A stretch of 64,000 nt of DNA from Seleniivibrio woodruffii (GTDB lineage: Bacteria > Chrysiogenota > Deferribacteres > Deferribacterales > Geovibrionaceae). The notes below the pieces were generated by a model, which worked only from the letters and a program-made list of their open reading frames with translations, made no database searches and was not told the DNA's origin. The position numbers and the translations under genes were made by a program. Numbering within the stretch: the first letter of the stretch is position 1; each line of letters begins with the position of its first letter. Shown here one piece after another: positions 1 through 64,000 of the stretch. The stretch covers positions 124,001 to 188,000 of the forward strand of contig NZ_JAJUIS010000004.1 in the NCBI RefSeq assembly GCF_029267515.1, read 5' to 3'.

Positions 1-2
1 CG

Positions 3-158
3 GCATGTCCCGAACTCGCACAGAACGCCCAACTGGACAGCTTTTTAGGTTTTCAGGAAATTGACGTAAAACTTACAGAAAATTATGAAATGGTACCGGA
101 ATACTCAACATGTGCTATAATTGTTCATAACGCCTCTGCGGAGTATTTCACTGTTTAG
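3..158 (+). CDS. C-terminal end of an unrecognised protein (partial)
   Basis: An open frame enters from the left edge and ends at a TAG at 156-158, giving 51 residues that finish in ASAEYFTV. The stretch has ordinary coding character, with charged and hydrophobic residues alternating and two cysteines. I do not recognise the family. It ends about 50 bases before the superoxide reductase promoter, so it is probably a separate transcript. Confidence 0.55.
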   Translation, partial: ACPELAQNAQLDSFLGFQEIDVKLTENYEMVPEYSTCAIIVHNASAEYFTV

Positions 159-209
159 GGGTTACAGATAATTTTTAGCAGAAAACATTCAGAATCAGAC
201 AAAATTAGT

Positions 210-238
210 TTGATTTAACGTAAAACTTGTGGTATACA
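210..238 (+). promoter_or_regulatory. Sigma-70-type promoter of the superoxide reductase gene
   Basis: A TTGATT -35 box (210-215) and a TATACA -10 box (233-238) are separated by exactly 17 bases. The -10 box lies 39 bases before the start codon, which leaves room for the AGGAGG ribosome site. Confidence 0.5.
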
Positions 239-277
239 TAGATCATCACATGAACAAAAGCAAATCAGGAGGACGAA

Positions 278-664
278 ATGGCTATCGGAGAACTTGTTAA
301 ATCAGCAGATTACAAATCAGAAAAGCACGTTCCTGTTATTGTACTGCCCGAAAAAATCGTTTCAGGCGAAGCATTCACAGTTGAGGTTTCCGTGGGTAAA
401 GAGATAGCCCACCCCAACACAACAGAGCACTTTATCAACTGGATTTCAGTTTACTTCAAACCCGAATCCGGCAACCTTATCAACGTTGCGAGATTCGAAT
501 ACATGGCGCACGGCGAAGCTGTTGCGGGCGCAAATCAGGGACCTGCACACGCTGACCCCTGCTCAACATTCAAGCTGAAACTTACCCAGCCCGGCAAACT
601 TATTGCAACATCATACTGCAATATACACGGTCTCTGGGAAAGCGAAACAGACGTTAAGTTCTGA
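278..664 (+). CDS. Superoxide reductase (neelaredoxin type)
   Basis: This 128-residue protein reduces superoxide to hydrogen peroxide without making O2, a typical defence of anaerobes. It has only the catalytic Fe(His)4Cys domain and lacks the N-terminal rubredoxin-like domain of desulfoferrodoxin, so it belongs to the 1Fe class. Visible ligands are H17 (in EKHVPV), H45 (HPNT), H51 (EHF), C114 and H117 (CNIHGLW); E15-K16 form the usual catalytic loop. There is no signal peptide, so it is cytoplasmic. A strong AGGAGG sits before the ATG. The gene has its own promoter and terminator and is monocistronic. Confidence 0.95.
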   Translation: MAIGELVKSADYKSEKHVPVIVLPEKIVSGEAFTVEVSVGKEIAHPNTTEHFINWISVYFKPESGNLINVARFEYMAHGEAVAGANQGPAHADPCSTFKLKLTQPGKLIATSYCNIHGLWESETDVKF

Positions 665-687
665 TAACTGCTTAAAAAACACATAAG

Positions 688-717
688 AAAACCCGCTCAG
701 ATGAGCGGGTTTTTTTG
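688..717 (+). terminator. Rho-independent terminator after superoxide reductase
   Basis: A perfect stem, ACCCGCTC / GAGCGGGT with a 4-base loop, is followed by a run of T. Confidence 0.9.
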
Positions 718-738
718 TTGATTAAAATCACGAACGGG

Positions 739-893
739 ACTGCTCCACCCCTGCGGGGTTCGCAGAGACGTTTTTATGTCTTCGCAAGAAACGCAGCGCC
801 TAAGCGATCTGCTCCCTTAGGCATTAATATATTGTACTGATAATTCTATGTGGTTTAGATTGCTTCGTCAACCTGTGGTTTCCTCGCAAAGAC
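739..893. repeat. Palindromic intergenic repeat, two degenerate copies
   Basis: The stretch 739-822 is an imperfect palindrome centred on a CGCAGAGACG / GTCTTCGC pair. At 857-893 comes a half copy with the ATTGCTTCG and CTCGCAAAGACG modules. The same modules recur at 17949, 33962, 38360, 59128 and 60552, always between genes. The elements have no coding capacity. Confidence 0.6.
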
Positions 894-917
894 GTCATTC
901 TTCACGTGAAATGCTCC

Positions 918-1028
918 GAACCGAGCAGTACAAGGAAGGCTACCCGAGAGGGCTGCGAGCATACATATAAAGTATGTGAGCGGTTCCGAGGGAAAACTGA
1001 CGCAGTAATGCGACTCATATAAGCGGCA
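918..1028. repeat. Dispersed hairpin repeat, copy A
   Basis: The modules are CAAGGAAG, GAGAGGGCTGCGAGC, a small hairpin ATACAT..GTATGTGAGC, TTCCGAG, AACTGACGCAG and CATATAAGCGG. They appear in the same order at about 40250-40352 and, more diverged, at about 18035-18142. The element abuts the stop of the P-loop/TPR gene. Confidence 0.6.
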
Positions 1029-1031
1029 ATA

Positions 1032-3668
1032 TCAGCTGACGGCGGCGAGGTTCTTCGCAACCAGCTTAGTATACTCATGCTCATCGCCCATTATTTCTCT
1101 GTAGATATCATATGCGCTTGAAAGAAACTCTTTCGCGTCGTCCCTTTTTCCTATTCTGTAAAGAAGTTCGCCGAGATTGTTCATTGCCGCGGCAGCGGAA
1201 ATGCTCCTTTCACCGCCTATCTCTTTTTTGATCTCAAGAGCCTTTTCATAATACTCCTGCGCACGCTCGAACTGTCCCATACGGGATGTGATAAATCCCA
1301 TATTATTAAGCCCTACGGCGGTCTTTTCGTGTTTGGAACCGAACACTTTCTCGTATATCTGGAGTGCCTTGAAATAGTAGGGCTCCGCGTTTTTCAGATC
1401 GCCCATAGCATATTTAAGCTGTCCGAAGTTAGTGTATGAAACTGCGGTGCTGGGGTGGTTTGTTCCGTATATGTTATGTTTGATGTTCAGAGCCTCCGTG
1501 TGCATGGTCTCTGATTTTTCAAACTCTTTAACCTTCTGGTAGGCAACGGCAAGGTCGTTCGCAGCGGCTGCTGTCATGCGGCTGTTTTCGCCGTATATTT
1601 TCTTTGTTTTGCTGATGAGGTCTTCGTAAAGTTTCACAGCTTTACGACCGTTCCCGTTTTTGAAAACTATCTGTGCGTAGTCGCCGAGGCTTTTGACAGC
1701 CTCTTTGCTCATTGCACCCATCTTTTCGTTCTTAACGGTTGTAAGTTTATGATAGATAAGCGCTGCTTTTGCTATCTGCCCTGCCGCGCTGTATATTGAC
1801 GCCATGACCTCGTCCGCTTCAAGGCGCGCCGCGTCTTTAACATCAAGCGTTTTGTCGTATATCTCCTCCGCCTCGCTGAGGTTTTTCAGAGCGCTTTCCC
1901 TGTCCCCTGCAACGTGATAGAGTTTTCCGAGTTTCAGCACGCTGTCCGCATAATCCGCACTTTTTTTGCCGTGAAATTTCTCCCGTATCTCAAGCCCCTT
2001 CTTCATAATGGCTTCGGCGGCGTTATAGTCACCGGTATCTATGTAGAAGTTAGCAAGTTTATTCATATAAGGCACTGCGTCGGCTGAGTTTTTACCTGAT
2101 TTCTCCTCTGCCGCGTGCAGCCTGTCCTGAAGCACTTTTTCCGCCGAAACCTGTCTGCCGGATTTCAGGTACATAAAGGCGAGCTTATCGAAATACACGG
2201 AAATCTGAGGGTGCGTATCCCCAAGGATGCCGGCGATATGCTCTTTCGCCTTTTCCAGCATATCCAGCCAGAAGTTGAAAAACTCAACTGTGTAGAATTT
2301 TTTCTCAAGGGACGAGAACCACTCCACAAAACCGTCTATCTCCATGACGTGCATGGCGTGAAAAATAGCTTCTTTTATGTGGTATGTCAGATCCTTGTAG
2401 TCGCAATTACTCTCAGCCGCGCCTATGTGGTAGCGGTATACCGAATAGTTTACGTTTTCAAGCAGATCGGAATCCAGAACCGCTTGGCTGTGCATTGCAT
2501 AGAGCGGGTGGATACAGTAGAAACCGCCGCCCATATCGTTTGCAAAGCTGCGCGTAACAAAATTGCTGAACAGCTCGTAGGTGTCGGAGTACTCAGTAAA
2601 CTCAGAGGCAACCGCCTTGAACAGTCCCTCGTCGAACACGCGGCAGCAGCTTAAAAGTTTAGCCATAACCGATTCGTCGGTTTTAAGACTGCTGAGGTTC
2701 ATATGAACGATGCTCTGTGGGTTGCTTTCAAAAATTTCAGGTCCCGGTTCGTGTCCTTCGCCCGTTCTTATGAGTTTATAGGTTTCAAGGCTGAAAGCCG
2801 TGAGTGCGGGATGCCCGTCAGTATTTTCAAAAATCAGCTCGCACATGGACTCTCGTTCCAGTCCGTTCTTTTTACAAAACTCATCAGATTCAAGACGGGT
2901 AAAAACGTCCGACTGAATCTCATGGGAAACGTATCCGAATTTTTCCTGCGGGAGCAGCTCTTCCGAAATATAGATGACAGTGCCGCATTCCGCCTTTTCC
3001 GCAAGTTTCGTAACCCAGCTCATGCCGCTGTCGTATGCTTCGTAAAGGTTCTCCGCGTTGTCAATGATCAGCACAGGCTCAAGCCCGGCAGCCGTTTTTA
3101 TCTTTTTAAGACACGACGCGAAGCTGTCCGCACATATCTGCCAGTTGATATGGTTCGCCTCTTTGAACATGCTCATGACCTTGGGGCGCACCTCAGTGTT
3201 GAACCACTCCTCGGAGAAGCACTTGCCCACCTCGTCGTACATGCTGCGGGTGAAGGTGTATTTAGACGGAGCCTTCTCAAAAACTCCGGACATCAGCGGT
3301 GAATTATACCGGAAGAAACATTCCGCCTCGGTTTTCAGCTTACCGTTTATCTTTTCGCTGCGGACAAGGACGGATATGTCGAAAACTGCGAAAAAGTCAG
3401 CAGTTTCGCCGGAAACGCAGTCTCTCAGTTCGAGAAGTCCCTGCTCTGGATAGCAGGCACAGCATTTCTGGGCGTCCATATACATAACAAGATAATTTTC
3501 AGAACTGAGGTCGTTCCTCAGAAAATCAGCGAAGGAGGTTTTCCCTGTTCCTTTGTGTCCGTACAGGTTGAATATACGATAGCTGTCAGACAGACCGGTT
3601 TCCAGCGCCTCGCGCAACGTCTCCGGCAGTCCGCCCCTTTTAACGGGGATAAGGTCGGAAGTATTCAT
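1032..3668 (-). CDS. P-loop NTPase with C-terminal TPR array (STAND-like), function unknown
   Basis: The 878-residue protein opens directly with an ATPase module: Walker A GHKGTGKTS at residues 37-45 and a Walker B-like VLIIDNAE at about 199-206. A helical middle region follows, and from about residue 470 come tandem tetratricopeptide repeats of the kinesin-light-chain (TPR_12) spacing. This order, NTPase then superhelical repeats, resembles STAND signalling ATPases, but I see no N-terminal effector domain and no signal peptide or membrane segment. It is the last gene of the minus-strand unit: its ATG lies 2 bases beyond the stop of the M16 peptidase gene, so the two are translationally close. 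The partner bound by the TPRs cannot be deduced. Confidence 0.8.
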   Translation of the reverse strand: MNTSDLIPVKRGGLPETLREALETGLSDSYRIFNLYGHKGTGKTSFADFLRNDLSSENYLVMYMDAQKCCACYPEQGLLELRDCVSGETADFFAVFDISVLVRSEKINGKLKTEAECFFRYNSPLMSGVFEKAPSKYTFTRSMYDEVGKCFSEEWFNTEVRPKVMSMFKEANHINWQICADSFASCLKKIKTAAGLEPVLIIDNAENLYEAYDSGMSWVTKLAEKAECGTVIYISEELLPQEKFGYVSHEIQSDVFTRLESDEFCKKNGLERESMCELIFENTDGHPALTAFSLETYKLIRTGEGHEPGPEIFESNPQSIVHMNLSSLKTDESVMAKLLSCCRVFDEGLFKAVASEFTEYSDTYELFSNFVTRSFANDMGGGFYCIHPLYAMHSQAVLDSDLLENVNYSVYRYHIGAAESNCDYKDLTYHIKEAIFHAMHVMEIDGFVEWFSSLEKKFYTVEFFNFWLDMLEKAKEHIAGILGDTHPQISVYFDKLAFMYLKSGRQVSAEKVLQDRLHAAEEKSGKNSADAVPYMNKLANFYIDTGDYNAAEAIMKKGLEIREKFHGKKSADYADSVLKLGKLYHVAGDRESALKNLSEAEEIYDKTLDVKDAARLEADEVMASIYSAAGQIAKAALIYHKLTTVKNEKMGAMSKEAVKSLGDYAQIVFKNGNGRKAVKLYEDLISKTKKIYGENSRMTAAAANDLAVAYQKVKEFEKSETMHTEALNIKHNIYGTNHPSTAVSYTNFGQLKYAMGDLKNAEPYYFKALQIYEKVFGSKHEKTAVGLNNMGFITSRMGQFERAQEYYEKALEIKKEIGGERSISAAAAMNNLGELLYRIGKRDDAKEFLSSAYDIYREIMGDEHEYTKLVAKNLAAVS

Positions 3669-3670
3669 GA

Positions 3671-4972
3671 TTACTCACTTTTTCCGTCGGGCATTGTTTT
3701 GACCCAAACGTAGTCCGACTTGAAAATAGTTTTTATGGCATTCTTTATACTTAGCTTATCTGTTTTCTTAATATTTTCAACAAAATTATCATAATATGAA
3801 GGCTGTTCCACGGTGTATGAATAACCGATATCATTCGCTTCGCTTGACGTTTTCTCACGCTGGAACAGGTTCTGGCTTATCAGCCTGTTTTTTGCTTTCT
3901 CGATATTTTCATCGGTTAGGTACTGATCGATATCCTTTACGGTTTTCAGAATCTCCGCTTTGATGTCTTCGCCCCTGCCTATCTGGCTGTTATATGTGAA
4001 AAGGAAGGTGCCTCTGTGTTTAAGTCCGTAATATCCGCCGTTTATGCTGTTTACGAGGTCTTTGTCATACCTGAACTTCTGGTTAAGCACCGAGAACTCG
4101 CCGCCGGAAAGTATCTCGCCCAGAACTTCCATAGCAAAGATGTCTATCTGCGATATGCCGACCGCGGGATATGCCAGTATGCCGTATTCCTGATTTATAT
4201 CTTTTTTAACAGACAGTTCCACAGGCTTATCTATTTTGGTCACGCCGTCCTTGCTGTAACGTTCGCCCGCCTTGACGCTTCGTTTGTCGCTGTAATACTT
4301 TTTCGCCAGACCGAGCACTTCGTCATACGGAATATCGCCCACAACCACCAGCGTCATATTGTCCGGGTGGTAGTATCTGTTGTAATAGTCCGCAAGCATA
4401 TCGTGCGTGAAGGAGTTTACTGTCTCTTCCGTACCGATTATCTCCCGTTCGTATGGTGTGTCCTTAAACATTACCTTTGAGAACTCCTCCCACATACCGG
4501 ACGTGGGACGGTCTTTGCCCATCTTAATCTCCTGAACGACGACGGGTTTTTCCTTCTCAATCTCGTCGGGGATGAACGAGGCACGGAACACCATTTCGCT
4601 TATGGTGTCGAACGCGACCTCAGCATTGTATGACGGGATATTTATATAATAGAAGGTGTAATCCTTGCTGGTGGCGGCGTTCATAACTCCGCCCTTGCCT
4701 TCCACGACAGTGTCTATCTCTCCGGGCTTATATTTCTTCGTGCCTTTGAACACCATATGCTCAAGAAAGTGTGAAATTCCGCTCTCAGCGGGCGTTTCGT
4801 TGACAGAGCCAGTCTTCATCCATGTCTGGACTGAAACGACCTTTACCCCCGGAATATATTTGTAAATAAGCGTAACATTGTTGTCCAGCTTTGCTGTTTC
4901 ATTCGCCAAAGCATAACCTCCGAAACAGAGTATAAAAATTATAATCGTACAAATCAGTTTTTTATTTACCAT
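3671..4972 (-). CDS. M16 family zinc metallopeptidase, exported
   Basis: The 433-residue, insulinase-type (M16B) protease has the inverted zinc motif HFLEH (H68, E71, H72) and the distal glutamate at E148 in VVQEIK. The N-terminus (charged MVNKK, then a hydrophobic run ending near ALA) is a signal peptide, which places it in the periplasm. Many M16B enzymes pair with an inactive sister subunit; no sister gene is adjacent here. The ATG overlaps the stop of the glutamate dehydrogenase gene by one base (TGATG), which indicates translational coupling. Substrate unknown. Confidence 0.9.
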   Translation of the reverse strand: MVNKKLICTIIIFILCFGGYALANETAKLDNNVTLIYKYIPGVKVVSVQTWMKTGSVNETPAESGISHFLEHMVFKGTKKYKPGEIDTVVEGKGGVMNAATSKDYTFYYINIPSYNAEVAFDTISEMVFRASFIPDEIEKEKPVVVQEIKMGKDRPTSGMWEEFSKVMFKDTPYEREIIGTEETVNSFTHDMLADYYNRYYHPDNMTLVVVGDIPYDEVLGLAKKYYSDKRSVKAGERYSKDGVTKIDKPVELSVKKDINQEYGILAYPAVGISQIDIFAMEVLGEILSGGEFSVLNQKFRYDKDLVNSINGGYYGLKHRGTFLFTYNSQIGRGEDIKAEILKTVKDIDQYLTDENIEKAKNRLISQNLFQREKTSSEANDIGYSYTVEQPSYYDNFVENIKKTDKLSIKNAIKTIFKSDYVWVKTMPDGKSE

Positions 4973-7900
4973 CAGTTTTCTCCGAATTTCTCCGCAAGGC
5001 GAGAGAACATATCCGCAACGACGTTGTAAGGCACAAGGCTGTCGATGTCCCTGCTTCTCACAGACACCAGAAACGCGTTATAGTTCTCAAAAAACGTCCT
5101 TTCTGAAGCCTTCAGCCCGTTGAGGTGCGCCCTGCCCTTTTCACAGAAGAACACCGCGGTCATTTTCTGTATCTGCTTTATGCGGCTGACAAGGCTCTCC
5201 ATATTCACCCGCTCCCATTCGGTTCGTATCTTAACTGATTTTATCCCGCTTGTCAGTTCCGTAATTGAAAAAACTGAATCCGCTTCGTAATATGCAGTAA
5301 GTATATCCTTAACTTGTCTGCCGGTTCTGGAGTGTATATCGAAGATGTCGAACGCCGCCTTTGCATAGCGCACAGCAGCAACCCTTTTCGCAAGCGCCGC
5401 CGGGATTCCTCCGCCCGCAAGCTCCGCACACATGGCATCATGGTTGACTTTCAGTCCTTCTGAAAGATATCTGGGGATGAGCCTTACGATCTCGCAGAAG
5501 GTTTCTCTGTTTTCCTTAACTTTTTGTGCTCTCGCCCCGTCGGTTATCCACACAGTCGCCACCTTCATGGTCTTTTCCAGTTCTTCCATGGCGGCATAGA
5601 TGGAACCGCACTGCGCCTTCCCGTCCAGAGCCTCAAGCTCAAGACGGATGGATTTCAGCTCAAGAGCGTCCTCCGCCAGCATATAGGCGTTCACAAGCCT
5701 CACGAAATCTATGTTGTTGTTTTTATACAGCTCATAAAAGAACACGGGACCCGTGCGGTTTATGAGTCTGTTTACAATCACTGTCGCCGCTATCTCCCTC
5801 CGCAGGATATGGGAATACAGTTTTTCGCCGTATTTCTCCTGCATATCTTTCGGGTAATAGCTCATATATTCACGCCTGACCAGTTCGTTTTCAACATCCA
5901 GTCCCTGTTCTATCTCCCCGTAAAGGAAAATCTTCGAATAGGCGAGCAGAACACACAGTTCCGGTCTTGCCGGCGCTCTGTCGGTGTCGGCAAATTCGAT
6001 CTTTTCAATGTTGAAATCCAGAAGTTTAATGTCCCGCAGGTGTTTCGCAAACTCCCTGTATATAACCGAGCCTGTTTCATAGCCCCTCTGCGCCATGCTG
6101 ATACAGCCTGACTGCAAGTAGTTGTCACGCAGAACCAGCGCCTCCACCTGTGCTGTGAGCTTTCTGATGTACGCGTTGCGCTCGGTGCCGTCTTTCATGT
6201 CGCCGTCTTTCATCAGCTTTGAGAACATTATCTTGAGGTTTACCTCGTGGTCGGACATATCCACGCCTGCGGAGTTGTCCAGCGCGTCGGTGTTTATGCG
6301 CCCGCCTCCGTTTGCATACTCAATGCGCGCCCTCTGGGTAAATCCGAGGTTTCCTCCCTCGCCCACCACAGCCGCTCGAAGCTCATGCGCAGTTATCCGC
6401 ACGGAATCGTTCGCAGGGTCGCCAACCTGTGAGTTGGTTTCCGTGGATGCGCGGACATAGGTGCCTATGCCTCCGTTCCACATCAGCTCTGCCCGCATAC
6501 GCAGGATAAGCCCCACAAGCTCTTCGCCGGAAACGTGCTGTCTGTCGGTATCAAGCATCGCCCGCACAGTAGCTGAAAGGTCTATTTTTTTGGCGGAACG
6601 CTCGAAAATGCCCCCGCCCTCTGATATCAGACTTTTGTCATAGTCTGTCCATGAACCGGATGCGCCCAGCGTGAACAGTCTTTTGCGTTCGGCGAAGGTT
6701 TTTTCAGCATCCGGGGACGGGTCGAGGAAGATGTGCATATGGTTGAACGCTGCCTGTAAAAGTATCTTCTTTGACAGCAGCATACCGTTGCCGAAAACGT
6801 CGCCGCCCATATCGCCTATGCCGAAAACGGTGAACTCCTCTTTCTGGATATCCTTTCCGGTCTCGCGGAAATGGCGTTTAACGCATTCCCACGCGCCCTT
6901 GGCTGTGATGCCCACCTTTTTATGGTCGTAACCCGCGCTGCCTCCGGATGCGAATGCGTCGCCAAGCCAGAAACCGCGCTCAAGGGAAACAGAGTTTGCG
7001 ATATCGCTGAACGCCGCAGTACCTTTATCTGCGGCAACAACGAGATACGGGTCTTTTTCATCATATATTTTCACGTTGTCGGGGTGAACGACCTTACCGT
7101 TTCTGATGTTGTCGGTAACGTCCAGCAGTGCCCGTATGTAGTTCTTATATTGAGCAATTACGTTGTTTTTATCTCTGGGCGAGTTTTTAACGATGAATCC
7201 GCCCTTTGAGCCTACGGGAACTATCACCGCATTTTTCACCATCTGGGTCTTCACCAGCCCAAGAATCTCCGTTCGGTAGTCGTCCGGTCGGTCGGAATAG
7301 CGCAGTCCGCCCCTTGCCACCTTTCCGCCACGGAGATGTATGCCGTCCATCTGTGCGGAATGAACGAATATCTCAAACAGTGGTCGGGGTTCGGGGATAA
7401 TGTCAAGTTCGCGGCTTTTCACCTTGAACGAGATGTAGGAACGCTCCGGCACACAGTAATAGTTAGTGCGAACCATGCCGCATATTACCTGAACGAAATA
7501 GCGCAGAGCCTTATCCTCCGCCGCGGAAACGACTTTATCTATCAATGATATTATCTGTTCTGTGATACCTGCTGCGTCCGTCTTTTTAAGGGACGGATCA
7601 AACTTCTCCTCAAACAGCCTGACAATAAGCCCGGCTATATCAGGATTGTTCACGAACGCGTTTGTAAGGGTCATGAGGGTGAAGCCTGTGTCTATCTGAC
7701 GCACGAAATTGCGCAGAGCACGCAGAACCGCTATCTGGCGGTATTTAAGCGTTGCCGTTACTGCAAGCCCGTTCAGCCTGTCATTCTCCGCTGTTCCGCT
7801 TAAAACATGCACCATAAGCTGCGGCAGGTTTTCCTTGTACATGTCGCAAAACTCTTCCGGATGCTCGATATCGGCAAGATAAACCGCGTTAATGTATCTT

Positions 7901-9672
7901 TCGCCCCCTTGAAGAGCAAGACGGAAGGTGTCCTCTTCGTAAACTTTAAGCCCGATGTTATCCAGAACAGGCATAAGCTGGGTAAGCAGAAATCTTGACG
8001 CAGCGTAAATCTTCAACACCGCACGTCCGCTCTCTGCGTATATCCGTGCCTTCACACCCTCAAGACGTTCCAGAGCCATAACGTCGGCAAAGCCCGCCTC
8101 AGGGCTGTTTCTCGTACGGTAGACCTCGCTTAGTGCGTGGACGTATTTCGTGTATACCCTGTCTATGTCGGATGAATCCAGCCTGTCGTGAAGCAGGTCG
8201 TATAGGTTGGCATCCCATGTGCGCAGCATGGAGAGTATCCTGTTTTTCAGGAGGTTGTCGTCAGTTTTCACCAGCGTTTCAGTGTCTCTCAGGAACAGGT
8301 GGAAATGAAGGTAATAGCGTTTATGCTCGTCCTCCCGAATGCTCGTGTCAAGGAGTTCCGCATCGAAGAACTCTGCCAGAAATTCTTTCAGATCCCCAAC
8401 CAGTTCCGTGGAATATTTATCAAACGGAAGCGCGATAAAAAAGAACAGGTTGTTCAGCGGTCTGAAATCGCGGTAGCAGATACGTATCTGCTCAGACCCC
8501 TGCATGGTAAGTATAAGCTCAAGGGTCTCTATCATCAGCTTAGTGCTGAAATTGAAAAGTTCTATCTTGGGGAAATCATCGATGAGGGATCGAACCCATT
8601 TATAATCATGGGAACCGTGAACAAAATTGAAATGGTCGAGTGTATCCTTTATCTTCTCTCTTACGATAGGTATCTCGTGAGGCGGGCATTTACGCCCTTT
8701 ATAGGTGAACTGACCGAAGACCTCCACAACGCGGATGAATTTTCCGTGTCTGCTAACAAACATCAGCCTGTTCAGAAATCCGCGGGTCTTCACCTGCGAC
8801 CTTTCAAGGGAGATGTCCACGACAACGGGGTGTCCGTCAACGTAGTTCAGCTTGCCGCCTTCGATAACGGAGATAAGATGCTGCGCATCAGTGTCGCCAT
8901 CAGTGAACCTGCATATGCCGATATCCGAACGGGTACAGCTTGCATCCTCAGTGTTTATGTTAATTATTCCGGCGCCCTGCCAGATGAAATTGTCCTGCAG
9001 AAGCCAGTGCACAAACCTTGATACCTCCGGCTCGCTTTCGCGAAGCTCAGAGGCGAGGTTGTGCATCAGCTCGGTTATGCGGTGGAAATCGTCCACTGCG
9101 GCAATTACGCTTTCGTAAACAGAAGTGAGCGCCTTAGTTATGGTTTTAAGCTCCGAAGCCTCGGTGTGTTCAAGAAAAATAAGGAAAAACGATTCGTTCC
9201 GCGAGCCGATTGCAGTCTCGGAAACTTTCGTGAGATTTCCCTGTTTGTCCCTTTCCGTGCTGAAAATGGGGTGGAGTATGAAAAGTTCTTTCGTACCCGT
9301 CTCCTGAAAATAAGACCATACACTGTCGTAAAGGAAGGGTCTGTCGTCGGTGACAATGGAAACGAGGCTGAAATTGCCGACGAAAAACGGTTTTGAGTCT
9401 ATATCCTCCGCCGTAACGGATATCTTCTTCTTTTTCCGTCCGTCGAACAGCTTAAAGGCATATGAAAAAAATCCGTCCAGATCCTCGTCGGAAAGGAAGC
9501 TGAGAAAGTTAGCCGGCATATGGTTCATCATCAGTCCGGCAAAACTGAAAAAGAGCGGGTTGTCGTTTTTATACTTTGAAAAGATGTCCTCGTGCCTTTT
9601 TTTAAGCATGGAAAGGCGGTTCTGACCGAAATCTGTTCTGGTTACGCAGTTAAATAAAGACGGATTGATCAT
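4972..9672 (-). CDS. NAD-specific glutamate dehydrogenase, large (GDH180) type
   Basis: At 1566 residues this matches the large L-GDH class, which oxidatively deaminates glutamate to 2-oxoglutarate with NAD+. Visible signatures in the catalytic core include GGLRYSDR, the lysine-bearing VGSKGGF and the nucleotide-binding GIGDMGGDVFGNG. Long N- and C-terminal flanks carry the regulatory regions of the class. The ATG follows AGGAGG at good spacing. It sits between cheX and the M16 peptidase in the long minus-strand unit. It probably feeds amino-acid carbon into the TCA cycle; the adjacent divergent pckA is consistent with amino-acid or acetate growth, which is inference. Confidence 0.93.
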   Translation of the reverse strand: MINPSLFNCVTRTDFGQNRLSMLKKRHEDIFSKYKNDNPLFFSFAGLMMNHMPANFLSFLSDEDLDGFFSYAFKLFDGRKKKKISVTAEDIDSKPFFVGNFSLVSIVTDDRPFLYDSVWSYFQETGTKELFILHPIFSTERDKQGNLTKVSETAIGSRNESFFLIFLEHTEASELKTITKALTSVYESVIAAVDDFHRITELMHNLASELRESEPEVSRFVHWLLQDNFIWQGAGIININTEDASCTRSDIGICRFTDGDTDAQHLISVIEGGKLNYVDGHPVVVDISLERSQVKTRGFLNRLMFVSRHGKFIRVVEVFGQFTYKGRKCPPHEIPIVREKIKDTLDHFNFVHGSHDYKWVRSLIDDFPKIELFNFSTKLMIETLELILTMQGSEQIRICYRDFRPLNNLFFFIALPFDKYSTELVGDLKEFLAEFFDAELLDTSIREDEHKRYYLHFHLFLRDTETLVKTDDNLLKNRILSMLRTWDANLYDLLHDRLDSSDIDRVYTKYVHALSEVYRTRNSPEAGFADVMALERLEGVKARIYAESGRAVLKIYAASRFLLTQLMPVLDNIGLKVYEEDTFRLALQGGERYINAVYLADIEHPEEFCDMYKENLPQLMVHVLSGTAENDRLNGLAVTATLKYRQIAVLRALRNFVRQIDTGFTLMTLTNAFVNNPDIAGLIVRLFEEKFDPSLKKTDAAGITEQIISLIDKVVSAAEDKALRYFVQVICGMVRTNYYCVPERSYISFKVKSRELDIIPEPRPLFEIFVHSAQMDGIHLRGGKVARGGLRYSDRPDDYRTEILGLVKTQMVKNAVIVPVGSKGGFIVKNSPRDKNNVIAQYKNYIRALLDVTDNIRNGKVVHPDNVKIYDEKDPYLVVAADKGTAAFSDIANSVSLERGFWLGDAFASGGSAGYDHKKVGITAKGAWECVKRHFRETGKDIQKEEFTVFGIGDMGGDVFGNGMLLSKKILLQAAFNHMHIFLDPSPDAEKTFAERKRLFTLGASGSWTDYDKSLISEGGGIFERSAKKIDLSATVRAMLDTDRQHVSGEELVGLILRMRAELMWNGGIGTYVRASTETNSQVGDPANDSVRITAHELRAAVVGEGGNLGFTQRARIEYANGGGRINTDALDNSAGVDMSDHEVNLKIMFSKLMKDGDMKDGTERNAYIRKLTAQVEALVLRDNYLQSGCISMAQRGYETGSVIYREFAKHLRDIKLLDFNIEKIEFADTDRAPARPELCVLLAYSKIFLYGEIEQGLDVENELVRREYMSYYPKDMQEKYGEKLYSHILRREIAATVIVNRLINRTGPVFFYELYKNNNIDFVRLVNAYMLAEDALELKSIRLELEALDGKAQCGSIYAAMEELEKTMKVATVWITDGARAQKVKENRETFCEIVRLIPRYLSEGLKVNHDAMCAELAGGGIPAALAKRVAAVRYAKAAFDIFDIHSRTGRQVKDILTAYYEADSVFSITELTSGIKSVKIRTEWERVNMESLVSRIKQIQKMTAVFFCEKGRAHLNGLKASERTFFENYNAFLVSVRSRDIDSLVPYNVVADMFSRLAEKFGEN

Positions 9673-9735
9673 GGATTCCTCCTGTTTTCTGCGCAGTCAA
9701 CCCTGATAATGAAATAATTTGGATACGACAGAATA

Positions 9736-10203
9736 TCAGTTTTTGTCTTTAAGCGCTATCTCAATGACAAAAGTGGTATTCTCCAGTTTGAATTTGACGC
9801 CGACACAGATGATGTGTGCTGGTCGCTGAATTGTGTGTCCTTTGCCAACAACAACGTTTGGGACGGATATGCTGAATTTATGCCCCTTGTCCGTGAACAT
9901 TTTCTTTGTGCTGCCGGCTATCATGTTGATAAGCTCGCCTATGGCGTCGCCCACGTCCGTATCGACATCCTCTTTCTCCTCCATAAGGAAGATAGAGGCG
10001 ACCTTTGTTGCAAGGGCTTCCGGCATACTCACAGAAACGTAGCCAACCACGTCGCCGACTATGCCTATGACCGCGGACACGTCGTAATGCAGGTTTTCGT
10101 CAGATTTGATGTATAGATCACCCTTGACAGGTCTAAGCCCCGTCATGGTCTCGAAGACATTGATGGTACAGGCTATAAAAGGGTTAATGTATTCAGCTTT
10201 CAC
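9736..10203 (-). CDS. cheX: CheX-like chemotaxis phosphatase
   Basis: I take the GTG at 10203-10201 as the start because GGGAGGAG precedes it and family members begin close to KAEYINPF; the open frame runs further upstream into the Nudix gene. This gives 155 residues. The ELINMIAG segment corresponds to the conserved E-x-x-N helix with which CheX/CheC/FliY phosphatases insert into CheY-P and promote its dephosphorylation. No CheA, CheY or CheW lies nearby, so it acts on a CheY encoded elsewhere. Its place between a Nudix enzyme and glutamate dehydrogenase is unusual for a chemotaxis gene. Confidence 0.8.
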   Translation of the reverse strand: MKAEYINPFIACTINVFETMTGLRPVKGDLYIKSDENLHYDVSAVIGIVGDVVGYVSVSMPEALATKVASIFLMEEKEDVDTDVGDAIGELINMIAGSTKKMFTDKGHKFSISVPNVVVGKGHTIQRPAHIICVGVKFKLENTTFVIEIALKDKN

Positions 10204-10264
10204 ATTCTCCTCCCGTGTTCCGCTATATTTCACATAATAGACCGAATCACTCTCTTTGCCAACA

Positions 10265-10828
10265 TTATTCTTCGGACAGCAGGTGCACAAATTTATTGAG
10301 GATAAGCGCCGTAAGTCCCCAGACAATATCGTTCTGCAATCTGAAAAAATGAACCGTCCGCGACTGCTGACCGCGAAACCATTTCTCTGTCCAATAAGTT
10401 TCTCTGGAAACGAAATGTTTCAGCGGAACATTGTATATGCGGTCAACTTCCGCCTGCTGGAGTTTAAAATCAGTACAGCACCCTAAACCGACAAAAGGGG
10501 TTACCCTGTGCCCCCAGCGGGACATCTCGTCGTCAAGAGCCCCCAGCAGCTTCACGGAATCTCCGCAGATGCCTATCTCTTCGCATGTTTCACGCAGTGC
10601 ACCGCCGCAGAGACTTTCGCCCCTGTCTACGCTCCCACCGGGAAAAGAAACCTCGCCTCCGTGATGGTCGAGACTGCGAACCCTTTTGGTCAGAATTACA
10701 TTGTGCTGCGTGCCGTGCGGCACAAGAAGGAGCAGAACAGCGGCAACACGGGGTGTCGCCGCCAGAGTTCTGCGTTTATATAATGATACTCGCTTTTGAA
10801 TTTCCGAAATATTGCAAACGTCAGCCAA
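10265..10828 (-). CDS. Nudix hydrolase, CoA pyrophosphatase-like
   Basis: The 187-residue protein has a complete Nudix box: G65, E71 and R79-E80-T-C-E83-E84-I-G86. Just upstream, LTKRVRSLDHHGGEVSFPGG matches the extra signature that marks CoA diphosphatases (NudL/PCD1 type), which cleave CoA to 4'-phosphopantetheine and 3',5'-ADP. The ATG overlaps the alaS stop by 8 bases, so translation is coupled to alaS. Substrate preference is inferred from the signature only. Confidence 0.85.
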   Translation of the reverse strand: MADVCNISEIQKRVSLYKRRTLAATPRVAAVLLLLVPHGTQHNVILTKRVRSLDHHGGEVSFPGGSVDRGESLCGGALRETCEEIGICGDSVKLLGALDDEMSRWGHRVTPFVGLGCCTDFKLQQAEVDRIYNVPLKHFVSRETYWTEKWFRGQQSRTVHFFRLQNDIVWGLTALILNKFVHLLSEE

Positions 10829-13448
10829 TCAGCTTTTCCAAGACAGCAGGCACAGCGGCTATAGCCTCGCCCAGCTTCGCGGGGTTCTTTCCGCCCGCCA
10901 TAGCCATGTCGGGTCGCCCGCCGCCGGAGCCTTCGGCAATCTTCGCAACTTCGCGGACAACGTCGCCCGCTTTAACCCTGTCCATTGTATCTTTAGTAAC
11001 GCCGCAAGCAAACATAACCTTGCCGTCGTTAACGGAACCTGCCACAACAACACCGCTCTTCATCCTGTCGCGCGCTGTGTCCACAAACTTACGCAGAGCG
11101 TCCGTGTCAGCGTTTTGAAGGGTTACGGCAAGCAATTTAACGCCTTTAACATCAACTACGTTGTCAAGCAGTTCCTCCGACTGTGCGGAAGCTATTTTGT
11201 CACCCAGCTTTTTAAGATCGCGTTCGCGTTCTTTCAGCGCGTCCATGGTCTCTTCCATTCTGGAAAGGACGTTATCTGGAGCCGCTTTAAGCAGTTTTGC
11301 AGCCTCTTTAACAACGCTGTCGGTCTTCTGTGCATATGCAAGGGCATTCATACCGGTAACAGCTTCTATCCTGCGCACGCCGGAAGCCACGGAAGCCTCG
11401 CTGACAATTTTAAAGAATCCGATGTCTCCCGTTCTGTTGACGTGACATCCGCCGCAAAGCTCCATACTGAAATCCTCAACACGGACAACGCGTACCCTTT
11501 CGCCGTATTTCTCGCCGAAAAGAGCCATTGCCCCCGCCTGGACAGCTTCGTCCCTGCTCATGTATGTTTTTGATACTTCATCATTTTCCTGAATAACAGC
11601 ATTCACTTTCTCTTCAATACGCTCAATTTCGTCATGGGAAACAGGCGCATAGTGGTTAAAGTCGAAACGCAGTCTGTCCGGTGTGACCATTGAACCCGCC
11701 TGACGCACGTGGTCACCCAGAACCTCCTGCAGTGCCTTATGGAGAAGGTGCGTTGCAGTATGGTTCTTTTCTGTAGCTTTTCTGGCTGCTTTTTCAACTT
11801 CTGCCGTAACGTTTTCACCTTTGATGATAGCGCCCAGTTCAGCCGTGCCGTGCATGGCTATCATGCCCTCACCGTATTTTGAGGTTTTTGTTACCCGAAA
11901 CACTGCCGTGTCGGTCTTGATGTATCCGCAGTCGCCAGCCTGACCGCCGCCCTCCGCGTAGAACGGGGATCTCGCAAGCACTATATCGCACTCGCCGTCA
12001 GTTCTGTTTGTTTCCGCGCCGTCTTTTATTATCGCAAGAACGGTGGTGGACTCTTTCAGGCTGTCATAGCCTGTAAACTCCGTATGCAGACGGCTGGCAA
12101 GCTGGATATAGATATCAGCCACCCTGTTTTCTCCGCTGCCCGCCCAGGATTTCTTGGCGCGTTCCTGCTGTGCCTGCATCTCCTGCTCAAAACCGACGGT
12201 ATCAAGTCCGTAACCGGCATCCTCGGCAATATCCGTGAGCAGATCCACAGGAAATCCGTACGTATCATACAGGCGAAAAATGTCTTCTCCGCTTATAACT
12301 TTATATTGTTTATGCTTTTCCAGAAGTTCATCTATTATTTTAAGTCCGGTGCCCAGAGTTCTGCTGAAAGACTGCTCCTCGTTAGTAACAACCTTGGAGA
12401 TGAATGGCTTTTTGTCTGCAAGCTCGATGTAGTGACCTTTCATAAAGTCCACCACGAACTCGCATACCTTGTGGAAGAAAAGACCTTCGAAGCCGAGCAT
12501 TTTGCCGTGGCGCATTGCGCGGCGCATGATGCGGCGCAGAACGTAGCCGCGTCCGTCGTTCGCCGGAAGCACGCCGTCGCCTACAAGGAACGTCGTGGAA
12601 CGGCTGTGGTCGGCTATAACTCTGACGGATATATCTTTTTTAGCGTCGGTGCCGTATTTATGTCCTGCAAGCTCAGCAATGAACTCAAGGATGGGTTTGA
12701 AAAGGTCGGTTTCATAGTTGCTTGTCACCTTCTGAACAACCGATGTCACACGCTCAAGCCCCATTCCTGTGTCAATGCTGGGTTTGGGAAGGGGTGTCAG
12801 AGTACCGTCGGCGGAACGGTCAAACTGCATGAAAACGAGGTTCCACAGTTCAAGGTGTCTGTCGCAGTCGCAGTTGCGGTCACATTCGGGTCTTCCGCAG
12901 CCTGTGCCTTCGCCCTGATCGATATGTATCTCCGAACAGGGACCGCATGGTCCGGTGTCGCCCATTGACCAGAAGTTGTCCTTCTCGCCGCGGCGTTCGA
13001 TGTCTTTTTCGTCCAGACCGATAACGTCACGCCAGATGGCGAAAGCCTCGTCGTCGTCATTGTAAACGGATACGAACATTTTGTCCGCGGGCAGCCCCAT
13101 CTCTTTTGTAAGGAACTCCCAGCCGAATTTTATAGCGTCCTCTTTGAAGTAATCACCGAAGGAAAAGTTGCCGAGCATTTCAAAAAATGTATGGTGACGT
13201 GAGGTTACGCCCACGTTTTCAAGGTCGTTGTGTTTTCCGCCCGCGCGCACAACCTTCTGGCATGTGGCGGCTCTGGAATAGCTTCTGGTTTCGCGTCCGA
13301 GGAAGGTGTCTTTGAACTGGTTCATACCCGCGTTTGTAAAAAGAAGCGTAGGATCGTCCGCAGGAACAAGGGACGATGAACCGACAACAACGTGTCCATG
13401 CTTCTTAAAATATTCCAGAAACTTTTTTCGTATCTCGTGACCTGTCAT
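10821..13448 (-). CDS. alaS: Alanyl-tRNA synthetase
   Basis: The 875-residue class II synthetase is full length for the family. The N-terminal catalytic core starts with EIRKKFLEYF and contains the TNAGMNQFKD motif. The editing domain carries HTATHLLH (HxxxH zinc site) together with the distal CGGCHV. The C-terminal half holds the C-Ala region ending in GGGRPDMAMAGG. The start follows CGGAG, with the HNH gene stop immediately upstream. It charges tRNA-Ala and is part of the unit HNH-alaS-nudix-cheX. Confidence 0.98.
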   Translation of the reverse strand: MTGHEIRKKFLEYFKKHGHVVVGSSSLVPADDPTLLFTNAGMNQFKDTFLGRETRSYSRAATCQKVVRAGGKHNDLENVGVTSRHHTFFEMLGNFSFGDYFKEDAIKFGWEFLTKEMGLPADKMFVSVYNDDDEAFAIWRDVIGLDEKDIERRGEKDNFWSMGDTGPCGPCSEIHIDQGEGTGCGRPECDRNCDCDRHLELWNLVFMQFDRSADGTLTPLPKPSIDTGMGLERVTSVVQKVTSNYETDLFKPILEFIAELAGHKYGTDAKKDISVRVIADHSRSTTFLVGDGVLPANDGRGYVLRRIMRRAMRHGKMLGFEGLFFHKVCEFVVDFMKGHYIELADKKPFISKVVTNEEQSFSRTLGTGLKIIDELLEKHKQYKVISGEDIFRLYDTYGFPVDLLTDIAEDAGYGLDTVGFEQEMQAQQERAKKSWAGSGENRVADIYIQLASRLHTEFTGYDSLKESTTVLAIIKDGAETNRTDGECDIVLARSPFYAEGGGQAGDCGYIKTDTAVFRVTKTSKYGEGMIAMHGTAELGAIIKGENVTAEVEKAARKATEKNHTATHLLHKALQEVLGDHVRQAGSMVTPDRLRFDFNHYAPVSHDEIERIEEKVNAVIQENDEVSKTYMSRDEAVQAGAMALFGEKYGERVRVVRVEDFSMELCGGCHVNRTGDIGFFKIVSEASVASGVRRIEAVTGMNALAYAQKTDSVVKEAAKLLKAAPDNVLSRMEETMDALKERERDLKKLGDKIASAQSEELLDNVVDVKGVKLLAVTLQNADTDALRKFVDTARDRMKSGVVVAGSVNDGKVMFACGVTKDTMDRVKAGDVVREVAKIAEGSGGGRPDMAMAGGKNPAKLGEAIAAVPAVLEKLIG

Positions 13449-13449
13449 A

Positions 13450-13746
13450 TCAGCTCCGTTTGAGAGTATTCAGATACTCTTCCCACTCTATGGGCAATAG
13501 ATATTTTTTTTTATTGTTACATTCTTTACATGCGGGCACAACGTTGCCCTTTGTGGACATCCCGCCGCGGGCTATGGGCACAATGTGATCCATCGTAAGC
13601 TCTGCGGGCGGAAATTTTTCGCCGCAGTAATAACATACGCCCTCTGCCAGCTTGTTTTTCCACCACTGGGTATGGCGCAGTTCCCTTGCCTTTTCTTTCT
13701 CTTTTTTTATGTGCCTGTCGTCGGCAGGAATAAAGAACATTTCCAT
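13450..13746 (-). CDS. HNH endonuclease domain protein
   Basis: The 98-residue protein has the compact HNH fold: zinc knuckle C38-x2-C41, catalytic D53-H54 in MDHIVP, N68 in GNVV, and a second knuckle C73-x2-C76 followed by NNKKKYL. It is a stand-alone nuclease domain whose target is unknown. It is the first gene of the alaS unit, and its ATG lies only about 4 bases after the predicted transcription start, with no ribosome site. The message may therefore be leaderless. Confidence 0.85.
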   Translation of the reverse strand: MEMFFIPADDRHIKKEKEKARELRHTQWWKNKLAEGVCYYCGEKFPPAELTMDHIVPIARGGMSTKGNVVPACKECNNKKKYLLPIEWEEYLNTLKRS

Positions 13747-13756
13747 TTCAGCAGGG

Positions 13757-13785
13757 ATTATATAGATGTGTTATGCGAAATGCAA
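13757..13785 (-). promoter_or_regulatory. Promoter of the HNH-alaS-nudix-cheX-gdh unit
   Basis: On the minus strand TTGCAT (13785-13780) is followed after exactly 17 bases by a perfect TATAAT (13762-13757). The predicted start of transcription is near 13750, only a few bases before the HNH ATG at 13746. Confidence 0.6.
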
Positions 13786-14060
13786 GAATTGATGAAAAAA
13801 TCAAAAAACAGAATAAAAACTAATTTCGGACAATTTTCACCGTAAATTATTCTCTTATTACAATTCTCAGATTATTTAAATATTGATATTGAAAAAGCAA
13901 ATAAGGTCATTTAGAACATAAACTATTTATAATAAAATACTTTGACGCAAAAAACTCCATTCAGAAAATTGTTAAATATAACTTGAACACCGCTTTGCAA
14001 TCGTGTAGAATGTCGCGTTTGCAAAACCCCATACTATTTTCATCCCATCAGGAGGACAAT
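13786..14060. other. AT-rich divergent intergenic region before pckA
   Basis: About 275 bases without a convincing gene. A TATAAT occurs at 13928-13933 but has no good -35 partner, and a TTGACG lies at 13942-13947. The pckA leader ends in AGGAGG just before the GTG. I see no riboswitch fold. Confidence 0.4.
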
Positions 14061-15650
14061 GTGAGTAAAGCTCAGATGTGCGGACTTGAAGGCTATGGCT
14101 TCACCAATCTCGGTGTAGTCAAAAAGAACCTCACAGCCGCTGAACTGTATGAAGAAATCGTTAAAAACGGCGAAGGAAAAATCGCCGATAAAGGCGCTGT
14201 GGTTTGCCTTACAGGCAGATGCACTGGACGCTCGCCCAACGACAAGTTCATCGTTGAGGAGGACACAACCAAAGCCGACGTCAACTGGGGCAAGGGAAAC
14301 GTCGCCATCTCCGAAGAAAAATTCGAGAAACTTTACGGAAAACTTAAAGCATATCTCCAGAACAAACAGCTTTACGTTCAGGAATGTTATGCCGGCGCCG
14401 AGGAACACTCCAGACTGAAAGTACGCGTTATCAGCGACTCGGCATGGCAGAACCTTTTTGCGCGCAACATGTTCATCACAGAAAACGATGAAAGCAAACT
14501 CGCGGATTTCGCTGCGGATTTCACAGTTATCGGATGTCCCGGATTCCACGCCAATCCCGAAGAGGACAGCACAAACAGCGAAGCATTTATCATGCTCAAC
14601 TTTAAAAAGAAACTCGTTATCATCGGCGGAACAAGCTATGCAGGCGAGATAAAAAAATCCATATTCACAGTTATGAACTATGTTCTGCCCAAAAAGAACA
14701 TCATGTCCATGCACTGCTCCGCAAACATCGGACACGAAGGTGACACTGCTCTGTTCTTCGGTCTTTCCGGCACAGGCAAGACAACCCTTTCAACAGATCC
14801 CGACAGATACCTCATCGGTGACGATGAGCACGGCTGGAGCGATGAGGGTGTTTTCAACATTGAAGGCGGATGCTATGCAAAAGTTATCAACCTTTCACCC
14901 GTTCAGGAACCCGACATCTACGCATGTACACAGAAATTCGGCACAATCCTTGAAAACGTGGTAATGGACGACAAGAGAAAAATCGACCTTGACGACCAGA
15001 AATTCACAGAGAACACAAGAGCGTCTTATCCCATCAATTCTCTGCCTAACATTGTTGAGGCAGGCAAAGGCGGGCACCCCAATGTGGTTATCTTCCTTAC
15101 TTACGACGCTTTCGGCGTTCTTCCCCCTGTTTCCAAACTGACAGTTCCTCAGGCAATGTACCACTTCATCTCCGGCTACACAGCCAGAGTTGCAGGCACT
15201 GAAAAAGGTGTTACAGAGCCGAAAGCAGTGTTCTCCACATGTTTCGGCGAGCCTTTCATGGTATGGCACCCCTCCGTTTATGCAAAACTGCTCGGAGACA
15301 AGATTGTTAAACACGGTGCAAGCTGCTACCTTGTAAACACAGGTCTCACAGGCGGACCCTACGGAGTCGGCAAAAGATTTGAGATCAAATACACCCGCAA
15401 GATTATCAAAGCGATACTCTCCGGTGAAATTAATAACTCAGAATTTACGGCTGATCCGGTATTCGGTTTCGGAATCCCCAAAACTCTGGGCGATATCCCC
15501 GCCGACGTTCTTCATCCCATCGAAAGCTGGAAAGACAAGGACGAATACATGGAGAAACTTAAAAGCCTCGCAAGCGGCTTCAAAGAAAACTTCAAAAAGT
15601 ACGAGGCGGTCACCTCCGCAGAAATTATTGCGGGCGGCCCCGTTATCTGA
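14061..15650 (+). CDS. pckA: ATP-dependent phosphoenolpyruvate carboxykinase
   Basis: I choose the GTG at 14061 because AGGAGG precedes it by five bases and it gives 529 residues, close to the usual 540; the frame extends 26 codons further upstream but without support. The enzyme converts oxaloacetate and ATP to PEP and CO2, the first step of gluconeogenesis. Visible motifs are the P-loop GLSGTGKTT at about 234-242, the metal-binding GDDEHGW at about 253-259, and the substrate loop around CTGRSPNDKF. It is followed by its own terminator, so it is probably monocistronic. Confidence 0.96.
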   Translation: MSKAQMCGLEGYGFTNLGVVKKNLTAAELYEEIVKNGEGKIADKGAVVCLTGRCTGRSPNDKFIVEEDTTKADVNWGKGNVAISEEKFEKLYGKLKAYLQNKQLYVQECYAGAEEHSRLKVRVISDSAWQNLFARNMFITENDESKLADFAADFTVIGCPGFHANPEEDSTNSEAFIMLNFKKKLVIIGGTSYAGEIKKSIFTVMNYVLPKKNIMSMHCSANIGHEGDTALFFGLSGTGKTTLSTDPDRYLIGDDEHGWSDEGVFNIEGGCYAKVINLSPVQEPDIYACTQKFGTILENVVMDDKRKIDLDDQKFTENTRASYPINSLPNIVEAGKGGHPNVVIFLTYDAFGVLPPVSKLTVPQAMYHFISGYTARVAGTEKGVTEPKAVFSTCFGEPFMVWHPSVYAKLLGDKIVKHGASCYLVNTGLTGGPYGVGKRFEIKYTRKIIKAILSGEINNSEFTADPVFGFGIPKTLGDIPADVLHPIESWKDKDEYMEKLKSLASGFKENFKKYEAVTSAEIIAGGPVI

Positions 15651-15659
15651 TAACTTACA

Positions 15660-15693
15660 AGGGTCTGTACCGACGGTGCAGACCCTTTTTTTC
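15660..15693 (+). terminator. Terminator after pckA
   Basis: The stem AAGGGTCTG / CAGACCCTT with an 11-base loop is followed by seven T residues. Confidence 0.9.
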
Positions 15694-15703
15694 AGGAGAC
15701 CGC

Positions 15704-16330
15704 ATGGATCAGCTTTTCAAAGGAGCAGTGCGCTTCCGCGAGCGCAGCTTCGAAAAACATAAAGAATTTTTCCAGAAACTCGGACACGGGCAGCAGCCAC
15801 ATACCCTGTTCATAGGGTGTTCCGATTCGCGGGTTGTCCCGGAACTTATCACAAAAGCAATGCCCGGAGAGCTTTTCGTCGTCCGCAACATCGCAAACAT
15901 AGTGCCCAAATACCGCATCTCCAAAGAATATGCCGCAACGACCGCAGCAATTGAGTTTGCTGTTATAACACTTGGTGTCGAAAACATCGTTATCTGCGGA
16001 CACTCAAACTGCGGAGGCTGCAACGCGCTCTTTAAAGACCGCAAATATTTCAGCGACATACCGAACGTTGAACACTGGCTTGAACAGGCGGGAAATGTAC
16101 GCGAACAGGTGGAAGAGAACTATCCCGATGCAACGGAAGAAGAAAGGGAATGGATAACCGAACAGGTTAACATTGTCGAACAGATGAAAAATATCCTTTC
16201 CTACCCGCTTATTGCCGAAAGATACAAGGACGGAAAACTGAATATATACGGCTGGTATTATGTGATAGATACCGGAGAAGTGTATAACTATAACAAAGAT
16301 ACTCAGGAATTTGAGCTTATCACTGACTAA
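15704..16330 (+). CDS. Beta-class carbonic anhydrase
   Basis: The 208-residue zinc enzyme interconverts CO2 and bicarbonate. The ligands are C39 (FIGCSDSR), H100 and C103 (CGHSNCGGC), with the D41-R43 dyad present. There is no signal peptide, so it is cytoplasmic. It starts just after the pckA terminator; CO2 supply or removal around carboxylation reactions is a plausible role, by inference. Confidence 0.96.
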   Translation: MDQLFKGAVRFRERSFEKHKEFFQKLGHGQQPHTLFIGCSDSRVVPELITKAMPGELFVVRNIANIVPKYRISKEYAATTAAIEFAVITLGVENIVICGHSNCGGCNALFKDRKYFSDIPNVEHWLEQAGNVREQVEENYPDATEEEREWITEQVNIVEQMKNILSYPLIAERYKDGKLNIYGWYYVIDTGEVYNYNKDTQEFELITD

Positions 16331-16343
16331 AGGCTGTGCGGGA

Positions 16344-16697
16344 TCATTTACCCCTTGATGTGAAGGCGTGGATTATGCCGCGCACGGCTTTCATGTATGA
16401 ACCGCGTTCTTCATCGTCGGTTCTGAAATAACCTGCTTTCACATCCCTCAACAGCTTTGGAAGCTCTTCCTCTTCCGGGGTATCCGAAACAAGGTCACGC
16501 ATTGAAATGTTCAGACATTCTGAAATTGACTTCAAAATATTGATGGTCATGTTAACTTTGCCTGTTTCAATCTGTGACATATACGTCGCATGGATGTTGA
16601 CATGCTCCGCAAGAGTCTCCTGTGACCACCCTCTGGCTTTTCTGGCGTCTTTAATGCGCTGACCTATCTCAACTAAATGATTATTTTTTTTGCACAT
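16344..16697 (-). CDS. XRE-family helix-turn-helix regulator
   Basis: The 117-residue protein has an N-terminal Cro/C1-type HTH at about residues 12-66 (IGQRIKDARKARGWSQETLA, then YMSQIETGK). The C-terminus is acidic and short, with no enzyme domain. It is transcribed divergently from the histidine kinase gene across 233 bases, so it could control that promoter or its own. Target unknown. Confidence 0.88.
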   Translation of the reverse strand: MCKKNNHLVEIGQRIKDARKARGWSQETLAEHVNIHATYMSQIETGKVNMTINILKSISECLNISMRDLVSDTPEEEELPKLLRDVKAGYFRTDDEERGSYMKAVRGIIHAFTSRGK

Positions 16698-16755
16698 AAC
16701 TAGACAATATTCTAAGTATCAACACAAATGAATAGAATATACTTACATTATACTA

Positions 16756-16783
16756 TTGACGAATCTTGACTATATAATATAAT
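16756..16783 (+). promoter_or_regulatory. Promoter in the XRE / histidine kinase divergent region
   Basis: TTGACG (16756-16761) and TATAAT (16778-16783) are 16 bases apart on the plus strand, about 150 bases before the kinase start. The rest of the region is AT-rich and lacks a clear gene. Confidence 0.5.
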
Positions 16784-16930
16784 GTTGTATACAGACTGTG
16801 TTCTGAATGCCGCACTTGAAATCTTCTAACACACTGATAAAAATACACAACCCAGCACTATCCATTGCATGGGTCAGACGCAATTATGATATCAGATTTT
16901 CAGGGGCATTGTACAGTTTTAAGGTGATAT

Positions 16931-17893
16931 ATGTCTGATTTACGTTACTTATTAGTTAAAATTCCGTCCTCTTCCATACATGAACTGAACAAATTTACAG
17001 CACAGAACGAAGGTGAGGTTGTAAAGATTCTGCCGGCTGGCGAAAAAACTGATTACATAAATCCCGCGGAACTCAGCTATGACATTTCAAAAACAGAACG
17101 CTGCCGATTTTTGCAGGAGCGTGAAAACGATATGCACAGGCTACTCACCTCTATTTCCCACCACTGGAGGCAGCCGCTGAACGTGCTCGCTCTCTCTGTG
17201 CAGGATCTCTGTGAACTGCACGAGCTAAACAGGCTTCAGGACGAAGACATCAGCGAATTCGGCAAAGTCGCAATGAACACAATACAGAACATGTCTTCAA
17301 TCATAGACAGTTTTATATCGTCATACAACAATGTCGGAAATGAGATCAGAAAAAACCTTATATATCATATATTTGACCTGCTTAAACTGTACCAACCAGA
17401 ACTCGCTTTCAACGATATCAAGATCAAATTCAATTTTACATGCTGCGGTAAAACTGAAGAATATGATAATTTTGACAAATATCCGGCATCCGTCGAATCT
17501 CTGACGTGCAAAACAATTGATATAGTTAAATTTAATTTAGTATTCTCAAATATTTTAGACAACGCGAAAGAAGCTGTATACGACGCATTAAAAAAACATC
17601 TTATATCTGAAGGATTGATTGAAGTGAACGTCGCAGTCAGCTCCGGTCTTGTTTCAATCTGCATCAGAAACAACGGGGAATCAATTGACGAAAAGATAAA
17701 AGATAAGATATTTATGCCGTATTTCACAACAAAGGACAACAGCCACGGAACGGGGCTCGGACTTTATACTGCAAAAATGGTCACAACAAACTGCTTCAAC
17801 GGACAGTTGAAGTTCAAAAACTGCCCACAGGGAGTTGAATTCACTATCCTGCTTGAGATAGGGCAGGACGGCGCTCTCAGTCGGGTGGAATGA
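16931..17893 (+). CDS. Soluble orphan sensor histidine kinase
   Basis: The 320-residue protein has no membrane segment. A short N-terminal region of about 65 residues of no recognised type precedes the H-box SISHHWRQPLN, where H77 is the likely phosphorylated residue. The ATPase domain shows an N-box (NILDNAKEA) and a G-box (GTGLGLYTAKM). No receiver gene is adjacent, so the partner is elsewhere. The ATG follows AAGGTGATAT. The signal sensed by the N-terminus is unknown. Confidence 0.87.
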   Translation: MSDLRYLLVKIPSSSIHELNKFTAQNEGEVVKILPAGEKTDYINPAELSYDISKTERCRFLQERENDMHRLLTSISHHWRQPLNVLALSVQDLCELHELNRLQDEDISEFGKVAMNTIQNMSSIIDSFISSYNNVGNEIRKNLIYHIFDLLKLYQPELAFNDIKIKFNFTCCGKTEEYDNFDKYPASVESLTCKTIDIVKFNLVFSNILDNAKEAVYDALKKHLISEGLIEVNVAVSSGLVSICIRNNGESIDEKIKDKIFMPYFTTKDNSHGTGLGLYTAKMVTTNCFNGQLKFKNCPQGVEFTILLEIGQDGALSRVE

Positions 17894-17948
17894 CGCTGTG
17901 ATCTGCGCCTACGTCATTAACGTGTTGCACCGGAAATTCTACGCGGTG

Positions 17949-17977
17949 CAGATTGCTTCGCTTCGCTCGCAAAGACG
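17949..17977. repeat. Palindromic intergenic repeat, half copy
   Basis: The ATTGCTTCG and CTCGCAAAGACG modules shared with the copies at 857 and 38360 are present. It directly precedes hairpin-repeat copy B. Confidence 0.5.
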
Positions 17978-17993
17978 GAAAATGGAGACGCCT

Positions 17994-18142
17994 CAGAACG
18001 AAGCATATCAGCAGAGAAGATTGCTGCTCAGATGCGAGTTATGAAAGGAAGATTACGTGAGACGAGCAAAAGCGTACACAGAAGTACGTGTTGCGAGCGA
18101 ACGGAAGCTGACACAGCAGAACGAAGCATATCAGCAGCAATC
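17994..18142. repeat. Dispersed hairpin repeat, copy B, with 21-base direct repeats
   Basis: The same 21 bases, beginning CAGAACGAAGC, occur at 17994-18014 and 18117-18137. Between them lie AAAGGAAG, a GTAC..GTAC hairpin, GCGAGCGAACGGAAGCTGACACAG and CATATCAGCAG, in the same order as the modules of copies A and C. It ends at the stop of the recombinase gene. Confidence 0.55.
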
Positions 18143-18144
18143 AT

Positions 18145-19047
18145 TTATTTACGGGCTTTGGGGTGGGTCTTGTCGTACACCTTGAGGAGTTCTGAGAGGT
18201 TAAGGTGGGTGTATTTCTGCGTAGTGGACAGTGACTCATGCCCCAGAAGGGTCTGGATGGTTCGCAGGTCAGCTCCGCCTTCGAGAAGATGGGTTGCGTA
18301 GGTGTGTCGGAACGAGTGGGGTGAATAATCCAGCGGGAGTCCGGCAATCAGAAGATACTTCTCAACGATGCGCCTGACCGACCTGTCGGTGAGACGTGTC
18401 CCCAGTTTATTGATAAACAGTGCTTCTCCGTCCTTGACATATCCGCCGCAATCATCCGCCCGTCTGTCCAGATAAGTCTTTATCATCTCAACGTGCATAT
18501 CGGCAATGGGCACAATGCGTTCTTTCTTGCCCTTCCCTTTAACACGTATGCGCAGTCCACCGAAATCTATGTCGTTTATACCCAGCCCCACAAGCTCGCT
18601 GACGCGCACTCCTGTACCGTACATCATCTCAAGCAGGAGGGCATCCCGCAAACCGAAAGGCTCATCTTTTTTGGGTAGTTCCAGCAGTGTCATGATGCTG
18701 TCGATGTTGAACACTTCGAACGCTTTCTTCTCTTTCTTAGGAAATTTCAGCATCCTGGCGGGGTTATCTTCTGATTTATTCTTTTTCTGCAGATAGTTAA
18801 AGAATGACTTCAGACATGCTATTTTCCGTTCAACAGTGGATTTTGAGAAGCCCTTTTCATAGAGCATGGCGACAAATCCGCGCAGCATAAAGAAATCCGT
18901 ATCTTCAACGGTGTTTATACCTGATTCCTCAAGGTATGAGCAGAGGTCTGCGAGGTCTTTTGAGTAATTGACAAGGGTATGGCGGGAAGCTCCCTTTTCG
19001 TTAAGCATAAAGTCAAGATATGCGGCTGCCGCTTCGTCGATGTTCAT
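18145..19047 (-). CDS. Tyrosine recombinase, XerC/XerD type
   Basis: The 300-residue protein has the size of the chromosome dimer resolvases. All catalytic residues are visible: R148 (GTGVRVSEL), K172, H244 and R247 (HSFRHTYATHLL), H270 (LLGHESL) and nucleophile Y279. The N-terminal SAM-like core-binding domain covers about residues 1-100. It stands alone without integrase-type neighbours or att repeats, which favours a housekeeping Xer role over a phage integrase. I cannot tell XerC from XerD. Confidence 0.9.
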   Translation of the reverse strand: MNIDEAAAAYLDFMLNEKGASRHTLVNYSKDLADLCSYLEESGINTVEDTDFFMLRGFVAMLYEKGFSKSTVERKIACLKSFFNYLQKKNKSEDNPARMLKFPKKEKKAFEVFNIDSIMTLLELPKKDEPFGLRDALLLEMMYGTGVRVSELVGLGINDIDFGGLRIRVKGKGKKERIVPIADMHVEMIKTYLDRRADDCGGYVKDGEALFINKLGTRLTDRSVRRIVEKYLLIAGLPLDYSPHSFRHTYATHLLEGGADLRTIQTLLGHESLSTTQKYTHLNLSELLKVYDKTHPKARK

Positions 19048-19088
19048 AAGAATAAAATCGTATCTTTTGACGGTTTATAAAGTAAAAA

Positions 19089-19111
19089 AGGCGCACCGTG
19101 CGGTGCGCCGT
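19089..19111 (-). terminator. Terminator after the CZB chemoreceptor gene
   Basis: The stem GGCGCACCG / CGGTGCGCC is followed on the minus strand by six T residues. Confidence 0.85.
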
Positions 19112-19119
19112 ATATATAC

Positions 19120-21411
19120 TTACAGGCACTTAGCCTTTTCAAACATTCTGTCCAGAAGACCGATGAGATGCTCAACGTTCTTGCGCATTTCATAAAGGAC
19201 ATTCTGTGCTTTTTCGCGCTCGCCCTTCTGCAGAAGGTCGGCTATCTGGTGAGAGAGTTTATGCACCTCGGAGTGCGGCTTCTCAATAGCTTTGTAATCG
19301 GGGTCACTGCCGAAGACATCCTGCGAGGATTTGGCATAATACATTTTGCCGAAATCGCAGCTTGTGTGGTCTTTAAGGTTGGTAGGCGGCACGCCTTTCA
19401 TAAAAGCGTTGTACACGTTTTTAAGATATTTGACGTGTGCCATCTTCGCCTTAACAAACAGCAGAGACTTGCATGAAAGTTCATACTGTATCAGGTCTTT
19501 TTCGATATTGCTCAGCGAATCCATAAGACCGTCTATCTCGTCCATAAGGTTTTCAACCCTGTCTCTGGATTCTTTAGAAGATTCCGCAACCTTCTCAATA
19601 TTTCCGGCAACATCCGCAGTGGCGCTTGCCTGCTCTTCGGAAGCAGTTGATGTGTTCAGAAGAAGAGCGTTCAGATCCATAACGGAATGAAGTATCTCAT
19701 TAAACCGTTCGTTAGCCTTCTCTGTGGCGTGAACCTGCTCAATGATGTTCTCTTCAACCAGTTTCGCATTCCCGTTGGCTTTTTTAACGTTCTCCTGAAT
19801 TACTTTTACAATTTTTTCTATCTCGTTGGTAGATGCCAGAGTCTTTTCAGCCAGCTTTCGAACCTCGTCTGCAACCACGGCAAAGCCTCTGCCCGCCTCA
19901 CCCGCTCTTGCGGCTTCAATTGCAGCGTTCAGCGCAAGCATGTTTGTCTGTTCGGATATATCGTTGATAACGTTAACGACAGAACCGATGGTGCTTGCGT
20001 TTTCCGTAAGGGAGTTGATGTCCGTTGCAAGTGACGCAACAACCTCTTTAACATGTTCGGCTTTTTCCGTAGCTTCCTGAACTATGGCGGAGCCTTCCTG
20101 TGCCATCACAAGGGTTTTTTCCCCCTTCTCGGCAACGTCTGCTGTGTTGCGTGAAATCTCCTCAACTGTAACACTCATTTCCTCGCCCGCGGCTGCTACT
20201 GTTGCGGAGAGGTCAACGTTCTGGTTTGCGGCTTTGCGCACGTCCACCAGAGCATAGTAGATGGGCATTATACCGGAAAGCAGATCGCCCAAAGTGTGTA
20301 TTGTCTTAGTAAGGTTTTTATCAAGCGTACCGAGAAAGTTATTCATCTTAAACGATACTGTTTCAAGCTCGTTGCCCTCTTTCTTAACGGGAAGGCGTTT
20401 GGAAAGGTCGCCGTTGCCTGTCGTAACAGCATCGGCAATGTTACCTATCTTGTCGATAAGTTTGAGATAATACTGAAGAGTATAGTACAATATCACCGCA
20501 AAAATTGATGCGAGCACAAAGCCTATGATAAATTTCTTAACTGCGGCTATGAAAGCGCTTTTAAGCTGCGGGGTCATATCCTTGAAAAACAGGATATTAC
20601 CCATCTCCTCACCTTTGTAGTCTTTAAGCGGGAAGATATACATATATATGCTGTGCCCTTCGAGTTTCACTATTCCGTTTCCGGCATATGAGTTGATGAA
20701 ATTTTCAGGGTGCTCAAGATTATTCTTATAATATCTGATGCCTTCTTTATCTATGTCGGAAGCCTGACGCTCCATCCCTTCGGATTTTGCTATCACGTCC
20801 TCTCTGATACCGACTGCATAGGTTACGCCAAAAGATTTGCTCATGTAGTCAACAAGAGAGTCAATGGAACCGCCGAACTCAACGGAACCGACGTGCTGTC
20901 CCTGAGACATAACAGGAAAAACCGAACGCAGACCGGGACCGCCCTTGCCGACCTCAAGACCTATAACGGGTTTAAGCGTGCTGTTAGCCTGAATAACGGT
21001 GCCCCTGAAAGCGGAAAGGTCGTCGCCGAACTTTTCAACTTTGTGAAGACGGAGAAAACTTGTTGCCGGGGGAGTGTGAAACTGAAACTGAACCACACCG
21101 GCATCCTTCACAGAGTTGAAATATTTCTGATATTTGTTTACCAGACCATCACGGTCGCCCGCCGCAAGCATGGCAGCCGTTTCCTGATCTTCGGCTATAG
21201 ATTTGACAGTGAGCGATATATCATCCAGTTTCTCTTTGAGCCTGTCGTTAATGATATCCGACATGGACTGCATGTCATTCGCAGCATCTTTTATCATAGC
21301 TGTACGAAGAGAAAGATAGTCATACCCGGACAGTATGATAGTAATAAGCAGTATCCCTATGTACACCCCGATGGAAACATACTGCTTGATACTTAGTTTA
21401 ATAAAGTGCAT
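19120..21411 (-). CDS. Methyl-accepting chemotaxis protein with Cache sensor and CZB domain
   Basis: The 763-residue receptor has a first membrane helix at about 12-30, a large periplasmic Cache region to about 290 (with the TSFLRLH and GLEVGKGG segments common in dCache_3-type sensors), a second helix at about 297-318, HAMP, and the cytoplasmic signalling hairpin centred on [19 protein letters not shown]. The C-terminus from about residue 655 is a chemoreceptor zinc-binding (CZB) domain, with H-x-x-x-[12 protein letters not shown] and HSEVHKLSH supplying the His/Cys ligands. CZB domains are known in chemoreceptors and cyclases that respond to zinc or oxidants. Monocistronic. Confidence 0.92.
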
Positions 21412-21505
21412 ACTTCACCTCAAAATTGAGTTCAATAACTCCCCGTAACTTTCATGATTGAATCATTATAGTATTTTATAATTTATCGGACAGGAAAGCA
21501 ATTAA

Positions 21506-22282
21506 ATGAGTGAAGAATTTGAAAATTTAGTTAAAATAGTCAAAACGCTCCGGAGTGAGAACGGATGCCCGTGGGACAGAGAGCAAAACCTGTTTTCAAC
21601 TAAAAATCTCTTTATAGAAGAGGCTTTTGAGCTTCTGGACGCACTGGACAGGCAGGATATAGCGAACATACGTGAGGAACTGGGTGATGTTTTGTTTCAT
21701 ACCGTGTTCCACAGTGTCATGGCAGAGGACGAAGGGAGGTTCAATATAGACGAAGTTCTGGCTGAAGTTTCAGCAAAACTTGTCCGCAGACACCCGCACG
21801 TTTTCGGCACAAAGTCTGTTTCGGACTCCCAGGAGGTGCTCGCCAACTGGGACGAAATAAAGAAAGAAGAGAAGAAAGCCAAAAAAGCCGAATCAATACT
21901 GAGCGATATCCCCGCCGCCTATCCTTCCGTGATGCGCGCGCTGAAAATACAGGAAAAAGTACGCAAGGTCGGTTTCGATTGGGAAAAACCGGAAGACTGC
22001 ATGGCAAAGATGGACGAGGAGATCAGCGAGTTCAAAGAGGCATTCGCAGAAAACGACAGGGAAAAGATGGAACACGAGATAGGCGACGTGCTCTTCTCGG
22101 TGATAAACATGGCGCGCTTCTGCAGGGTTAACCCCGACGAGGCTCTCAGAAAAGCCAACGACAGATTTATTAAACGTTTCAGCCATATAGAAAAACAACT
22201 GAAAAGCCGGGGAAGCTCATGCGAAGAGGCTACCCTTGAAGAGATGGAAAATCTGTGGATTCAGGCGAAAGGACTTGAATAA
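21506..22282 (+). CDS. mazG: Nucleoside triphosphate pyrophosphohydrolase MazG
   Basis: The 258-residue protein has two MazG repeats, the first with GCPWDREQ and EEAFELLDAL, the second with EEISEFKEAF and the EHEIGDVLFSVINMAR metal helix. It hydrolyses NTPs to NMP and pyrophosphate, with house-cleaning or alarmone-balancing roles known in other bacteria. The Fic-fold gene starts 52 bases downstream on the same strand. Confidence 0.94.
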   Translation: MSEEFENLVKIVKTLRSENGCPWDREQNLFSTKNLFIEEAFELLDALDRQDIANIREELGDVLFHTVFHSVMAEDEGRFNIDEVLAEVSAKLVRRHPHVFGTKSVSDSQEVLANWDEIKKEEKKAKKAESILSDIPAAYPSVMRALKIQEKVRKVGFDWEKPEDCMAKMDEEISEFKEAFAENDREKMEHEIGDVLFSVINMARFCRVNPDEALRKANDRFIKRFSHIEKQLKSRGSSCEEATLEEMENLWIQAKGLE

Positions 22283-22333
22283 TCCTCTCCGCCGTAATAG
22301 TATTGATTAAAATTTAATCAATACTGGTGCGCA

Positions 22334-23413
22334 GTGAGAACAGTCAACACTTTCCATTCAAGCAGTTATGTTTTCAACTCAAAGGTATCGGCAGACGTTC
22401 AGCCTGTGATATCCTCCCTTGAGATGCTTCTTGATATCCCATCGCGCCCCGGCGCATTCGCATATCTCACCGATAACCTGACCGCAAGATGTGTTTACGG
22501 ACTCATCAGCATGGATGACAGCGATGTCACCTTTGAACAGGTTTGCAGGATAATCACCCACGACCGGAGCAACTTCACACAGGACATCCAGTCCATAGGC
22601 ACGATAAATGTTTTCTGCGCGCTGAAAACAGCGGAGGAAAGGCTCAGCGAGCCGTTTACACCGGAACTTGCCACACTGTTCCACTCAGAATTGACCAGTA
22701 ATATGGAGATACCCGAATCCGGCATCTACAGAAAAAGCGCAGCCCGCTGCGAAGACGGAGACACCGGATGGACACCGCCCGCATCGGCACTGGACGTAAA
22801 TTTTCTTATGAAGCACCTGACAGAATGGCTGACATGCGGTGAAACCGCAAACGTAAGCCCTTTCCTTAAAGGACTGCTGCTTCAGATGCACCTGAAGAAA
22901 ATACAGCCTTTCCACACGGCAAACAACAAAACCGCAGCGGCGGCAGGCATATTTCTTATGCGAAAGCACGGACTTAACGCCCTTCCGTATCTTCTTCAGG
23001 AAATATACGCGCAAAACAGAGACGAATACCTCGCCCGCTCCGCCGAATTTTACAGAACGTCGGACATATCAGGTTTTGCAGATTTTGCCGCCCGCAGACT
23101 CATAGTGATGATTGAAGAGGGAACGCGGACGAACCTTGCTCACATCCGCCGCAACAGTCTTGAAAAATACCTTGCCGGACTGCTGGATGAAAAGGAACTG
23201 ATAAAGCGTCAATACGATTTTCTTATGATGCTGAACAGGACAGGACATGTCTTCCGCTATGAAGATATGCTGCTGAAAAAACCTTTCACAACTTATTACG
23301 GAAAAGTGAGCCGCACAACTGCAGCAAGGGACGTGAAAAAATTTATGGAGATGGGTCTCATAGAGGAAACAGGCGACGGATACGCCTTCAATTCCAAATT
23401 TTTAAGCATCTAG
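22334..23413 (+). CDS. Fic-fold protein with degenerate active site and C-terminal winged helix
   Basis: The 359-residue protein starts at GTG with only a weak ribosome site. The layout is that of Fic/DOC AMP transferases: a YR-x-S segment (GIYRKSAA, 130-137), WTPPAS, and a helix ending in the active loop, followed by the NRDEYLARSAEFYRT helix. Where active enzymes have H-P-F-x-D/E-G-N-G-R, residues 191-200 read QPFHTANNKT: the catalytic histidine is glutamine, the acidic residue is gone and the arginine is absent. After about residue 290 comes a winged-helix-like region (SRTTAARDVKKFMEMGLIEE). It is probably a DNA-binding regulator built on a dead Fic domain; that function is inference. Confidence 0.75.
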   Translation: MRTVNTFHSSSYVFNSKVSADVQPVISSLEMLLDIPSRPGAFAYLTDNLTARCVYGLISMDDSDVTFEQVCRIITHDRSNFTQDIQSIGTINVFCALKTAEERLSEPFTPELATLFHSELTSNMEIPESGIYRKSAARCEDGDTGWTPPASALDVNFLMKHLTEWLTCGETANVSPFLKGLLLQMHLKKIQPFHTANNKTAAAAGIFLMRKHGLNALPYLLQEIYAQNRDEYLARSAEFYRTSDISGFADFAARRLIVMIEEGTRTNLAHIRRNSLEKYLAGLLDEKELIKRQYDFLMMLNRTGHVFRYEDMLLKKPFTTYYGKVSRTTAARDVKKFMEMGLIEETGDGYAFNSKFLSI

Positions 23414-23457
23414 CCGCAGTTTCGGTTTAAGTATGCTCAGTCTAACAGGAGAATGTT

Positions 23458-24888
23458 CTAGCCGTAATCGAACTCAACCTCGCCGGATTTATCGTCGAAA
23501 TAATAGCATCCTCTGGACGTTTTGTCTTTCGTAAGCACAAAGCGCCCTCCAATCATAAACTTAACTTCCGGATAAGCATATCTGCCGACATAAATTTTGC
23601 TGTCGTTTTTCAACACAAGTTTGGACTGTGTCTCTTTAATCATGTTATCAAGTGCGGCAATCTCTTTGCGGAGCTGTTCGCGCTTTATAAGCAGTTTATC
23701 GATCATAACCCGCTTCTGCTCGCTCTGGCGCATCAGAATCTCTTTATTGTTGCCCAGATAAGTCTCCAGCTTTGTCAGCATCTTGGAAGTTTCGTAACGT
23801 TTCGCTACCATTTTCCGCATATCCATAACGTCCTTAACGGATGTGAATATGGCAACGTCCGTCTTTATATACGCCTCCGAACCGTAAATCTTTGCAGAAA
23901 TCCCCTCAACAGAGAATACCTTGCCGCCGATTATGCTTCCGGGCACACCGTCAACCACAATCTCTTTTTCGGCGTATATTTCTGAGTTCATTATGGATTT
24001 CTTAACATATACGCCTTCGTTGGTGATTATCTTTGCCTTATGGATAAATTTTGCGTAAACAGAGCCTTCGGAGTAGATGTCCGCCGCTTCCTGCCCGCCT
24101 ATGATACCCTGCCGTGCCATCACTCCGCCGCCGGCGATAACCCTACCGCGGATAGTGGTTGCAACTACTTCGTTTTTTGCACGGACTTCAAATCCTGCCT
24201 TTATGCTGCCTTTCACAATGACAGAACCGGGGAAATCTATATTTCCGGTGGTAAAGTCCACGTCTTCCGGCACAAGGTAGACCGGACTTACGTTAAGATG
24301 TATCACTCCGCGAACCTTGCCGTATTCCACAAGTCCGTCTATGCGGCTTATTACTTTTTTACCGTCTTTATATACTTTCCTGCCTAGTTCCAATTCCACA
24401 TCTCTTCCGTTTTTTGCCGGAAGAACCCTGCCGCAGACATCCATACCCTCTTTTCCGGCGGTTGGGCTGATTATCATGGCAATGGGCTGATCCTTTTCCG
24501 CAAGAGCAAGCTGTTTCTGTTTGTATATACGGTAATCAACACTTACGAGTTCGTCGGAAGACAAAATGATGTCCTGCGGTCTGGCGGAGCGGAGGATAAG
24601 TTCGCCGTCCTGCCCGTGAGCAGGCTCCCTGCCCCTTGCAACTACATATGATTTTTCCATTCTGTCGCCATGCAGAAGCTGACTGTTGATATCGCGCACA
24701 ACGGCCGTATCTATTCCGTAAACAACTCCCGCTTCAGCCAGAAGTTCGAAAACATCGGCATAAAGCGGTATGTCAGGAATTACAACATCAACTGTCATTC
24801 TGTCGGGGGATATCGCTATCTCAGGTTTCTGTTTGTATGCAAACTCTTCAAAAACCTTACCCCTGCTGGCATTGTCGGATTGTTCCAT
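23458..24888 (-). CDS. FapA (DUF342) domain protein
   Basis: The start is placed at the ATG 24888, which overlaps the stop of the PAS gene by one base (TGATG); the frame reads 12 codons further upstream without support. The 476-residue protein has the central right-handed beta-helix typical of FapA/DUF342 (GNIDFPGSVIVKGSIKAGF, AGGGVMARQGIIGGQEAA) and a C-terminal coiled coil (about 380-430) before a small end domain. FapA-type proteins are polymer-forming or scaffold proteins often linked to signalling in motile bacteria; the molecular role is not established. Confidence 0.82.
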   Translation of the reverse strand: MEQSDNASRGKVFEEFAYKQKPEIAISPDRMTVDVVIPDIPLYADVFELLAEAGVVYGIDTAVVRDINSQLLHGDRMEKSYVVARGREPAHGQDGELILRSARPQDIILSSDELVSVDYRIYKQKQLALAEKDQPIAMIISPTAGKEGMDVCGRVLPAKNGRDVELELGRKVYKDGKKVISRIDGLVEYGKVRGVIHLNVSPVYLVPEDVDFTTGNIDFPGSVIVKGSIKAGFEVRAKNEVVATTIRGRVIAGGGVMARQGIIGGQEAADIYSEGSVYAKFIHKAKIITNEGVYVKKSIMNSEIYAEKEIVVDGVPGSIIGGKVFSVEGISAKIYGSEAYIKTDVAIFTSVKDVMDMRKMVAKRYETSKMLTKLETYLGNNKEILMRQSEQKRVMIDKLLIKREQLRKEIAALDNMIKETQSKLVLKNDSKIYVGRYAYPEVKFMIGGRFVLTKDKTSRGCYYFDDKSGEVEFDYG

Positions 24889-25721
24889 CAGATATCCGTC
24901 CGTATAAAGGCGAAAGCGTGGCATGTTTCTCCGTTTAAAACGTTTGAACTGACCATCGCTATCATTTCAGTGACTCCGCCGTTGCCCAGCACCTCAACTC
25001 TGGTGCCGCCGCCGGACGCTGACATCACCTTTTCAAAGTCCGAATGGTATCTGAAAAGAGCTGAAATCTCCTGTCCGGGAACAGCCGCCGACGGATGAAA
25101 GAACTGCGCAGCGGAGGTGTTCATATCCATAATCATGTAAAAGCCGTTAATAACAACAATCGGCATAGGCGACGTTTCGAAAAGAGATTTAAAGAACGCT
25201 TCGGATGCCCATGCGGTATCCTCAACCCTTTTGTTCTCAGTCATATCCAGAATGACCCCGATTATGCCCTCAACCCTGCCGCCGCGTATAAAAGCCCTCT
25301 TGTGTATGATATGGAACCCGTCTTCCATCCCCGGAAACCTGCCCCTGTGCTCCACACGCTCTTCCGAACACTCATGAATCAACGCTCTGTCTCCCTCCGC
25401 AAAGGAATCTGCGGTGTCCTTTGGAAAAAAGTCATATGCGGTCTTGCCGACAATCTCTTTGCGGGCAAATCCGTATGCCTCGCAGAGTGCTTTGTTGCAG
25501 GCAAGGTAGATCCCGTTAGTGTTTTTGTAATATACGGGAACGGGGATGGCGTCGAGCATAGTCTGAAAAACGTCGCTGTCGGTGAGAAAGCAGGAGATAT
25601 CACACCCTCTGCATCCGAATATATGAGTTATAAGTGCTCCCACCTCGCTCTCTTTCGGAGACTCCCCCAGCTTGTCCAGCTCGATTTTTAAGCGCTCAAC
25701 CATGACTTTGATATCGTTCAT
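24888..25721 (-). CDS. Double PAS-domain protein without output domain
   Basis: The 277-residue cytoplasmic protein has an N-terminal CRGCDISC cysteine cluster at about 33-40, then a first PAS/PAC (AIPVPVYYKNTNG to VILDMTENK) and a second PAS (LFETSPMPIVVING to the C-terminus). No kinase, cyclase or DNA-binding domain follows. It is coupled to the FapA gene by a one-base stop/start overlap, so the signal is probably passed to that protein or to a partner elsewhere. Ligand unknown. Confidence 0.78.
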   Translation of the reverse strand: MNDIKVMVERLKIELDKLGESPKESEVGALITHIFGCRGCDISCFLTDSDVFQTMLDAIPVPVYYKNTNGIYLACNKALCEAYGFARKEIVGKTAYDFFPKDTADSFAEGDRALIHECSEERVEHRGRFPGMEDGFHIIHKRAFIRGGRVEGIIGVILDMTENKRVEDTAWASEAFFKSLFETSPMPIVVINGFYMIMDMNTSAAQFFHPSAAVPGQEISALFRYHSDFEKVMSASGGGTRVEVLGNGGVTEMIAMVSSNVLNGETCHAFAFIRTDI

Positions 25722-25834
25722 TGTGTATTACCTTTATGGTACGTTATGAAATATAATATAACTTTACCAGACATCCGTAAGCTGTAAAATCAATTTCGCT
25801 TGTTTTTTTGACTGAATTGAAATAACAATATTAA

Positions 25835-28800
25835 ATGAAATTCAAATCGCTTACGGTTCAGGGCTTTAAATCTTTCGTGGACAAGACCGTCATAGAGTTT
25901 CCCGGCGGCATAACCTGCGTAATCGGTCCCAACGGTTCGGGTAAAAGCAACATCCTTGACGCTATCCGCTGGATATTCGGCGAGCAGAGCGCAAAGGAAC
26001 TGCGCGGCGCGGACATGGACGATGTTATATTCGCAGGGTCACAGCACAGAAAGGCTTCCGGCTTCGCGGAGGTATCCCTTACCCTGTCCGAGCTGCCCGA
26101 AAACCTCACCTCAAAATGGGGATCGTTCAGCGAAATAACCGTAACGCGAAAGCACTACCGTACAGGTGAACGTGATTACCTCATAAACGGGAAAAAATGC
26201 CGTCTTAAAGATATACGCGAAATATTTTACGACTCCGGTCTCGGCACAAAATCAATCTCCATCATAGAACAGGGAAAAGTGGACAAGATAATCCAGTCCA
26301 GCCCCGAAGAGCTCAGAGCTTTTTTTGAAGAGACCGCAGGCGTTATGCGCTTCAAAGAGGGCAAAAAAGATGCGGAACGCAGGCTTAACCAGACGAAGGA
26401 CAACCTCAGCCGTGTTACAGATATCCTTGCCGAGATACGCGGACAGCTTGAAACTCTTACACTTCAGGCGGAAAAGGTGCGCAGATACCGCGACCTTGCA
26501 AAGCGTCAGTCCTCTCTGCAGAAGGCGATAATCTACCACAGATACCAGAAAACGTTCGAAGAGCTCTCCGAAGTTCTTAACACCATAAACACACTTAAAA
26601 TCAACCTTTCCGGTCACACGGAGCGTTTCACTAAACTTACGGCGGCAGAAACGCAGCTTCGCCAGAAAGCGGCGGAACTACGCAAAAATTTTAACGAAAA
26701 AAACGATGCCATAATCAAAGCCGAAGCGGAATCGGGCAGAGCCGAAGCGGACATAAGACTGCTTGAAAACGAGATTGAAGCGGCGGAAAAGAGCAAGGAA
26801 ACACTTCACAGCGACATCTCTTTCCTGCAGAAAAAATTGGCTGAACTCACCGACCGCAGAACGGGTATTCTGGAATCAAAAGTTAACCAGACCGACAAAA
26901 TAAACGCCCTGCAGGAAAAAATAGACGAAATAGAAGAGCGCATCAGCGATTACGAAACCATGCGCGAAGACATTAAAGAGGAACTATTCGGCGCGGACGA
27001 TGAATATCTGAAAACCGCCCACAGAGCTTCAGAGACCAGAAACGCAATCTTCCAGAACGAGACCATGCTGACCCGTTATGAAAAGGACAAGGAACGGCTG
27101 GCACAGGAGAAGGAAGAGAGCATCCGCGATACACAGTTCACCGAAAACAACATCATCGTCACCGAGCAGGAGATTAAACGCCTGCAAACAGAAATTGAAA
27201 CCATAGACGACACACTGGACACTTATAAAGAGAAATATTCGGAGCTTAAAGACGAACTGAATATTCTGGAAAACAAAGCGAACGAGAAGAAACTTGAGAT
27301 AAACTCAGCCAGATCAAAGCTGAACATGCTTACAAACAGACTGAAAACAGAGACCTCCGGTCAGGACAACTCCGCTCTGATGGAAAAATTCGGAGGATAT
27401 CTTCTGCTCGAAAAACTCAGCCCTCTGCTGGTGCGGGAATACGGCGACCTTGTGGTTTTCCCGTCATCAAAAAAAGAAACTGTGCTGGAAGGGGTCGCGT
27501 CCGTCAAACATACGGTGCGCTTCGTTTTCGACTCCGACGTACAGGAACTGCTGAAATCCGCGGAACAGTCCGTTAAAGAATACGGTGCTGTGGTCGCAAA
27601 CGGACTCATATACAGAAAACCAGGTGCTGACGACAAACGGGAAGCAGTTGTAAAACTTCAGGCGGAGATAAAACAGTGCACAATAGAGATTGAAGACGCT
27701 GAAACCGCTCTGGAAGGCATCTCGGAGCAGATACCGGACGTTTCCGACAACCTGGAGACTGTCTCTGACAAGCTGGAAGAACTCCAGCAGATGAAACAGA
27801 CAGCCACCCTTGACATAAAGGACAAGGAACGCAGCATAGCCGACATAAAACAGAAACACGAGCGCATGACGAAGCGCGCAGCTATAATAGACAGCGAAAT
27901 TGTTAACATAGGCAACGAGATAAAGCGTTGCGAAGAAAAAATTGAACTCTACACCAAACAGAACAAAGACCTCTCCGCGCAGATGGCTGAGGCGGAACAG
28001 CGCAAAGAGGAACTGAACAGCAAACTGGAAGACATCGACGCCATGTACGAGGACGTGCGTGACGAACACTCCGCATACAAGGTGGAACTGCGCGGCGTAC
28101 AGGAGAGCATAAACGGTTTCGTTAGGGAACTCGGCTTCATTGACAAAGATATATCTGAATCCACTGTCAAACTGAACGCAGCTAAAAACAGACTTTCACA
28201 GCTTCTCACATCCGACATCGTTAACCTGAAAGACAGGCTGGACGCAAAACGGAGCGAATTTCAGGACATCATAAAGAAACGACACCTGCTGAACGAAGAG
28301 AAGTTCCGTCTGGATACAGACATAGCAGAAACAGAAAAACAAATGGAAGAAACCGGAAAGCAGATTGACAAATACAACCTTGAGATACGCAGCATTGAGG
28401 ACGACATCTTCGACGCCGAAAAGAAAAAGGAACGCTTCGAATCTGACATATCGAATCTGCGGGAGGCGTTCGAAGAAAAATTCCAGATGAACGTCAAAGA
28501 CTTCGAGATGGATATGGAAGACTTCCAGCCTGCGAAGGCTAAAACCGAGCTGTCCGGCATAGAACGGGAAATTGACGAGCTTGGTCCCCTTAACATGACC
28601 GCTGAGACAGAATACAACGAAATTCAGGAACGCAACGAATTTCTGACTGCGCAGAAGAACGACCTCGAAGAAGCAGTGGCAAGTATCCATAACCTCATCC
28701 GCGAGATGGACGAGAATACCACGCAGATATTCAGTGAAACATTTGAAGGTGTTAAGAAAAACTTTGAACGGGTATTCTCTATCTTATTCGGACAGGGCAC

Positions 28801-29170
28801 CTGTGACCTGACTCTTACAACTCCGGACGACGTACTCAACAGCGGCGTTGAAATTTTTATACAGCCGCCCGGCAAAAGGCTCCAGAATATGAACCTAATG
28901 TCCGGCGGAGAAAAAGCGATGGGCGCCTGCACGCTCCTTTTCGCACTGTTCCTGTACCGCCCCACCCCCTTCTGCTTCCTCGACGAGATAGACGCGCCAC
29001 TGGACGAGAACAACATCGACCGCTTCCTGAGGATGGTGCACACCCTTTCCGCAGACACCCAGTTCGTAATCATCACCCATAACCAGAAAACCATGGCGGA
29101 GGCAGACTCCATCTACGGTGTGACCATGCAGGAACCCGGTGTTTCCAGAATACTTTCCGTCGTTCTCTGA
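25835..29170 (+). CDS. smc: Chromosome segregation ATPase SMC
   Basis: The 1111-residue protein has Walker A GPNGSGKSN at residues 31-39, GEQSAKELRG, two long coiled coils, and the C-terminal head with signature MSGGEKAMGA at about 1022 and Walker B FCFLDEIDAPLDEN at about 1046-1059. SMC dimers fold and segregate chromosomes together with ScpA/ScpB, which are not in the window. The hinge at about residues 510-600 is short and poorly conserved, ending in VVANGLIYRKPG where typical SMCs have a longer domain ending in a TLDG-like turn. Total length is correspondingly below the usual 1150-1200. Confidence 0.93.
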   Translation: MKFKSLTVQGFKSFVDKTVIEFPGGITCVIGPNGSGKSNILDAIRWIFGEQSAKELRGADMDDVIFAGSQHRKASGFAEVSLTLSELPENLTSKWGSFSEITVTRKHYRTGERDYLINGKKCRLKDIREIFYDSGLGTKSISIIEQGKVDKIIQSSPEELRAFFEETAGVMRFKEGKKDAERRLNQTKDNLSRVTDILAEIRGQLETLTLQAEKVRRYRDLAKRQSSLQKAIIYHRYQKTFEELSEVLNTINTLKINLSGHTERFTKLTAAETQLRQKAAELRKNFNEKNDAIIKAEAESGRAEADIRLLENEIEAAEKSKETLHSDISFLQKKLAELTDRRTGILESKVNQTDKINALQEKIDEIEERISDYETMREDIKEELFGADDEYLKTAHRASETRNAIFQNETMLTRYEKDKERLAQEKEESIRDTQFTENNIIVTEQEIKRLQTEIETIDDTLDTYKEKYSELKDELNILENKANEKKLEINSARSKLNMLTNRLKTETSGQDNSALMEKFGGYLLLEKLSPLLVREYGDLVVFPSSKKETVLEGVASVKHTVRFVFDSDVQELLKSAEQSVKEYGAVVANGLIYRKPGADDKREAVVKLQAEIKQCTIEIEDAETALEGISEQIPDVSDNLETVSDKLEELQQMKQTATLDIKDKERSIADIKQKHERMTKRAAIIDSEIVNIGNEIKRCEEKIELYTKQNKDLSAQMAEAEQRKEELNSKLEDIDAMYEDVRDEHSAYKVELRGVQESINGFVRELGFIDKDISESTVKLNAAKNRLSQLLTSDIVNLKDRLDAKRSEFQDIIKKRHLLNEEKFRLDTDIAETEKQMEETGKQIDKYNLEIRSIEDDIFDAEKKKERFESDISNLREAFEEKFQMNVKDFEMDMEDFQPAKAKTELSGIEREIDELGPLNMTAETEYNEIQERNEFLTAQKNDLEEAVASIHNLIREMDENTTQIFSETFEGVKKNFERVFSILFGQGTCDLTLTTPDDVLNSGVEIFIQPPGKRLQNMNLMSGGEKAMGACTLLFALFLYRPTPFCFLDEIDAPLDENNIDRFLRMVHTLSADTQFVIITHNQKTMAEADSIYGVTMQEPGVSRILSVVL

Positions 29171-29213
29171 CCGCCTGCTTTACTTTTCCGTCCGATTTTT
29201 CTATAGTCCATTC

Positions 29214-29900
29214 ATGAACATCATCCTCATAAAACCCGAAGAGACGAACGGCGATTCCGCTTACATCACAGGCGAAAGATGCGCACATATAAGGCACGTA
29301 CTGAAACTCGGTATCGGCGGCAGTCTGAAAGCCGGAATACTCGGCGGAAAGCTCGGAAACGCTCTGATCACCGATATGCAGACGGACGGCATCGGTCTGC
29401 GGCTTGACTGTGAGCAGGAACCGCCCACCCCCATATCCGTCAGCCTCGTTCTGGCACTGCCCCGCCCGAAGGTGTTCAGAAGGATATTCTTCGGTCTGGT
29501 CTGCGCAGGAATAAAAAACATCCACATAATAAACTCATGGCGCGTGGACAAAAGCTACTGGGAAAGCCCCTACCTTCAGCGCACCGATGAATATATCTTT
29601 GACGCTTTGCAGCAGTCAAAGGACACCTTACCTCCTGAGGTAACGTTCCACAGATATTTCATGGAATTCATAGAAAGCGGGCTTTCTGAAATGCCTGAAA
29701 AAAGATATATCGCGCACCCGGCGGGGGCTGAAATTGAGAAATTTGAAAAGCCTCTGTGCCTCACAGTGGGATGCGAGGGCGGTTTCATTCAGAAAGAGCT
29801 GGATACCTTTGAAAAGCACGGATTTCAGCAGTTTTCCATAGGCAAAAGAATTCTGACAACAGAATACACGGTACCTTATATTCTCGGCATGATGAGATAA
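29214..29900 (+). CDS. rsmE: 16S rRNA (uracil-1498-N3)-methyltransferase RsmE
   Basis: I choose the ATG 29214 (MNIILIKPEE) rather than the in-frame codon 25 codons upstream, which lies inside smc. This gives 228 residues, normal for RsmE. The N-terminal PUA-like part has HIRHVLKL; the SPOUT knot has VGCEGGF and GKRILTTEYT in place of the usual GPEGG and LGxRILRxETA, so two key positions are changed. Family membership is clear, full activity less certain. It starts 43 bases after smc. Confidence 0.88.
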   Translation: MNIILIKPEETNGDSAYITGERCAHIRHVLKLGIGGSLKAGILGGKLGNALITDMQTDGIGLRLDCEQEPPTPISVSLVLALPRPKVFRRIFFGLVCAGIKNIHIINSWRVDKSYWESPYLQRTDEYIFDALQQSKDTLPPEVTFHRYFMEFIESGLSEMPEKRYIAHPAGAEIEKFEKPLCLTVGCEGGFIQKELDTFEKHGFQQFSIGKRILTTEYTVPYILGMMR

Positions 29901-29924
29901 GGCGGCGCGAAGCCGCCGTATTAT
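29901..29924. terminator. Weak hairpin between convergent rsmE and GyrI-like genes
   Basis: The stem GGCGGC / GCCGCC is followed on the plus strand by a mixed T-rich tail (GTATTATTT). Confidence 0.45.
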
Positions 29925-30383
29925 TTATCCGAGAGGAACACAAACGTCGGTGATAAGCTGTTCCTCCGGCGTGTTTATGGGCAGATTTCTGTATATCTGG
30001 ATTGTGGGCATATCATTTTTATAAACGCGTCCGCTGGCAGGAAGCCATTCCTCAAAGAGCCGTCTGTAAACTTCCGCCAGCCCGTAGTAGCTGCCGACGT
30101 GTCTGTATACGGCGTAGTCGCCGCCTTCCACAACTGTAACGGCGACGGGAGCCGCCGCCTGAAAATCTTCGGGGCAGGTCACACACGCGTCATAGCGGCA
30201 CTGATCTGTCTTTGAAGGGTCGTCATAGCATATACCGATGAACATGGATTTATCTGTAACAAGCGGCATCACTGACGGGTGCATCATAAGTGTCATCCAT
30301 GCAGGTGTACACTGATCGTATGCACCGACGTGACGGACACTCGCTGTTTTAATATTCTCAAACTTCTGTACTGTAACTTCCAT
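29925..30383 (-). CDS. GyrI-like small-molecule-binding protein
   Basis: The 152-residue protein is a stand-alone AraC effector-binding (GyrI/SbmC) domain: VRHVGAYDQC, the FIGICYDDP strand, and YAVYRHVGSYYGLAEVYRRLFEEWLP followed by IQIYRN. Such domains bind hydrophobic or cationic compounds, or gyrase. No DNA-binding part is fused. It is divergent from the thioesterase gene and convergent with rsmE. Confidence 0.83.
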   Translation of the reverse strand: MEVTVQKFENIKTASVRHVGAYDQCTPAWMTLMMHPSVMPLVTDKSMFIGICYDDPSKTDQCRYDACVTCPEDFQAAAPVAVTVVEGGDYAVYRHVGSYYGLAEVYRRLFEEWLPASGRVYKNDMPTIQIYRNLPINTPEEQLITDVCVPLG

Positions 30384-30479
30384 AAATACCTCCGTTTTTT
30401 CCGCGCATTATACCCGTCAAAACGTTTATCTGCATAGTAAAAGATTGACCTTTGGCGAATTTAGGAGTTAACATTACAA

Positions 30480-31190
30480 ATGTTTTACGATTATACAAGA
30501 AATAAAGATATTTCGGACTACGGCGCGGACAGAAAAATGCGTTTCGATGCCGTGCTTAAAATTTTTCAGGAAGCGGCAGTGGCGCACTCCGCAAGCGTCG
30601 GCTATTCCGCAGACAGCTACATGGGCAAAGGAAACATATGGGTTCTTAACAGACTCATGCTCCATGCCGTTGTGTTCCCCGACTTTTCAAAAGAGATATC
30701 CGTGCGCACATGGTCCCGCGGGCTGGACAGGTTCAAGGGTTTCAGAAACTATGAGATACGCGCCGACGGCGAGCTTTGCGTAAGAGGCTCAAGCATCTGG
30801 CTTTACATCGACATAGAGAAAAAACGCCCTGTGCGTGTGACACAGGCGATGCTTGAGGACTATCAGAGCGAAAACGTATGCAACATGTGCGGCATTATAG
30901 ACGGGTGGGACAGAAAAGACGCAGACAGCTATGACAGGTCGGTGCAGGTTCAACTCCGTCCCGCGGATTTCGACATAAACACCCATATGAACAACATAAG
31001 ATACGGCGAGATACTCAGTCTTGCCTCCTCTGACATGGACTTTACGGGAAGAACGGTGGGGCTGTTCTATAACCACGAGATAAAGCCTGAAACAAAGTTC
31101 GTTGACGTTAAGATTGCGGACGAAGAGAAAAGCCGCATCGTTTCAATATACGATGGCGAGACACTCGCCTGTCTCTGCGAAATAATATAA
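30480..31190 (+). CDS. Acyl-ACP thioesterase
   Basis: The 236-residue protein is a tandem hotdog of the FatA/FatB family that releases fatty acids from acyl carrier protein. The first hotdog has VLKIFQEAA and RTWSRGLDRFKGFRNYEI; the second has DINTHMNNIRYGE, the region holding the conserved D-x-N-x-H-x-N catalytic set. There is no signal peptide. AGGAG precedes the ATG at rather wide spacing (12 bases). Confidence 0.85.
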   Translation: MFYDYTRNKDISDYGADRKMRFDAVLKIFQEAAVAHSASVGYSADSYMGKGNIWVLNRLMLHAVVFPDFSKEISVRTWSRGLDRFKGFRNYEIRADGELCVRGSSIWLYIDIEKKRPVRVTQAMLEDYQSENVCNMCGIIDGWDRKDADSYDRSVQVQLRPADFDINTHMNNIRYGEILSLASSDMDFTGRTVGLFYNHEIKPETKFVDVKIADEEKSRIVSIYDGETLACLCEII

Positions 31191-31220
31191 AAAAAGGGCT
31201 CTGCCTTAAAGACAGAGCCC
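31189..31220 (-). terminator. Terminator after the phytase gene
   Basis: The stem GGGCTCTG / CAGAGCCC is followed on the minus strand by seven T residues. It may also stop the convergent thioesterase transcript. Confidence 0.85.
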
Positions 31221-31228
31221 CGGACATT

Positions 31229-33790
31229 TTATCTTTTTACAGCCGTTCTTGGACTGTATGCCGTATCGACGACAAGACCCAGTTCAGCCGCAACATCAGA
31301 CCATTTAATCCACTTAAAGTTTGTGGAAACATCGCCTGTGGTGCTGTTGGTATCCTGACCGTCGTGGACTATCAGAACACCCTGCGCGAACGTTGATCCT
31401 ATGGGGTAATTTATGACGTCGAGACCATCACAGTCCTGACTGCCGTCGACCCCTTTACCGTTGTCTATAACCGTGAAACTGGCTATAAAGGCGTTAGTGA
31501 CCCTGTCAAAAACGCTGAAGGTATTGCTCCCCTGACTGGAGATTATGATATAGCCTTCGCCGCCGCTTCTGTAATAGATTGAAATACCCTCTATGTCCGC
31601 GTAAAGGTTATAGTCGCCCTCTTCGAAAAGCGCGTTGTCAAGGGTGACATCCCCGCCTTCGGGTTCCGCCGTAACTCTGTAAACGCCTACGCCTTCCTGA
31701 TTGATGTAGAGTATTCCGTACTCCTGATCAACAACCATTCCTTCCGCGTATTCGTCGTCGTCTCCCGCGTTCATAGTGATTGTACGCACGAGAGTCCATG
31801 TCACTTTTCCTGCGTTTTCAGTCAGTCTGAACTGTCTGACAAGGTTCGAATCGTTCTGGGTAGCAAACGCGTAGAAAGCGCCGGTGGTCGGGTTTTTATA
31901 GGTTGCAAGACCGTAAGCCGTGTTTTCGCCGTCATCTCCGCCGAACAGTTTTGCTGCCGCATAGTCCGTAACGTCGGTCAGATAGGGAGCGTTTTCGGAT
32001 ATCGTGTATATTGCGAACCTGTCGTTCTGCCTGTTGCTGAATACAGCAAGATCAACCGTCTGCCCGCCGAGGCTGAAACCGTACATGATTTCAACGTTGT
32101 TATATCTTACGTTGCCGGGGTTAACGTCAGTAAGTGTCTGTCCGCTGACGTTGTACACAGAATAACCCGCCTCTTTCTGTGTGGCAAATATCAGTGATTT
32201 CGTGTTGTCAGTGGGGTGAATCCAGAACGCAGGGTCGTCTGCGTCGGGCGGAATCTGGGTTGTTCTTGCGCTTTCGAGTGTTGGTTTAACCTGATATGAC
32301 GTAAGCTCGGAAACGTTTGTAAACCCAGGGGTTATCTCCGCGCCGGAGGGAACGTTTTTGGATGATGTTACAGAATAAGCCGTTGCGGTGTCAAGTTTTC
32401 CGTATGTCCATGAGCTTTCTGAAACCGCCCTGTTGTCCATGTATCTTGATGCCGCGTCAACCGTATTGCCGATGGATGCTATGTCAAAAACGGTTGAACC
32501 GTAAAGGATGTCACCGGCAGCGCCAGTTGACCATGCGATTGAATCGACAACATAGCCGCTGTCCACCTCACCGTCGTTGTCCGCGTCAAGGTCTGTCCCC
32601 ACGGCAACGGCTTTGTCCGGGCTGTAGATAAGCATAACACTGGTGCTGCCCGCAGAAAGCGCACCTGAGCCCGAAAACAGAGGCTCGGAAATCGTTACGG
32701 TGCTGTTGTGTACTGTTGAGGTGTACGAGGCTGTATTTTTTATTACCGCAAGACCGTTAAGCCCGACGGAATATCCTGAAAGTTTTTTCGCATAATCCGG
32801 AACGCCGCCCGCGCTGCCTTTGACAACAGCCACATAGATGTTGTCGAGAGACTGACCGGGGTTCGCCGTTATCTCAATATATTCGTAAAGTCCGCCGTTA
32901 TAGCCGTTGTTGTATTCGTTCAGAAGAACAAATGGAGCCTGGACAAAGTTATCCTCCCCAGGGGTCAGCTTTGCGTTTGGAGGAAGTGAAACGCTTGCCT
33001 CCGCAGGGTCGTAAAGAAGTTCTGCGGGCATTTCGTCTTCATCTTTTGCCGGATCTTCGAAAATGTCGCCGTTTGCCCATGCGTCAACAGAGTTTTTATC
33101 CTCGTTTCCGTAGAATCTTGTTGCCGCGTCTGGACTGCTTGCGGACTGTGTCAGTGAGGCTTCGGTGTAAACAATGCCTGTTTCATCCGCCTGCCAGCCC
33201 ACGGAATCCATCACAACCGCTCCTGAGGGAAGCTCAAGAGTCCCGTCGTCGTTTGCGTCAAGGTCTGTGCCTGCGGTGATTGCGGTTGCGCTTGAAACAA
33301 CCATATAGGTAATGCTGTCGTGTTCAAGGATACCGTCTTTGAACTGGTCTCCGTCCACGTCTTCATCATATGTGCGGATTGCCGCGTCGTTCACAACAGT
33401 TGTGGCAGAGGGCATGTCATTGTATTCATTCGGATTTTTTATTACTATGAGACCGTTGGAACCGACCGTCAGATTGAGTTTCCCAGCATAGTCCACATAG
33501 CCGGGGTTTTCGCCTGTAACATCTTCGTCGTCGTCACCGTCAACAGCAATGACATAGATGTTGTTTAAAACTGTACCGGGTGTGGATTTCAGTTCGATGA
33601 ACTGCATTTTGTGTTCATCTTCGGGAATGTTGACCTTCAGTTCATTGATGAGAACAGAAACTGCTTTGTCTTCGTTTGATGGCGGTTGTTCGACATCGGT
33701 AGTTTTTGTGTCGCTGTCAGAACTACATGCGGCAACAAAAAGAGCCGACGCGCAAATAAGTATTGCGCCGAGTATCCTGCGATATTGCAT
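31229..33790 (-). CDS. Lipoprotein with two lamin-tail-like repeats and a beta-propeller phytase domain
   Basis: The 853-residue protein begins with a lipoprotein signal (cysteine C22 after FVAA). Two similar beta-rich modules follow, at about 45-250 and 285-470, each with LLNE/LINELK, a GxxLxNIYV strand, LxGLxVIKN and TDLDAxxDG, as in lamin-tail domains. The last 360 residues match beta-propeller phytase: PDADDPAFWIHP, EIMYGF, YGLATYKN, AEGMVVDQEYGILYINQE and ADIEGISIYY, with the acidic calcium/phosphate sites. It would hydrolyse phytate or related phosphoesters at the cell surface. It is monocistronic with a strong terminator. Confidence 0.83.
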   Translation of the reverse strand: MQYRRILGAILICASALFVAACSSDSDTKTTDVEQPPSNEDKAVSVLINELKVNIPEDEHKMQFIELKSTPGTVLNNIYVIAVDGDDDEDVTGENPGYVDYAGKLNLTVGSNGLIVIKNPNEYNDMPSATTVVNDAAIRTYDEDVDGDQFKDGILEHDSITYMVVSSATAITAGTDLDANDDGTLELPSGAVVMDSVGWQADETGIVYTEASLTQSASSPDAATRFYGNEDKNSVDAWANGDIFEDPAKDEDEMPAELLYDPAEASVSLPPNAKLTPGEDNFVQAPFVLLNEYNNGYNGGLYEYIEITANPGQSLDNIYVAVVKGSAGGVPDYAKKLSGYSVGLNGLAVIKNTASYTSTVHNSTVTISEPLFSGSGALSAGSTSVMLIYSPDKAVAVGTDLDADNDGEVDSGYVVDSIAWSTGAAGDILYGSTVFDIASIGNTVDAASRYMDNRAVSESSWTYGKLDTATAYSVTSSKNVPSGAEITPGFTNVSELTSYQVKPTLESARTTQIPPDADDPAFWIHPTDNTKSLIFATQKEAGYSVYNVSGQTLTDVNPGNVRYNNVEIMYGFSLGGQTVDLAVFSNRQNDRFAIYTISENAPYLTDVTDYAAAKLFGGDDGENTAYGLATYKNPTTGAFYAFATQNDSNLVRQFRLTENAGKVTWTLVRTITMNAGDDDEYAEGMVVDQEYGILYINQEGVGVYRVTAEPEGGDVTLDNALFEEGDYNLYADIEGISIYYRSGGEGYIIISSQGSNTFSVFDRVTNAFIASFTVIDNGKGVDGSQDCDGLDVINYPIGSTFAQGVLIVHDGQDTNSTTGDVSTNFKWIKWSDVAAELGLVVDTAYSPRTAVKR

Positions 33791-33961
33791 CTTGTATCCT
33801 CCGATTAAAAATATCGGTAATATACAGGATGAAAGTCAGTGAATTTTCGAAATTAATACATATTAATATTGAATTATTTATATGGAATTATTCAGCAGAC
33901 ATACCAGGAAACTTGCCTTTTAGATGCGGGCAACTCAGGGTTGCAAACAATAAAAACAAAT

Positions 33962-34042
33962 GAGATTGCTTCACAGCCTGAATCTTCCTTGCAATGACAT
34001 CAGTTTATGTCTCAGCGAGGAGCACAGCGGCGCGGCAATCTC
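33962..34042. repeat. Palindromic intergenic repeat, full copy
   Basis: GAGATTGC opens and GCAATCTC closes the element, with CTTGCAATGACATC and AGCGAGGAGC modules inside. It lies in the gap between the phytase and DUF2155 genes; the flanking 33791-33961 is AT-rich and otherwise empty. Confidence 0.75.
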
Positions 34043-34085
34043 GTGTTTCAGGCAGTATGAAGCGGCTCCTAAGAGCCGCTCTCAT

Positions 34086-34628
34086 TTACTTAGTCTGTGA
34101 TTTTACGATTGTAATGCTGTAGCTGGGATCGTTAAAATTCCCGTGCTCAGATGGGTGGTTTTTGAAAAGCCATCCGTCGAAGAAAGGTTCGCCCATTTTG
34201 TAGACTTTAATCTTGGCAACGGGGTTTTTCTCTTCAACGCCTCTTGTTGTGATTGTGCCGTCAGCTTCGATAACGAAGTCGGGCATATAGTATTCAACTT
34301 CAACAGCGAAGGGTGTTCCCTGAACCTCGGCTTTCTGACCGATAATTACGTCAGCCTGAACGGTTGAGTTGTCCGCTGTGTTTTTAACTTCAAGGATGAG
34401 ACTTTTGTATTTGTCTGATACTTCTTTGGGAACGTTCACTTTTCTTTCTTTCGGAGCGTTCATTCCAGCGTGTGGGTCTGCGTCTGCGGGAGCGGCATGA
34501 GGATCAGCGGGTTGAGCGGATTCTGCTGCGGGAGCCTGCTGTTCTTTTGCTTTGTCTTTGTCAACAACGCCCTGAGAACAGGAGAAAGCGAACACGGAAG
34601 CAATAAACAGTGTGATTATTTTTTTCAT
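34086..34628 (-). CDS. DUF2155-like lipoprotein
   Basis: The 180-residue protein starts with a signal ending at cysteine C17 (AFSC), followed by a low-complexity Ala/Pro/His/Asp linker of about 45 residues. The rest matches DUF2155: YKSLILEVKN, the YYMPDFVI strand, NPVAKIKVYK, and WLFKNHPSEH. Function unknown. GAGGAT precedes the ATG. It is likely anchored in the outer or inner membrane. Confidence 0.75.
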   Translation of the reverse strand: MKKIITLFIASVFAFSCSQGVVDKDKAKEQQAPAAESAQPADPHAAPADADPHAGMNAPKERKVNVPKEVSDKYKSLILEVKNTADNSTVQADVIIGQKAEVQGTPFAVEVEYYMPDFVIEADGTITTRGVEEKNPVAKIKVYKMGEPFFDGWLFKNHPSEHGNFNDPSYSITIVKSQTK

Positions 34629-34654
34629 GACATCCTCTTTAATAGAAGTTGGTA

Positions 34655-34746
34655 CGGAGTGGGAGGGATTTGAACCCTCGATACGGTTTAATGCCGTATA
34701 CTCGCTTAGCAGGCGAGCGCCTTCGGCCTAGCTCGGCCACCACTCC
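34655..34746 (-). tRNA. tRNA-Ser (anticodon GCU)
   Basis: The acceptor arm GGAGTGG / CCACTCC pairs fully. The anticodon stem-loop CTCGC-CTGCTAA-GCGAG gives GCU. A long variable arm (TATACGG / CCGTATC) and GAGGG-TTCAAAT-CCCTC complete a class II tRNA. CCA is not encoded. Confidence 0.96.
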
Positions 34747-34763
34747 CAAGAGAACATATAAAA

Positions 34764-34852
34764 CGGAGGAGGTAGGATTCGAACCCACGGAGCGCTCACA
34801 CGCTCAACGGTTTTCAAGACCGCCTCCTTAAACCAGACTCGGACACTCCTCC
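34764..34852 (-). tRNA. tRNA-Ser (anticodon UGA)
   Basis: The acceptor GGAGGAG / CTCCTCC pairs fully. The loop CTTGAAA gives anticodon UGA. It has a long variable arm (GAGCG / CGCTC) and T-loop GTTCGAAT. CCA is not encoded. It lies 17 bases from the other serine tRNA, so both are probably processed from one transcript. Confidence 0.96.
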
Positions 34853-34929
34853 GTGTAAGCAGGGAATACTTATAAGATATTCCCATCAATTTTTCAAGCA
34901 CTATTTGACATAAAAGTAAATTTTTTTTA

Positions 34930-35289
34930 TCAAGCGGTTATGGCGTTTTTACGAACCTCTCTGGATTCCCGCAGAATCTTCCACTGCCCGTCTTCCGTCA
35001 CCAGAGCGGTTTTTGAATAGTATGAAACAAGGCTTGCGCCTTCGTGGATGTACTCGATGTACTTCACCTCGGCAAGCCCTCCTTTCTCCTGCTCGGTAAC
35101 TATCTTTACACCCGCGTGGGTGCATCCGGCAGTCTGTTTTGAAAAGTGTTCTGAAAACGAATCTTCACTGAAAAAACGGCAAAGATCGCTGCGCTCGGAA
35201 TAGAGGCTGAAAACGCCCTTTCCGTCCAGATTGCGGTAACATTCAGCCCGAAACTGAATAACCTCAGAAGGTGTCAGTGTCTCCGTCAT
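34930..35289 (-). CDS. Small NTF2-like protein
   Basis: The 119-residue protein looks like an NTF2-like cone fold: an N-terminal helix (PSEVIQFRAECYRN), FFSEDSFSEHF, then beta strands ending in SKTALVTEDGQWKILRESRE. It resembles the C-terminal part of YchJ-type proteins. Its start overlaps the hflX stop by 26 bases, so it is the last gene of the hypC-hypD-hflX unit. Function unknown. Confidence 0.65.
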   Translation of the reverse strand: MTETLTPSEVIQFRAECYRNLDGKGVFSLYSERSDLCRFFSEDSFSEHFSKQTAGCTHAGVKIVTEQEKGGLAEVKYIEYIHEGASLVSYYSKTALVTEDGQWKILRESREVRKNAITA

Positions 35290-36892
35290 ATGCCCTCAGC
35301 CCGAAATAGCCTTCAATGTCTATATCCACCTCTTTCCCGCCGGAAAAGAGGGACAGCCGTATCATCTCAAGAAGCTGACGGAACGTTCTTCTGTCCGTCG
35401 CGCTTACGAGACATACCTTATTATATCGTTGAATCAGGTTTTCAACATCGAAAATTCGCGAATATTTTTCCGGCTCTTCTCCGTCGGGTACTATGCCCGT
35501 TGCCAGATATTCCCGCTCGAAATCTTCCAGTAGGTCTATCTTGTTCAGCACCAGTATCTTGTCCCTGTCAGAAAGCTCAAGCTCCGCAAGAATCAGCTCC
35601 ACAGAACGCGCCCTCGCATTGAACCCATCGGACGCAATGTCCAGAACGTGCACCAGAAGGTCAGCCTCCGCAAGTTCCTCCAGCGTGGATTTGAAAGCGC
35701 CTTTCAGATTTTCCGGAAGGTCGCGTATGAACCCCACCGTGTCGGTGATTATAACGTCCTTCTCCTCCGGAAAACGTATCCTTTTAGAGCTGGTGTCAAG
35801 TGTTGCAAACATAAGATTGTCCGCGTATACCTCGCTCTGGGTCAGGCTGTTCAGAAGCGTAGACTTGCCCGCGTTGGTGTAGCCGATGATCGATACAACG
35901 GGCAGTTCGTTCCGGTTTCTGCGGGAACGCATGGTCTCGCGGTTCTTCTCTATCTGTTTCAGCTTGCCCGAAAGGAAGGCTATCCTCTCGTTCACGCGTC
36001 TTTTGTCTATCTCAAGTTTAGTGTTACCCGGACCACGCCCGCCGATACCGCCTGTGAGCCTCGAAAGTGCGTCGTCCTTCGTCGTAAGCCTCGGCAGCAG
36101 ATATTTCATCTGCGCAAGCTCAACGCGTATCTTTCCCTCATTGGTCTTTGCCCGTTTAGCGAAGATGTCCAGAATAAGCTGTGGACGGTCTATAATCTTC
36201 ATATCGGTGAAATCCGCAATGGAGCGGGACTGCGCAGGGGTAAGCGGGTTGTCGAACACAAGGAACTCCGCTCCGGTCTGCATAGCTTTGATAACGATAT
36301 CTTTCAGCTTACCGGAACCTATCACATATTTGGGGTGTATCTGGTCTTTCACCTGAATAACAGTGTCGGTTATCTCCATGTCGGCGCTACGGGCAAGCTC
36401 TTTCAGCTCCGCCATGTTGTCCTCGCCGAAATTTTTCGACTTATAACAGCCCACAAGCAGCGCATAGGGCTTGTCCTGCACCTTGTGCAGTTTCTTTGTT
36501 TTGGACGCTATTTCGCTGTCCAGTTCGGCTATGAAGTGTTCATAGTCGGTTTTCTGCCTGTAAATGTCGGTATCGGGCAGATATGAGTACATGCTGTCCG
36601 CATCCGGCGGCAGAAGATGTGCCGTTTTCAGCCCGTTGGGGTTGCCCTGCGGGTCGAAATATACGGCGGTAACGCTGTCCAGACGCAGAAGCGCAAGGTC
36701 GGTGATGTCGTCCTCGGTGATGTTCTCGCGGTAAAGATGTGTATGCAGAAGCCTTATGCCGCGCAGATTTCCGGGCACAAGCCTGAAACGCGACAGGGAA
36801 GGAATGAAAAGTCCGCGGGTATCGCCCACTATCACAAATTCAACAGCACCCTTCCTGTCGGCAAGAACGCCGACCTGCCTGTTTATCTCCAT
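35264..36892 (-). CDS. hflX: Ribosome-associated GTPase HflX
   Basis: From the first ATG the protein has 542 residues. It shows the HflX N-terminal domain with glycine-rich loop GGIGGRGPG, then the GTPase domain with GYTNAGKST (about 334-342), DTVGFI and NKIDLL. HflX splits or rescues ribosomes under stress. The conserved family N-terminus continues 43 codons upstream of this ATG (see the entry at 36893-37021), so the ATG is probably internal and the true start is non-standard. The reading frame abuts the hypD stop. Confidence 0.93.
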   Translation of the reverse strand: MEINRQVGVLADRKGAVEFVIVGDTRGLFIPSLSRFRLVPGNLRGIRLLHTHLYRENITEDDITDLALLRLDSVTAVYFDPQGNPNGLKTAHLLPPDADSMYSYLPDTDIYRQKTDYEHFIAELDSEIASKTKKLHKVQDKPYALLVGCYKSKNFGEDNMAELKELARSADMEITDTVIQVKDQIHPKYVIGSGKLKDIVIKAMQTGAEFLVFDNPLTPAQSRSIADFTDMKIIDRPQLILDIFAKRAKTNEGKIRVELAQMKYLLPRLTTKDDALSRLTGGIGGRGPGNTKLEIDKRRVNERIAFLSGKLKQIEKNRETMRSRRNRNELPVVSIIGYTNAGKSTLLNSLTQSEVYADNLMFATLDTSSKRIRFPEEKDVIITDTVGFIRDLPENLKGAFKSTLEELAEADLLVHVLDIASDGFNARARSVELILAELELSDRDKILVLNKIDLLEDFEREYLATGIVPDGEEPEKYSRIFDVENLIQRYNKVCLVSATDRRTFRQLLEMIRLSLFSGGKEVDIDIEGYFGLRAYDGDTDTF

Positions 36893-37021
36893 GGAAATTG
36901 AACAGAGCGCCTTTGCAAGCTCCGGCTGGATAACCTCCCGCGTGCCCGCTTTGCGCCCGTATAAATTCTCAAGTCTTTTTATCTGCTGGGGCTTCAGCCC
37001 TATGATATTGCCGTGTAGTAT
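36893..37021 (-). other. In-frame HflX N-terminal extension lacking ATG, GTG or TTG
   Basis: Reading upstream in the hflX frame gives ILHGNIIGLKPQQIKRLENL and then YGRKAGTREVIQPELAKALC before the ATG, a sequence typical of HflX N-termini. No ATG, GTG or TTG occurs before the hypD TAA at 37027-37025. The likeliest start is the ATA at 37021-37019, eight bases after GGAG; CTG at 36997-36995 is an alternative. Confidence 0.7.
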
Positions 37022-37024
37022 CTC

Positions 37025-38101
37025 TTATTCTCCGTATTTAAATACCGCCGCGCACGCTCCCTCTGAAGACACCATGCAGGGACCCACTGGGCTGTCCGGT
37101 GTGCAGGCGCTGCCGAAAAGGGGACATTCGCTGGCTCTGATGTATCCTTTCAGAACCTCGCCGCATCTGCATCCGGGGGTTTCCTTCTCCCCTTCAAGGC
37201 TGATGCCGAATTTCTCAAACGCATCGTATTCTTTATATTCCGGTCTGAATGCCAGACCGCTGTCTTCTATCCAGCCGATGCCGCGCCACCAGCATCCCTG
37301 CTTCTGATATACGGTGTTGAGGATGTTCTGAGCTTTTTTGTTGCCCTCTTCAGAAACAACCCTGCCGTACATGTTTTTCACTTCGTATTTTCCGGTGTTC
37401 ACCTGACGCACCATCTCAAGCACTGAAGACAGTATGTCCACAGGCTCGAATCCGGTTATAACAGCCGCCATGTTGTGCTCCACCATCGGATCGTAAAGGG
37501 ATGTTCCCGTCACCACTGTGACGTGTCCGGGACAGACGAAGCCGTTTATGTTGAGGTTCTCGTCATCGAGTAGGATGCCGAGCACCTCCGGCATGGTCTT
37601 GTTATATGGTGTTACGGACACGTTTTTTACGCCCTGCTGTTTGGCAACCAGAGCAACGGAAGCCACTGCGGGGGCTGTGGTCTCGAAACCGATACCGATG
37701 AAAACTGTCTCTTTGCCTGTCTCCTTTGCCACCTTTATAGCGTCCAGAGGAGAAAACACTATGCGGATATCCGCTCCGGCACTTTTAAGCTCCTGCAAAT
37801 TCTGTCCCCTGCTGCCGGGCACCTTCATCATATCGCCGAAAGTGGTGATAACGGCGTCCTTTTCAACCAGTTTGAAGATACCGTCTATCTCGCACTGGGG
37901 AGTTACGCAGACGGGGCAACCGGGCCCTGAGACCAGCTCTATGTTCTTTGGAAGTACGCTGCGGATGCCGAATCTGGCTATCGCCATGGTATGACTGCCG
38001 CAGACCTCCATGAATCTGTATTTTCCTGTGGCTTCCCTCTGTATCTGTTTTATAAGAGCGGCGCACAGCTCCTTGTCTCTGAATCCCTCAACGAGCTTCA
38101 T
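37025..38101 (-). CDS. hypD: [NiFe]-hydrogenase maturation protein HypD
   Basis: I choose the ATG 38101 (MKLVEGFRDKE); upstream codons run inside hypC without support. The 358 residues match HypD: the VCGSHTMAIARFGI cysteine site, GPGCPVCVTP, and the C-terminal cysteine cluster that binds a 4Fe-4S centre. HypD with HypC carries the Fe(CN)2CO unit for the hydrogenase active site. The start overlaps hypC by 14 bases. The clients include the hydrogenase at 45158-47553. Confidence 0.95.
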   Translation of the reverse strand: MKLVEGFRDKELCAALIKQIQREATGKYRFMEVCGSHTMAIARFGIRSVLPKNIELVSGPGCPVCVTPQCEIDGIFKLVEKDAVITTFGDMMKVPGSRGQNLQELKSAGADIRIVFSPLDAIKVAKETGKETVFIGIGFETTAPAVASVALVAKQQGVKNVSVTPYNKTMPEVLGILLDDENLNINGFVCPGHVTVVTGTSLYDPMVEHNMAAVITGFEPVDILSSVLEMVRQVNTGKYEVKNMYGRVVSEEGNKKAQNILNTVYQKQGCWWRGIGWIEDSGLAFRPEYKEYDAFEKFGISLEGEKETPGCRCGEVLKGYIRASECPLFGSACTPDSPVGPCMVSSEGACAAVFKYGE

Positions 38102-38336
38102 CCGTTTCCATCCTGTCCATCTCGTCAGCAAGCTCGGAGAGCGCCTCAAGGGTCTTTATAGCCTCTTCCTCGTCCATCTTCGCAAGCGCCATGCCTGCGT
38201 GCACCATAACCCAGTCGCCTATGACGACCTCGTCTGGCAGCATCATCGTAGACACCTCGCGTTTAGTGCCCGCTATGTCCACCACAGCGGAGTATTCATC
38301 CATTGTTACTATCTTTCCGGGAAATCCAAGGCACAT
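38088..38336 (-). CDS. hypC: [NiFe]-hydrogenase maturation chaperone HypC
   Basis: The 82-residue protein has the diagnostic N-terminus MCLGFPGKI with C2 as the iron-binding residue, and a helical C-terminus. GGAGGGG precedes the ATG. First gene of the hypC-hypD-hflX unit; no hypA, B, E or F in the window. Confidence 0.95.
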   Translation of the reverse strand: MCLGFPGKIVTMDEYSAVVDIAGTKREVSTMMLPDEVVIGDWVMVHAGMALAKMDEEEAIKTLEALSELADEMDRMETDEAR

Positions 38337-38359
38337 AGTCCCCCTCCTTAAAAAAAATC

Positions 38360-38420
38360 AGACTGCCCCGTCGCAATGTTCCTCGCAGAGACGTCTTTGC
38401 GAGTGAAGCGAAGCAATCTC
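38360..38420. repeat. Palindromic intergenic repeat
   Basis: It opens with GACTGCC, has CTCGCAGAGACGTC at the centre and closes with GAAGCAATCTC. It lies between hypC and the rhomboid gene. Confidence 0.7.
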
Positions 38421-38423
38421 ATA

Positions 38424-39104
38424 TTATATTCTGTAATATCTTCTATGCGGCGTACCGCTTAAACCTCTGTGTATCAGTGCGGCAACAACCCCTGCGGCAA
38501 ATCCGCCGATGTGCGCAAGAAAAGCCACGCCGGAACCGCTGCCCAGCACTCCGAGAAACTGCATCCCAAGCCACAGAAGCAGGTATATCACCGCCGGAAT
38601 ATCCATTATGCGGATGAAAAACGGCAGCAGGAAAAGCGTCCGCACCTGCGACTGGGGAAAATATATGAGATATGCGCCCATAACGCCCGCCAGCGCACCG
38701 CTTGCTCCAACCATAGGTATCTGCGAAGCGGTATCGGAAAGTACCTGAACACCGGCTGCACACAAACCGAACACAAAATACATGACGGCAAAGCCGAAAT
38801 GCCCCATCCGCTCTTCGACATTGTCGCCAAAGATGAACAGGAAATACATGTTGCCAAGGATGTGCATAAAACCGCCGTGCATAAACATATGGGCTATCAG
38901 CGGAGTCACCTTTTCAGAGAACGGCAGAACCTCGGACGGCATAAAAAGATTGCGGGCTATCAATCCGTATTCCATGACATACTGGTTAGGATGCGGGTTC
39001 ACACCCATGTACATCATCCAGAAAACAACCACGTTTATCAGTATTATACCCCATGTTACGACGGGGTATATTCCTGTTTTAAAGGAATCTGACAGTGGAA
39101 ACAA
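38424..39104 (-). CDS. Rhomboid-family intramembrane serine protease
   Basis: The 226-residue membrane protein has about six helices. The catalytic serine is S135 in GASGALAG and the histidine H198 in AHIGGFAAG; the conserved HMFMHGGFMHILGNM loop precedes them. The start is TTG, preceded by AGGTG. It lies 11 bases after yedF on the same strand. Substrate unknown. Confidence 0.92.
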   Translation of the reverse strand: MFPLSDSFKTGIYPVVTWGIILINVVVFWMMYMGVNPHPNQYVMEYGLIARNLFMPSEVLPFSEKVTPLIAHMFMHGGFMHILGNMYFLFIFGDNVEERMGHFGFAVMYFVFGLCAAGVQVLSDTASQIPMVGASGALAGVMGAYLIYFPQSQVRTLFLLPFFIRIMDIPAVIYLLLWLGMQFLGVLGSGSGVAFLAHIGGFAAGVVAALIHRGLSGTPHRRYYRI

Positions 39105-39115
39105 TTTGGCACCTG

Positions 39116-39697
39116 TTAAAGTCTTATAATTTTGTCCGCAGCAAAAAGCCTGTTGGCAACTGTAAGCGCGTCCGTCACTTTGCCCGCTTTCAGCTCGTCC
39201 ACCAGATTAAAATAGTTAAGACAGGCTCCGCACGCAAGGACTTCCACACCAAATGACTCAAGCTCTTTCACCATTTCAGCAGTCTCAAGATTGAGAGTTA
39301 CCATGCGAACACTGTTATTGACGAATATTACAGTTTTCGGGAGCGGATTTACATGTTTCAGATTGCCGATGAAGCCTTTCATGAGCATCTTACCAAGCTC
39401 CTGCTCCTCGCTGCCGACACATTCTCCTGTTATAAAGACCACTGCATTGGCAGAACTTTCCGGTTGTTTTTCAGCAATGGCGCAGTCGTAGCCTTTCGCC
39501 GCGTCTATCTGGTAACAGCCGCCTTCAATCTCCTTGACAGAGACCGTACATCCGTTAGCCTCGCAAAAATTCTTCACGTTTATGCACGAGCCTTTGTTGT
39601 CCACGGTTATGGACACAACGCCCTCGGTTATTTTGTCAAGCTCCGCTTTCATGAGCAGAACGGGTTGGGGACATGCCATCCCTCTGGCATTTATCAT
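39116..39697 (-). CDS. yedF: YedF-type sulfurtransferase-like protein (TusA + DsrE domains)
   Basis: I choose the ATG 39697, with GGAGG just before it; it gives 193 residues. The N-terminal TusA/SirA domain has the CPxP motif at residues 9-12 (ACPQPVLLMK). The C-terminal DsrE-like domain has VVFITGECVGS and LACGACLNYF. Proteins with this two-domain layout are often linked to selenium metabolism; no other selenium genes are seen here. It is 12 bases after the triheme cytochrome gene. Confidence 0.88.
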   Translation of the reverse strand: MINARGMACPQPVLLMKAELDKITEGVVSITVDNKGSCINVKNFCEANGCTVSVKEIEGGCYQIDAAKGYDCAIAEKQPESSANAVVFITGECVGSEEQELGKMLMKGFIGNLKHVNPLPKTVIFVNNSVRMVTLNLETAEMVKELESFGVEVLACGACLNYFNLVDELKAGKVTDALTVANRLFAADKIIRL

Positions 39698-39708
39698 ATT
39701 TTCCTCCA

Positions 39709-40068
39709 TTACCATTTTACGGGTTTTGTGTGACAGGCGGTACAAAGTGTGCTGTCCGGCACTTTTGCTGTTTTTCTTATTTTGTCATGGCAGGTGAAGC
39801 ACATACCCTCTTTTGTCTTTTTAATGGGTTCGTTCTCTTTAACTCCGCCCTCATGGCAGGCTCCACATTCCAGTTTCGCTTCGAAGTGCAGTCTGTGATA
39901 AGCCTTTAATGAGCTGTTCTCTTCCGCCTGTTTGTCAAATTTATCCAGCAGTCTGTATTTGTTGCCTTCATACAGCAGGCTGAAACTCCATGCCGCTATG
40001 AAAACTATCACTATAGACAAAAGACTGCGGATAAGTACCTTTTTGACGTTCTTTTCCTGTGCGCTCAT
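39709..40068 (-). CDS. Membrane-anchored triheme cytochrome c
   Basis: The start is placed at ATG 40068, behind GGGGAGA; 119 residues. One N-terminal helix (about 12-32) anchors it, followed by three CxxCH heme motifs at 68-72, 90-94 and 109-113. A lone conserved HFEAKLECGACH suggests a bis-His arrangement as in cytochrome c7-like modules. It is probably a periplasmic electron carrier on the inner membrane, upstream of yedF and the rhomboid gene. Confidence 0.88.
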   Translation of the reverse strand: MSAQEKNVKKVLIRSLLSIVIVFIAAWSFSLLYEGNKYRLLDKFDKQAEENSSLKAYHRLHFEAKLECGACHEGGVKENEPIKKTKEGMCFTCHDKIRKTAKVPDSTLCTACHTKPVKW

Positions 40069-40249
40069 CGATTCTCCCCTATGCAATGAATATCTACAGT
40101 TATAATCAATCGCAGTGGGAAAATCCATTAAAGAATGAATGAAGACATTATAATTGGTGATTTGATAAGTGTTAACAAGCTATTGGTTTGCTTTTTAGAA
40201 GCGAGCAGTTCAAGGCGTTTGTTCTCCTGAATTTTGGTGGTTAGATGCA

Positions 40250-40352
40250 AGTTATACAAGGAAGAACGAGAGAGAGGGCTGCGAGCATACAAACAAGTAT
40301 GTGAGCAGTTCCGAGCGAGAACTGACGACGTAGAGCGCTGCATATAAGCGCC
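40250..40352. repeat. Dispersed hairpin repeat, copy C
   Basis: The order is CAAGGAAG, GAGAGGGCTGCGAGC, ATACAAACAAGTAT, GTGAGCAGTTCCGAGCGAG, AACTGACG and GCATATAAGCGCC. It is close to copy A. The wider gap 40069-40353 has no other feature. Confidence 0.65.
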
Positions 40353-40384
40353 CAAAAAAAAAGGGGCGGTTTTGAGCCGCCCCT
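40353..40384 (-). terminator. Terminator after the 11-heme cytochrome gene
   Basis: The stem AGGGGCGG / CCGCCCCT is followed on the minus strand by nine T residues. Confidence 0.9.
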
Positions 40385-40390
40385 CGGTGA

Positions 40391-41878
40391 TTACTTCTTA
40401 TGGCAAGTGTTACAGGAAGTCTTAACTTTCTTCTCTTTGTGACACTTGATGCAAAGCTCGTCGTGGAAGACGTTTTTGGAACCTTTAACTTCTTTCACTT
40501 CAAACTTCAGAACACCGGGTTCAGAGTGACATTCCGCACATGCTACCCTTTCAGCGTGACCTTTGTGGTCGAAGATAACGGGTGCTTTTGTGGGTGCCGG
40601 AACGTGGCGCTCTGCAAGATTTATGGTTTCAGAACCTTCGAGCATAGCCATATCTTCTGCAGTGTTAACGGGACCAGCGGGTTTTGCTTCCTCTTTTGGT
40701 TCCTCGTGTTTTTTCTGCTGTGCATGTTCCTCAACCTTTTCAACGGGCGGAGTCCATGTGTCGATGGCTGTTGCAAGTTCTGCAACCTTGTCAAACATCA
40801 TATCGAAGTATTCGGGGTTGTGAACGCCTTTTGATCCGTCGTTCTCCAGAATACGGAGGATGTTTTTCATTTCATTGAAGAGTGCAAGTTTGGCTGCGGG
40901 CATACCCCTTCTCTGACCTGCATATTTGTCGCGAGTGGACTGAGCTTTCGCCAGTTTCTGCATATATGCGGACTGTGTCTCCTTCATGATGTCACTGTAG
41001 CTGGCATCGTGACATGAGGCGCATTTTTCAGGAGTGGGTTTGGAGAACGCATCGTCGTGGCAGTCTGAACACTGAAGGTCTGCCATGTACCATGCGTCGC
41101 CTTTAACAGATTTGGAATATGTACCCTGCTGAACGCCTTTCTGCATAGTGTGGCACACTGCACAGTTATCGTTTGCGGGAACTTTCGCAACGTTTCTGTT
41201 TTCATCGTGACATTTGAAGCAGGTTTCCATTTTGGGTTTGTGGTTCTTAACGCCCGCGTGTCCAATGCCAAGGTGACAGTCGAAGCAGGTTACGCCTGCT
41301 TTGTAGTGTTTAAGGTGATCGGGGTTAACTCCGATGGGACCTTCTTTCATTATATCGGGTCTACCGAATTTTTCGCGGTATTCCGGATTCACAACATCGT
41401 CAATCGGTCTGAATTCGCCCAGAACCTTGATCATAGTGTTGCGTCTGATTTTTCTGTTGAAATCGTCAGAGTGGCAGAAAACGCATGAATCCAGAGATGC
41501 GGCATGTGCAGCAGCTTTAGGATCGGTACCGAATTCTGTCAGATGCTTGATGACATCTTCTTCAGACGTAAAGATTTCGTGATAAAGGCTTCTCATACCG
41601 GCAACAACGTGGGCGTCTAAATAGCCCTGAATGCCGGGTGCGCCGTGACAGTCGAGACAGCCGACGCCGGCCTCGCTGTGGATACCTTTTCTGAAGGAAT
41701 AGTACTCGCCTCTTACCTCGACAGCCTCTTTCGGGTGGCAGGTTTTGCAGAACTCAGGCTTGCTTGTCGCATGCATCATCTGCAATGAGCCGTAACCGCC
41801 GACCGCGATTATCACTGCCAATATCAAGGTAAAGATGAGAGGATCTTTCCTGCTAAACTCTTTCAGCTTTTGCCACAT
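40391..41878 (-). CDS. Undecaheme (11 CxxCH) membrane-anchored cytochrome c
   Basis: The 495-residue protein has an N-terminal helix at about 13-33 and 11 CxxCH motifs. The first (FCKTCHPKE) right after the helix resembles NapC/NrfH-type quinol-oxidising cytochromes. Hemes 1-8 fill the first 290 residues. A heme-free helical stretch with DGSKGVHNPEY follows, like the C-terminal helices of NrfA/octaheme cytochromes, then a Pro/Glu/Lys linker and three more hemes. It probably moves electrons from the quinone pool to a periplasmic acceptor. GGGGG precedes the ATG. Monocistronic. Confidence 0.9.
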   Translation of the reverse strand: MWQKLKEFSRKDPLIFTLILAVIIAVGGYGSLQMMHATSKPEFCKTCHPKEAVEVRGEYYSFRKGIHSEAGVGCLDCHGAPGIQGYLDAHVVAGMRSLYHEIFTSEEDVIKHLTEFGTDPKAAAHAASLDSCVFCHSDDFNRKIRRNTMIKVLGEFRPIDDVVNPEYREKFGRPDIMKEGPIGVNPDHLKHYKAGVTCFDCHLGIGHAGVKNHKPKMETCFKCHDENRNVAKVPANDNCAVCHTMQKGVQQGTYSKSVKGDAWYMADLQCSDCHDDAFSKPTPEKCASCHDASYSDIMKETQSAYMQKLAKAQSTRDKYAGQRRGMPAAKLALFNEMKNILRILENDGSKGVHNPEYFDMMFDKVAELATAIDTWTPPVEKVEEHAQQKKHEEPKEEAKPAGPVNTAEDMAMLEGSETINLAERHVPAPTKAPVIFDHKGHAERVACAECHSEPGVLKFEVKEVKGSKNVFHDELCIKCHKEKKVKTSCNTCHKK

Positions 41879-41903
41879 GGCAACCCCCTAGATAAAGCCG
41901 AAA

Positions 41904-41930
41904 GGGCGGACACCCGTTAAATGTCCGCCC
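41904..41930 (-). terminator. Hairpin after atpE
   Basis: The stem GGGCGGACA / TGTCCGCCC has a 9-base loop and a modest T-rich tail on the minus strand. Confidence 0.6.
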
Positions 41931-41947
41931 CATCATTATTTTTGATA

Positions 41948-42265
41948 TTAAGCAACGAAAAGAAGGATAAGAGCTACAACAAGTGCATAGATAGCAAGTG
42001 ATTCGATCAGTGCAAGACCGATGATCATTGTTGTAGAGATTTTACCAGCAGCGCTGGGGTTTCTGGAGATACCTTCAACAGCACCTTTGATAGCGTTACC
42101 CTGACCGATACCGGTACCGAGAGCTGCAACACCGATAGCAAGACCTGCACCGATGTATTTTGCCCATGAAGCGTCTGCAACAGCACCTGCTTCAGCTGCG
42201 GAAGCTACGCCTGCAACTGCGAAAAGTGCAGCAACAGAAAGAACGATTCTTACAAGTTTAGACAT
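41948..42265 (-). CDS. atpE: F0F1 ATP synthase c subunit
   Basis: The 105-residue protein has the two-helix hairpin with RNP turn ([11 protein letters not shown]) and the ion-carrying glutamate E88. It also has an N-terminal signal-like extension of about 23 residues ending near ASA. Q55, E88, S89 and Y93 align with the sodium ligands Q32, E65, S66 and Y70 of the Ilyobacter c ring, while the T67 position is leucine. Sodium or mixed coupling is therefore possible. AGGA precedes the ATG. Last gene of the hemL-atpZ-atpI-atpB-atpE unit. Confidence 0.97.
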
Positions 42266-42291
42266 TTTGTCCTCCGTGTTAATTATATCTC

Positions 42292-42966
42292 TTAGTGTGC
42301 TTCTTCAAGTGCACCACTGATATAGATCATTGAAAGCATCATAAATACATACGCCTGAAGCAGTCCTGTGAAGATGCCCAGAAAGAACATGGGCAGCGGA
42401 ACAAGGAAAGGAACAAGCATGAACAGGATGATGATAACGAGGTCTTCACCGAAGATGTTACCAAAAAGCCTCATGGACAGAGAAAGGGGTCTTGCGAGGT
42501 GCCCGATAAGCTCGATGATGAGCATCAGAGGCGCAAGCCACGAAACCGGTCCGAGGAAATGTTTAATGTAGTGGGAACCATGGGTCTTTATACCTATGTA
42601 CTGGTATAAAACAAAAACAACCAGTGCGGGAGCAACGGTTGAGTTAAGGTTTGAAGTTGGTGCAAGGAAACCGGGAATCAGACCAAGCAGGTTTGAAAAT
42701 GCCACATAAAGACCGATACCGAAGATAACCGGAATGTAAGGTCTTCCGTGGTGTCCCATAACGTCGTCGCACATTCCGTAGATAGCTTTGACCAGAAGCT
42801 CAACGGCGTTCTGACCTCTGCCTGGAACTTCGGCCTTCGCACGCAGTGCAAAACCGCCCAGCGCAAGACAGACGAGCACAACGATGAACGTCATGACAAC
42901 GTGCCAGTAGGTATGGGAAAAGCCCATGCCGAAGAGCATGGATACATTAAGCGGGTGTTCCATCAT
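42292..42966 (-). CDS. atpB: F0F1 ATP synthase a subunit
   Basis: The 224-residue membrane protein has the essential stator arginine in the helix [16 protein letters not shown] and forms the ion half-channels against the c ring. Length fits the family. Two adjacent ATG codons (42966 and 42963) follow GGGGAAGA, so the start is uncertain by one codon. It overlaps the atpI stop by 20 bases. Confidence 0.96.
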
Positions 42967-43315
42967 TCTTCCCCTTTAAATTGTTATATATCGCAACAAT
43001 CGGCACACACACGGGCAGGATAGTAAGCCCGACCAGCATACCTGTAACGTTTAATTCAAGCGGTACTATGCAGTACCATGCAAAAAAACCGGAAACCAGC
43101 AGCCTGAACATTCCCCAGAGAACCATCAGACCCGCCCTGCCCTCGTCAACAACTTTCCGCACGCCCTTAGAAAGGTAGCGGAAGTTTACGGCACCCAGCA
43201 GAAAACCCGCCGCTATACCGTTACAAAACGCAGGTTCAAATACAAACGTGAATACTGTATACAATATTCCGCAAAAAATCAATGACAGAATTAATATTTT
43301 ATTTTCTATCTTCAT
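42947..43315 (-). CDS. atpI: ATP synthase I (AtpI-like) protein
   Basis: The 122-residue protein has four predicted membrane helices and the genomic position of AtpI, which helps assemble the c ring. Overlaps of 17 bases with atpZ and 20 bases with atpB show tight coupling. Sequence conservation in the family is low, so position is the main evidence. Confidence 0.8.
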   Translation of the reverse strand: MKIENKILILSLIFCGILYTVFTFVFEPAFCNGIAAGFLLGAVNFRYLSKGVRKVVDEGRAGLMVLWGMFRLLVSGFFAWYCIVPLELNVTGMLVGLTILPVCVPIVAIYNNLKGKNDGTPA

Positions 43316-43541
43316 CGTCTAACAAGTCTGTTTTTTTCAGAAAGTAAACCATGTTTTTAAATCCAGCTATTATCCCGCATATGAGAAAAAGCAGAAAAAG
43401 CCATGGCTTTGTGCCGAATGTTTTGTCCAGCCACCAGCCCATGGCGCCGCCTATGATAACCGAGAACGCCAGAGATGTTCCCACCGAACTGGCGTTCGCC
43501 ATTCTTTTTACAAACTTGTCTACCTCTCTTTTCTGCACCAT
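43299..43541 (-). CDS. atpZ: AtpZ/AtpI family small membrane protein
   Basis: The 80-residue protein has two helices and the GGAMGWWLDKTFGTKPWLFLLFLICGIIAGFKNM segment (shown in parts: GWWLDK, GFKNM) typical of AtpZ, which works with AtpI in F0 assembly or divalent cation transport. It starts 15 bases after hemL. Confidence 0.83.
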   Translation of the reverse strand: MVQKREVDKFVKRMANASSVGTSLAFSVIIGGAMGWWLDKTFGTKPWLFLLFLICGIIAGFKNMVYFLKKTDLLDDEDRK

Positions 43542-43556
43542 TATTATTACGCCGTT

Positions 43557-44822
43557 CTACAGAGCTTTGAGACTTTCAAAGTGTGCTTTCGCCGTCTTTT
43601 CAAGGTCAGCCTCAGTGTGCGCAGAAGAGACGAACATCGCCTCAAACTGGCTGGGCGCAAGGTTGATGCCGCGGTTGAGCATTTCGTGGAAGAATTTAGC
43701 ATATTTGCCGGTGTCAGACTTCATTGCATCCTGAAAGCTGTCAACACGCCCCTCTGTGAAGAACATGCAAGCCATGGATTCAACGCGGTTGAAGGCATAG
43801 TTCAGTCCGAGTTTTTTACAGTTGTCAGCCATTGCATCGTAAAGAATATCAGACTTTGCTTTCAGATTCTTATAGAAATCCGGTTCGGAAAGTTTTTTAA
43901 GCATCGCTATCCCTGCCGCAGTGGCAAGGGGGTTGCCGGACAGAGTTCCAGCCTGATAAACGGGACCGATAGGGGACATCATGGACATTATCTCGCGCTT
44001 TCCGCCGAAAGCACCTACGGGTAGCCCGCCGCCGATTATCTTGCCCATTGTGGTGATGTCGGGCATCACGCCGTAATATTCCTGTGCGCCGCCTTTAGCG
44101 ATGCGGAAACCGGTGATGACCTCATCGAAAAGCAGAACTATTCCGTCGCTGTCGCAAGCCTTGCGAAGATCCGCGAGAAAACCGTCTTTCGGCAGAACAA
44201 GTCCCATGTTGCCTGCAACGGGTTCCACAAGGAGACATGCTATCTGCCCTTTGTTCTCTGATATCAGCTTTTTAACAGATTCAATATCGTTGTACTGAGC
44301 TATAAGTGTGTGTTTCGCGAAATCTTCCGGAACACCTGGGCTTGATGGCTGGTTAAATGTCAGAAGTCCGCTGCCGGATTTAACAAGCAGGCTGTCGGAG
44401 TGACCGTGGTAGCAGCCTTCAAATTTGATTATCTTATCGCGTTTTGTGTAGGCACGGGCAAGGCGGATGGCGCTCATGAGCGCTTCCGTGCCGGAGCTCA
44501 CCAGACGAACCATCTCAACGGAAGGCACCATGCCGCAGATGAGCTTAGCAATGTCCAGTTCCGCCTTTGTGGGTGCACCGAAACTTGTGCCGAGTTCAGC
44601 GGCGTGCCTGACCTCGTTTATGATATCGTCGTCTGCGTGACCTGTTATCATGGGTCCCCAGGAGCAGACATAATCTATGTATTCTTTTCCGTCTTCACTG
44701 TAGATTTTAGAACCTTTCGCGCTCCTAACAATAACAGGGTCGCCGCCCACGGAGCCGTAGGCACGCACAGGGCTGTTAACTCCGCCCGGAATAAATTTTT
44801 TGGATTCTTCGAAGATATTCAT
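43557..44822 (-). CDS. hemL: Glutamate-1-semialdehyde 2,1-aminomutase
   Basis: I choose the ATG 44822 (MNIFEESKKFIPGGVNSPVR) with GGGAG before it; it gives 421 residues, the normal size. This PLP enzyme makes 5-aminolevulinate, the heme precursor. Motifs include GTEALMSAIRLAR, ECYHGHSD-like EGCYHGHSD, LLFDEVITGFR, and the PLP lysine in MGKIIGGGLPVGAFGG. It is the first gene of a unit with the F0 genes and has a clear promoter. Heme supply suits the cytochrome-rich neighbourhood. Confidence 0.96.
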   Translation of the reverse strand: MNIFEESKKFIPGGVNSPVRAYGSVGGDPVIVRSAKGSKIYSEDGKEYIDYVCSWGPMITGHADDDIINEVRHAAELGTSFGAPTKAELDIAKLICGMVPSVEMVRLVSSGTEALMSAIRLARAYTKRDKIIKFEGCYHGHSDSLLVKSGSGLLTFNQPSSPGVPEDFAKHTLIAQYNDIESVKKLISENKGQIACLLVEPVAGNMGLVLPKDGFLADLRKACDSDGIVLLFDEVITGFRIAKGGAQEYYGVMPDITTMGKIIGGGLPVGAFGGKREIMSMMSPIGPVYQAGTLSGNPLATAAGIAMLKKLSEPDFYKNLKAKSDILYDAMADNCKKLGLNYAFNRVESMACMFFTEGRVDSFQDAMKSDTGKYAKFFHEMLNRGINLAPSQFEAMFVSSAHTEADLEKTAKAHFESLKAL

Positions 44823-44850
44823 CGTCATCTCCCGAAATATATTTGTGCAG

Positions 44851-44879
44851 ATAATACAAGATATGGGTGCGTCTCTCAA
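44851..44879 (-). promoter_or_regulatory. hemL promoter
   Basis: TTGAGA (44879-44874) and TATTAT (44856-44851) are 17 bases apart on the minus strand. A decayed copy of this promoter and leader occurs at 49277-49332. Confidence 0.65.
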
Positions 44880-44888
44880 CTGTTAACT

Positions 44889-45157
44889 TATACAGCCACG
44901 CATTTTAATCACTCCAATTGATTTACCCGTCTGAGATATAATAAAACAATTAAACTTCCAGTTGAATAAAACAGGATATAGTTAGCATTTAAATCACCAT
45001 GTTTTCACATGTATAAAAAAATTTAAACCTTTTAATATAAGACAAATAGACTGCCAACGATTAAAAAGATATGCGATTCGTGTTGCGCGCCTAATGAACC
45101 ATGGTAATATTCATCCACAGGGTGATATCTTATTTTTTTCTTATTGGAGGCTCCTGC
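44889..45157 (+). promoter_or_regulatory. Upstream region of the hydrogenase-chemoreceptor unit
   Basis: The region is AT-rich. Possible -35/-10 boxes are TTGCGC (45083-45088) and TAATAT (45105-45110) with 16 bases between them; a TATAAT at 44937-44942 lacks a -35 partner. The leader ends with TTGGAGG before the ATG at 45158. No sigma-54 site was seen. Confidence 0.35.
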
Positions 45158-46591
45158 ATGTCTAAAACCATCGCAATCGAGCCGCTGACACGGATTGAAG
45201 GACATCTCAAGGTTGAAACACACACCGACAGCCAAAGGGTGACCGATGCCTTTATCAGCGGACAGATGTATCGCGGCTTTGAAAAATTCCTTGAAAACAG
45301 ACATCCGGTTGACGCGGCGAGAATAGCCCAGAGAGTTTGCGGCGTGTGCCACGAGGTTCACGGCGTTGCGTCTATTATTGCGCTTGAAGATCTTTACAAC
45401 AACCCCTCTCCCCGAAACGGACATATCCTGAGGGACATGATTCTTGGTCTGCACCTTATCACAGACCATTTTCTTCATTTTTATACTCTTTGCGTACCTG
45501 ACTTTGTAGATTTCACGCAGATACTTAACTATAACGGCGGGGACACGGAGATTCTGGCGCTCAAAAACTGGGTTTCAAAGACCAAGCCACAGTTCGTTCT
45601 CAAGCGCAACGCGGGAAACTATATAACCCACACCTCCACGGCACTCGGCATCGTTGCAAACTATTTTCAGGCGCTGAAGATACGCAGCATGGGAGCTTCC
45701 GGCATGGCGATAATCGGCGCGAAGGCTCCTTTCTCCCATGCGGTTCTGCCCGGCGGCATAACGACGGACATAACGCCGGATAAGCTGATGTATTATCACA
45801 ACGTTCTTGAAAAGGTGAAACACTTCACCGTCAACTGTTACATCCCCGACGTTATGGCGGTTGCGAAGCATTTCAAGGAATATTTCAACATAGGGGTAAG
45901 CTACGGCAACTTCTACTCAAATAAAACGTTCACAGCGCTGGGTAAACCGATATTCGAGAGCGGAGTCATCTTAAACGGCAAAAGGGAAGCCTTTTCCATG
46001 GCTAACGTTAAGGAATATCTCGATACCTCATTTTACGACGGAAGCGGAAATCCGAACCCGAAAAAGAAAAACGCTTACAGTTGGACAAAATCGCCCAGAT
46101 ATAAAGGCGAACCTGTGGAGGTAGGACCTCTGGCAAGACTGATAATAGGTAACAACAGCTATTTCAGCGGCATGATGAAAAAGCTCGGCGCACCCGTCAA
46201 GTCTTCCACCATGGCGCGCCACGTCGCGCGGGCTGCTGAAACCAGGATACTCCTCGACCATATGTACAATCTTCTGGATTCATATCGTTTCGGCGAACCG
46301 ACCATAAGGCAGGTGGACTTCGCCAGAAAGGTCAGCGGAAAGGGCATAGGGCTTTCTCTTGCGGCACGCGGAGACCTTATCCACCAAATCGAAGCGTCGA
46401 ACGGTAAAATAACCAGATATAACATGATTGTGCCGAGCACATGGAATTTCGGTCCCGCGGCAAACGGCAAACGGGGTGTTGTGGAACAGTCCCTCGTCGG
46501 AACGCCGGTTGCATACAGCTCCGAAAACTCCATCGAAGTGGGCAGGGTGATAAGAAGCTATGACCCCTGCACAGCCTGTTCCGTGCATTAA
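45158..46591 (+). CDS. [NiFe] hydrogenase large subunit without C-terminal extension
   Basis: The start ATG 45158 follows TTGGAGG; 477 residues. L1 is RIEGHLKVE at 12-20, with L2 cysteines C61 and C64 in RVCGVCHEVHG. The second pair is C471 and C474 in DPCTACSVH, and the stop codon follows H477 directly. Standard large subunits have 15 or so extra residues after this histidine, cut off during maturation. Their absence is known from sensory (regulatory) hydrogenases. It is the first gene of the unit, before the small subunit, the reverse of the usual order. It would be carried to the periplasm with the Tat-tagged small subunit. Confidence 0.96.
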   Translation: MSKTIAIEPLTRIEGHLKVETHTDSQRVTDAFISGQMYRGFEKFLENRHPVDAARIAQRVCGVCHEVHGVASIIALEDLYNNPSPRNGHILRDMILGLHLITDHFLHFYTLCVPDFVDFTQILNYNGGDTEILALKNWVSKTKPQFVLKRNAGNYITHTSTALGIVANYFQALKIRSMGASGMAIIGAKAPFSHAVLPGGITTDITPDKLMYYHNVLEKVKHFTVNCYIPDVMAVAKHFKEYFNIGVSYGNFYSNKTFTALGKPIFESGVILNGKREAFSMANVKEYLDTSFYDGSGNPNPKKKNAYSWTKSPRYKGEPVEVGPLARLIIGNNSYFSGMMKKLGAPVKSSTMARHVARAAETRILLDHMYNLLDSYRFGEPTIRQVDFARKVSGKGIGLSLAARGDLIHQIEASNGKITRYNMIVPSTWNFGPAANGKRGVVEQSLVGTPVAYSSENSIEVGRVIRSYDPCTACSVH

Positions 46592-46602
46592 GGGGGCGCA
46601 TC

Positions 46603-47553
46603 ATGAACATGACAAGAAGGCAGTTTCTGGAAAACTGCGCAAAGGTTTCATCCATGGTGTTCGGTTCCTGTGTGTTCACCAATGAGGTTGCAGAAGGATT
46701 CACACGTCTTTCCGAATCGAAACGCCCGCAGCTCATCTTTATCCAGTCACAGTGCTGCACCGGATGCAGCATTTCTGCGACATACGGCAACGAAGAGGAT
46801 TTCATCAATTTTATAAGTAATATAGTGCGGCTTCAGGTGCATCCCAACCTCTCGTTCAGTCAAGGCACCGACTACATGCGCTCCATAATAGAGGTTTCAA
46901 ACTCCGGTCCATTCTACCTCGTTTGCGAAGGCTCAGTTCCGGCCCGAATGAAAGAGGCTTGCATATTCAACGACGAACCGATGTACGACTATCTCCATAA
47001 GCTCATGAAAAAGGCGGCGGCGGTTGTTGCTTCGGGCACATGTGCCTGCTACGGTGGTATTCCGGCATCCAATCAGAACGTCACCGGAGCCATACCAATC
47101 GACGAATACATGCGGCGGATGAAGGTTAATAAGCCTCTGATAAAGATACCCGGATGCCCCATAAACCCCGACAGGCTCCTTGGCACTGTGGCTTATATCG
47201 TCGCAACCGGCAAGATACCCGAACTTGTTAAAGGCGTACCGAAAAAGTACTATCCAGACCTGATACACAACCAGTGCGGACGCTATCAGGCTTTCAATCA
47301 GGGACACTATACGAAGAACTTCGAAACGGAGAAGCTGAACTGCCTCCTGAAAAACGGGTGCAGAGGTCCCGTGACCTATTCCGACTGCCCCACAAGAAGA
47401 TGGAACGGCAAAGTCAGCGTCTGTATCGAAAGCAACGCACCCTGCATAGGCTGCATACATCAGGAATTTCCGTTCAGAACGGCGCTCTACCTTGAGGAAG
47501 AGTCATTCAAAGACCTTACATGGTCTGAAATGAAAAAACAGATGGAGAAATAG
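46603..47553 (+). CDS. [NiFe] hydrogenase small subunit, Tat-exported
   Basis: The 316-residue protein starts with [10 protein letters not shown], a twin-arginine signal (R5-R6). The proximal cluster ligands include C52 and C55 (CCTGCS), GTCACYGG and PGCPINPD. The C-terminal domain has the medial/distal cluster cysteines ([38 protein letters not shown]). There is no C-terminal membrane helix, and no cytochrome b gene follows, so the enzyme is not attached to the quinone pool in the usual way. Electrons probably leave through the distal cluster to a periplasmic heme protein. Confidence 0.95.
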
Positions 47554-47555
47554 CC

Positions 47556-49139
47556 GTGAAACAAGACTTTAAACAATCCATAAAATTTCGGGCAACACTC
47601 TATATCCTCGCCCCGCTGCTGGCGATATTCGCCGTTCTCATCGTTATGGACATGCGCAAAAACTCTCTCACGAAAACCGCCATGAATCAGTACATGGACT
47701 ACCTGAAAGAGATGATTTTCATGTCCACATACGACTCGCTGAAAAAGGGGAACATGACACTGTTCAGCGAACTGCTCACCGAGATAGGCGACTACGAACT
47801 CGTGAAAGAGTTCTCGCTGCTGACTCCGCAGGGATTGGTGCGCTATTCTTCTCACCCCGAATCGGTGGGAAAATCCGAAGACCTGTCCCACGCATCTCAG
47901 GACAAAGAGGTGCTTTATGTGGAAAACGGCATAACAACATTCTACTACCCGGTAACAACGGCACAATACTGCCTGCGCTGCCACAGGGAATGGTCGGAAG
48001 GAAGTGTCAACTCCTTCTATAAGGTGTCGCTGGACTCCTCTTCCATCTCAAAAATCGAAACAGCTTCATGGATAAACTACATTCTCCTGCTTGTGGCGGG
48101 GGTATCCCTCGTCGTCATACTCATAGCTGTCATGCAGAAGCTGGTTTTCGAAAGGCTCCAGAAGGCTAACGACATAATGGACGACCTCTGCTCCGGTCAG
48201 GGCGACCTCACCATCGAGATGAAAGTGAGGCGCATGGACGAGATAGGCACCCTGAGAACCAAGATAAACAATTTCATCGGACACCTGCGGGATATGATAG
48301 CCGAGCTGAAAGACAAGATCGAGGACGTTGACGGCGACGTTTCCCACATCCGTTCGTCCATGGATACAATAAACGGCTCCGTTCAGGACAACGTTTCAAG
48401 TATCGCCACCATATCCGCGTCTTCCGAGCAGGTTTCAGCAACCCTGCACGACAACATACACAACCTCTCCGCAATCACCGACAGTGTGAATGAAAAGAGA
48501 GAGGCGATATCGTCTTCACTTAACAACGTAATGGCTATCACAGGAATGATAAACGAAATGACATCGTCTGTTGAATCGCTCAGCAAAACAATTTATGCCC
48601 TTGAACAGCGCTCGAACGATATCAACAGCATAACCAACCTTATCAACGAGATTGCCGACCAGACAAACCTGCTGGCGCTGAACGCAGCCATTGAGGCGGC
48701 ACGGGCGGGAGAAGCCGGACGCGGTTTCGCTGTTGTTGCAGACGAGATACGCAAACTTGCCGAGCGCACAACAAGCGCAACGAACGACATAAAGTCGATA
48801 GTTTCGGACAACACGAAGATAATCACAGGAATAGTGAGCGAGATTGACCGCAACAAAGACCACGCCCAGAGCATGAATCAGGGCATCACCGATATTCAGG
48901 ATTTCACCAGAGAGGTTGAAAAGACGATGGAGGACATCACCAGAAACATTGTCAGTCTGACCCAGATGATGACCCAGAGTATTTCTGCACTGGAAGTGAC
49001 GCTGAACAGCATCGAAAACGTAAACGACAATATGGCGCACACAGGCAAGGTGTCGAACAGCATCGCGGAAACGTCGAGATATCTCGGTGAAAAAAGTTCG
49101 CACATGCGTGCCATCGCAGATAAGTTCAAAACACGATAG
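47556..49139 (+). CDS. Methyl-accepting chemotaxis protein with periplasmic c-type heme
   Basis: The GTG start at 47556 lies 2 bases after the hydrogenase small-subunit stop, with GGAGA before it. The 527-residue receptor has a helix at about 14-32, a periplasmic domain, a second helix at about 172-194, HAMP, and the signalling tip around [19 protein letters not shown]. The periplasmic domain contains one heme c motif, CLRCH (C139, C142, H143), near its end. Heme-bearing chemoreceptors such as Desulfovibrio DcrA are known redox or oxygen sensors. No C-terminal CheR-binding pentapeptide is seen. Co-expression with a periplasmic hydrogenase suggests it senses H2 through electron transfer; that is inference. 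Confidence 0.93.
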
Positions 49140-49148
49140 AAAAAGTAA

Positions 49149-49176
49149 GGGGCGGAAAATCCGCCCCTGTTTTATT
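49149..49176 (+). terminator. Terminator after the hydrogenase-chemoreceptor unit
   Basis: The stem GGGGCGGA / TCCGCCCC with a short AA loop and T-rich tail is identical to the hairpin at 51423-51450. Confidence 0.85.
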
Positions 49177-49280
49177 TTAAGGTCCTGTGATGCAGGTGTC
49201 GGGAAATCTATCGGCGTATGTTGATATGTCGCCGTAAGCGCCCATTAACCGTCCTTAACAGCGAAGAAGCCGTATTCCCC
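49149..49280 (-). pseudogene. Decayed duplicate of the 3' end of the double binding-protein gene
   Basis: These 132 bases match 51423-51555, the terminator plus the last 36 or so codons of the gene at 51451-53901. On the minus strand the copy reads GEYGFFAVKDG, then TAA in place of a lysine codon, then WALTATY; a one-base deletion near the end shifts the frame. It is a non-functional fragment. At 49277 it joins directly to the hemL promoter-like copy. Confidence 0.85.
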
Positions 49281-49332
49281 AAATATATTTGTGCATATGA
49301 TGCTAAATTAAGGGGCGCACCTCAACTGTTAT
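49277..49332. repeat. Degenerate copy of the hemL promoter and leader
   Basis: It matches 44831-44888, with AAATATATTTGTGCA and CTCAACTGTTA identical in both. On the minus strand the -35 is TTGAGG and the -10, 17 bases later, is CATCAT, so the promoter has decayed. It drives only the pseudogene fragment. Confidence 0.75.
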
Positions 49333-49513
49333 CCTGTCCCCAGTTTCAAAAATTCGCTTAAATAAGCGGGTATTCCCGCCTGCACAGAACAGATATCCAA
49401 TTATAAATGATATTAACTTGAATTAAATCTCATTTCCCTGACTTGCGCATAATAAATCCATGAAAAATACACGATAAAGTACGCTTACTAATTTTAGAGG
49501 GGGTATCTCAAAA
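49333..49513 (+). other. Leader region of the 5'-nucleotidase gene
   Basis: About 180 AT-rich bases. A small hairpin (CGCTTA / TAAGCG near 49360) is present. A TTGCGC at 49443 sits in a context vaguely like that before the hydrogenase. GAGGGGG lies before the ATG. No gene seen. Confidence 0.35.
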
Positions 49514-51400
49514 ATGTATTCAAAAAAGTGGATAAAACTGCTTTTGCATTTCGCACTGGTTATCAGTCTCAGCGCTTTGCTGTACTCATGTGGAAACGAT
49601 GATAATGACGAAGAACCACAGGACAATGCGCCAAAAAACTCGGCAGTCAGCGTTAAGTTGATCCACACTAACGATCACCACTCGTATCTGGACAGTTCGG
49701 CATATGATTTAACTATCGACGGAGTGGCCACACGTGTACAAATGGGCGGCTTTGCCAGACTGGCAGAGGTAATACAGGAAGAAAGAACATCGAACAGCAT
49801 CGTTGTGAACAGCGGCGAGCTGAATGGAACGCTGTATTTCTCAATGTTCAAAGGCGAACCTGACTTCAAAGTCTTTAACGAGCTTGCTCTTGACGGGTAT
49901 ACTCTGGGCAACCACGAGTTTGATGAAGGGGATGAAGGACTTGCAAAACTTATTGAGATAGCGAACTTCCCTATCCTCTCTTCAAACATAACTCCCAAAC
50001 CTGAAAGTCCTCTCTACAGAGTTAAGGACAAGATAAAACCTTATGTAATCAAAGAAATAGACGGGCAGAAGATAGCCCTTCTCGGTATTCTGAAAGTCGA
50101 AAAGACAAAAAATTCGTCAATGGTGTCAGATAACGTCGAATTTACGGACGAAATTGACACGGCGAAAAAATATGTTGCCGAACTCACAGCTCAGGGAATT
50201 AACAAGATAATCCTTGTCAGTCACCTTGGATACTACAACGACCTGCTGCTTGCAAAAAATGTTTCGGGCATCGACGTTATAGTCGGCGGCGACACCCATG
50301 ACCTGTTAGGCAACCCTTCACAGCTTGCAGAGGTGGGACTGAAGCAAACATATGACAACCAGACAGGTCCTTTTGAAGGGTACACTCACGACGGCATAAA
50401 AGAAGAAGATCTGGGTTCTTATCCAACCACAGTCTCCGCCCCGGACGGCAACCCTGTTCATGTTGTGACGGCATGGTGCTACGCCAGAGCGGTGGGGATA
50501 CTTAACGTGGATTTCTCTGCCGACGGTATCGCACAGATGGCAAAGGGAAAGCTGGTCATCCCCGTTGGCGGTCCCTATCAGCAGAAAGATGGATCGGGTA
50601 CCTTTGTCGATGTTTCAGAAACTGTAAAAACAGCCCTTATTACTGCCATTAACAAAACCAGTCTTTTAAGAACCAAAGAAGTAAACACGACCATTGAAAA
50701 TATACTGAAACCATACAGAGACCAGATAACAGCGGCTATGTCGCAAGTTGTGGGAACTGTTACAACCACTCTTGGATATGACAGGATCCCGTCCGCATTC
50801 ACAGCCGGCTCAACACCGACAGGAAGCTATGCAGCACAGATAGTTACCGACGCGTTTAAGCAAACGAACCCGGCTATAGACATAGCTATCCAGAATGCAG
50901 GCGGTGTACGCACAACGATCAATCAGGGGACAATAACAATGGGAGACATAATAGCAGTTCTCCCATTCTCCAACACTGTCGCAATGATAAATATGAAAGG
51001 ATCTGATATTGTTCAGGTACTCAACGAAGCCGCATACTACTCGCTGCACTCAGGTTCATCAGGTGCATTTCCATACGCGTCAGGACTTAGATACGATGTA
51101 AATCTGAGCGGTGCCGAAGGAAGTGTAATAACTAATGTTGAGGTTCAGGACAGAACAGCGGGAACATGGTCGACCATCGCTGCAAACACAGTGTATACGG
51201 TAGCAACCAACTCGTTCACTGCGCAGGGTAAAGACAACTACCTTTCTTTCAAAAGAGTCCGTGATGCAGACCCTTCAGTTTATGAAGATACGTCAATACT
51301 TTACTATATCCCGCTTGTGCAATATTTTGAAAATCTGCCCGGTAAGATTCTGCCGGCTCTTGACACCTCTACTTATTGCCTCAAATCAGTAACTAACTGA
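49514..51400 (+). CDS. 5'-nucleotidase / UshA-like lipoprotein
   Basis: The 628-residue protein has a lipoprotein signal (LLYSC, C26). The N-terminal calcineurin-like domain has HTNDHHS (D54, H56), GNHEFDEG (N133, H134), SHLGYYND and GGDTH at about 256-260. The C-terminal nucleotidase domain has NAGGVRT, DIIAVLPFSN and VNLSGAEG-type strands. It would hydrolyse nucleotides or UDP-sugars at the cell surface. Two usual metal ligands are altered: the GD of the second motif reads SGELNG (E102), and GGHSH reads GGDTH. Both keep an acidic side chain, so activity is possible but the metal site is atypical. Confidence 0.87.
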   Translation: MYSKKWIKLLLHFALVISLSALLYSCGNDDNDEEPQDNAPKNSAVSVKLIHTNDHHSYLDSSAYDLTIDGVATRVQMGGFARLAEVIQEERTSNSIVVNSGELNGTLYFSMFKGEPDFKVFNELALDGYTLGNHEFDEGDEGLAKLIEIANFPILSSNITPKPESPLYRVKDKIKPYVIKEIDGQKIALLGILKVEKTKNSSMVSDNVEFTDEIDTAKKYVAELTAQGINKIILVSHLGYYNDLLLAKNVSGIDVIVGGDTHDLLGNPSQLAEVGLKQTYDNQTGPFEGYTHDGIKEEDLGSYPTTVSAPDGNPVHVVTAWCYARAVGILNVDFSADGIAQMAKGKLVIPVGGPYQQKDGSGTFVDVSETVKTALITAINKTSLLRTKEVNTTIENILKPYRDQITAAMSQVVGTVTTTLGYDRIPSAFTAGSTPTGSYAAQIVTDAFKQTNPAIDIAIQNAGGVRTTINQGTITMGDIIAVLPFSNTVAMINMKGSDIVQVLNEAAYYSLHSGSSGAFPYASGLRYDVNLSGAEGSVITNVEVQDRTAGTWSTIAANTVYTVATNSFTAQGKDNYLSFKRVRDADPSVYEDTSILYYIPLVQYFENLPGKILPALDTSTYCLKSVTN

Positions 51401-51422
51401 TACTGATTTCTCATATTTATCA

Positions 51423-51450
51423 GGGGCGGAAAATCCGCCCCTGTTTTATT
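51423..51450. terminator. Bidirectional terminator between 5'-nucleotidase and binding-protein genes
   Basis: The stem GGGGCGGA / TCCGCCCC has T-rich flanks downstream on the plus strand; it is the original of the copy at 49149. Confidence 0.8.
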
Positions 51451-53901
51451 TTATGGTCTTGTGATTGCAGGTGTCGGGAAATCTATCGGCGTATGGTGAT
51501 ACGTCGCCGTAAGCGCCCATTTACCATCCTTAACAGTGAAGAAGCCGTATTCCCCGAAACGCCTGTCACCAGCCGAGTTAAGTGCCATATAGTTGCTGAG
51601 TCCTATATATTTCCCCGCAAACGTGTTTATCTGCCCGCCGAGGGTTGTTGCGGAATCGTTCACAAAACCGCCGTATGCCAGCGCACCTATCCACACTGAA
51701 TCCCACGCAGTATAAGCATATGTGATGGGGTCATAACCAAGTTTTTCATGCAGTTTGTCCCGCACCACCATTCTGGATATCGGTTCAGGAACGGTCTTGC
51801 TGCCAACCTCTATGATTGAGTATATGGCGCATGTGAACCCCGTCTCCTCTGCGAAATTTGCAGCCTTATCTGAATCGAACAGCGACGAGTTTTTGGCAAA
51901 TCCGTCACCGCCGTACCATGCGGCACCTTTAAGAACCGACGATCCTGACGAGTATTCAAGTATCTGCGTACCCTCTTCATAAGAAAGCAGAAGAACGGCA
52001 CTTTTTCCCTCGGTCGAAGACGAAACTGCGTCCTCCGCGCTGTCTACAGCCTTCCTGTATGATGATACTGAATCCGGTTCATAGGTTATTGAAGCCTTAA
52101 CTGTCAGCCCCGCCGCGGCAAGGTCTGTCGCTACGCTCTGCGCCAGTTCGCCGCCCCAAGTATCGTTTCTGTATATTATTGTTATGTCAGTCTTTCCGTC
52201 CTCTTTCAGAAGCATTGTGAGTGCGTTTGCCATCTCCGCATCGGAAAGGATAAATCTGTACAGATTATCCCCGCTCACAGCAAGCGCATCGGAAGTAGCC
52301 GCCGGCGAAATGAGGGTCATGCCGTATGAGCTGAGATAAGGCAGAAGCGCCTCGGCAACGGAACTGCTGATAACTCCTGTCACCAGAGTAATCCCCTCCC
52401 CGTGCAGTTTTTTAAGTGCTGCAACCGCAGTGTCGGGATCCGTCGCAGTGTCTTCAACAGAGAGCGCCACCCTGTTGGACGATCCGTAAAACGCATAGTA
52501 GCTGTTTATGGAATCGGCGGCGTTTTCAATGCCTTTCAGTGCGGACATTCCTGCCTGAGCCAGTCCTCCGGTTTTGGGAACCAGAACGCCCAGCTTTATT
52601 GTTCCGCCCGGAACATCCGGCAGACTTATCCCCGTTGAAGAGACTGTAATTATCTGCGGAGTTACGCCGGAAAATGTGTAAGCGTCAGTAACCTGAGACA
52701 CGGAAGAACTTATCATCCTGTGGAAGCTGTATCCGCTGTCCTCTTTGTCCCCTGCCGCAGTCAGTTCCAGCCTTCCGCTGACCCCTGCAAGACCGGGTTC
52801 GGTGTTGCTTGTCACATCGAATACAGCCTGAATAATATCGTCCGCAGAAGCGGACGCACCCTTTTCCATCAGACCAAGACCGATAAGCCAGGCGGCATCG
52901 TAACCAACAAGGGACGAAACATTTGTCACTCCGTTGTTCAGAGTATATATTCTCTCGCGTAAGGCACGGTCGGGAATAACTTTTTTGGGCATGGCGAGTG
53001 CTTCCTCGTCGATGGTGAACTCAGGACTCATAAGGGACACAGCCGCGGCGAAAGCGGCAGAATCGGCATTTGCAAAAAAGATACTCTGGTCTGCGTTTCC
53101 GTCGCTTCCGTACCATCTCACGTTTTCAAGCGTGGTTCCCCGCGCCGCATCAAAAAGAGCGACAGCCTCTTCCAGAGAGGAGAGCTGAACCGCCACGGCA
53201 GAAGCGCCGTATGTCCCGACGGCGGCATCAACAGCGGTCTTTATCTGGGCAACCAGAGCGGAAAAGTCCTGTGTTCCCGCAGGATATGTGAAAGAAGCCT
53301 CCACACTGCCGCCAAGGGTTGTGAACTCAGTGCGGACAGCCGCTGAGAGCTCGTTTCCGTAATTGTTGTCGAGGTTGACCGTGATAAGGCGTGTATGCCC
53401 CTCGCGGTTCATCATCATGGCAAGCCCTTTCGCCTGATTTTCATCGGACGGGGCGAGTCTGAGGAGGTTATCGCCGGCAATGGCGAGGGACGGTGCCGTG
53501 CTGCTGCTTATAAGCAGTATGCCGTTCGCGTTGGCATAGTCCAGAACAGCCGCCGCTTCCGCACTGCTCCCCGGACCGATGACGAATTTTATTCCCTGCG
53601 CGTGGAACTCTTTCAGCTTTTCAAGGGCTGTTGACGGGTCTGTGGCGGAGTCCGCATAGACAGCGCTCAGACGGACGGGTGAACCTGAAACCTCAAGGTG
53701 TCTGTTAACATCCTCGATACCAAGTTTAACAGCTATTTCCATCCCTTTTCCGGTGGATGCCATTGAACCTGTCATCGGCAGAAGGGCGCCTACCTTAACG
53801 GTTTCGGTGTTTTCGCCGCCGGAACTGCCGGATAATCCGCAGCCAGCCAGCAGAAAAACAGAAACGGTTAAAATACATATTAAAAGTAAAAATCGCTTCA
53901 T
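51451..53901 (-). CDS. Lipoprotein with two tandem branched-chain-amino-acid-type binding domains
   Basis: The 816-residue protein has a lipoprotein signal (LLAGC, C21) and two type I periplasmic binding folds, about 35-395 and 430-810. The domains are clearly related: KVGALLPMTGSMA against KLGVLVPKTGGLA, ADSATDPSTAL against EDTATDPDTAV, LLISSSTAPSLAIAGDNL against LISPAATSDALAVSGDNL. It looks like an internal duplication of a LivK-like protein. No ABC permease or ATPase gene is adjacent, so it may be a sensor or belong to a distant transporter. Its 3' end is duplicated at 49149-49280. Confidence 0.9.
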   Translation of the reverse strand: MKRFLLLICILTVSVFLLAGCGLSGSSGGENTETVKVGALLPMTGSMASTGKGMEIAVKLGIEDVNRHLEVSGSPVRLSAVYADSATDPSTALEKLKEFHAQGIKFVIGPGSSAEAAAVLDYANANGILLISSSTAPSLAIAGDNLLRLAPSDENQAKGLAMMMNREGHTRLITVNLDNNYGNELSAAVRTEFTTLGGSVEASFTYPAGTQDFSALVAQIKTAVDAAVGTYGASAVAVQLSSLEEAVALFDAARGTTLENVRWYGSDGNADQSIFFANADSAAFAAAVSLMSPEFTIDEEALAMPKKVIPDRALRERIYTLNNGVTNVSSLVGYDAAWLIGLGLMEKGASASADDIIQAVFDVTSNTEPGLAGVSGRLELTAAGDKEDSGYSFHRMISSSVSQVTDAYTFSGVTPQIITVSSTGISLPDVPGGTIKLGVLVPKTGGLAQAGMSALKGIENAADSINSYYAFYGSSNRVALSVEDTATDPDTAVAALKKLHGEGITLVTGVISSSVAEALLPYLSSYGMTLISPAATSDALAVSGDNLYRFILSDAEMANALTMLLKEDGKTDITIIYRNDTWGGELAQSVATDLAAAGLTVKASITYEPDSVSSYRKAVDSAEDAVSSSTEGKSAVLLLSYEEGTQILEYSSGSSVLKGAAWYGGDGFAKNSSLFDSDKAANFAEETGFTCAIYSIIEVGSKTVPEPISRMVVRDKLHEKLGYDPITYAYTAWDSVWIGALAYGGFVNDSATTLGGQINTFAGKYIGLSNYMALNSAGDRRFGEYGFFTVKDGKWALTATYHHTPIDFPTPAITRP

Positions 53902-53986
53902 AACACACTCCGATGAAAACGAATAATCACTTTAATTTTAACACAAATCTCAACGCTTGTAATCCGTTATGAACTGGTGCCCGATA

Positions 53987-54982
53987 CTATACCTCCCGTC
54001 TGAGTTTTTTCGGTGTGTCAAAATTCCATTTTTTATAAGCTCTGTAAAAGGCACTGACCTCTGAATAACCAAGCAGTGCCGATATTTCTGAATCGGTCAG
54101 CCGTGTGTTTCTTATATAATGCTCCGCCAGACTGCGGCGAACGTTCGCAAGTGCCTGCGAAAAGCTCTTTCCCTCATTTTTAAGGTAGTTCTGCAATGTA
54201 CGCACACCAACCTTCAGACCGCCAGCCACAAGCTCTATGGTAACGTTTCTGTCGCCGATGTTCTTTAGAATCTCCTTCTCAGCACGGTTGAACCATGAAC
54301 TGTTCCCCATCTCGCTGAGAATAGCATTCGCCTGAGCCTCAAAATATTCCAGCATGGTGCGGTTCGCGTTGCTGACCGGAATATTCAGTTCGTCCTTTTT
54401 AAAAAAAACCGCGTTCTCCTCCTTTTCAAAAAAGAGATGTTCGCCGAAAAGCTCATGATACATTGCGCAGTCCCGTACCCGTTTCCGTGAAAAAAATACA
54501 TATGCCGGAACAACCTTCTGACCGAGAATCTGTGAAAGAATATTCAGAACAGCGCTGAGATGCACCTCCGCATGGTGCGCCGGAACGGGTATATTCATAT
54601 TCTCGTTGATGTATACTGCAAATTTATAATATTTTCCGTCATCTGCGAAATGAAATTTCAAAAGACTGCTGATAAGCTGCTGATATCTGCTGAACTTCTC
54701 GATCATCTGCTTCAAAGTAGGTGTGTTAAGAAGCAGATAACCCAGAAGTCCAAGCGACTGATAAGGAATGGACTGACCTATATCAAGCGCCAGATGCGGA
54801 TTTCCCGTCTTTTCCATACAATACCTGAACACAGCCGGAAGATGCCCGCCGTCTATCTTTTCGTTCCGGAAAACGGAACCGTCAAGACCGAGAAACTCCA
54901 GCATCTCATCCACAGCAACTCCGGCGTTCGCTTCAAGAGCCTTCAGAACGTACTGAAAAGTTATCCCCGACACTTCGGTCAT
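53987..54982 (-). CDS. AraC-family transcriptional regulator
   Basis: The 331-residue protein has an N-terminal arabinose_bd-like (OruR/ArgR type) domain with NPHLALDIGQ and SLGLLGYLLLNTPTL, and a C-terminal double HTH (about 235-330) with VGVRTLQNYLKNEGKSF and EISALLGYSEVSAFYRAYKKW. It is divergent from cowN and is a candidate regulator of it or of the binding-protein gene. Confidence 0.92.
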   Translation of the reverse strand: MTEVSGITFQYVLKALEANAGVAVDEMLEFLGLDGSVFRNEKIDGGHLPAVFRYCMEKTGNPHLALDIGQSIPYQSLGLLGYLLLNTPTLKQMIEKFSRYQQLISSLLKFHFADDGKYYKFAVYINENMNIPVPAHHAEVHLSAVLNILSQILGQKVVPAYVFFSRKRVRDCAMYHELFGEHLFFEKEENAVFFKKDELNIPVSNANRTMLEYFEAQANAILSEMGNSSWFNRAEKEILKNIGDRNVTIELVAGGLKVGVRTLQNYLKNEGKSFSQALANVRRSLAEHYIRNTRLTDSEISALLGYSEVSAFYRAYKKWNFDTPKKLRREV

Positions 54983-55082
54983 ATTTCACCCTTTCGCAAA
55001 ATGTCAGTAATTATACATACAATACCATTAAAATATTAAGCGTTATTTTGTATAACAGCATAAAAATCCGAGGGTGTATAAA

Positions 55083-55403
55083 ATGTGTGACTGCAAAAAA
55101 GAGATAAAGGTTGATGAGAGCTACGTCAGTTTTAAAAACATAAACTGTTTCGAAAATGCGTGTCAGGTTGTTGACCACCTTCTGAGAGTTCTGAAGGAGA
55201 CACAGTATTCAAACGCATTTTGGGAAAGATTTGTGGAACGCATACCCGAAGGCTATTACCTCCGCGACCCGCAAAAAGACCCGAAAGAGGAGCTTCTTTA
55301 CCTTGTGTGCTCCTGCGCTTCCATGATAGGCGAGCTTTTCGACCGGACAGAGGACGAAGACGCCCTCCACGCCCTTGAAAAATGTGAATCGGAATGCTGC
55401 TGA
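55083..55403 (+). CDS. cowN: CowN-like protein (CO-protection of nitrogenase)
   Basis: I choose the ATG 55083 behind GAGGG; a GTG three codons upstream is possible. The 106 residues match CowN by YVSFKNINCFENACQVVDHL, SNAFWERF and LLYLVCSCASMIGELF. In Rhodospirillum and Azotobacter relatives CowN keeps nitrogenase working in the presence of CO. The ends carry extra cysteines (MCDCKK and ESECC) not expected in short CowN proteins. No nif genes occur in the window, so a nitrogenase elsewhere in the genome is predicted. Confidence 0.78.
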   Translation: MCDCKKEIKVDESYVSFKNINCFENACQVVDHLLRVLKETQYSNAFWERFVERIPEGYYLRDPQKDPKEELLYLVCSCASMIGELFDRTEDEDALHALEKCESECC

Positions 55404-55471
55404 CAGAAATCTATTGCCGTTTTGAATACAGACGCTGATTATAGTTGCAAATACCTCCAAAGGAGTTTCAT

Positions 55472-56209
55472 ATGAAGCGGCTGTTCATGTTTATTTTCTC
55501 CCTGTTCGTCGCCGGAACTGTCTATGCAGGCGAATCCGTGACCTACAAATCTGAAGGCAAAGAGTACGAAGGCTATTACGCCCCCGCCTCGAAATCCGCA
55601 CCGCTGGTGTTCATTGTCCACGACTGGAACGGTCTGGACGAATATGAAATGCAGCGGGCTGCGATGCTTAACAAACTCGGTTATTCCGCTTTTGCCGTAG
55701 ATATGTTCGGCAAGGGTGTTCGTCCCGAAGCCATTGAAGATAAGAAACGTCTCACAGGTGAGCTTTACGCCGACAGAGCCAAAATGCGCAGACTGCTGAA
55801 CGCCGGATATGAAGCGGCAAAGGCAAAGGGCGCTGACGTCGGCAACGCAGTTATCATAGGCTATTGCTTCGGCGGCACTGTTGCGCTGGAATACGCCCGC
55901 ACAGGCATTCCGCTGAAATCTTTCATCTCATTCCACGGAGGTCTCGACACCCCGCCCGACCAGAACTGGACAACAGCAAAAGGCGAGGTTGTGATATTCC
56001 ACGGCACAGCCGACACTGCTGTCAGCATGGACTCTTTCGCGGAACTTGCAAAGGCTCTTGAAAAAGCAGGCATTAAGCACGAAATGCACACTTACAGCGG
56101 CGCTCCCCACGCGTTCACTGTATTCGGCGCTCCATCTTACCGTAAGGATGCCGATGAAAAATCATGGAAACGGTTCACGGAATATCTGAAAGAGATTTTC
56201 GGCAGATAA
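55472..56209 (+). CDS. Exported dienelactone hydrolase family protein
   Basis: The start ATG 55472 follows AAAGGAG. The 245-residue protein begins with a signal peptide of 19 residues (TVYA then GES). The alpha/beta-hydrolase triad is visible: Cys in GYCFGG at about 131, Asp in HGTADTAV and His in GAPHAFTV. A cysteine nucleophile is characteristic of the dienelactone hydrolase family. Periplasmic location; substrate unknown. Confidence 0.9.
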   Translation: MKRLFMFIFSLFVAGTVYAGESVTYKSEGKEYEGYYAPASKSAPLVFIVHDWNGLDEYEMQRAAMLNKLGYSAFAVDMFGKGVRPEAIEDKKRLTGELYADRAKMRRLLNAGYEAAKAKGADVGNAVIIGYCFGGTVALEYARTGIPLKSFISFHGGLDTPPDQNWTTAKGEVVIFHGTADTAVSMDSFAELAKALEKAGIKHEMHTYSGAPHAFTVFGAPSYRKDADEKSWKRFTEYLKEIFGR

Positions 56210-56212
56210 AAA

Positions 56213-56243
56213 AAGCGGAGGTTTTCGCCTCCGCTTCAATTTT
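56213..56243. terminator. Bidirectional terminator between dienelactone hydrolase and antiporter genes
   Basis: The stem AGCGGAGG / CCTCCGCT has A-rich upstream and T-rich downstream flanks, so it can act in both directions. Confidence 0.88.
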
Positions 56244-57447
56244 TTTCCTGCGGAACCCGCCTGAATCTGTCGCCGATGAATTTGAAAAACATATAGATAT
56301 TCTTAGATTCCTTCGTGAGCAGCGGCCCCAGAACAGCCAGCAGAAGCACATATACCACTGCGAATGACTGGAGTACGGGCAAAAGCCCGCCCGCTTTGCC
56401 GATACTCGCCATGATTATCGAAAACTCCCCTCTGGAAACCAGCGTAAAACCTATATTAGTGGACGCTTTAGGCGAAACACCTGCTATGCGTCCAGCTATC
56501 CTGCCGGAAATGAAATTCGCCGCTATGGTGAGCAGAACTCCGATAAAAGCCGCTCCGACAGCACCGCCGAGGGACATTGGGTCAATGCTCAGACCAAAGC
56601 TGAAAAAGAACATGGCTCCGAAAAAATCTCTGAAAGGCACTATCATGTGTTCAATGCGCTTTCCATGTACTGAATCAGCGAGCACAAGACCAATCAGAAG
56701 TGCGCCTATTGCCTCGGCAACGTGCACTGTCTCCGAAAGCCCCGCAGTGACGAACAGCAGCGCTGCCACCGTAAGCAGGAACAGCTCGGAGGATTTTATA
56801 TCCAGAGATTTGTCGATATATTTCATAAACCTGCGTCCGGCAGCAATGAACAGCAGAATGAAGCCCAGAGCAAACACTGAAGTTTTCGCTATTGCGCCGA
56901 CGGACGTTGCACCGCTCAGAACCAGACCGGACAGGAAAGACATATGTATGGCGATGAAAAGGTCGTCGAACATTATCATACCCATAATAATTTCCGTTTC
57001 GGGGTTCGCCGTGCGCTTCAGATCAACAAGCACCTTCGCAACGATCGCCGTTGAAGAGCTTGTCATGATTCCGCACACAACCATGGTCTCTTTAAGAGGA
57101 AAACCCAGCATCCAGCCCAGCAAAAGTCCTGACACGAAGTTAAGCCCTACATAAAAAGCGCCGCCCGCAACAATGGATTTTCCTGATTTCAGAAGCCTGC
57201 TTACGGAAAACTCAAGTCCAAGATAAAAAAGCAGAAAGAGCACGCCCAGCCTGCCCATGAACTCGATAAATTCGTAGCTTTCAAGAAACCGGAAATCAAG
57301 TATTCCCATATGCGGCACATGAGGACCCATCAGCATCCCGACAATTATGTAAAACGGTATGACGGAAAACCTGAACCGCTCGGCAATAAGCCCCACGGAG
57401 GCTATAAGAACAAGCGCGAAACCTATTTCAAGTACAACTGCATCCAT
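56236..57447 (-). CDS. CPA2-type cation/proton antiporter
   Basis: The 403-residue membrane protein has about 12 helices and typical CPA2 features: GMLMGP, LFYLGLEFS, SSSTAIVAKVL with the following acidic MGMIMFDDLFIA, and SRGEFSIIMA. It lacks a C-terminal RCK domain. The TrkA-C protein encoded 13 bases upstream would gate it, as in the KhtTU K+/H+ antiporter. Confidence 0.91.
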   Translation of the reverse strand: MDAVVLEIGFALVLIASVGLIAERFRFSVIPFYIIVGMLMGPHVPHMGILDFRFLESYEFIEFMGRLGVLFLLFYLGLEFSVSRLLKSGKSIVAGGAFYVGLNFVSGLLLGWMLGFPLKETMVVCGIMTSSSTAIVAKVLVDLKRTANPETEIIMGMIMFDDLFIAIHMSFLSGLVLSGATSVGAIAKTSVFALGFILLFIAAGRRFMKYIDKSLDIKSSELFLLTVAALLFVTAGLSETVHVAEAIGALLIGLVLADSVHGKRIEHMIVPFRDFFGAMFFFSFGLSIDPMSLGGAVGAAFIGVLLTIAANFISGRIAGRIAGVSPKASTNIGFTLVSRGEFSIIMASIGKAGGLLPVLQSFAVVYVLLLAVLGPLLTKESKNIYMFFKFIGDRFRRVPQEKN

Positions 57448-57460
57448 TCAGCCTCCCCTG

Positions 57461-57946
57461 CTATTTCGCGGCGAGGAGTTCTTTGAACAGCTTTATGTGC
57501 TGTCTTTCCCCCGCAACAACAAGGACAGAATCGGATACGAATTTGTAATCCGGTCCGGGAACGATATTCTTTTTCTCTTTCTCAACGACGGCAATAACCG
57601 AAACACCTGTTAACTGCCTGACCTTCAGTTCGCCTATCGTTTTGCCTATCCATGAAGAGGCAGGATCTATCCTGTGCCACTCTATAACAAGATCGTCTAT
57701 CTCAATATCGATGTTTTCAAGTGCTTTCGGCTTATAAGCCATTCCGCCGATTATCCCGGCCAGTTTTCTTGCCTCATCGTCGGTGAAAGTCCCAACGGAA
57801 AGCCTTTCATCCGGATCTTTCGGGTCGGGAACATACATTTCCCTTGTTCCGTTGTCGTGGACAATAACGATAACTCTGCCCTTCTCTTTAGTTTCCAGAA
57901 TGAATTTTCGCCCGATACCCGGCAGATCAGTCTCTTTTACCTGCAT
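57461..57946 (-). CDS. KhtT-like regulatory subunit with TrkA-C domain
   Basis: I choose the ATG 57946 (MQVKETDLPGIGRKF) with GGGAGGG before it; 161 residues. The N-terminal part matches KhtT proteins, and the C-terminal RCK_C/TrkA-C domain runs from about 85 (WIGKTIGELKVRQLTGVSVIAV) to the end. RCK_C domains bind nucleotides or ions and gate cation transporters. Pairing with the antiporter gene supports that role. Confidence 0.87.
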   Translation of the reverse strand: MQVKETDLPGIGRKFILETKEKGRVIVIVHDNGTREMYVPDPKDPDERLSVGTFTDDEARKLAGIIGGMAYKPKALENIDIEIDDLVIEWHRIDPASSWIGKTIGELKVRQLTGVSVIAVVEKEKKNIVPGPDYKFVSDSVLVVAGERQHIKLFKELLAAK

Positions 57947-58114
57947 TTTCAATCCCTCCCAATTATTTTTACTATATAATTTTTCTATATGATTCATTTT
58001 AAGACATTATAGTTCACTGTCAAAGCAAAATTAATTATATCATATATATTTGTTTTGATTTTAGAGGCATTTTGTACTATGTTTTCTGATTATCAATCAA
58101 TACGGAGGGGCGCA

Positions 58115-59119
58115 ATGATAGTTTCCGTCATCGGAGCAACGGGCTATACCGGATACGAACTCATCAAAATTCTGGTAAGACACCCGCGCTTCCGCATCGG
58201 ACATCTTGTGAGCGAGACATATGAAGGCAAGGCTTTCAGCGAGGTCTACCCCTATTTTAAGAACCTGTGCGACACCGTTATCATCGGCAGAGACTATGAA
58301 AAAGTTGCCGCGGAGTCCGAAGCGGTATTCCTCTGTCTGCCCCACGCAGCGGCACAGCAGGCTGCGGATTTCTTCCACGGCAAAGGGCTGAAAGTGGTTG
58401 ATTTGTCGGCTGATTTCAGGATAAAGGACGCGCAGCTCTACGAAACCGTTTACAAAACAAAACACATCTTCCCTGACCTGCTTGAAAAAGCGGCTTACGG
58501 CATACCTGAGATATTCGGCGAAGAGATAGCGAATACAGACATGGTGGCAAACCCCGGCTGTTACCCGACAACGGTGATAATGCCGCTCTTCCCCCTTATT
58601 AAAGACGGACTTATAGACGCTTCATACGTCATAGCCGATTCCAAATCCGGCACCACAGGCGCAGGAAGAAAGGCGGACCTTACGCTCTCGTTCAGCGAGG
58701 TGAACGAGGATTTCAGACCCTACAACATATTCGGACACAGACATAATCCTGAAATGAACCATATCCTTGAAAGGACAGGACAAAAAGCGGACGTAACCTT
58801 TACGGCGCATCTGCTTCCCGTAAACAAGGGTATAGAAACAACCATATACGCGAAAACCGACAAAAGCCTTGCAGAGCTTGCCTCATGTATGAAGGCTTTC
58901 TACAAAGACCGACGTTTCGTACGCATCTATGACAACGGACACGTTCCGTCCATCAAAGACGTTGTTGATACAAACTTCATCGACATATCGCTCTTTCTGA
59001 AAGACGGAAAACTGATTATCGTGTCCTGCATCGACAACCTGATAAAGGGTTCAAGCGGCGCCGCCGTGCAGAACCTGAATGTCATGTGCGGTCTGGACGA
59101 GACGGCTGGTATACTTTAA
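58115..59119 (+). CDS. argC: N-acetyl-gamma-glutamyl-phosphate reductase
   Basis: I choose the ATG 58115 behind GGAGGGG; 334 residues. The N-terminal Rossmann motif is GATGYTGYELIK, and the catalytic cysteine is C149 in NPGCYPT. HRHNPEMNH and LLPVNKGI are typical. Third step of arginine synthesis. argJ follows after a repeat. Confidence 0.96.
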   Translation: MIVSVIGATGYTGYELIKILVRHPRFRIGHLVSETYEGKAFSEVYPYFKNLCDTVIIGRDYEKVAAESEAVFLCLPHAAAQQAADFFHGKGLKVVDLSADFRIKDAQLYETVYKTKHIFPDLLEKAAYGIPEIFGEEIANTDMVANPGCYPTTVIMPLFPLIKDGLIDASYVIADSKSGTTGAGRKADLTLSFSEVNEDFRPYNIFGHRHNPEMNHILERTGQKADVTFTAHLLPVNKGIETTIYAKTDKSLAELASCMKAFYKDRRFVRIYDNGHVPSIKDVVDTNFIDISLFLKDGKLIIVSCIDNLIKGSSGAAVQNLNVMCGLDETAGIL

Positions 59120-59127
59120 AATAACAG

Positions 59128-59189
59128 GGATTGCCTTCGCAGAGACGTAAGCGTCATTGCGAACCCCACGGAGCGGGTTCGGCAATTTC
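59128..59189. repeat. Palindromic intergenic repeat between argC and argJ
   Basis: It opens with GGATTGCCTTCGCAGAGACG, continues with GTCATTGCGAACCCCACGGA and closes with GGCAATTTC. It sits in the argC-argJ spacer and would be transcribed with both genes. Confidence 0.75.
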
Positions 59190-59212
59190 ATCTGAAAAAT
59201 CAGGAGACAACA

Positions 59213-60415
59213 ATGATACAGAAGATAAACAAGGCGGGTGTATGCGCACCCCTCGGATTCCTCGCAAGCGCAGTTAATGCGGATGTTAAAGGTAAAGGCA
59301 AGGATAAAAAAGACCTCTGCCTCCTCTATTCGGAAGTTCCGTGCAAAACTGCGGCGGTGTTCACAGCGAACACCTTTAAGGCTGCCCCACTCAGACACGC
59401 CATAAAAGCCATGGAAACTTCGAAGGATTTTCAGGCGATACTGGTTAACAGCGGAAATGCCAACGCCTGTACAGGCGAAGCGGGCATTCAGAACTGTGAA
59501 ACACTAGCGGCAGCACTGGCGGAAAGCCTCGGCATAGACGCGGCAAAGGTGCTGACGGGTTCCACAGGAACGATAGGCGTTCAGCTCCCCGTTGAGCGGA
59601 TGGTAAAGCACATTGACGAGCTTGTGGACGAACTGGACGACGGCAACTCCGATACGTTTGCCGAAGCCATAATGACAACCGACACCTTCCCGAAACAGGC
59701 GGGCGTACTGGTTGAAACCGCAAACGGCGCATACGTCGTTGCGGGTGCGGCAAAGGGTGCCGGCATGATAGCCCCCAACATGGCAACCATGCTCTGCTAC
59801 ATCACCACCGATGCAATGGTCAGCGAAAAAAATCTGCAAGCGGCACTTTCGGACGCTGTGAAAGGCTCTTTCAACAGCATCACCGTTGACAACGACATGA
59901 GCACCAACGACACAGTTGTACTTATGGCGAACGGAATGAGCGGCATCATCCCCGACATGGAAGAGTTTAAAGAGGCTGTGACTCACGTATGTCTTGAGCT
60001 TGCAAAAATGATTGTTAAGGACGGTGAAGGAGCAACGAAATTCATCACAGTGAACGTGAAAGGTGCGGACAGCGACGAAGACGCGAAAAAATGCGCGTTC
60101 CTCATAGCCAACTCCCCTCTGGTGAAGACAATGTTCCACGGCGAAGACCCGAACTGGGGCAGGCTCATGGCTTGTGTAGGCGCAAGCGGAGTTAAAGCGG
60201 ACGAAAGCACAACCGACCTTTACTTTGAAGACCTTCTCTATGCCAAGGGCGGACTTATCATCGACGAAAAGATGGAACCAGAAGCCGCCGCAATAATGAA
60301 ACAGTCCGAAATAAGCATAACGCTGGATTTAAACTGTGGTTCTGGAACTGCACAAGTGTTCACATGCGACCTCAGCAGGGAATATATTGCAATCAACGCC
60401 GACTACAGAAGCTAA
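59213..60415 (+). CDS. argJ: Glutamate N-acetyltransferase / amino-acid acetyltransferase ArgJ
   Basis: The 400-residue protein self-cleaves before the threonine in NMATML (about residue 191). It recycles the acetyl group from N-acetylornithine to glutamate, closing the cyclic arginine pathway. VNSGNANACTG and GEDPNWGR motifs are present. A GGAG precedes the ATG. Whether it also uses acetyl-CoA cannot be read from sequence. Confidence 0.96.
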   Translation: MIQKINKAGVCAPLGFLASAVNADVKGKGKDKKDLCLLYSEVPCKTAAVFTANTFKAAPLRHAIKAMETSKDFQAILVNSGNANACTGEAGIQNCETLAAALAESLGIDAAKVLTGSTGTIGVQLPVERMVKHIDELVDELDDGNSDTFAEAIMTTDTFPKQAGVLVETANGAYVVAGAAKGAGMIAPNMATMLCYITTDAMVSEKNLQAALSDAVKGSFNSITVDNDMSTNDTVVLMANGMSGIIPDMEEFKEAVTHVCLELAKMIVKDGEGATKFITVNVKGADSDEDAKKCAFLIANSPLVKTMFHGEDPNWGRLMACVGASGVKADESTTDLYFEDLLYAKGGLIIDEKMEPEAAAIMKQSEISITLDLNCGSGTAQVFTCDLSREYIAINADYRS

Positions 60416-60424
60416 ACCCATCCA

Positions 60425-60455
60425 TGCCCCTGCCAAAAGCGGGGGCTTCTTTACA
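60425..60455 (+). terminator. Terminator after argJ
   Basis: The stem GCCCCTGC / GCGGGGGC (one G-T pair) is followed by TTCTTTACATATTTT. Confidence 0.7.
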
Positions 60456-60551
60456 TATTTTAACTTTTATTTTTGTTTTTCTGTGTTAAAATAATACATT
60501 GTCTCATATCTATATACGAGCCGGACTGATGACAAACAACTTAAACCCGAT

Positions 60552-60634
60552 GAGATTGCCGCGTCAGCCTGACGGCTTCCTCGCAATGACAGCTACTTAC
60601 GTCTTTGCGAAGACTGAAAGGATTAAGCAATCTA
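60552..60634. repeat. Palindromic intergenic repeat, full copy
   Basis: It opens with GAGATTGCCGCG, has CTCGCAATGACAGC and GTCTTTGCGAAGAC inside, and closes with AAGCAATCT. The rest of the 60456-60710 gap is AT-rich and empty. Confidence 0.75.
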
Positions 60635-60710
60635 ATCTTTCTTAGCCTTTGTCAAAAACCTGTCTCATATCAACATATGAGCTTTTATTTATTTTGTTGC
60701 GGTGACAATT

Positions 60711-62249
60711 ATGAAAACAACTATCCCCGTATGGGTTAAAGTCGTACTCCCTATCGGAATATCCGTAACTCTTTTTGTTTTCATAATCTTCGGAATACAC
60801 ATTCCGGATGTTGAAAAACGTCTGCTGGAACAGAAGAAAGCTCAGATTCACGACCTCACCCAGACCGCCATCGACGTTATAGAATATCAGCGGAAACTTG
60901 CGCAGCAGGGCAAAATAACCGAAAAAGAGGCGAAAACACAGGCGGCGGCGATCATTGCCGGAATGAAATTCGGTCCGGAACGCAAAGACTATTTCTGGAT
61001 AACAAACTATGAACCCCGCATGGTTGTTCATCCCTACCGCTCTGATCTGGACGGGAAAATGCTTGACGATTTCACCGACCCGAAAGGAAAACATCTCTTC
61101 AATGACATGGTTCAGGCTGTAAAACTTAACGGCGAAGGCTACGTTGACTATATGTGGCAGTGGAAGGACGACGCCGGCACCATCATCCCGAAAATATCCT
61201 ATGTCAAAGCATTTCCCGAATGGAAATGGATCGTCGGAACCGGCATATATATTAACGACATAAAAAAAGAGGCGGCATCACAGGTCGCCAAACTTATATT
61301 TTACACAATTTCCATTTTCTTCTTTATCCTCATTCTCTCCGGTTACACAATTATGTCAGGCGTGCACACCAACGAGGCGCTGTTACTTAGGGAAAGAGAA
61401 CTGGAGGCACTCAACCGCGAACTGGAAGACCGCGTGGCGGCACGCACAAAAGACCTTAAAGACTCACTGGAAGACCTTAAACGGACTCAGAATCAGCTTA
61501 TAGAAGCGGAAAAGATGGCTTCTCTGGGTAATCTGGTGGCAGGGGTCGCCCATGAGATAAACACTCCTGTGGGTATAGGCGTCACGACGGCAACATACCT
61601 TGAGGATAAGCTGAAAGCTCTCACTGCCGCATACGGTGCGGGGCAGATGAAAAAGAGCGATCTGGACAAATTTTTCGAGACCGCCGAGCAGTCACTGCAC
61701 AGCATTTCCGCAAACCTTCTGCGGGCGGGCGCTCTTGTGCGCAGTTTCAAACAGGTTGCCGTTGACCAGACCAGCGAGCATCCGCGCATCTTTAATGTAA
61801 AAAACTACTTCAACGACATACTTCAGAGTCTCAGCCCGCGGTTCAAAAACACGGGACACAAAATATATCTGCACGCCCCGGAAGATCTTACGATAGAGTC
61901 ATATCCGGGCGCACTTATGCAGATTTTCAGTAATCTGATAATCAACAGCCTCGTACACGGATTCGACGAGATAGAGAACGGCGTCATAGAGATTAAAGCA
62001 GAACCGGAAGGAGACAGTCTGGTTTTCACCTATACAGACAACGGGGTCGGCATGAACGAAGAACAGCTCTCCCGCATATATGAACCCTTTTACACCACAA
62101 AACGCAATGCGGGCGGTTCGGGGCTCGGCATGAACATAGTTTACAATCTGATCAGCAGAAAGCTGAACGGCACCATAAAAACACAAAGCAAACCGGGACA
62201 GGGAACAACATTCATTATAACCATGCCTGTTAATGGAGAAAAGAAATGA
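60711..62249 (+). CDS. Membrane sensor histidine kinase with Cache domain
   Basis: I take the ATG 60711; a GTG three codons earlier is possible. About 512 residues: helix at 7-27, a periplasmic Cache_2-type domain (DYFWITNYEPRMVVHPYR, WKWIVGTGIYI), second helix at about 195-215, a coiled coil, H-box LVAGVAHEINTPVG, and ATPase motifs N-box IINSLVHGF and GGSGLGMNIVYNL. Cache domains of this type often bind small organic acids. The stop overlaps the next gene as ATGA, so it pairs with that response regulator. Confidence 0.93.
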   Translation: MKTTIPVWVKVVLPIGISVTLFVFIIFGIHIPDVEKRLLEQKKAQIHDLTQTAIDVIEYQRKLAQQGKITEKEAKTQAAAIIAGMKFGPERKDYFWITNYEPRMVVHPYRSDLDGKMLDDFTDPKGKHLFNDMVQAVKLNGEGYVDYMWQWKDDAGTIIPKISYVKAFPEWKWIVGTGIYINDIKKEAASQVAKLIFYTISIFFFILILSGYTIMSGVHTNEALLLRERELEALNRELEDRVAARTKDLKDSLEDLKRTQNQLIEAEKMASLGNLVAGVAHEINTPVGIGVTTATYLEDKLKALTAAYGAGQMKKSDLDKFFETAEQSLHSISANLLRAGALVRSFKQVAVDQTSEHPRIFNVKNYFNDILQSLSPRFKNTGHKIYLHAPEDLTIESYPGALMQIFSNLIINSLVHGFDEIENGVIEIKAEPEGDSLVFTYTDNGVGMNEEQLSRIYEPFYTTKRNAGGSGLGMNIVYNLISRKLNGTIKTQSKPGQGTTFIITMPVNGEKK

Positions 62250-63811
62250 CTAACAGCGGCGACAACCTTATTTTTGCACTTGAAGACGACCTTGACAGCC
62301 CCATGGCTAGCCATGGAGAAGATTTCTGGAAAGTGCTTATCGTGGACGATGAACCGGATATCCACACCACCACAAAGATGGTTCTTGACGATTTTATCTT
62401 CGAAGACAGAAAACTGAAATTTTACAGCGCATATTCCGCAAAGGAAGCGATTGATATAATGAACCAGATAAAGGACTTCGCCGTTATACTCCTTGACGTG
62501 GTGATGGAGAGCAACATAGCTGGTCTTAACCTTGCGAAGATGATACGCGGCGAGATGGGCAACAGGTTCAGCAGGATAATCCTGCGCACGGGACAGCCCG
62601 GCGAAGCGCCGGAAAAAAAGGTCATAGCAGAATATGACATCAACGATTATAAGAACAAAGCGGAACTCACCAGCCAGCAGCTTTACACCACCATGTTCTC
62701 CGCTCTGCGCTCATACCGCGACCTGCGCATCATAAACCGCAACAGCGAGGGTCTGAAACAGATAATCAATTCCACAGCAAACCTTTTCCAGCGCCAGAAC
62801 CTTGAACAGCTCGCGCAGGGCGTGCTCACTCAGGTGGTGTCAATACTCGGTCTGGAAAACTCATATTATGTCAGCACTTCCGGCTTTACAGCAGCGCGCA
62901 CAGGCGAGAGCGATTTCAGGATAATCGCCGCCACAGGCAGATTCACTCAGTGCATAGGTGTGAATATTGACACATGCACACCGATCCCGACAGAAATTGT
63001 TCCTTATCTGAAAGAGGCTGTAATAAAAGAGAAAAGCGGCTTCATCGACAGTCACTACGTCGGCTATTTCCCCACTATGAAGGACAAGATACACCTGCTT
63101 TTCATTGAGGACTGCTCACAGGATCTCGGACCGGAGATTGAAAACCTGCTCACCATATTCAACCACAACGCAGGCATCGCTTTTGACAATGTCATACTTA
63201 ACAAAGAGATACAGGAAACCCAGATAGATATAATCCACCACCTCGGCGAGGTTGTGGAAAGCCGCTCGAAAGAAACCGCTTACCACGTTAAACGCGTTTC
63301 CGAATACACCTACACCATAGCAATTGAAATGGGATTCCACGAAGAACAGGCGCAGCTTTTTAAGATGGCATCTCCCATGCACGACATAGGAAAAATAGGC
63401 ATTTCGGACTCCATTCTGCTCAAACCCGACAGACTCAGCAGCGAAGAGATGAATATCATGCGCACCCACACTGAGATAGGATACAACATGCTTAAAAACT
63501 CATCCCGCCCCCTGCTCCAGACAAGCGCTGTCATAGCCCGCGACCACCACGAATACTGGGACGGAAGCGGATATCCGAGAGGGATATCGGGAGAGGAGAT
63601 ACACCCCTCCGCAAGAATAGTCTGCCTTGCAGACGTTTACGACGCGCTTGGAAGTAAACGGGTATACAAGGAAGCATGGGCGGAAGAGGACGTACTTCAG
63701 TTTATAGAGAACAACCGCGGAAAAATGTTCGACCCGAAAGCGGTGGACGCTCTTATCAGAGCATATGCAAAAATAGCACTCATTAAAGAGCGCTACAAAG
63801 ACCCGGAATGA
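62246..63811 (+). CDS. Response regulator with DUF3369 and HD-GYP domains
   Basis: The 521-residue protein has a receiver domain (VLIVDDEPD, phospho-aspartate in VILLDVVME), a middle DUF3369 region at about 170-320, and a C-terminal HD-GYP domain with MHDIGKIGI, ARDHHEYWDGSGYPRG and ADVYDALGSKRVYK. All HD-GYP metal and signature residues appear present, so cyclic-di-GMP hydrolysis is expected. Its ATG overlaps the kinase stop by four bases. The pair would link a periplasmic signal to c-di-GMP level. Confidence 0.95.
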   Translation: MTNSGDNLIFALEDDLDSPMASHGEDFWKVLIVDDEPDIHTTTKMVLDDFIFEDRKLKFYSAYSAKEAIDIMNQIKDFAVILLDVVMESNIAGLNLAKMIRGEMGNRFSRIILRTGQPGEAPEKKVIAEYDINDYKNKAELTSQQLYTTMFSALRSYRDLRIINRNSEGLKQIINSTANLFQRQNLEQLAQGVLTQVVSILGLENSYYVSTSGFTAARTGESDFRIIAATGRFTQCIGVNIDTCTPIPTEIVPYLKEAVIKEKSGFIDSHYVGYFPTMKDKIHLLFIEDCSQDLGPEIENLLTIFNHNAGIAFDNVILNKEIQETQIDIIHHLGEVVESRSKETAYHVKRVSEYTYTIAIEMGFHEEQAQLFKMASPMHDIGKIGISDSILLKPDRLSSEEMNIMRTHTEIGYNMLKNSSRPLLQTSAVIARDHHEYWDGSGYPRGISGEEIHPSARIVCLADVYDALGSKRVYKEAWAEEDVLQFIENNRGKMFDPKAVDALIRAYAKIALIKERYKDPE

Positions 63812-64000
63812 GCAAATGTTTACGGCTCTCCTGCACTATCGGGTAGGTAAATATCACATATAAAGAGAAAAATATTTTATTTTGCATAATTACCAGTTGA
63901 TTACAGTTTTTATGCAAAAATGTAAGAATAATTGACACCTTGTGTCGATATTTGATAAACTTTTTTTGAAAGTATGTGCACTTTGTAAGCATATTTTCAT
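63812..64000. other. AT-rich tail of the window
   Basis: No convincing gene or hairpin is seen after the HD-GYP stop. A TTGACA at 63933-63938 could be part of a promoter for a gene beyond the edge. Confidence 0.3.

Follow-up and report, generated by a model that had tools for sequence, protein, structure and literature searches.

Products of homology-facilitated illegitimate recombination (HFIR) typically insert and delete ~1 kb each, and their joints mostly carry 3–10 bp of microhomology (PMC3240628, as excerpted). T6SS effector-immunity modules of Vibrio cholerae undergo sequential displacement, in which the incoming module is anchored by a conserved flank and the older module is pushed along (PMC5361080, in the parts drawn on here). 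Merodiploids of Streptococcus pneumoniae form between long repeats already present in the chromosome, remnants of IS861, and span ~100–900 kb (PMC3784515, likewise in extract). A listing of the Seleniivibrio literature contains no entry about the locus described below.

We analysed a 64,000-nucleotide stretch of a Seleniivibrio woodruffii genome (hereafter the window), in which two sets of genes lie in series between hemL and argC and are bounded by interleaved repeats (Table 1). We favour, with moderate confidence, the explanation that this segment is an in-series fusion of two alternative hemL–argC haplotypes, made through one homologous joint and one microhomology joint. Below, G000 denotes the genome carrying the window, G003 its closest relative and G001 a Seleniivibrio metagenome-assembled genome (MAG); G002 and G003, which with G001 are the key relatives, are MAGs as well.

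Two repeat pairs bound two cassettes in tandem

Table 1. Features of the hemL-proximal segment, with positions counted from the first letter of the window.
Feature	Position	Strand	Basis
hemL (glutamate-1-semialdehyde aminomutase), left conserved anchor	43557..44822	-	TIGR00713, 602.8 bits (cut-off 527.3)
R: hemL leader and promoter, A-type (as G003, G004)	44830..44885	-	2/57 differences from G003
NiFe hydrogenase large subunit (hydL), cassette A	45158..46591	+	PF00374
Hydrogenase small subunit with RRxFL leader, cassette A	46603..47553	+	TIGR00391
Methyl-accepting chemoreceptor with CxxCH motif, cassette A	47556..49139	+	PF00015
D': terminator and last ~108 bp of binding-protein gene, decayed, frameshifted copy	49148..49283	.	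Repeat search, alignment
D'/R' junction, today TCCCCAAA; CCCGAAA common to parental sequences	49276..49283	.	
R': relic hemL leader/promoter, B type, away from hemL	49276..49331	-	-35 TTGAGG as G001; -10 now CATCAT
Nucleotidase upstream region; counterpart in G001 only	49332..49513	+	Alignment
5'-nucleotidase / NAD-nucleotidase-like protein, cassette B	49514..51400	+	PF02872, PF00149; 94% aa to G001
D: terminator and 3' end of intact binding-protein gene	51422..51558	.	
Double periplasmic-binding-protein gene, 816 aa	51451..53901	-	PF13458

A repeat search within the window pairs the hemL leader and promoter (R) with R' at 43 of 56 positions (77%), and the 3' end of the binding-protein gene with its terminator (D) with D' at ~94% identity. 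R carries, on the minus strand, a -35 box TTGAGA and a -10 box TATTAT spaced by 17 nt, and the hemL ATG lies at 44822. D comprises a hairpin terminator at 51421-51443 and the 35 codons that end the binding-protein gene, whose stop is at 51451. The D'/D alignment falls into two in-register blocks separated by a 1-nt indel (49148-49191 against 51422-51465, 95%; 49191-49283 against 51466-51558, 94%). D' runs directly into R', with an overlap of a few bases at 49276-49283.

Genome-wide searches found each of the R and D elements in just two copies in G000, which rules out a dispersed repeat. Against all of G000, R and R' match with E = 6e-5, and none of 2000 shuffles of 49140-49520 reached 43/56 (maximum 30). 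The sequence-only reading had described both decayed copies and had placed R, R', D' and D to within 1–3 nt of their positions here; both are confirmed as unique pairs in G000, and self-comparison recovers them in register. Its arrangement of two R-to-D units in tandem with D' abutting R', R-[A]-D'|R'-[B]-D, also emerges from the repeat search.

The hallmarks of a mobile element such as a transposon or integron cassette (a short target-site duplication, inverted ends, a transposase or integrase) were not found, and each repeat forms one pair only in G000. The repeat search found no inverted repeats pairing the borders besides the palindromic terminator itself, and no transposase, integrase or other recombinase family was matched among the proteins scanned. 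The repeats as such have no evident function; D' happens to offer the chemoreceptor gene a predicted terminator.

The hydrogenase subunits and the adjoining CxxCH chemoreceptor (45158-49139) could be a putative hydrogen- or redox-sensing chemotaxis module; the chemoreceptor motif reads CLRCH in all five orthologues read (G000, G002, G003, G004 and G009). The nucleotidase scores 394.5 bits with the nadN profile, under the cut-off of 436.

Relatives carry the two cassettes separately

We read gene order by tblastn in stretches from eight genomes, six of which (G001, G002, G003, G004, G007 and G009) have hemL and argC together, with the hemL orthologue at this locus. A DNA search of 31 genomes gave a match in 8, and a scan with the small gene at 42947-43315 returned 3 loci only and no further genomes. 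In G001 the order is hemL-R-nucleotidase-terminator-araC-CowN-hydrolase-argC, without the hydrogenase and without the binding-protein gene. In G003 it is hemL-R-hydrogenase-chemoreceptor-terminator-X-terminator-binding protein-araC onward, without the nucleotidase. The hydrogenase genes and chemoreceptor also follow hemL in G002, G004 and G009, and G002 and G004 likewise lack the nucleotidase; in G007, argC follows hemL with nothing between. The window holds both sets in series, hemL-R-hydrogenase-chemoreceptor-D'/R'-nucleotidase-D-binding protein. Both single arrangements that a fusion would join are thus present in relatives (A in G002, G003, G004 and G009; B in G001).

Across the family, hemL and argC are neighbours in 8 of 12 genomes and unlinked in the other four (G005, G006, G008 and G010). 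A hydL orthologue lies between them in six of these eight (G000, G002, G003, G004, G009 and G011; not G001 or G007), so the hydrogenase is probably the older neighbour of hemL. A full-length orthologue of the binding-protein gene was found only in G000 and G003 among the 12 family genomes searched. Gene-order comparison of the G003 stretch downstream of the chemoreceptor revealed no remnant of R', of the nucleotidase or of the part of D' that comes from the binding-protein gene.

The hemL–argC interval is variable in the family: G004, for example, has an SMR pair between hemL and the hydrogenase. G002 has an IrrE-like protein with an HTH and a DUF4411 protein between the chemoreceptor and argC (L041:14196-15851), which looks like a toxin-antitoxin-type pair. 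Insert X of G003 (L012:11051-12325) is an AT-rich (29% GC), 351-aa ORF that matches no Pfam family; it is flanked by two 30-bp terminator copies and sits at the nucleotidase's place in the window. Farther right, a CowN-like gene (55074-55403, PF20543) adjoins an AraC-type regulator and a dienelactone-hydrolase-like gene, a trio also found in G001 and G003. A cation/proton exchanger gene (PF00999) and its small neighbour (56236-57997) precede argC in G000 and G004 and are absent there in G001 and G003.

Origin and age of the repeat copies

R' resembles the hemL leader of G001. In that genome the nucleotidase match opens at the position corresponding to the beginning of R', and the match to R continues into hemL. 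R' and the nucleotidase upstream region are identical to the G001 hemL–nucleotidase spacer at 199 of 242 columns. Over 57 columns partly under promoter constraint, 8 diagnostic sites unite R' with G001 against R and G003, and the two alternative groupings are backed by 3 and 4 sites. The -35 box TTGAGG is common to R' and G001, and the -10 box reads CATCAT in R' and TATCAT in G001. Because R' matches G001 in spacer, -35 box and diagnostic sites, it would be a former hemL/nucleotidase spacer, and it is most simply read as the hemL leader of the nucleotidase-type (B) arrangement, detached from hemL. The two halves of the segment were probably different alleles before joining, since R' sides with G001 and is far from R.

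The two repeat pairs have diverged to different degrees. D'/D shows 9 differences over 134 aligned columns and R/R' 13 over 57 (Fisher p = 0.0026), and R differs from the R of G003 at 2 of 57. At the D/D' rate, at least 13 R/R' differences would arise with Poisson P = 1.8e-4, or P = 0.019 if the D' count is set at its upper 95% limit. Judged from this divergence, the R/R' pair is apparently older than the D'/D pair.

With G003 as a third sequence for D, 7 changes fall on D' (the last being the joint base itself), 2 on D and 10 on G003, where three are one loop reversal and one is a slicing artefact at column 1. D' differs from the D of G000 at 9 columns and from that of G003 at 17, one of them the slicing artefact. 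D' therefore groups with its G000 partner before the copies of other species, and R' does not, siding with G001 at the 8 sites above. Calibrated on 4-fold sites of flanking genes, the D' branch of 7 changes amounts to ~0.15–0.38 of the G000/G003 neutral branch, with 95% upper bounds of 0.32–0.79. D' would be younger than the G000/G003 split unless it has been converted by D, through which it could merely look young.

The D'/R' joint shows a likely microhomology. The motif CCCGAAA is common to the extant D and to the hemL leaders of G000 and G001, and the chance of at least 7 bp is ~4e-4. With CCCCAAA at the joint today, the strict microhomology falls short of 7 bp, and a 1-bp loss or change is assumed. 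Microhomology at the illegitimate joint, as HFIR expects, is accordingly found in the parental sequences, the G having since been lost or changed. Ku was found in none of five genus genomes, which fits microhomology joining rather than Ku end-joining. ComEC occurs in all five and is uninformative, because 10 of 14 controls, including E. coli, also have it.

A proposed fusion of two haplotypes and its alternatives

These observations are consistent with the following course. Haplotype A would have been hemL-R-hydrogenase-chemoreceptor-terminator-binding protein, as in G003, and haplotype B hemL-R'-nucleotidase-terminator-..., as in G001. Linear DNA of one haplotype would enter a cell carrying the other and recombine homologously with the resident at one end, either at hemL (left) or at the terminator and binding protein (right), and its other end would be joined illegitimately through CCCGAAA. 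The product would hold cassettes A and B in tandem, with R/R' and D'/D as direct repeats at their borders. Either cassette could be lost again by an R–R' or a D'–D crossover.

Most likely, a B-type nucleotidase fragment entered an A-type (hydrogenase) chromosome near the common terminator. Two points favour this direction: the greater age of the A arrangement, and the absence of any nucleotidase trace at this spot in the closest relative. The sequence-only reading had offered, as its second option, insertion of the hydrogenase unit between copied borders. That is one possible direction of joining, but the hydrogenase is hemL's older neighbour, which makes the nucleotidase the likelier newcomer; a newly arrived hydrogenase is less likely given hydL in most of the syntenic family genomes. 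The 4-fold divergence of the nucleotidase from G001 is 0.39, within the 0.07–0.60 of 14 other genes compared with G001, and does not support a recent transfer from a G001-like species. Since vertical descent would give the same value, it is the structure of the locus that points to transfer. The 4-fold comparison found no clear or sharp switch between G003-like and G001-like affinity in the flanking genes, left versus right. No relative shows nucleotidase, terminator and binding protein in one B-type piece, and G001 lacks the binding-protein gene.

A series R, D', R', D in which D' meets R' directly is exactly what a single R-to-D tandem duplication within the G000 lineage, followed by different gene loss in each copy, would leave. 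The two tandem units of that earlier proposal stand; the copying of one unit is disfavoured, because both pairs would then date from one event, yet their rates of difference are unequal. R' moreover groups with G001 and not with the resident R, the full unit occurs in no relative, and both losses would have to stop exactly at the ends of the G001 and G003 arrangements, all of which makes this origin quite improbable. We consider it extremely unlikely that the two pairs stem from unrelated events, with D' copied by a local template switch between terminators and R' resembling R through promoter convergence. R is indeed a promoter region under constraint, but the extent of the R/R' match, its genome-wide E value and the shuffles speak against convergence, and an R'-like stretch still joined to hemL in G001 refutes it unless the G001 MAG is misassembled there. 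Such an assembly artefact, in G001 or in the window, is itself very unlikely. The assemblies are drafts (35 contigs in G000; coverage of 9.4 for the G001 contig), but flanking synteny reaches argC-argJ in both the window and G001. The copies are not simply duplicated reads, because D'/D and R/R' differ at many sites.

The most serious alternative, which we nevertheless regard as the less probable account, is that the tandem state is old. The ancestor of G000, G001 and G003 would have had hemL-R-hydrogenase-chemoreceptor-T-R'-nucleotidase-T, resolved differently in each lineage: R–R' recombination would have removed the hydrogenase from G001, recombination across the terminator pair the nucleotidase from G003, and in G000 template switching or gene conversion from D would later have lengthened the first terminator into D'. 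The nucleotidase divergence from G001 fits such vertical descent. R/R' and the 30-bp terminator repeats of G003 are direct repeats where such deletions would fall, and G003 keeps a terminator on either side of insert X. The sites that would reveal an R/R' crossover behind the single R of G001 coincide with private changes of R' (columns 5, 22, 28 and 35). Against this history, at least four events are needed instead of two, G003 lacks any trace of R', the nucleotidase and the binding-protein part of D' after its chemoreceptor, D' postdates the G000/G003 split unless converted, and the ancient event that made R' is left without explanation. The haplotype fusion remains our preferred reading.

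The terminator itself may have a part in such exchanges. The hairpin GGGGCGG-AAAA/TTTT-CCGCCCC is nearly confined to the hemL–argC locus in the clade, with 3 exact sites in G000 (two at this locus), 2 in G003, 1 in G001 and none in G002 or G004. It flanks different inserts, the nucleotidase in G000 and X, between the 30-bp repeats, in G003. Since the terminator is near-confined to this interval and borders both inserts, hairpin terminators might serve as joints for cassette exchange between conserved genes, with tandem double occupancy as an intermediate, a suggestion that we consider doubtful.

Comparison with known systems

The locus can be read as a fossil of two alternative modules joined, with the borders and the joint preserved and, in relatives, both single-module states. 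If confirmed, it would document a microhomology-joined haplotype fusion in Deferribacterota, and it would caution that interleaved border repeats are not necessarily the mark of tandem duplication. The finding leaves the understanding of every gene's function unchanged. The locus is a clean case of an already known, ordinary type of rearrangement, at the variable hemL–argC spot.

The closest likeness in mechanism is to HFIR in natural transformation, where one joint is homologous and one illegitimate, the latter with 3–10 bp of microhomology; unlike the typical product excerpted there, the window gains 2–4 kb with no visible loss, and the event is old and decayed (PMC3240628). As in the part of the T6SS array account drawn on here, a displaced older module keeps a remnant of its former border, but the window holds metabolic and sensory cassettes rather than effector-immunity pairs, and one step rather than a long array (PMC5361080). 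The merodiploids of S. pneumoniae transformation, in the extract used, share with the window two versions of a region in tandem with direct-repeat borders, whereas the window has units of 2.3 and 4.4 kb joined at a microhomology (PMC3784515).

Follow-up and report, generated by a model that had tools for sequence, protein, structure and literature searches.

Gene organization of the locus

Why an exported [NiFe] hydrogenase should be encoded beside a chemoreceptor is the question raised by positions 45158–49139 of the window, the whole 64,000-nucleotide stretch of Seleniivibrio woodruffii DNA analyzed here. An earlier note proposed that the two form an H2-sensing chemotaxis complex. The genes lie on the forward strand as a single unit, much as that note had described them: a [NiFe] hydrogenase large subunit (45158–46591; 477 aa; PF00374, E = 6e-103), a small subunit (46603–47553; 316 aa; PF01058 and PF14720, with TIGR00391 above cut-off), and a methyl-accepting heme chemoreceptor with a GTG start (47556–49139; 527 aa; MCPsignal PF00015, E = 2e-37). 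The subunit genes are separated by 11 bases, only 2 bases lie between the small-subunit stop and the receptor start, and the large subunit and the receptor each have a GGAG-like ribosome site upstream. A strong intrinsic terminator downstream of the receptor (49148–49168, forward strand; 9-pair stem with a T-rich tail; −19.6 kcal/mol, z −3.95) marks the end of the unit. The absence from the unit of a cytochrome b, NrfD-type or other acceptor gene was likewise borne out. The unit is bordered by a divergent gene resembling hemL and by unrelated genes, and multiheme cytochromes are encoded nearby at 40391–41878.

Conservation of the pairing across genomes

A genome search for the large subunit–small subunit–receptor trio, which the earlier note had suggested, recovered about 56 such sets in Deferribacterota and Desulfobacterota. 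Artefact or chance adjacency is ruled out by the retention of the gene set in about 56 loci. A search seeded only with the large subunit showed that every receptor-clade hydrogenase of the Deferribacterota has the gene set. The pairing follows the form of the large subunit: a heme receptor lies downstream of the hydrogenase in 39 of 40 loci with large subunits that have no C-terminal extension, and in none of the 18 loci with extended ones. All receptor-linked large subunits whose C-terminus was available stop exactly at ...CxxH. Of two departures that the earlier note had anticipated, a hydrogenase with no adjoining receptor occurs as a single true exception (L172) among the 40 testable extension-less loci, and loss of the CxxCH motif from receptor orthologs was not found in any of the 39 aligned sensors. 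At one further locus (L051), ~1.6 kb of repeat-like DNA lies between the small subunit and the receptor, and some sensors (L067, L093, L094, and L207) stand without a hydrogenase. A further 395 Desulfobacterota genomes were sampled separately; of their 22 best sensor loci, 20 follow genes for a large subunit with no extension and a Tat-tagged small subunit. No sensor turned up in two further phyla, in searches of 39 and 291 genomes that had no positive control there.

The large-subunit tree shows just two switches in extension state, and the association therefore represents few, long-conserved evolutionary events rather than many independent ones. Mirror-tree comparison of hydrogenase and sensor gave a Spearman correlation of 0.72, which is uninformative because the MCP domains correlate equally well.

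The receptor input domain retains 34 invariant positions despite changes in the output to which it is fused. Outputs include MCP, MCP with CZB, PAS-HisKA-HATPase, PAS-GGDEF, and PAS-GGDEF-EAL, with histidine kinase partners confined to Desulfuromonas relatives. The conserved unit is thus hydrogenase plus heme sensor, and the output is chemotaxis, a kinase or c-di-GMP. These comparisons support the H2-sensing interpretation of the earlier note but widen it, as chemotaxis is just one of three kinds of output.

Features of the hydrogenase

The large subunit ends in ...DPCTACSVH and has no C-terminal extension. Its Ni-Fe ligands (Cys61, Cys64, Cys471, and Cys474) are kept in 39 of 39 related sets; because of this conservation the enzyme should be catalytically active, and a decayed or non-catalytic hydrogenase is ruled out. 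Periplasmic [NiFeSe] hydrogenases are its nearest solved structures. Against NF033181 it scores 447, below the cut-off of 600. Regulatory hydrogenases (RH) have a narrow gas channel in which Ile and Phe replace Val and Leu. The corresponding positions here (CGVC and FYTL) are of the ordinary Val/Leu type and not RH-like. Large subunits of H2-sensing RH naturally have no C-terminal extension, which is also absent from groups 4c, 4e, and 4g and so is not sensor-specific (PMC7294309).

The small subunit carries a Tat motif, MTRRQFL, and has no C-terminal membrane anchor or transmembrane segment, as is also the case for receptor-linked small subunits in the related sets. Respiratory small subunits of the same genome (L055 and L056) do have a C-terminal transmembrane segment. 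The Cys and His ligands of three Fe-S clusters are conserved across related sets, and the medial cluster has a fourth cysteine, Cys274, where standard [NiFe] enzymes have proline.

A soluble enzyme of this kind might be a catabolic uptake hydrogenase that feeds periplasmic cytochromes and shares only its regulation with the receptor; the latter would respond independently to NO, to redox or to some other ligand of value in the same circumstances. In sulfate reducers, soluble hydrogenases of the periplasm do use soluble cytochromes c (PMC2702500), the multiheme cytochromes noted above are encoded near the unit, and heme-Cache domains fused to signaling modules bind NO tightly and, according to one proposal, act as NO sensors (PMC12889525). 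However, shared regulation fits poorly with a pairing that stays tight in both phyla even as output domains differ, that is limited to extension-less, unanchored enzymes, and whose conserved unit contains no electron acceptor gene. We regard this explanation as unlikely.

The receptor sensor domain and its heme

The N-terminal input of the receptor (residues 1–200; 47556–48155) comprises TM1, a periplasmic sCache-type heme domain, and TM2, as delineated from alignments, AlphaFold, and Foldseek; the MCP signaling domain (PF00015) spans residues 339–499 (48570–49052). The only CxxCH motif, CLRCH at residues 139–143 (47970–47984), is flanked by two predicted membrane helices, which agrees with the single periplasmic heme site reported earlier, and Cys139, Cys142, and His143 are present in 39 of 39 sensors. 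Two long helices flank the sensor in the receptor model, and relatives have two hydrophobic stretches. In the AlphaFold model of the sensor (pLDDT 84.9), predicted strands 126–134 and 151–160 lie either side of a heme helix at 137–141. Foldseek matched this model to Cache-type domains of WalK and CitA and to the heme sensor GSU0935 (3b42, probability 0.98), with 3b47 also matched. Searching PDB sequences with a sensor profile yielded no useful match, and only the fold search was informative. The PF11845 match of 12.4 bits falls below the 24.1 cut-off.

Met67 (codon at 47754–47756) is invariant in 21 aligned sensors and present in 92% of 39. This candidate axial position is likely to provide the second heme ligand, by analogy with Met60 of GSU0935 (PMC8396549). 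The hemes of GSU0935 and GSU0582 switch spin state upon reduction and have potentials of −251 and −156 mV (PMC8396549), so that reduction of such a heme by H2 would be downhill.

Two other ways of coupling hydrogenase and receptor bear on this heme. The docked enzyme could signal by means of its conformation or its redox state, in the manner of HoxBC-HoxJ, with the heme serving a structural or tuning role rather than accepting electrons. Regulatory hydrogenases are indeed thought to signal through contact with a kinase, with no receptor heme required (PMC6978683), but every linked sensor has CxxCH together with the conserved Met, which suggests a redox-active heme, and GSU0935 and GSU0582 are thought to signal through heme redox change (PMC8396549). 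Signaling by contact is accordingly judged quite improbable. Alternatively, the receptor might sense periplasmic redox while the hydrogenase transfers electrons from the heme to protons and so resets it. In principle a hydrogenase can run in either direction, and pairing alone would not fix the direction of electron flow; nevertheless, related hemes have potentials (−156 to −251 mV) too positive for H2 evolution unless H2 is very low, which makes this reverse use extremely improbable.

Proposed mechanism

We hypothesize, with a probability of roughly three in four, that the unit encodes a transmembrane H2-sensing complex in which periplasmic H2 oxidation reduces the receptor heme and thereby sets signaling. 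The heterodimeric hydrogenase would assemble in the cytoplasm with its C-terminus left unprocessed, be exported by Tat, and remain a soluble periplasmic enzyme docked on the sCache-type heme domain of its co-encoded receptor. Electrons would pass from the Ni-Fe site through the proximal cluster, the medial [4Fe-4S] cluster, and the His-ligated distal cluster to the single c-type heme of the receptor. Reduction is expected to shift the spin and coordination state of the heme (His143 and probably Met67), and this change would in turn move TM2 and then the output. As the output of the window receptor is an MCP domain, the likely response is taxis along H2 or, as in certain classes of MCP, some other process under Che control. 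The same genome encodes separate respiratory hydrogenases with extensions and five CheA genes.

More broadly, we consider it fairly probable that these enzymes constitute a separate sensory hydrogenase class: a periplasmic, group-1-derived, extension-less [NiFe] detector that reduces a Cache-domain c-type heme, giving a modular transmembrane H2 receptor that drives chemotaxis, kinase or c-di-GMP signaling and is long established in Deferribacterota and Desulfobacterota.

Significance

To our knowledge, the [NiFe] H2 sensors described so far reside in the cytoplasm and signal to kinases. No published description of a hydrogenase–heme receptor pairing was found in the literature searched, which covered few subscription journals. 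A 2025 paper reports apparent H2 chemotaxis in a sulfate reducer and urges genetic follow-up (PMC12004927). The module identifies specific genes through which H2 taxis, as well as H2-controlled c-di-GMP and kinase signaling, can be tested, with relevance to sulfate-, sulfur-, and metal-reducing bacteria in sediments, corrosion, and underground hydrogen storage. If the proposed mechanism is correct, an enzyme serves a chemoreceptor as its detector through electron hand-over, heme-Cache domains gain a stimulus besides NO, and hydrogenases of this type annotated as 'uptake' may really be sensors.

Comparison with known systems

The closest solved relatives are HysAB and HynAB of sulfate reducers, which share the Tat small subunit, the three Fe-S clusters, and the Ni-Fe ligands; the medial cluster is Cys-coordinated in both the window enzyme and the [NiFeSe] hydrogenases. 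Unlike HysAB and HynAB, the window hydrogenase has neither selenocysteine nor a C-terminal extension processed by an endopeptidase, and it has a dedicated signaling partner.

Group 2b RH (HoxBC or HupUV with the kinase HoxJ or HupT) resemble the proposed system in being devoted to sensing, in having an extension-less large subunit, and in signaling to a separate protein. A histidine kinase partner is shared by the Desulfuromonas relatives, whereas the window partner is an MCP. RH are cytoplasmic with a small subunit lacking Tat; the window enzyme is Tat-exported, group-1-like, and soluble in the periplasm, its partner is a heme receptor that spans the membrane and whose output can be exchanged, and its gas-channel residues are ordinary. 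Tat export and sequence exclude the window enzyme from group 2b.

HydDB lists [FeFe] group C2 as 'Chemotactic (putative)' and [NiFe] group 2c as 'Diguanylate cyclase-linked (putative)' (PMC5037454). Linkage of a hydrogenase to MCP or c-di-GMP proteins and proposed H2 sensing are common to both groups and to the present system. However, the window enzyme is a PF00374 [NiFe] hydrogenase with a different metal site from C2 and belongs to a different group from 2c, and both C2 and 2c lack the exported [NiFe] enzyme and the heme receptor.

On the receptor side, the heme-c Cache sensors (sCache_heme; DUF3365/Tll0287; GSU0935 and GSU0582 of Geobacter; DcrA) share a Cache-like fold that lies in the periplasm and carries a single c heme, and they occur in MCPs, kinases, and GGDEF/EAL proteins. 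As in sCache_heme, the CxxCH of the window sensor lies in a segment inserted between beta strands. The window sensor differs from them in scoring below the PF11845 cut-off, in being co-encoded with a hydrogenase, and in its proposed stimulus, which would be H2 delivered as electrons rather than NO or bulk redox.

The hydrogenase–receptor unit

The large subunit of a [NiFe] hydrogenase (45158–46591, + strand), a small subunit bearing a Tat motif (46603–47553, +) and a methyl-accepting protein (47556–49139, +) form one unit, in which the receptor begins with a GTG codon 2 bases past the small subunit and a strong terminator (49148–49168) closes the unit. The receptor contains a single CLRCH at residues 139–143, flanked by two membrane helices. 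The earlier note, which proposed that an exported hydrogenase oxidises H2, reduces the receptor heme and steers cells along H2 gradients, described the sequence features of this unit correctly in each detail it gave. The host genome (Deferribacteraceae, 2.83 Mb) encodes five CheA homologues. Upstream on the opposite strand lie hypD- and hypC-like hydrogenase maturation genes (37025–38336, ~7 kb away) and a membrane-anchored cytochrome with ~11 CxxCH motifs (40391–41878), which adjoins a 3-heme protein (39709–40128).

Distribution of the gene set

With the large subunit as sole query against 60 genomes (the relatives include MAGs, and genes were called mechanically), hydrogenases at least ~43% identical to it were found at 16 loci besides the window, comprising orthologues (73–97% identity) and paralogues (43–53%). 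At all 16, the small subunit came next, followed by a protein that is similar over its first 200 residues to the sensor part of the receptor in the window and has one CxxCH. At one locus (L051, genome G007), small subunit and receptor are separated by ~1.6 kb that includes an ORF recurring in other parts of that locus.

One paralogous set is in the window's own genome on contig C10 (L039:4590–8914), where the receptor is an MCP with a CZB domain. Nearby are CheA (C10:163064, ~5 kb away), a CheY-like gene, an STAS-like gene and another MCP, suggesting a dedicated chemosensory cluster.

When the sensor, the N-terminal ~200 residues of the receptor, was searched against 84,980 species genomes, it matched only Deferribacterales and Desulfuromonadales, the latter having a histidine kinase as the final gene of the trio. 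A search in two other phyla, where a positive control was lacking, gave no match. Three genomes from another family-level group of Desulfobacterota hold a more distant set (L090–L092) whose receptor has two CxxCH motifs; this MCP has Arg in place of Met67 and is possibly a di-heme version. Our tally comes to about 56 sets across two phyla; contig ends truncate a few of them.

An orphan heme-sensor-PAS-GGDEF-EAL protein in Denitrovibrio BM704 (L067:7893–10571) adjoins a pyruvate-kinase-like gene that also flanks an intact set in BM701 (L054), and its hydrogenase has apparently been lost. In L138 a heme-sensor MCP (2–1606) follows an extended large subunit of Hyb type at a distance of ~4 kb, at a contig edge, and may belong to an extension-less set that was cut.

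An extension-less, probably exported enzyme

The nearest solved relatives of the window hydrogenase are periplasmic [NiFeSe] hydrogenases, but its nickel ligand is Cys where theirs is selenocysteine. The last residues of the large subunit are ...DPCTACSVH, with no C-terminal extension beyond them; respiratory large subunits of the same genome carry one of 15 residues. Large subunits that naturally have no extension are described for the H2-sensing groups 2b and 2d as well as for groups 4c, 4e and 4g, a list from which group 1 enzymes are absent (PMC7294309). The small subunit is without the C-terminal membrane anchor present in two respiratory small subunits of this genome. Among 39 aligned relatives, the four Ni-Fe cysteines are kept in all and the Fe-S cluster ligands are nearly all conserved, with a fourth Cys (Cys274) replacing Pro at the medial cluster. 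The enzyme should therefore be active, soluble and exported. One clade of receptor-linked small subunits (L167–L169) has Asp or Glu for one proximal-cluster Cys (CTGD, CSGE, CSGD).

We collected additional large-subunit neighbourhoods from 136 genomes of the order containing the Desulfuromonas matches and counted only loci with sufficient downstream DNA. A heme sensor lay downstream of 39/40 extension-less large subunits, L172 being the sole exception, and of 0/18 extended ones (Fisher 4e-14). Mapped onto the tree of large subunits, presence or absence of the extension needs only two changes and that of the sensor three, indicating few events, long kept; the p-value should therefore not be taken as one obtained from independent loci. 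Starting instead from the sensor, we found matches in 28 of 395 sampled Desulfobacterota genomes. Among the best 22 loci (one per genome), 20 were immediately preceded by genes for a large and a small subunit; in all 20 the large subunit was extension-less and the small subunit had a twin-arginine motif and no anchor. Of these sets, fourteen were new.

A second candidate H2 sensor starts ~20 bases past the window end (G000:C13:188020–194736; L057:6020–12736). Its small subunit is without a Tat signal, its large subunit has an 11-residue extension, and the same run of genes encodes a PAS-HisKA-REC hybrid kinase, a response regulator and a GAF/HD-GYP protein.

Conserved input, exchanged outputs

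Across sets the input domain keeps 34 invariant positions, and the outputs comprise MCP, MCP with CZB, PAS-PAS-GGDEF-EAL, PAS-PAS-GGDEF and PAS-HisKA-HATPase. A swapped output with retained hydrogenase and sensor is what one expects of a sensory unit, and metabolism alone hardly accounts for it.

The AlphaFold model of the sensor (pLDDT 84.9) consists of a long helix and a small beta sheet, with the heme helix between strands 126–134 and 151–160. Foldseek matched it to Cache-type domains (WalK, CitA, DctB) and, more weakly, to two heme domains of chemoreceptors, GSU0935 (3b42, prob 0.98) and GSU0582 (3b47). The modelled fold fits the heme-Cache family, which was defined in 2026 (PMC12889525), although the sensor in the window scores under the Pfam cut-off for that family. 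Invariant in 21 diverse sensors are G65, M67, F70, L88, G93, C139, C142 and H143. The H2/H+ couple, at −414 mV at pH 7, is well below the heme potentials of GSU0935 and GSU0582. These are −251 and −156 mV, respectively, and the GSU0935 heme is high-spin when oxidised and His/Met-ligated when reduced, a ligation/spin switch proposed as its signal (PMC8396549). Because M67 is invariant and the reduced GSU0935 heme has a Met ligand, Met67 is a good candidate for the second heme ligand.

The observations cover gene order, conservation, the ligands, the fold and the exchange of outputs, while we infer docking, electron transfer and behaviour. In the most likely overall scheme, the exported hydrogenase would oxidise H2 in the periplasm, electrons would pass from the small subunit to the heme of the docked receptor, heme coordination would change, and the signal would pass via TM2.

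Comparison with known systems

Linking hydrogenases to taxis is not in itself a new idea, since HydDB already labels [FeFe] group C2 'Chemotactic (putative)' and describes [NiFe] group 2c as linked to diguanylate cyclase. The heme-Cache paper proposes that these domains sense NO and makes no mention of hydrogenase (PMC12889525). Our literature searches found no description of a heme-c receptor encoded with an exported [NiFe] hydrogenase, and as far as they show, this pairing is new. The regulatory hydrogenases of group 2b reside in the cytoplasm and make contact with a kinase (PMC6978683). The system in the window is probably a variant of the sensory hydrogenases that would act like a regulatory hydrogenase, yet stands outside group 2b.
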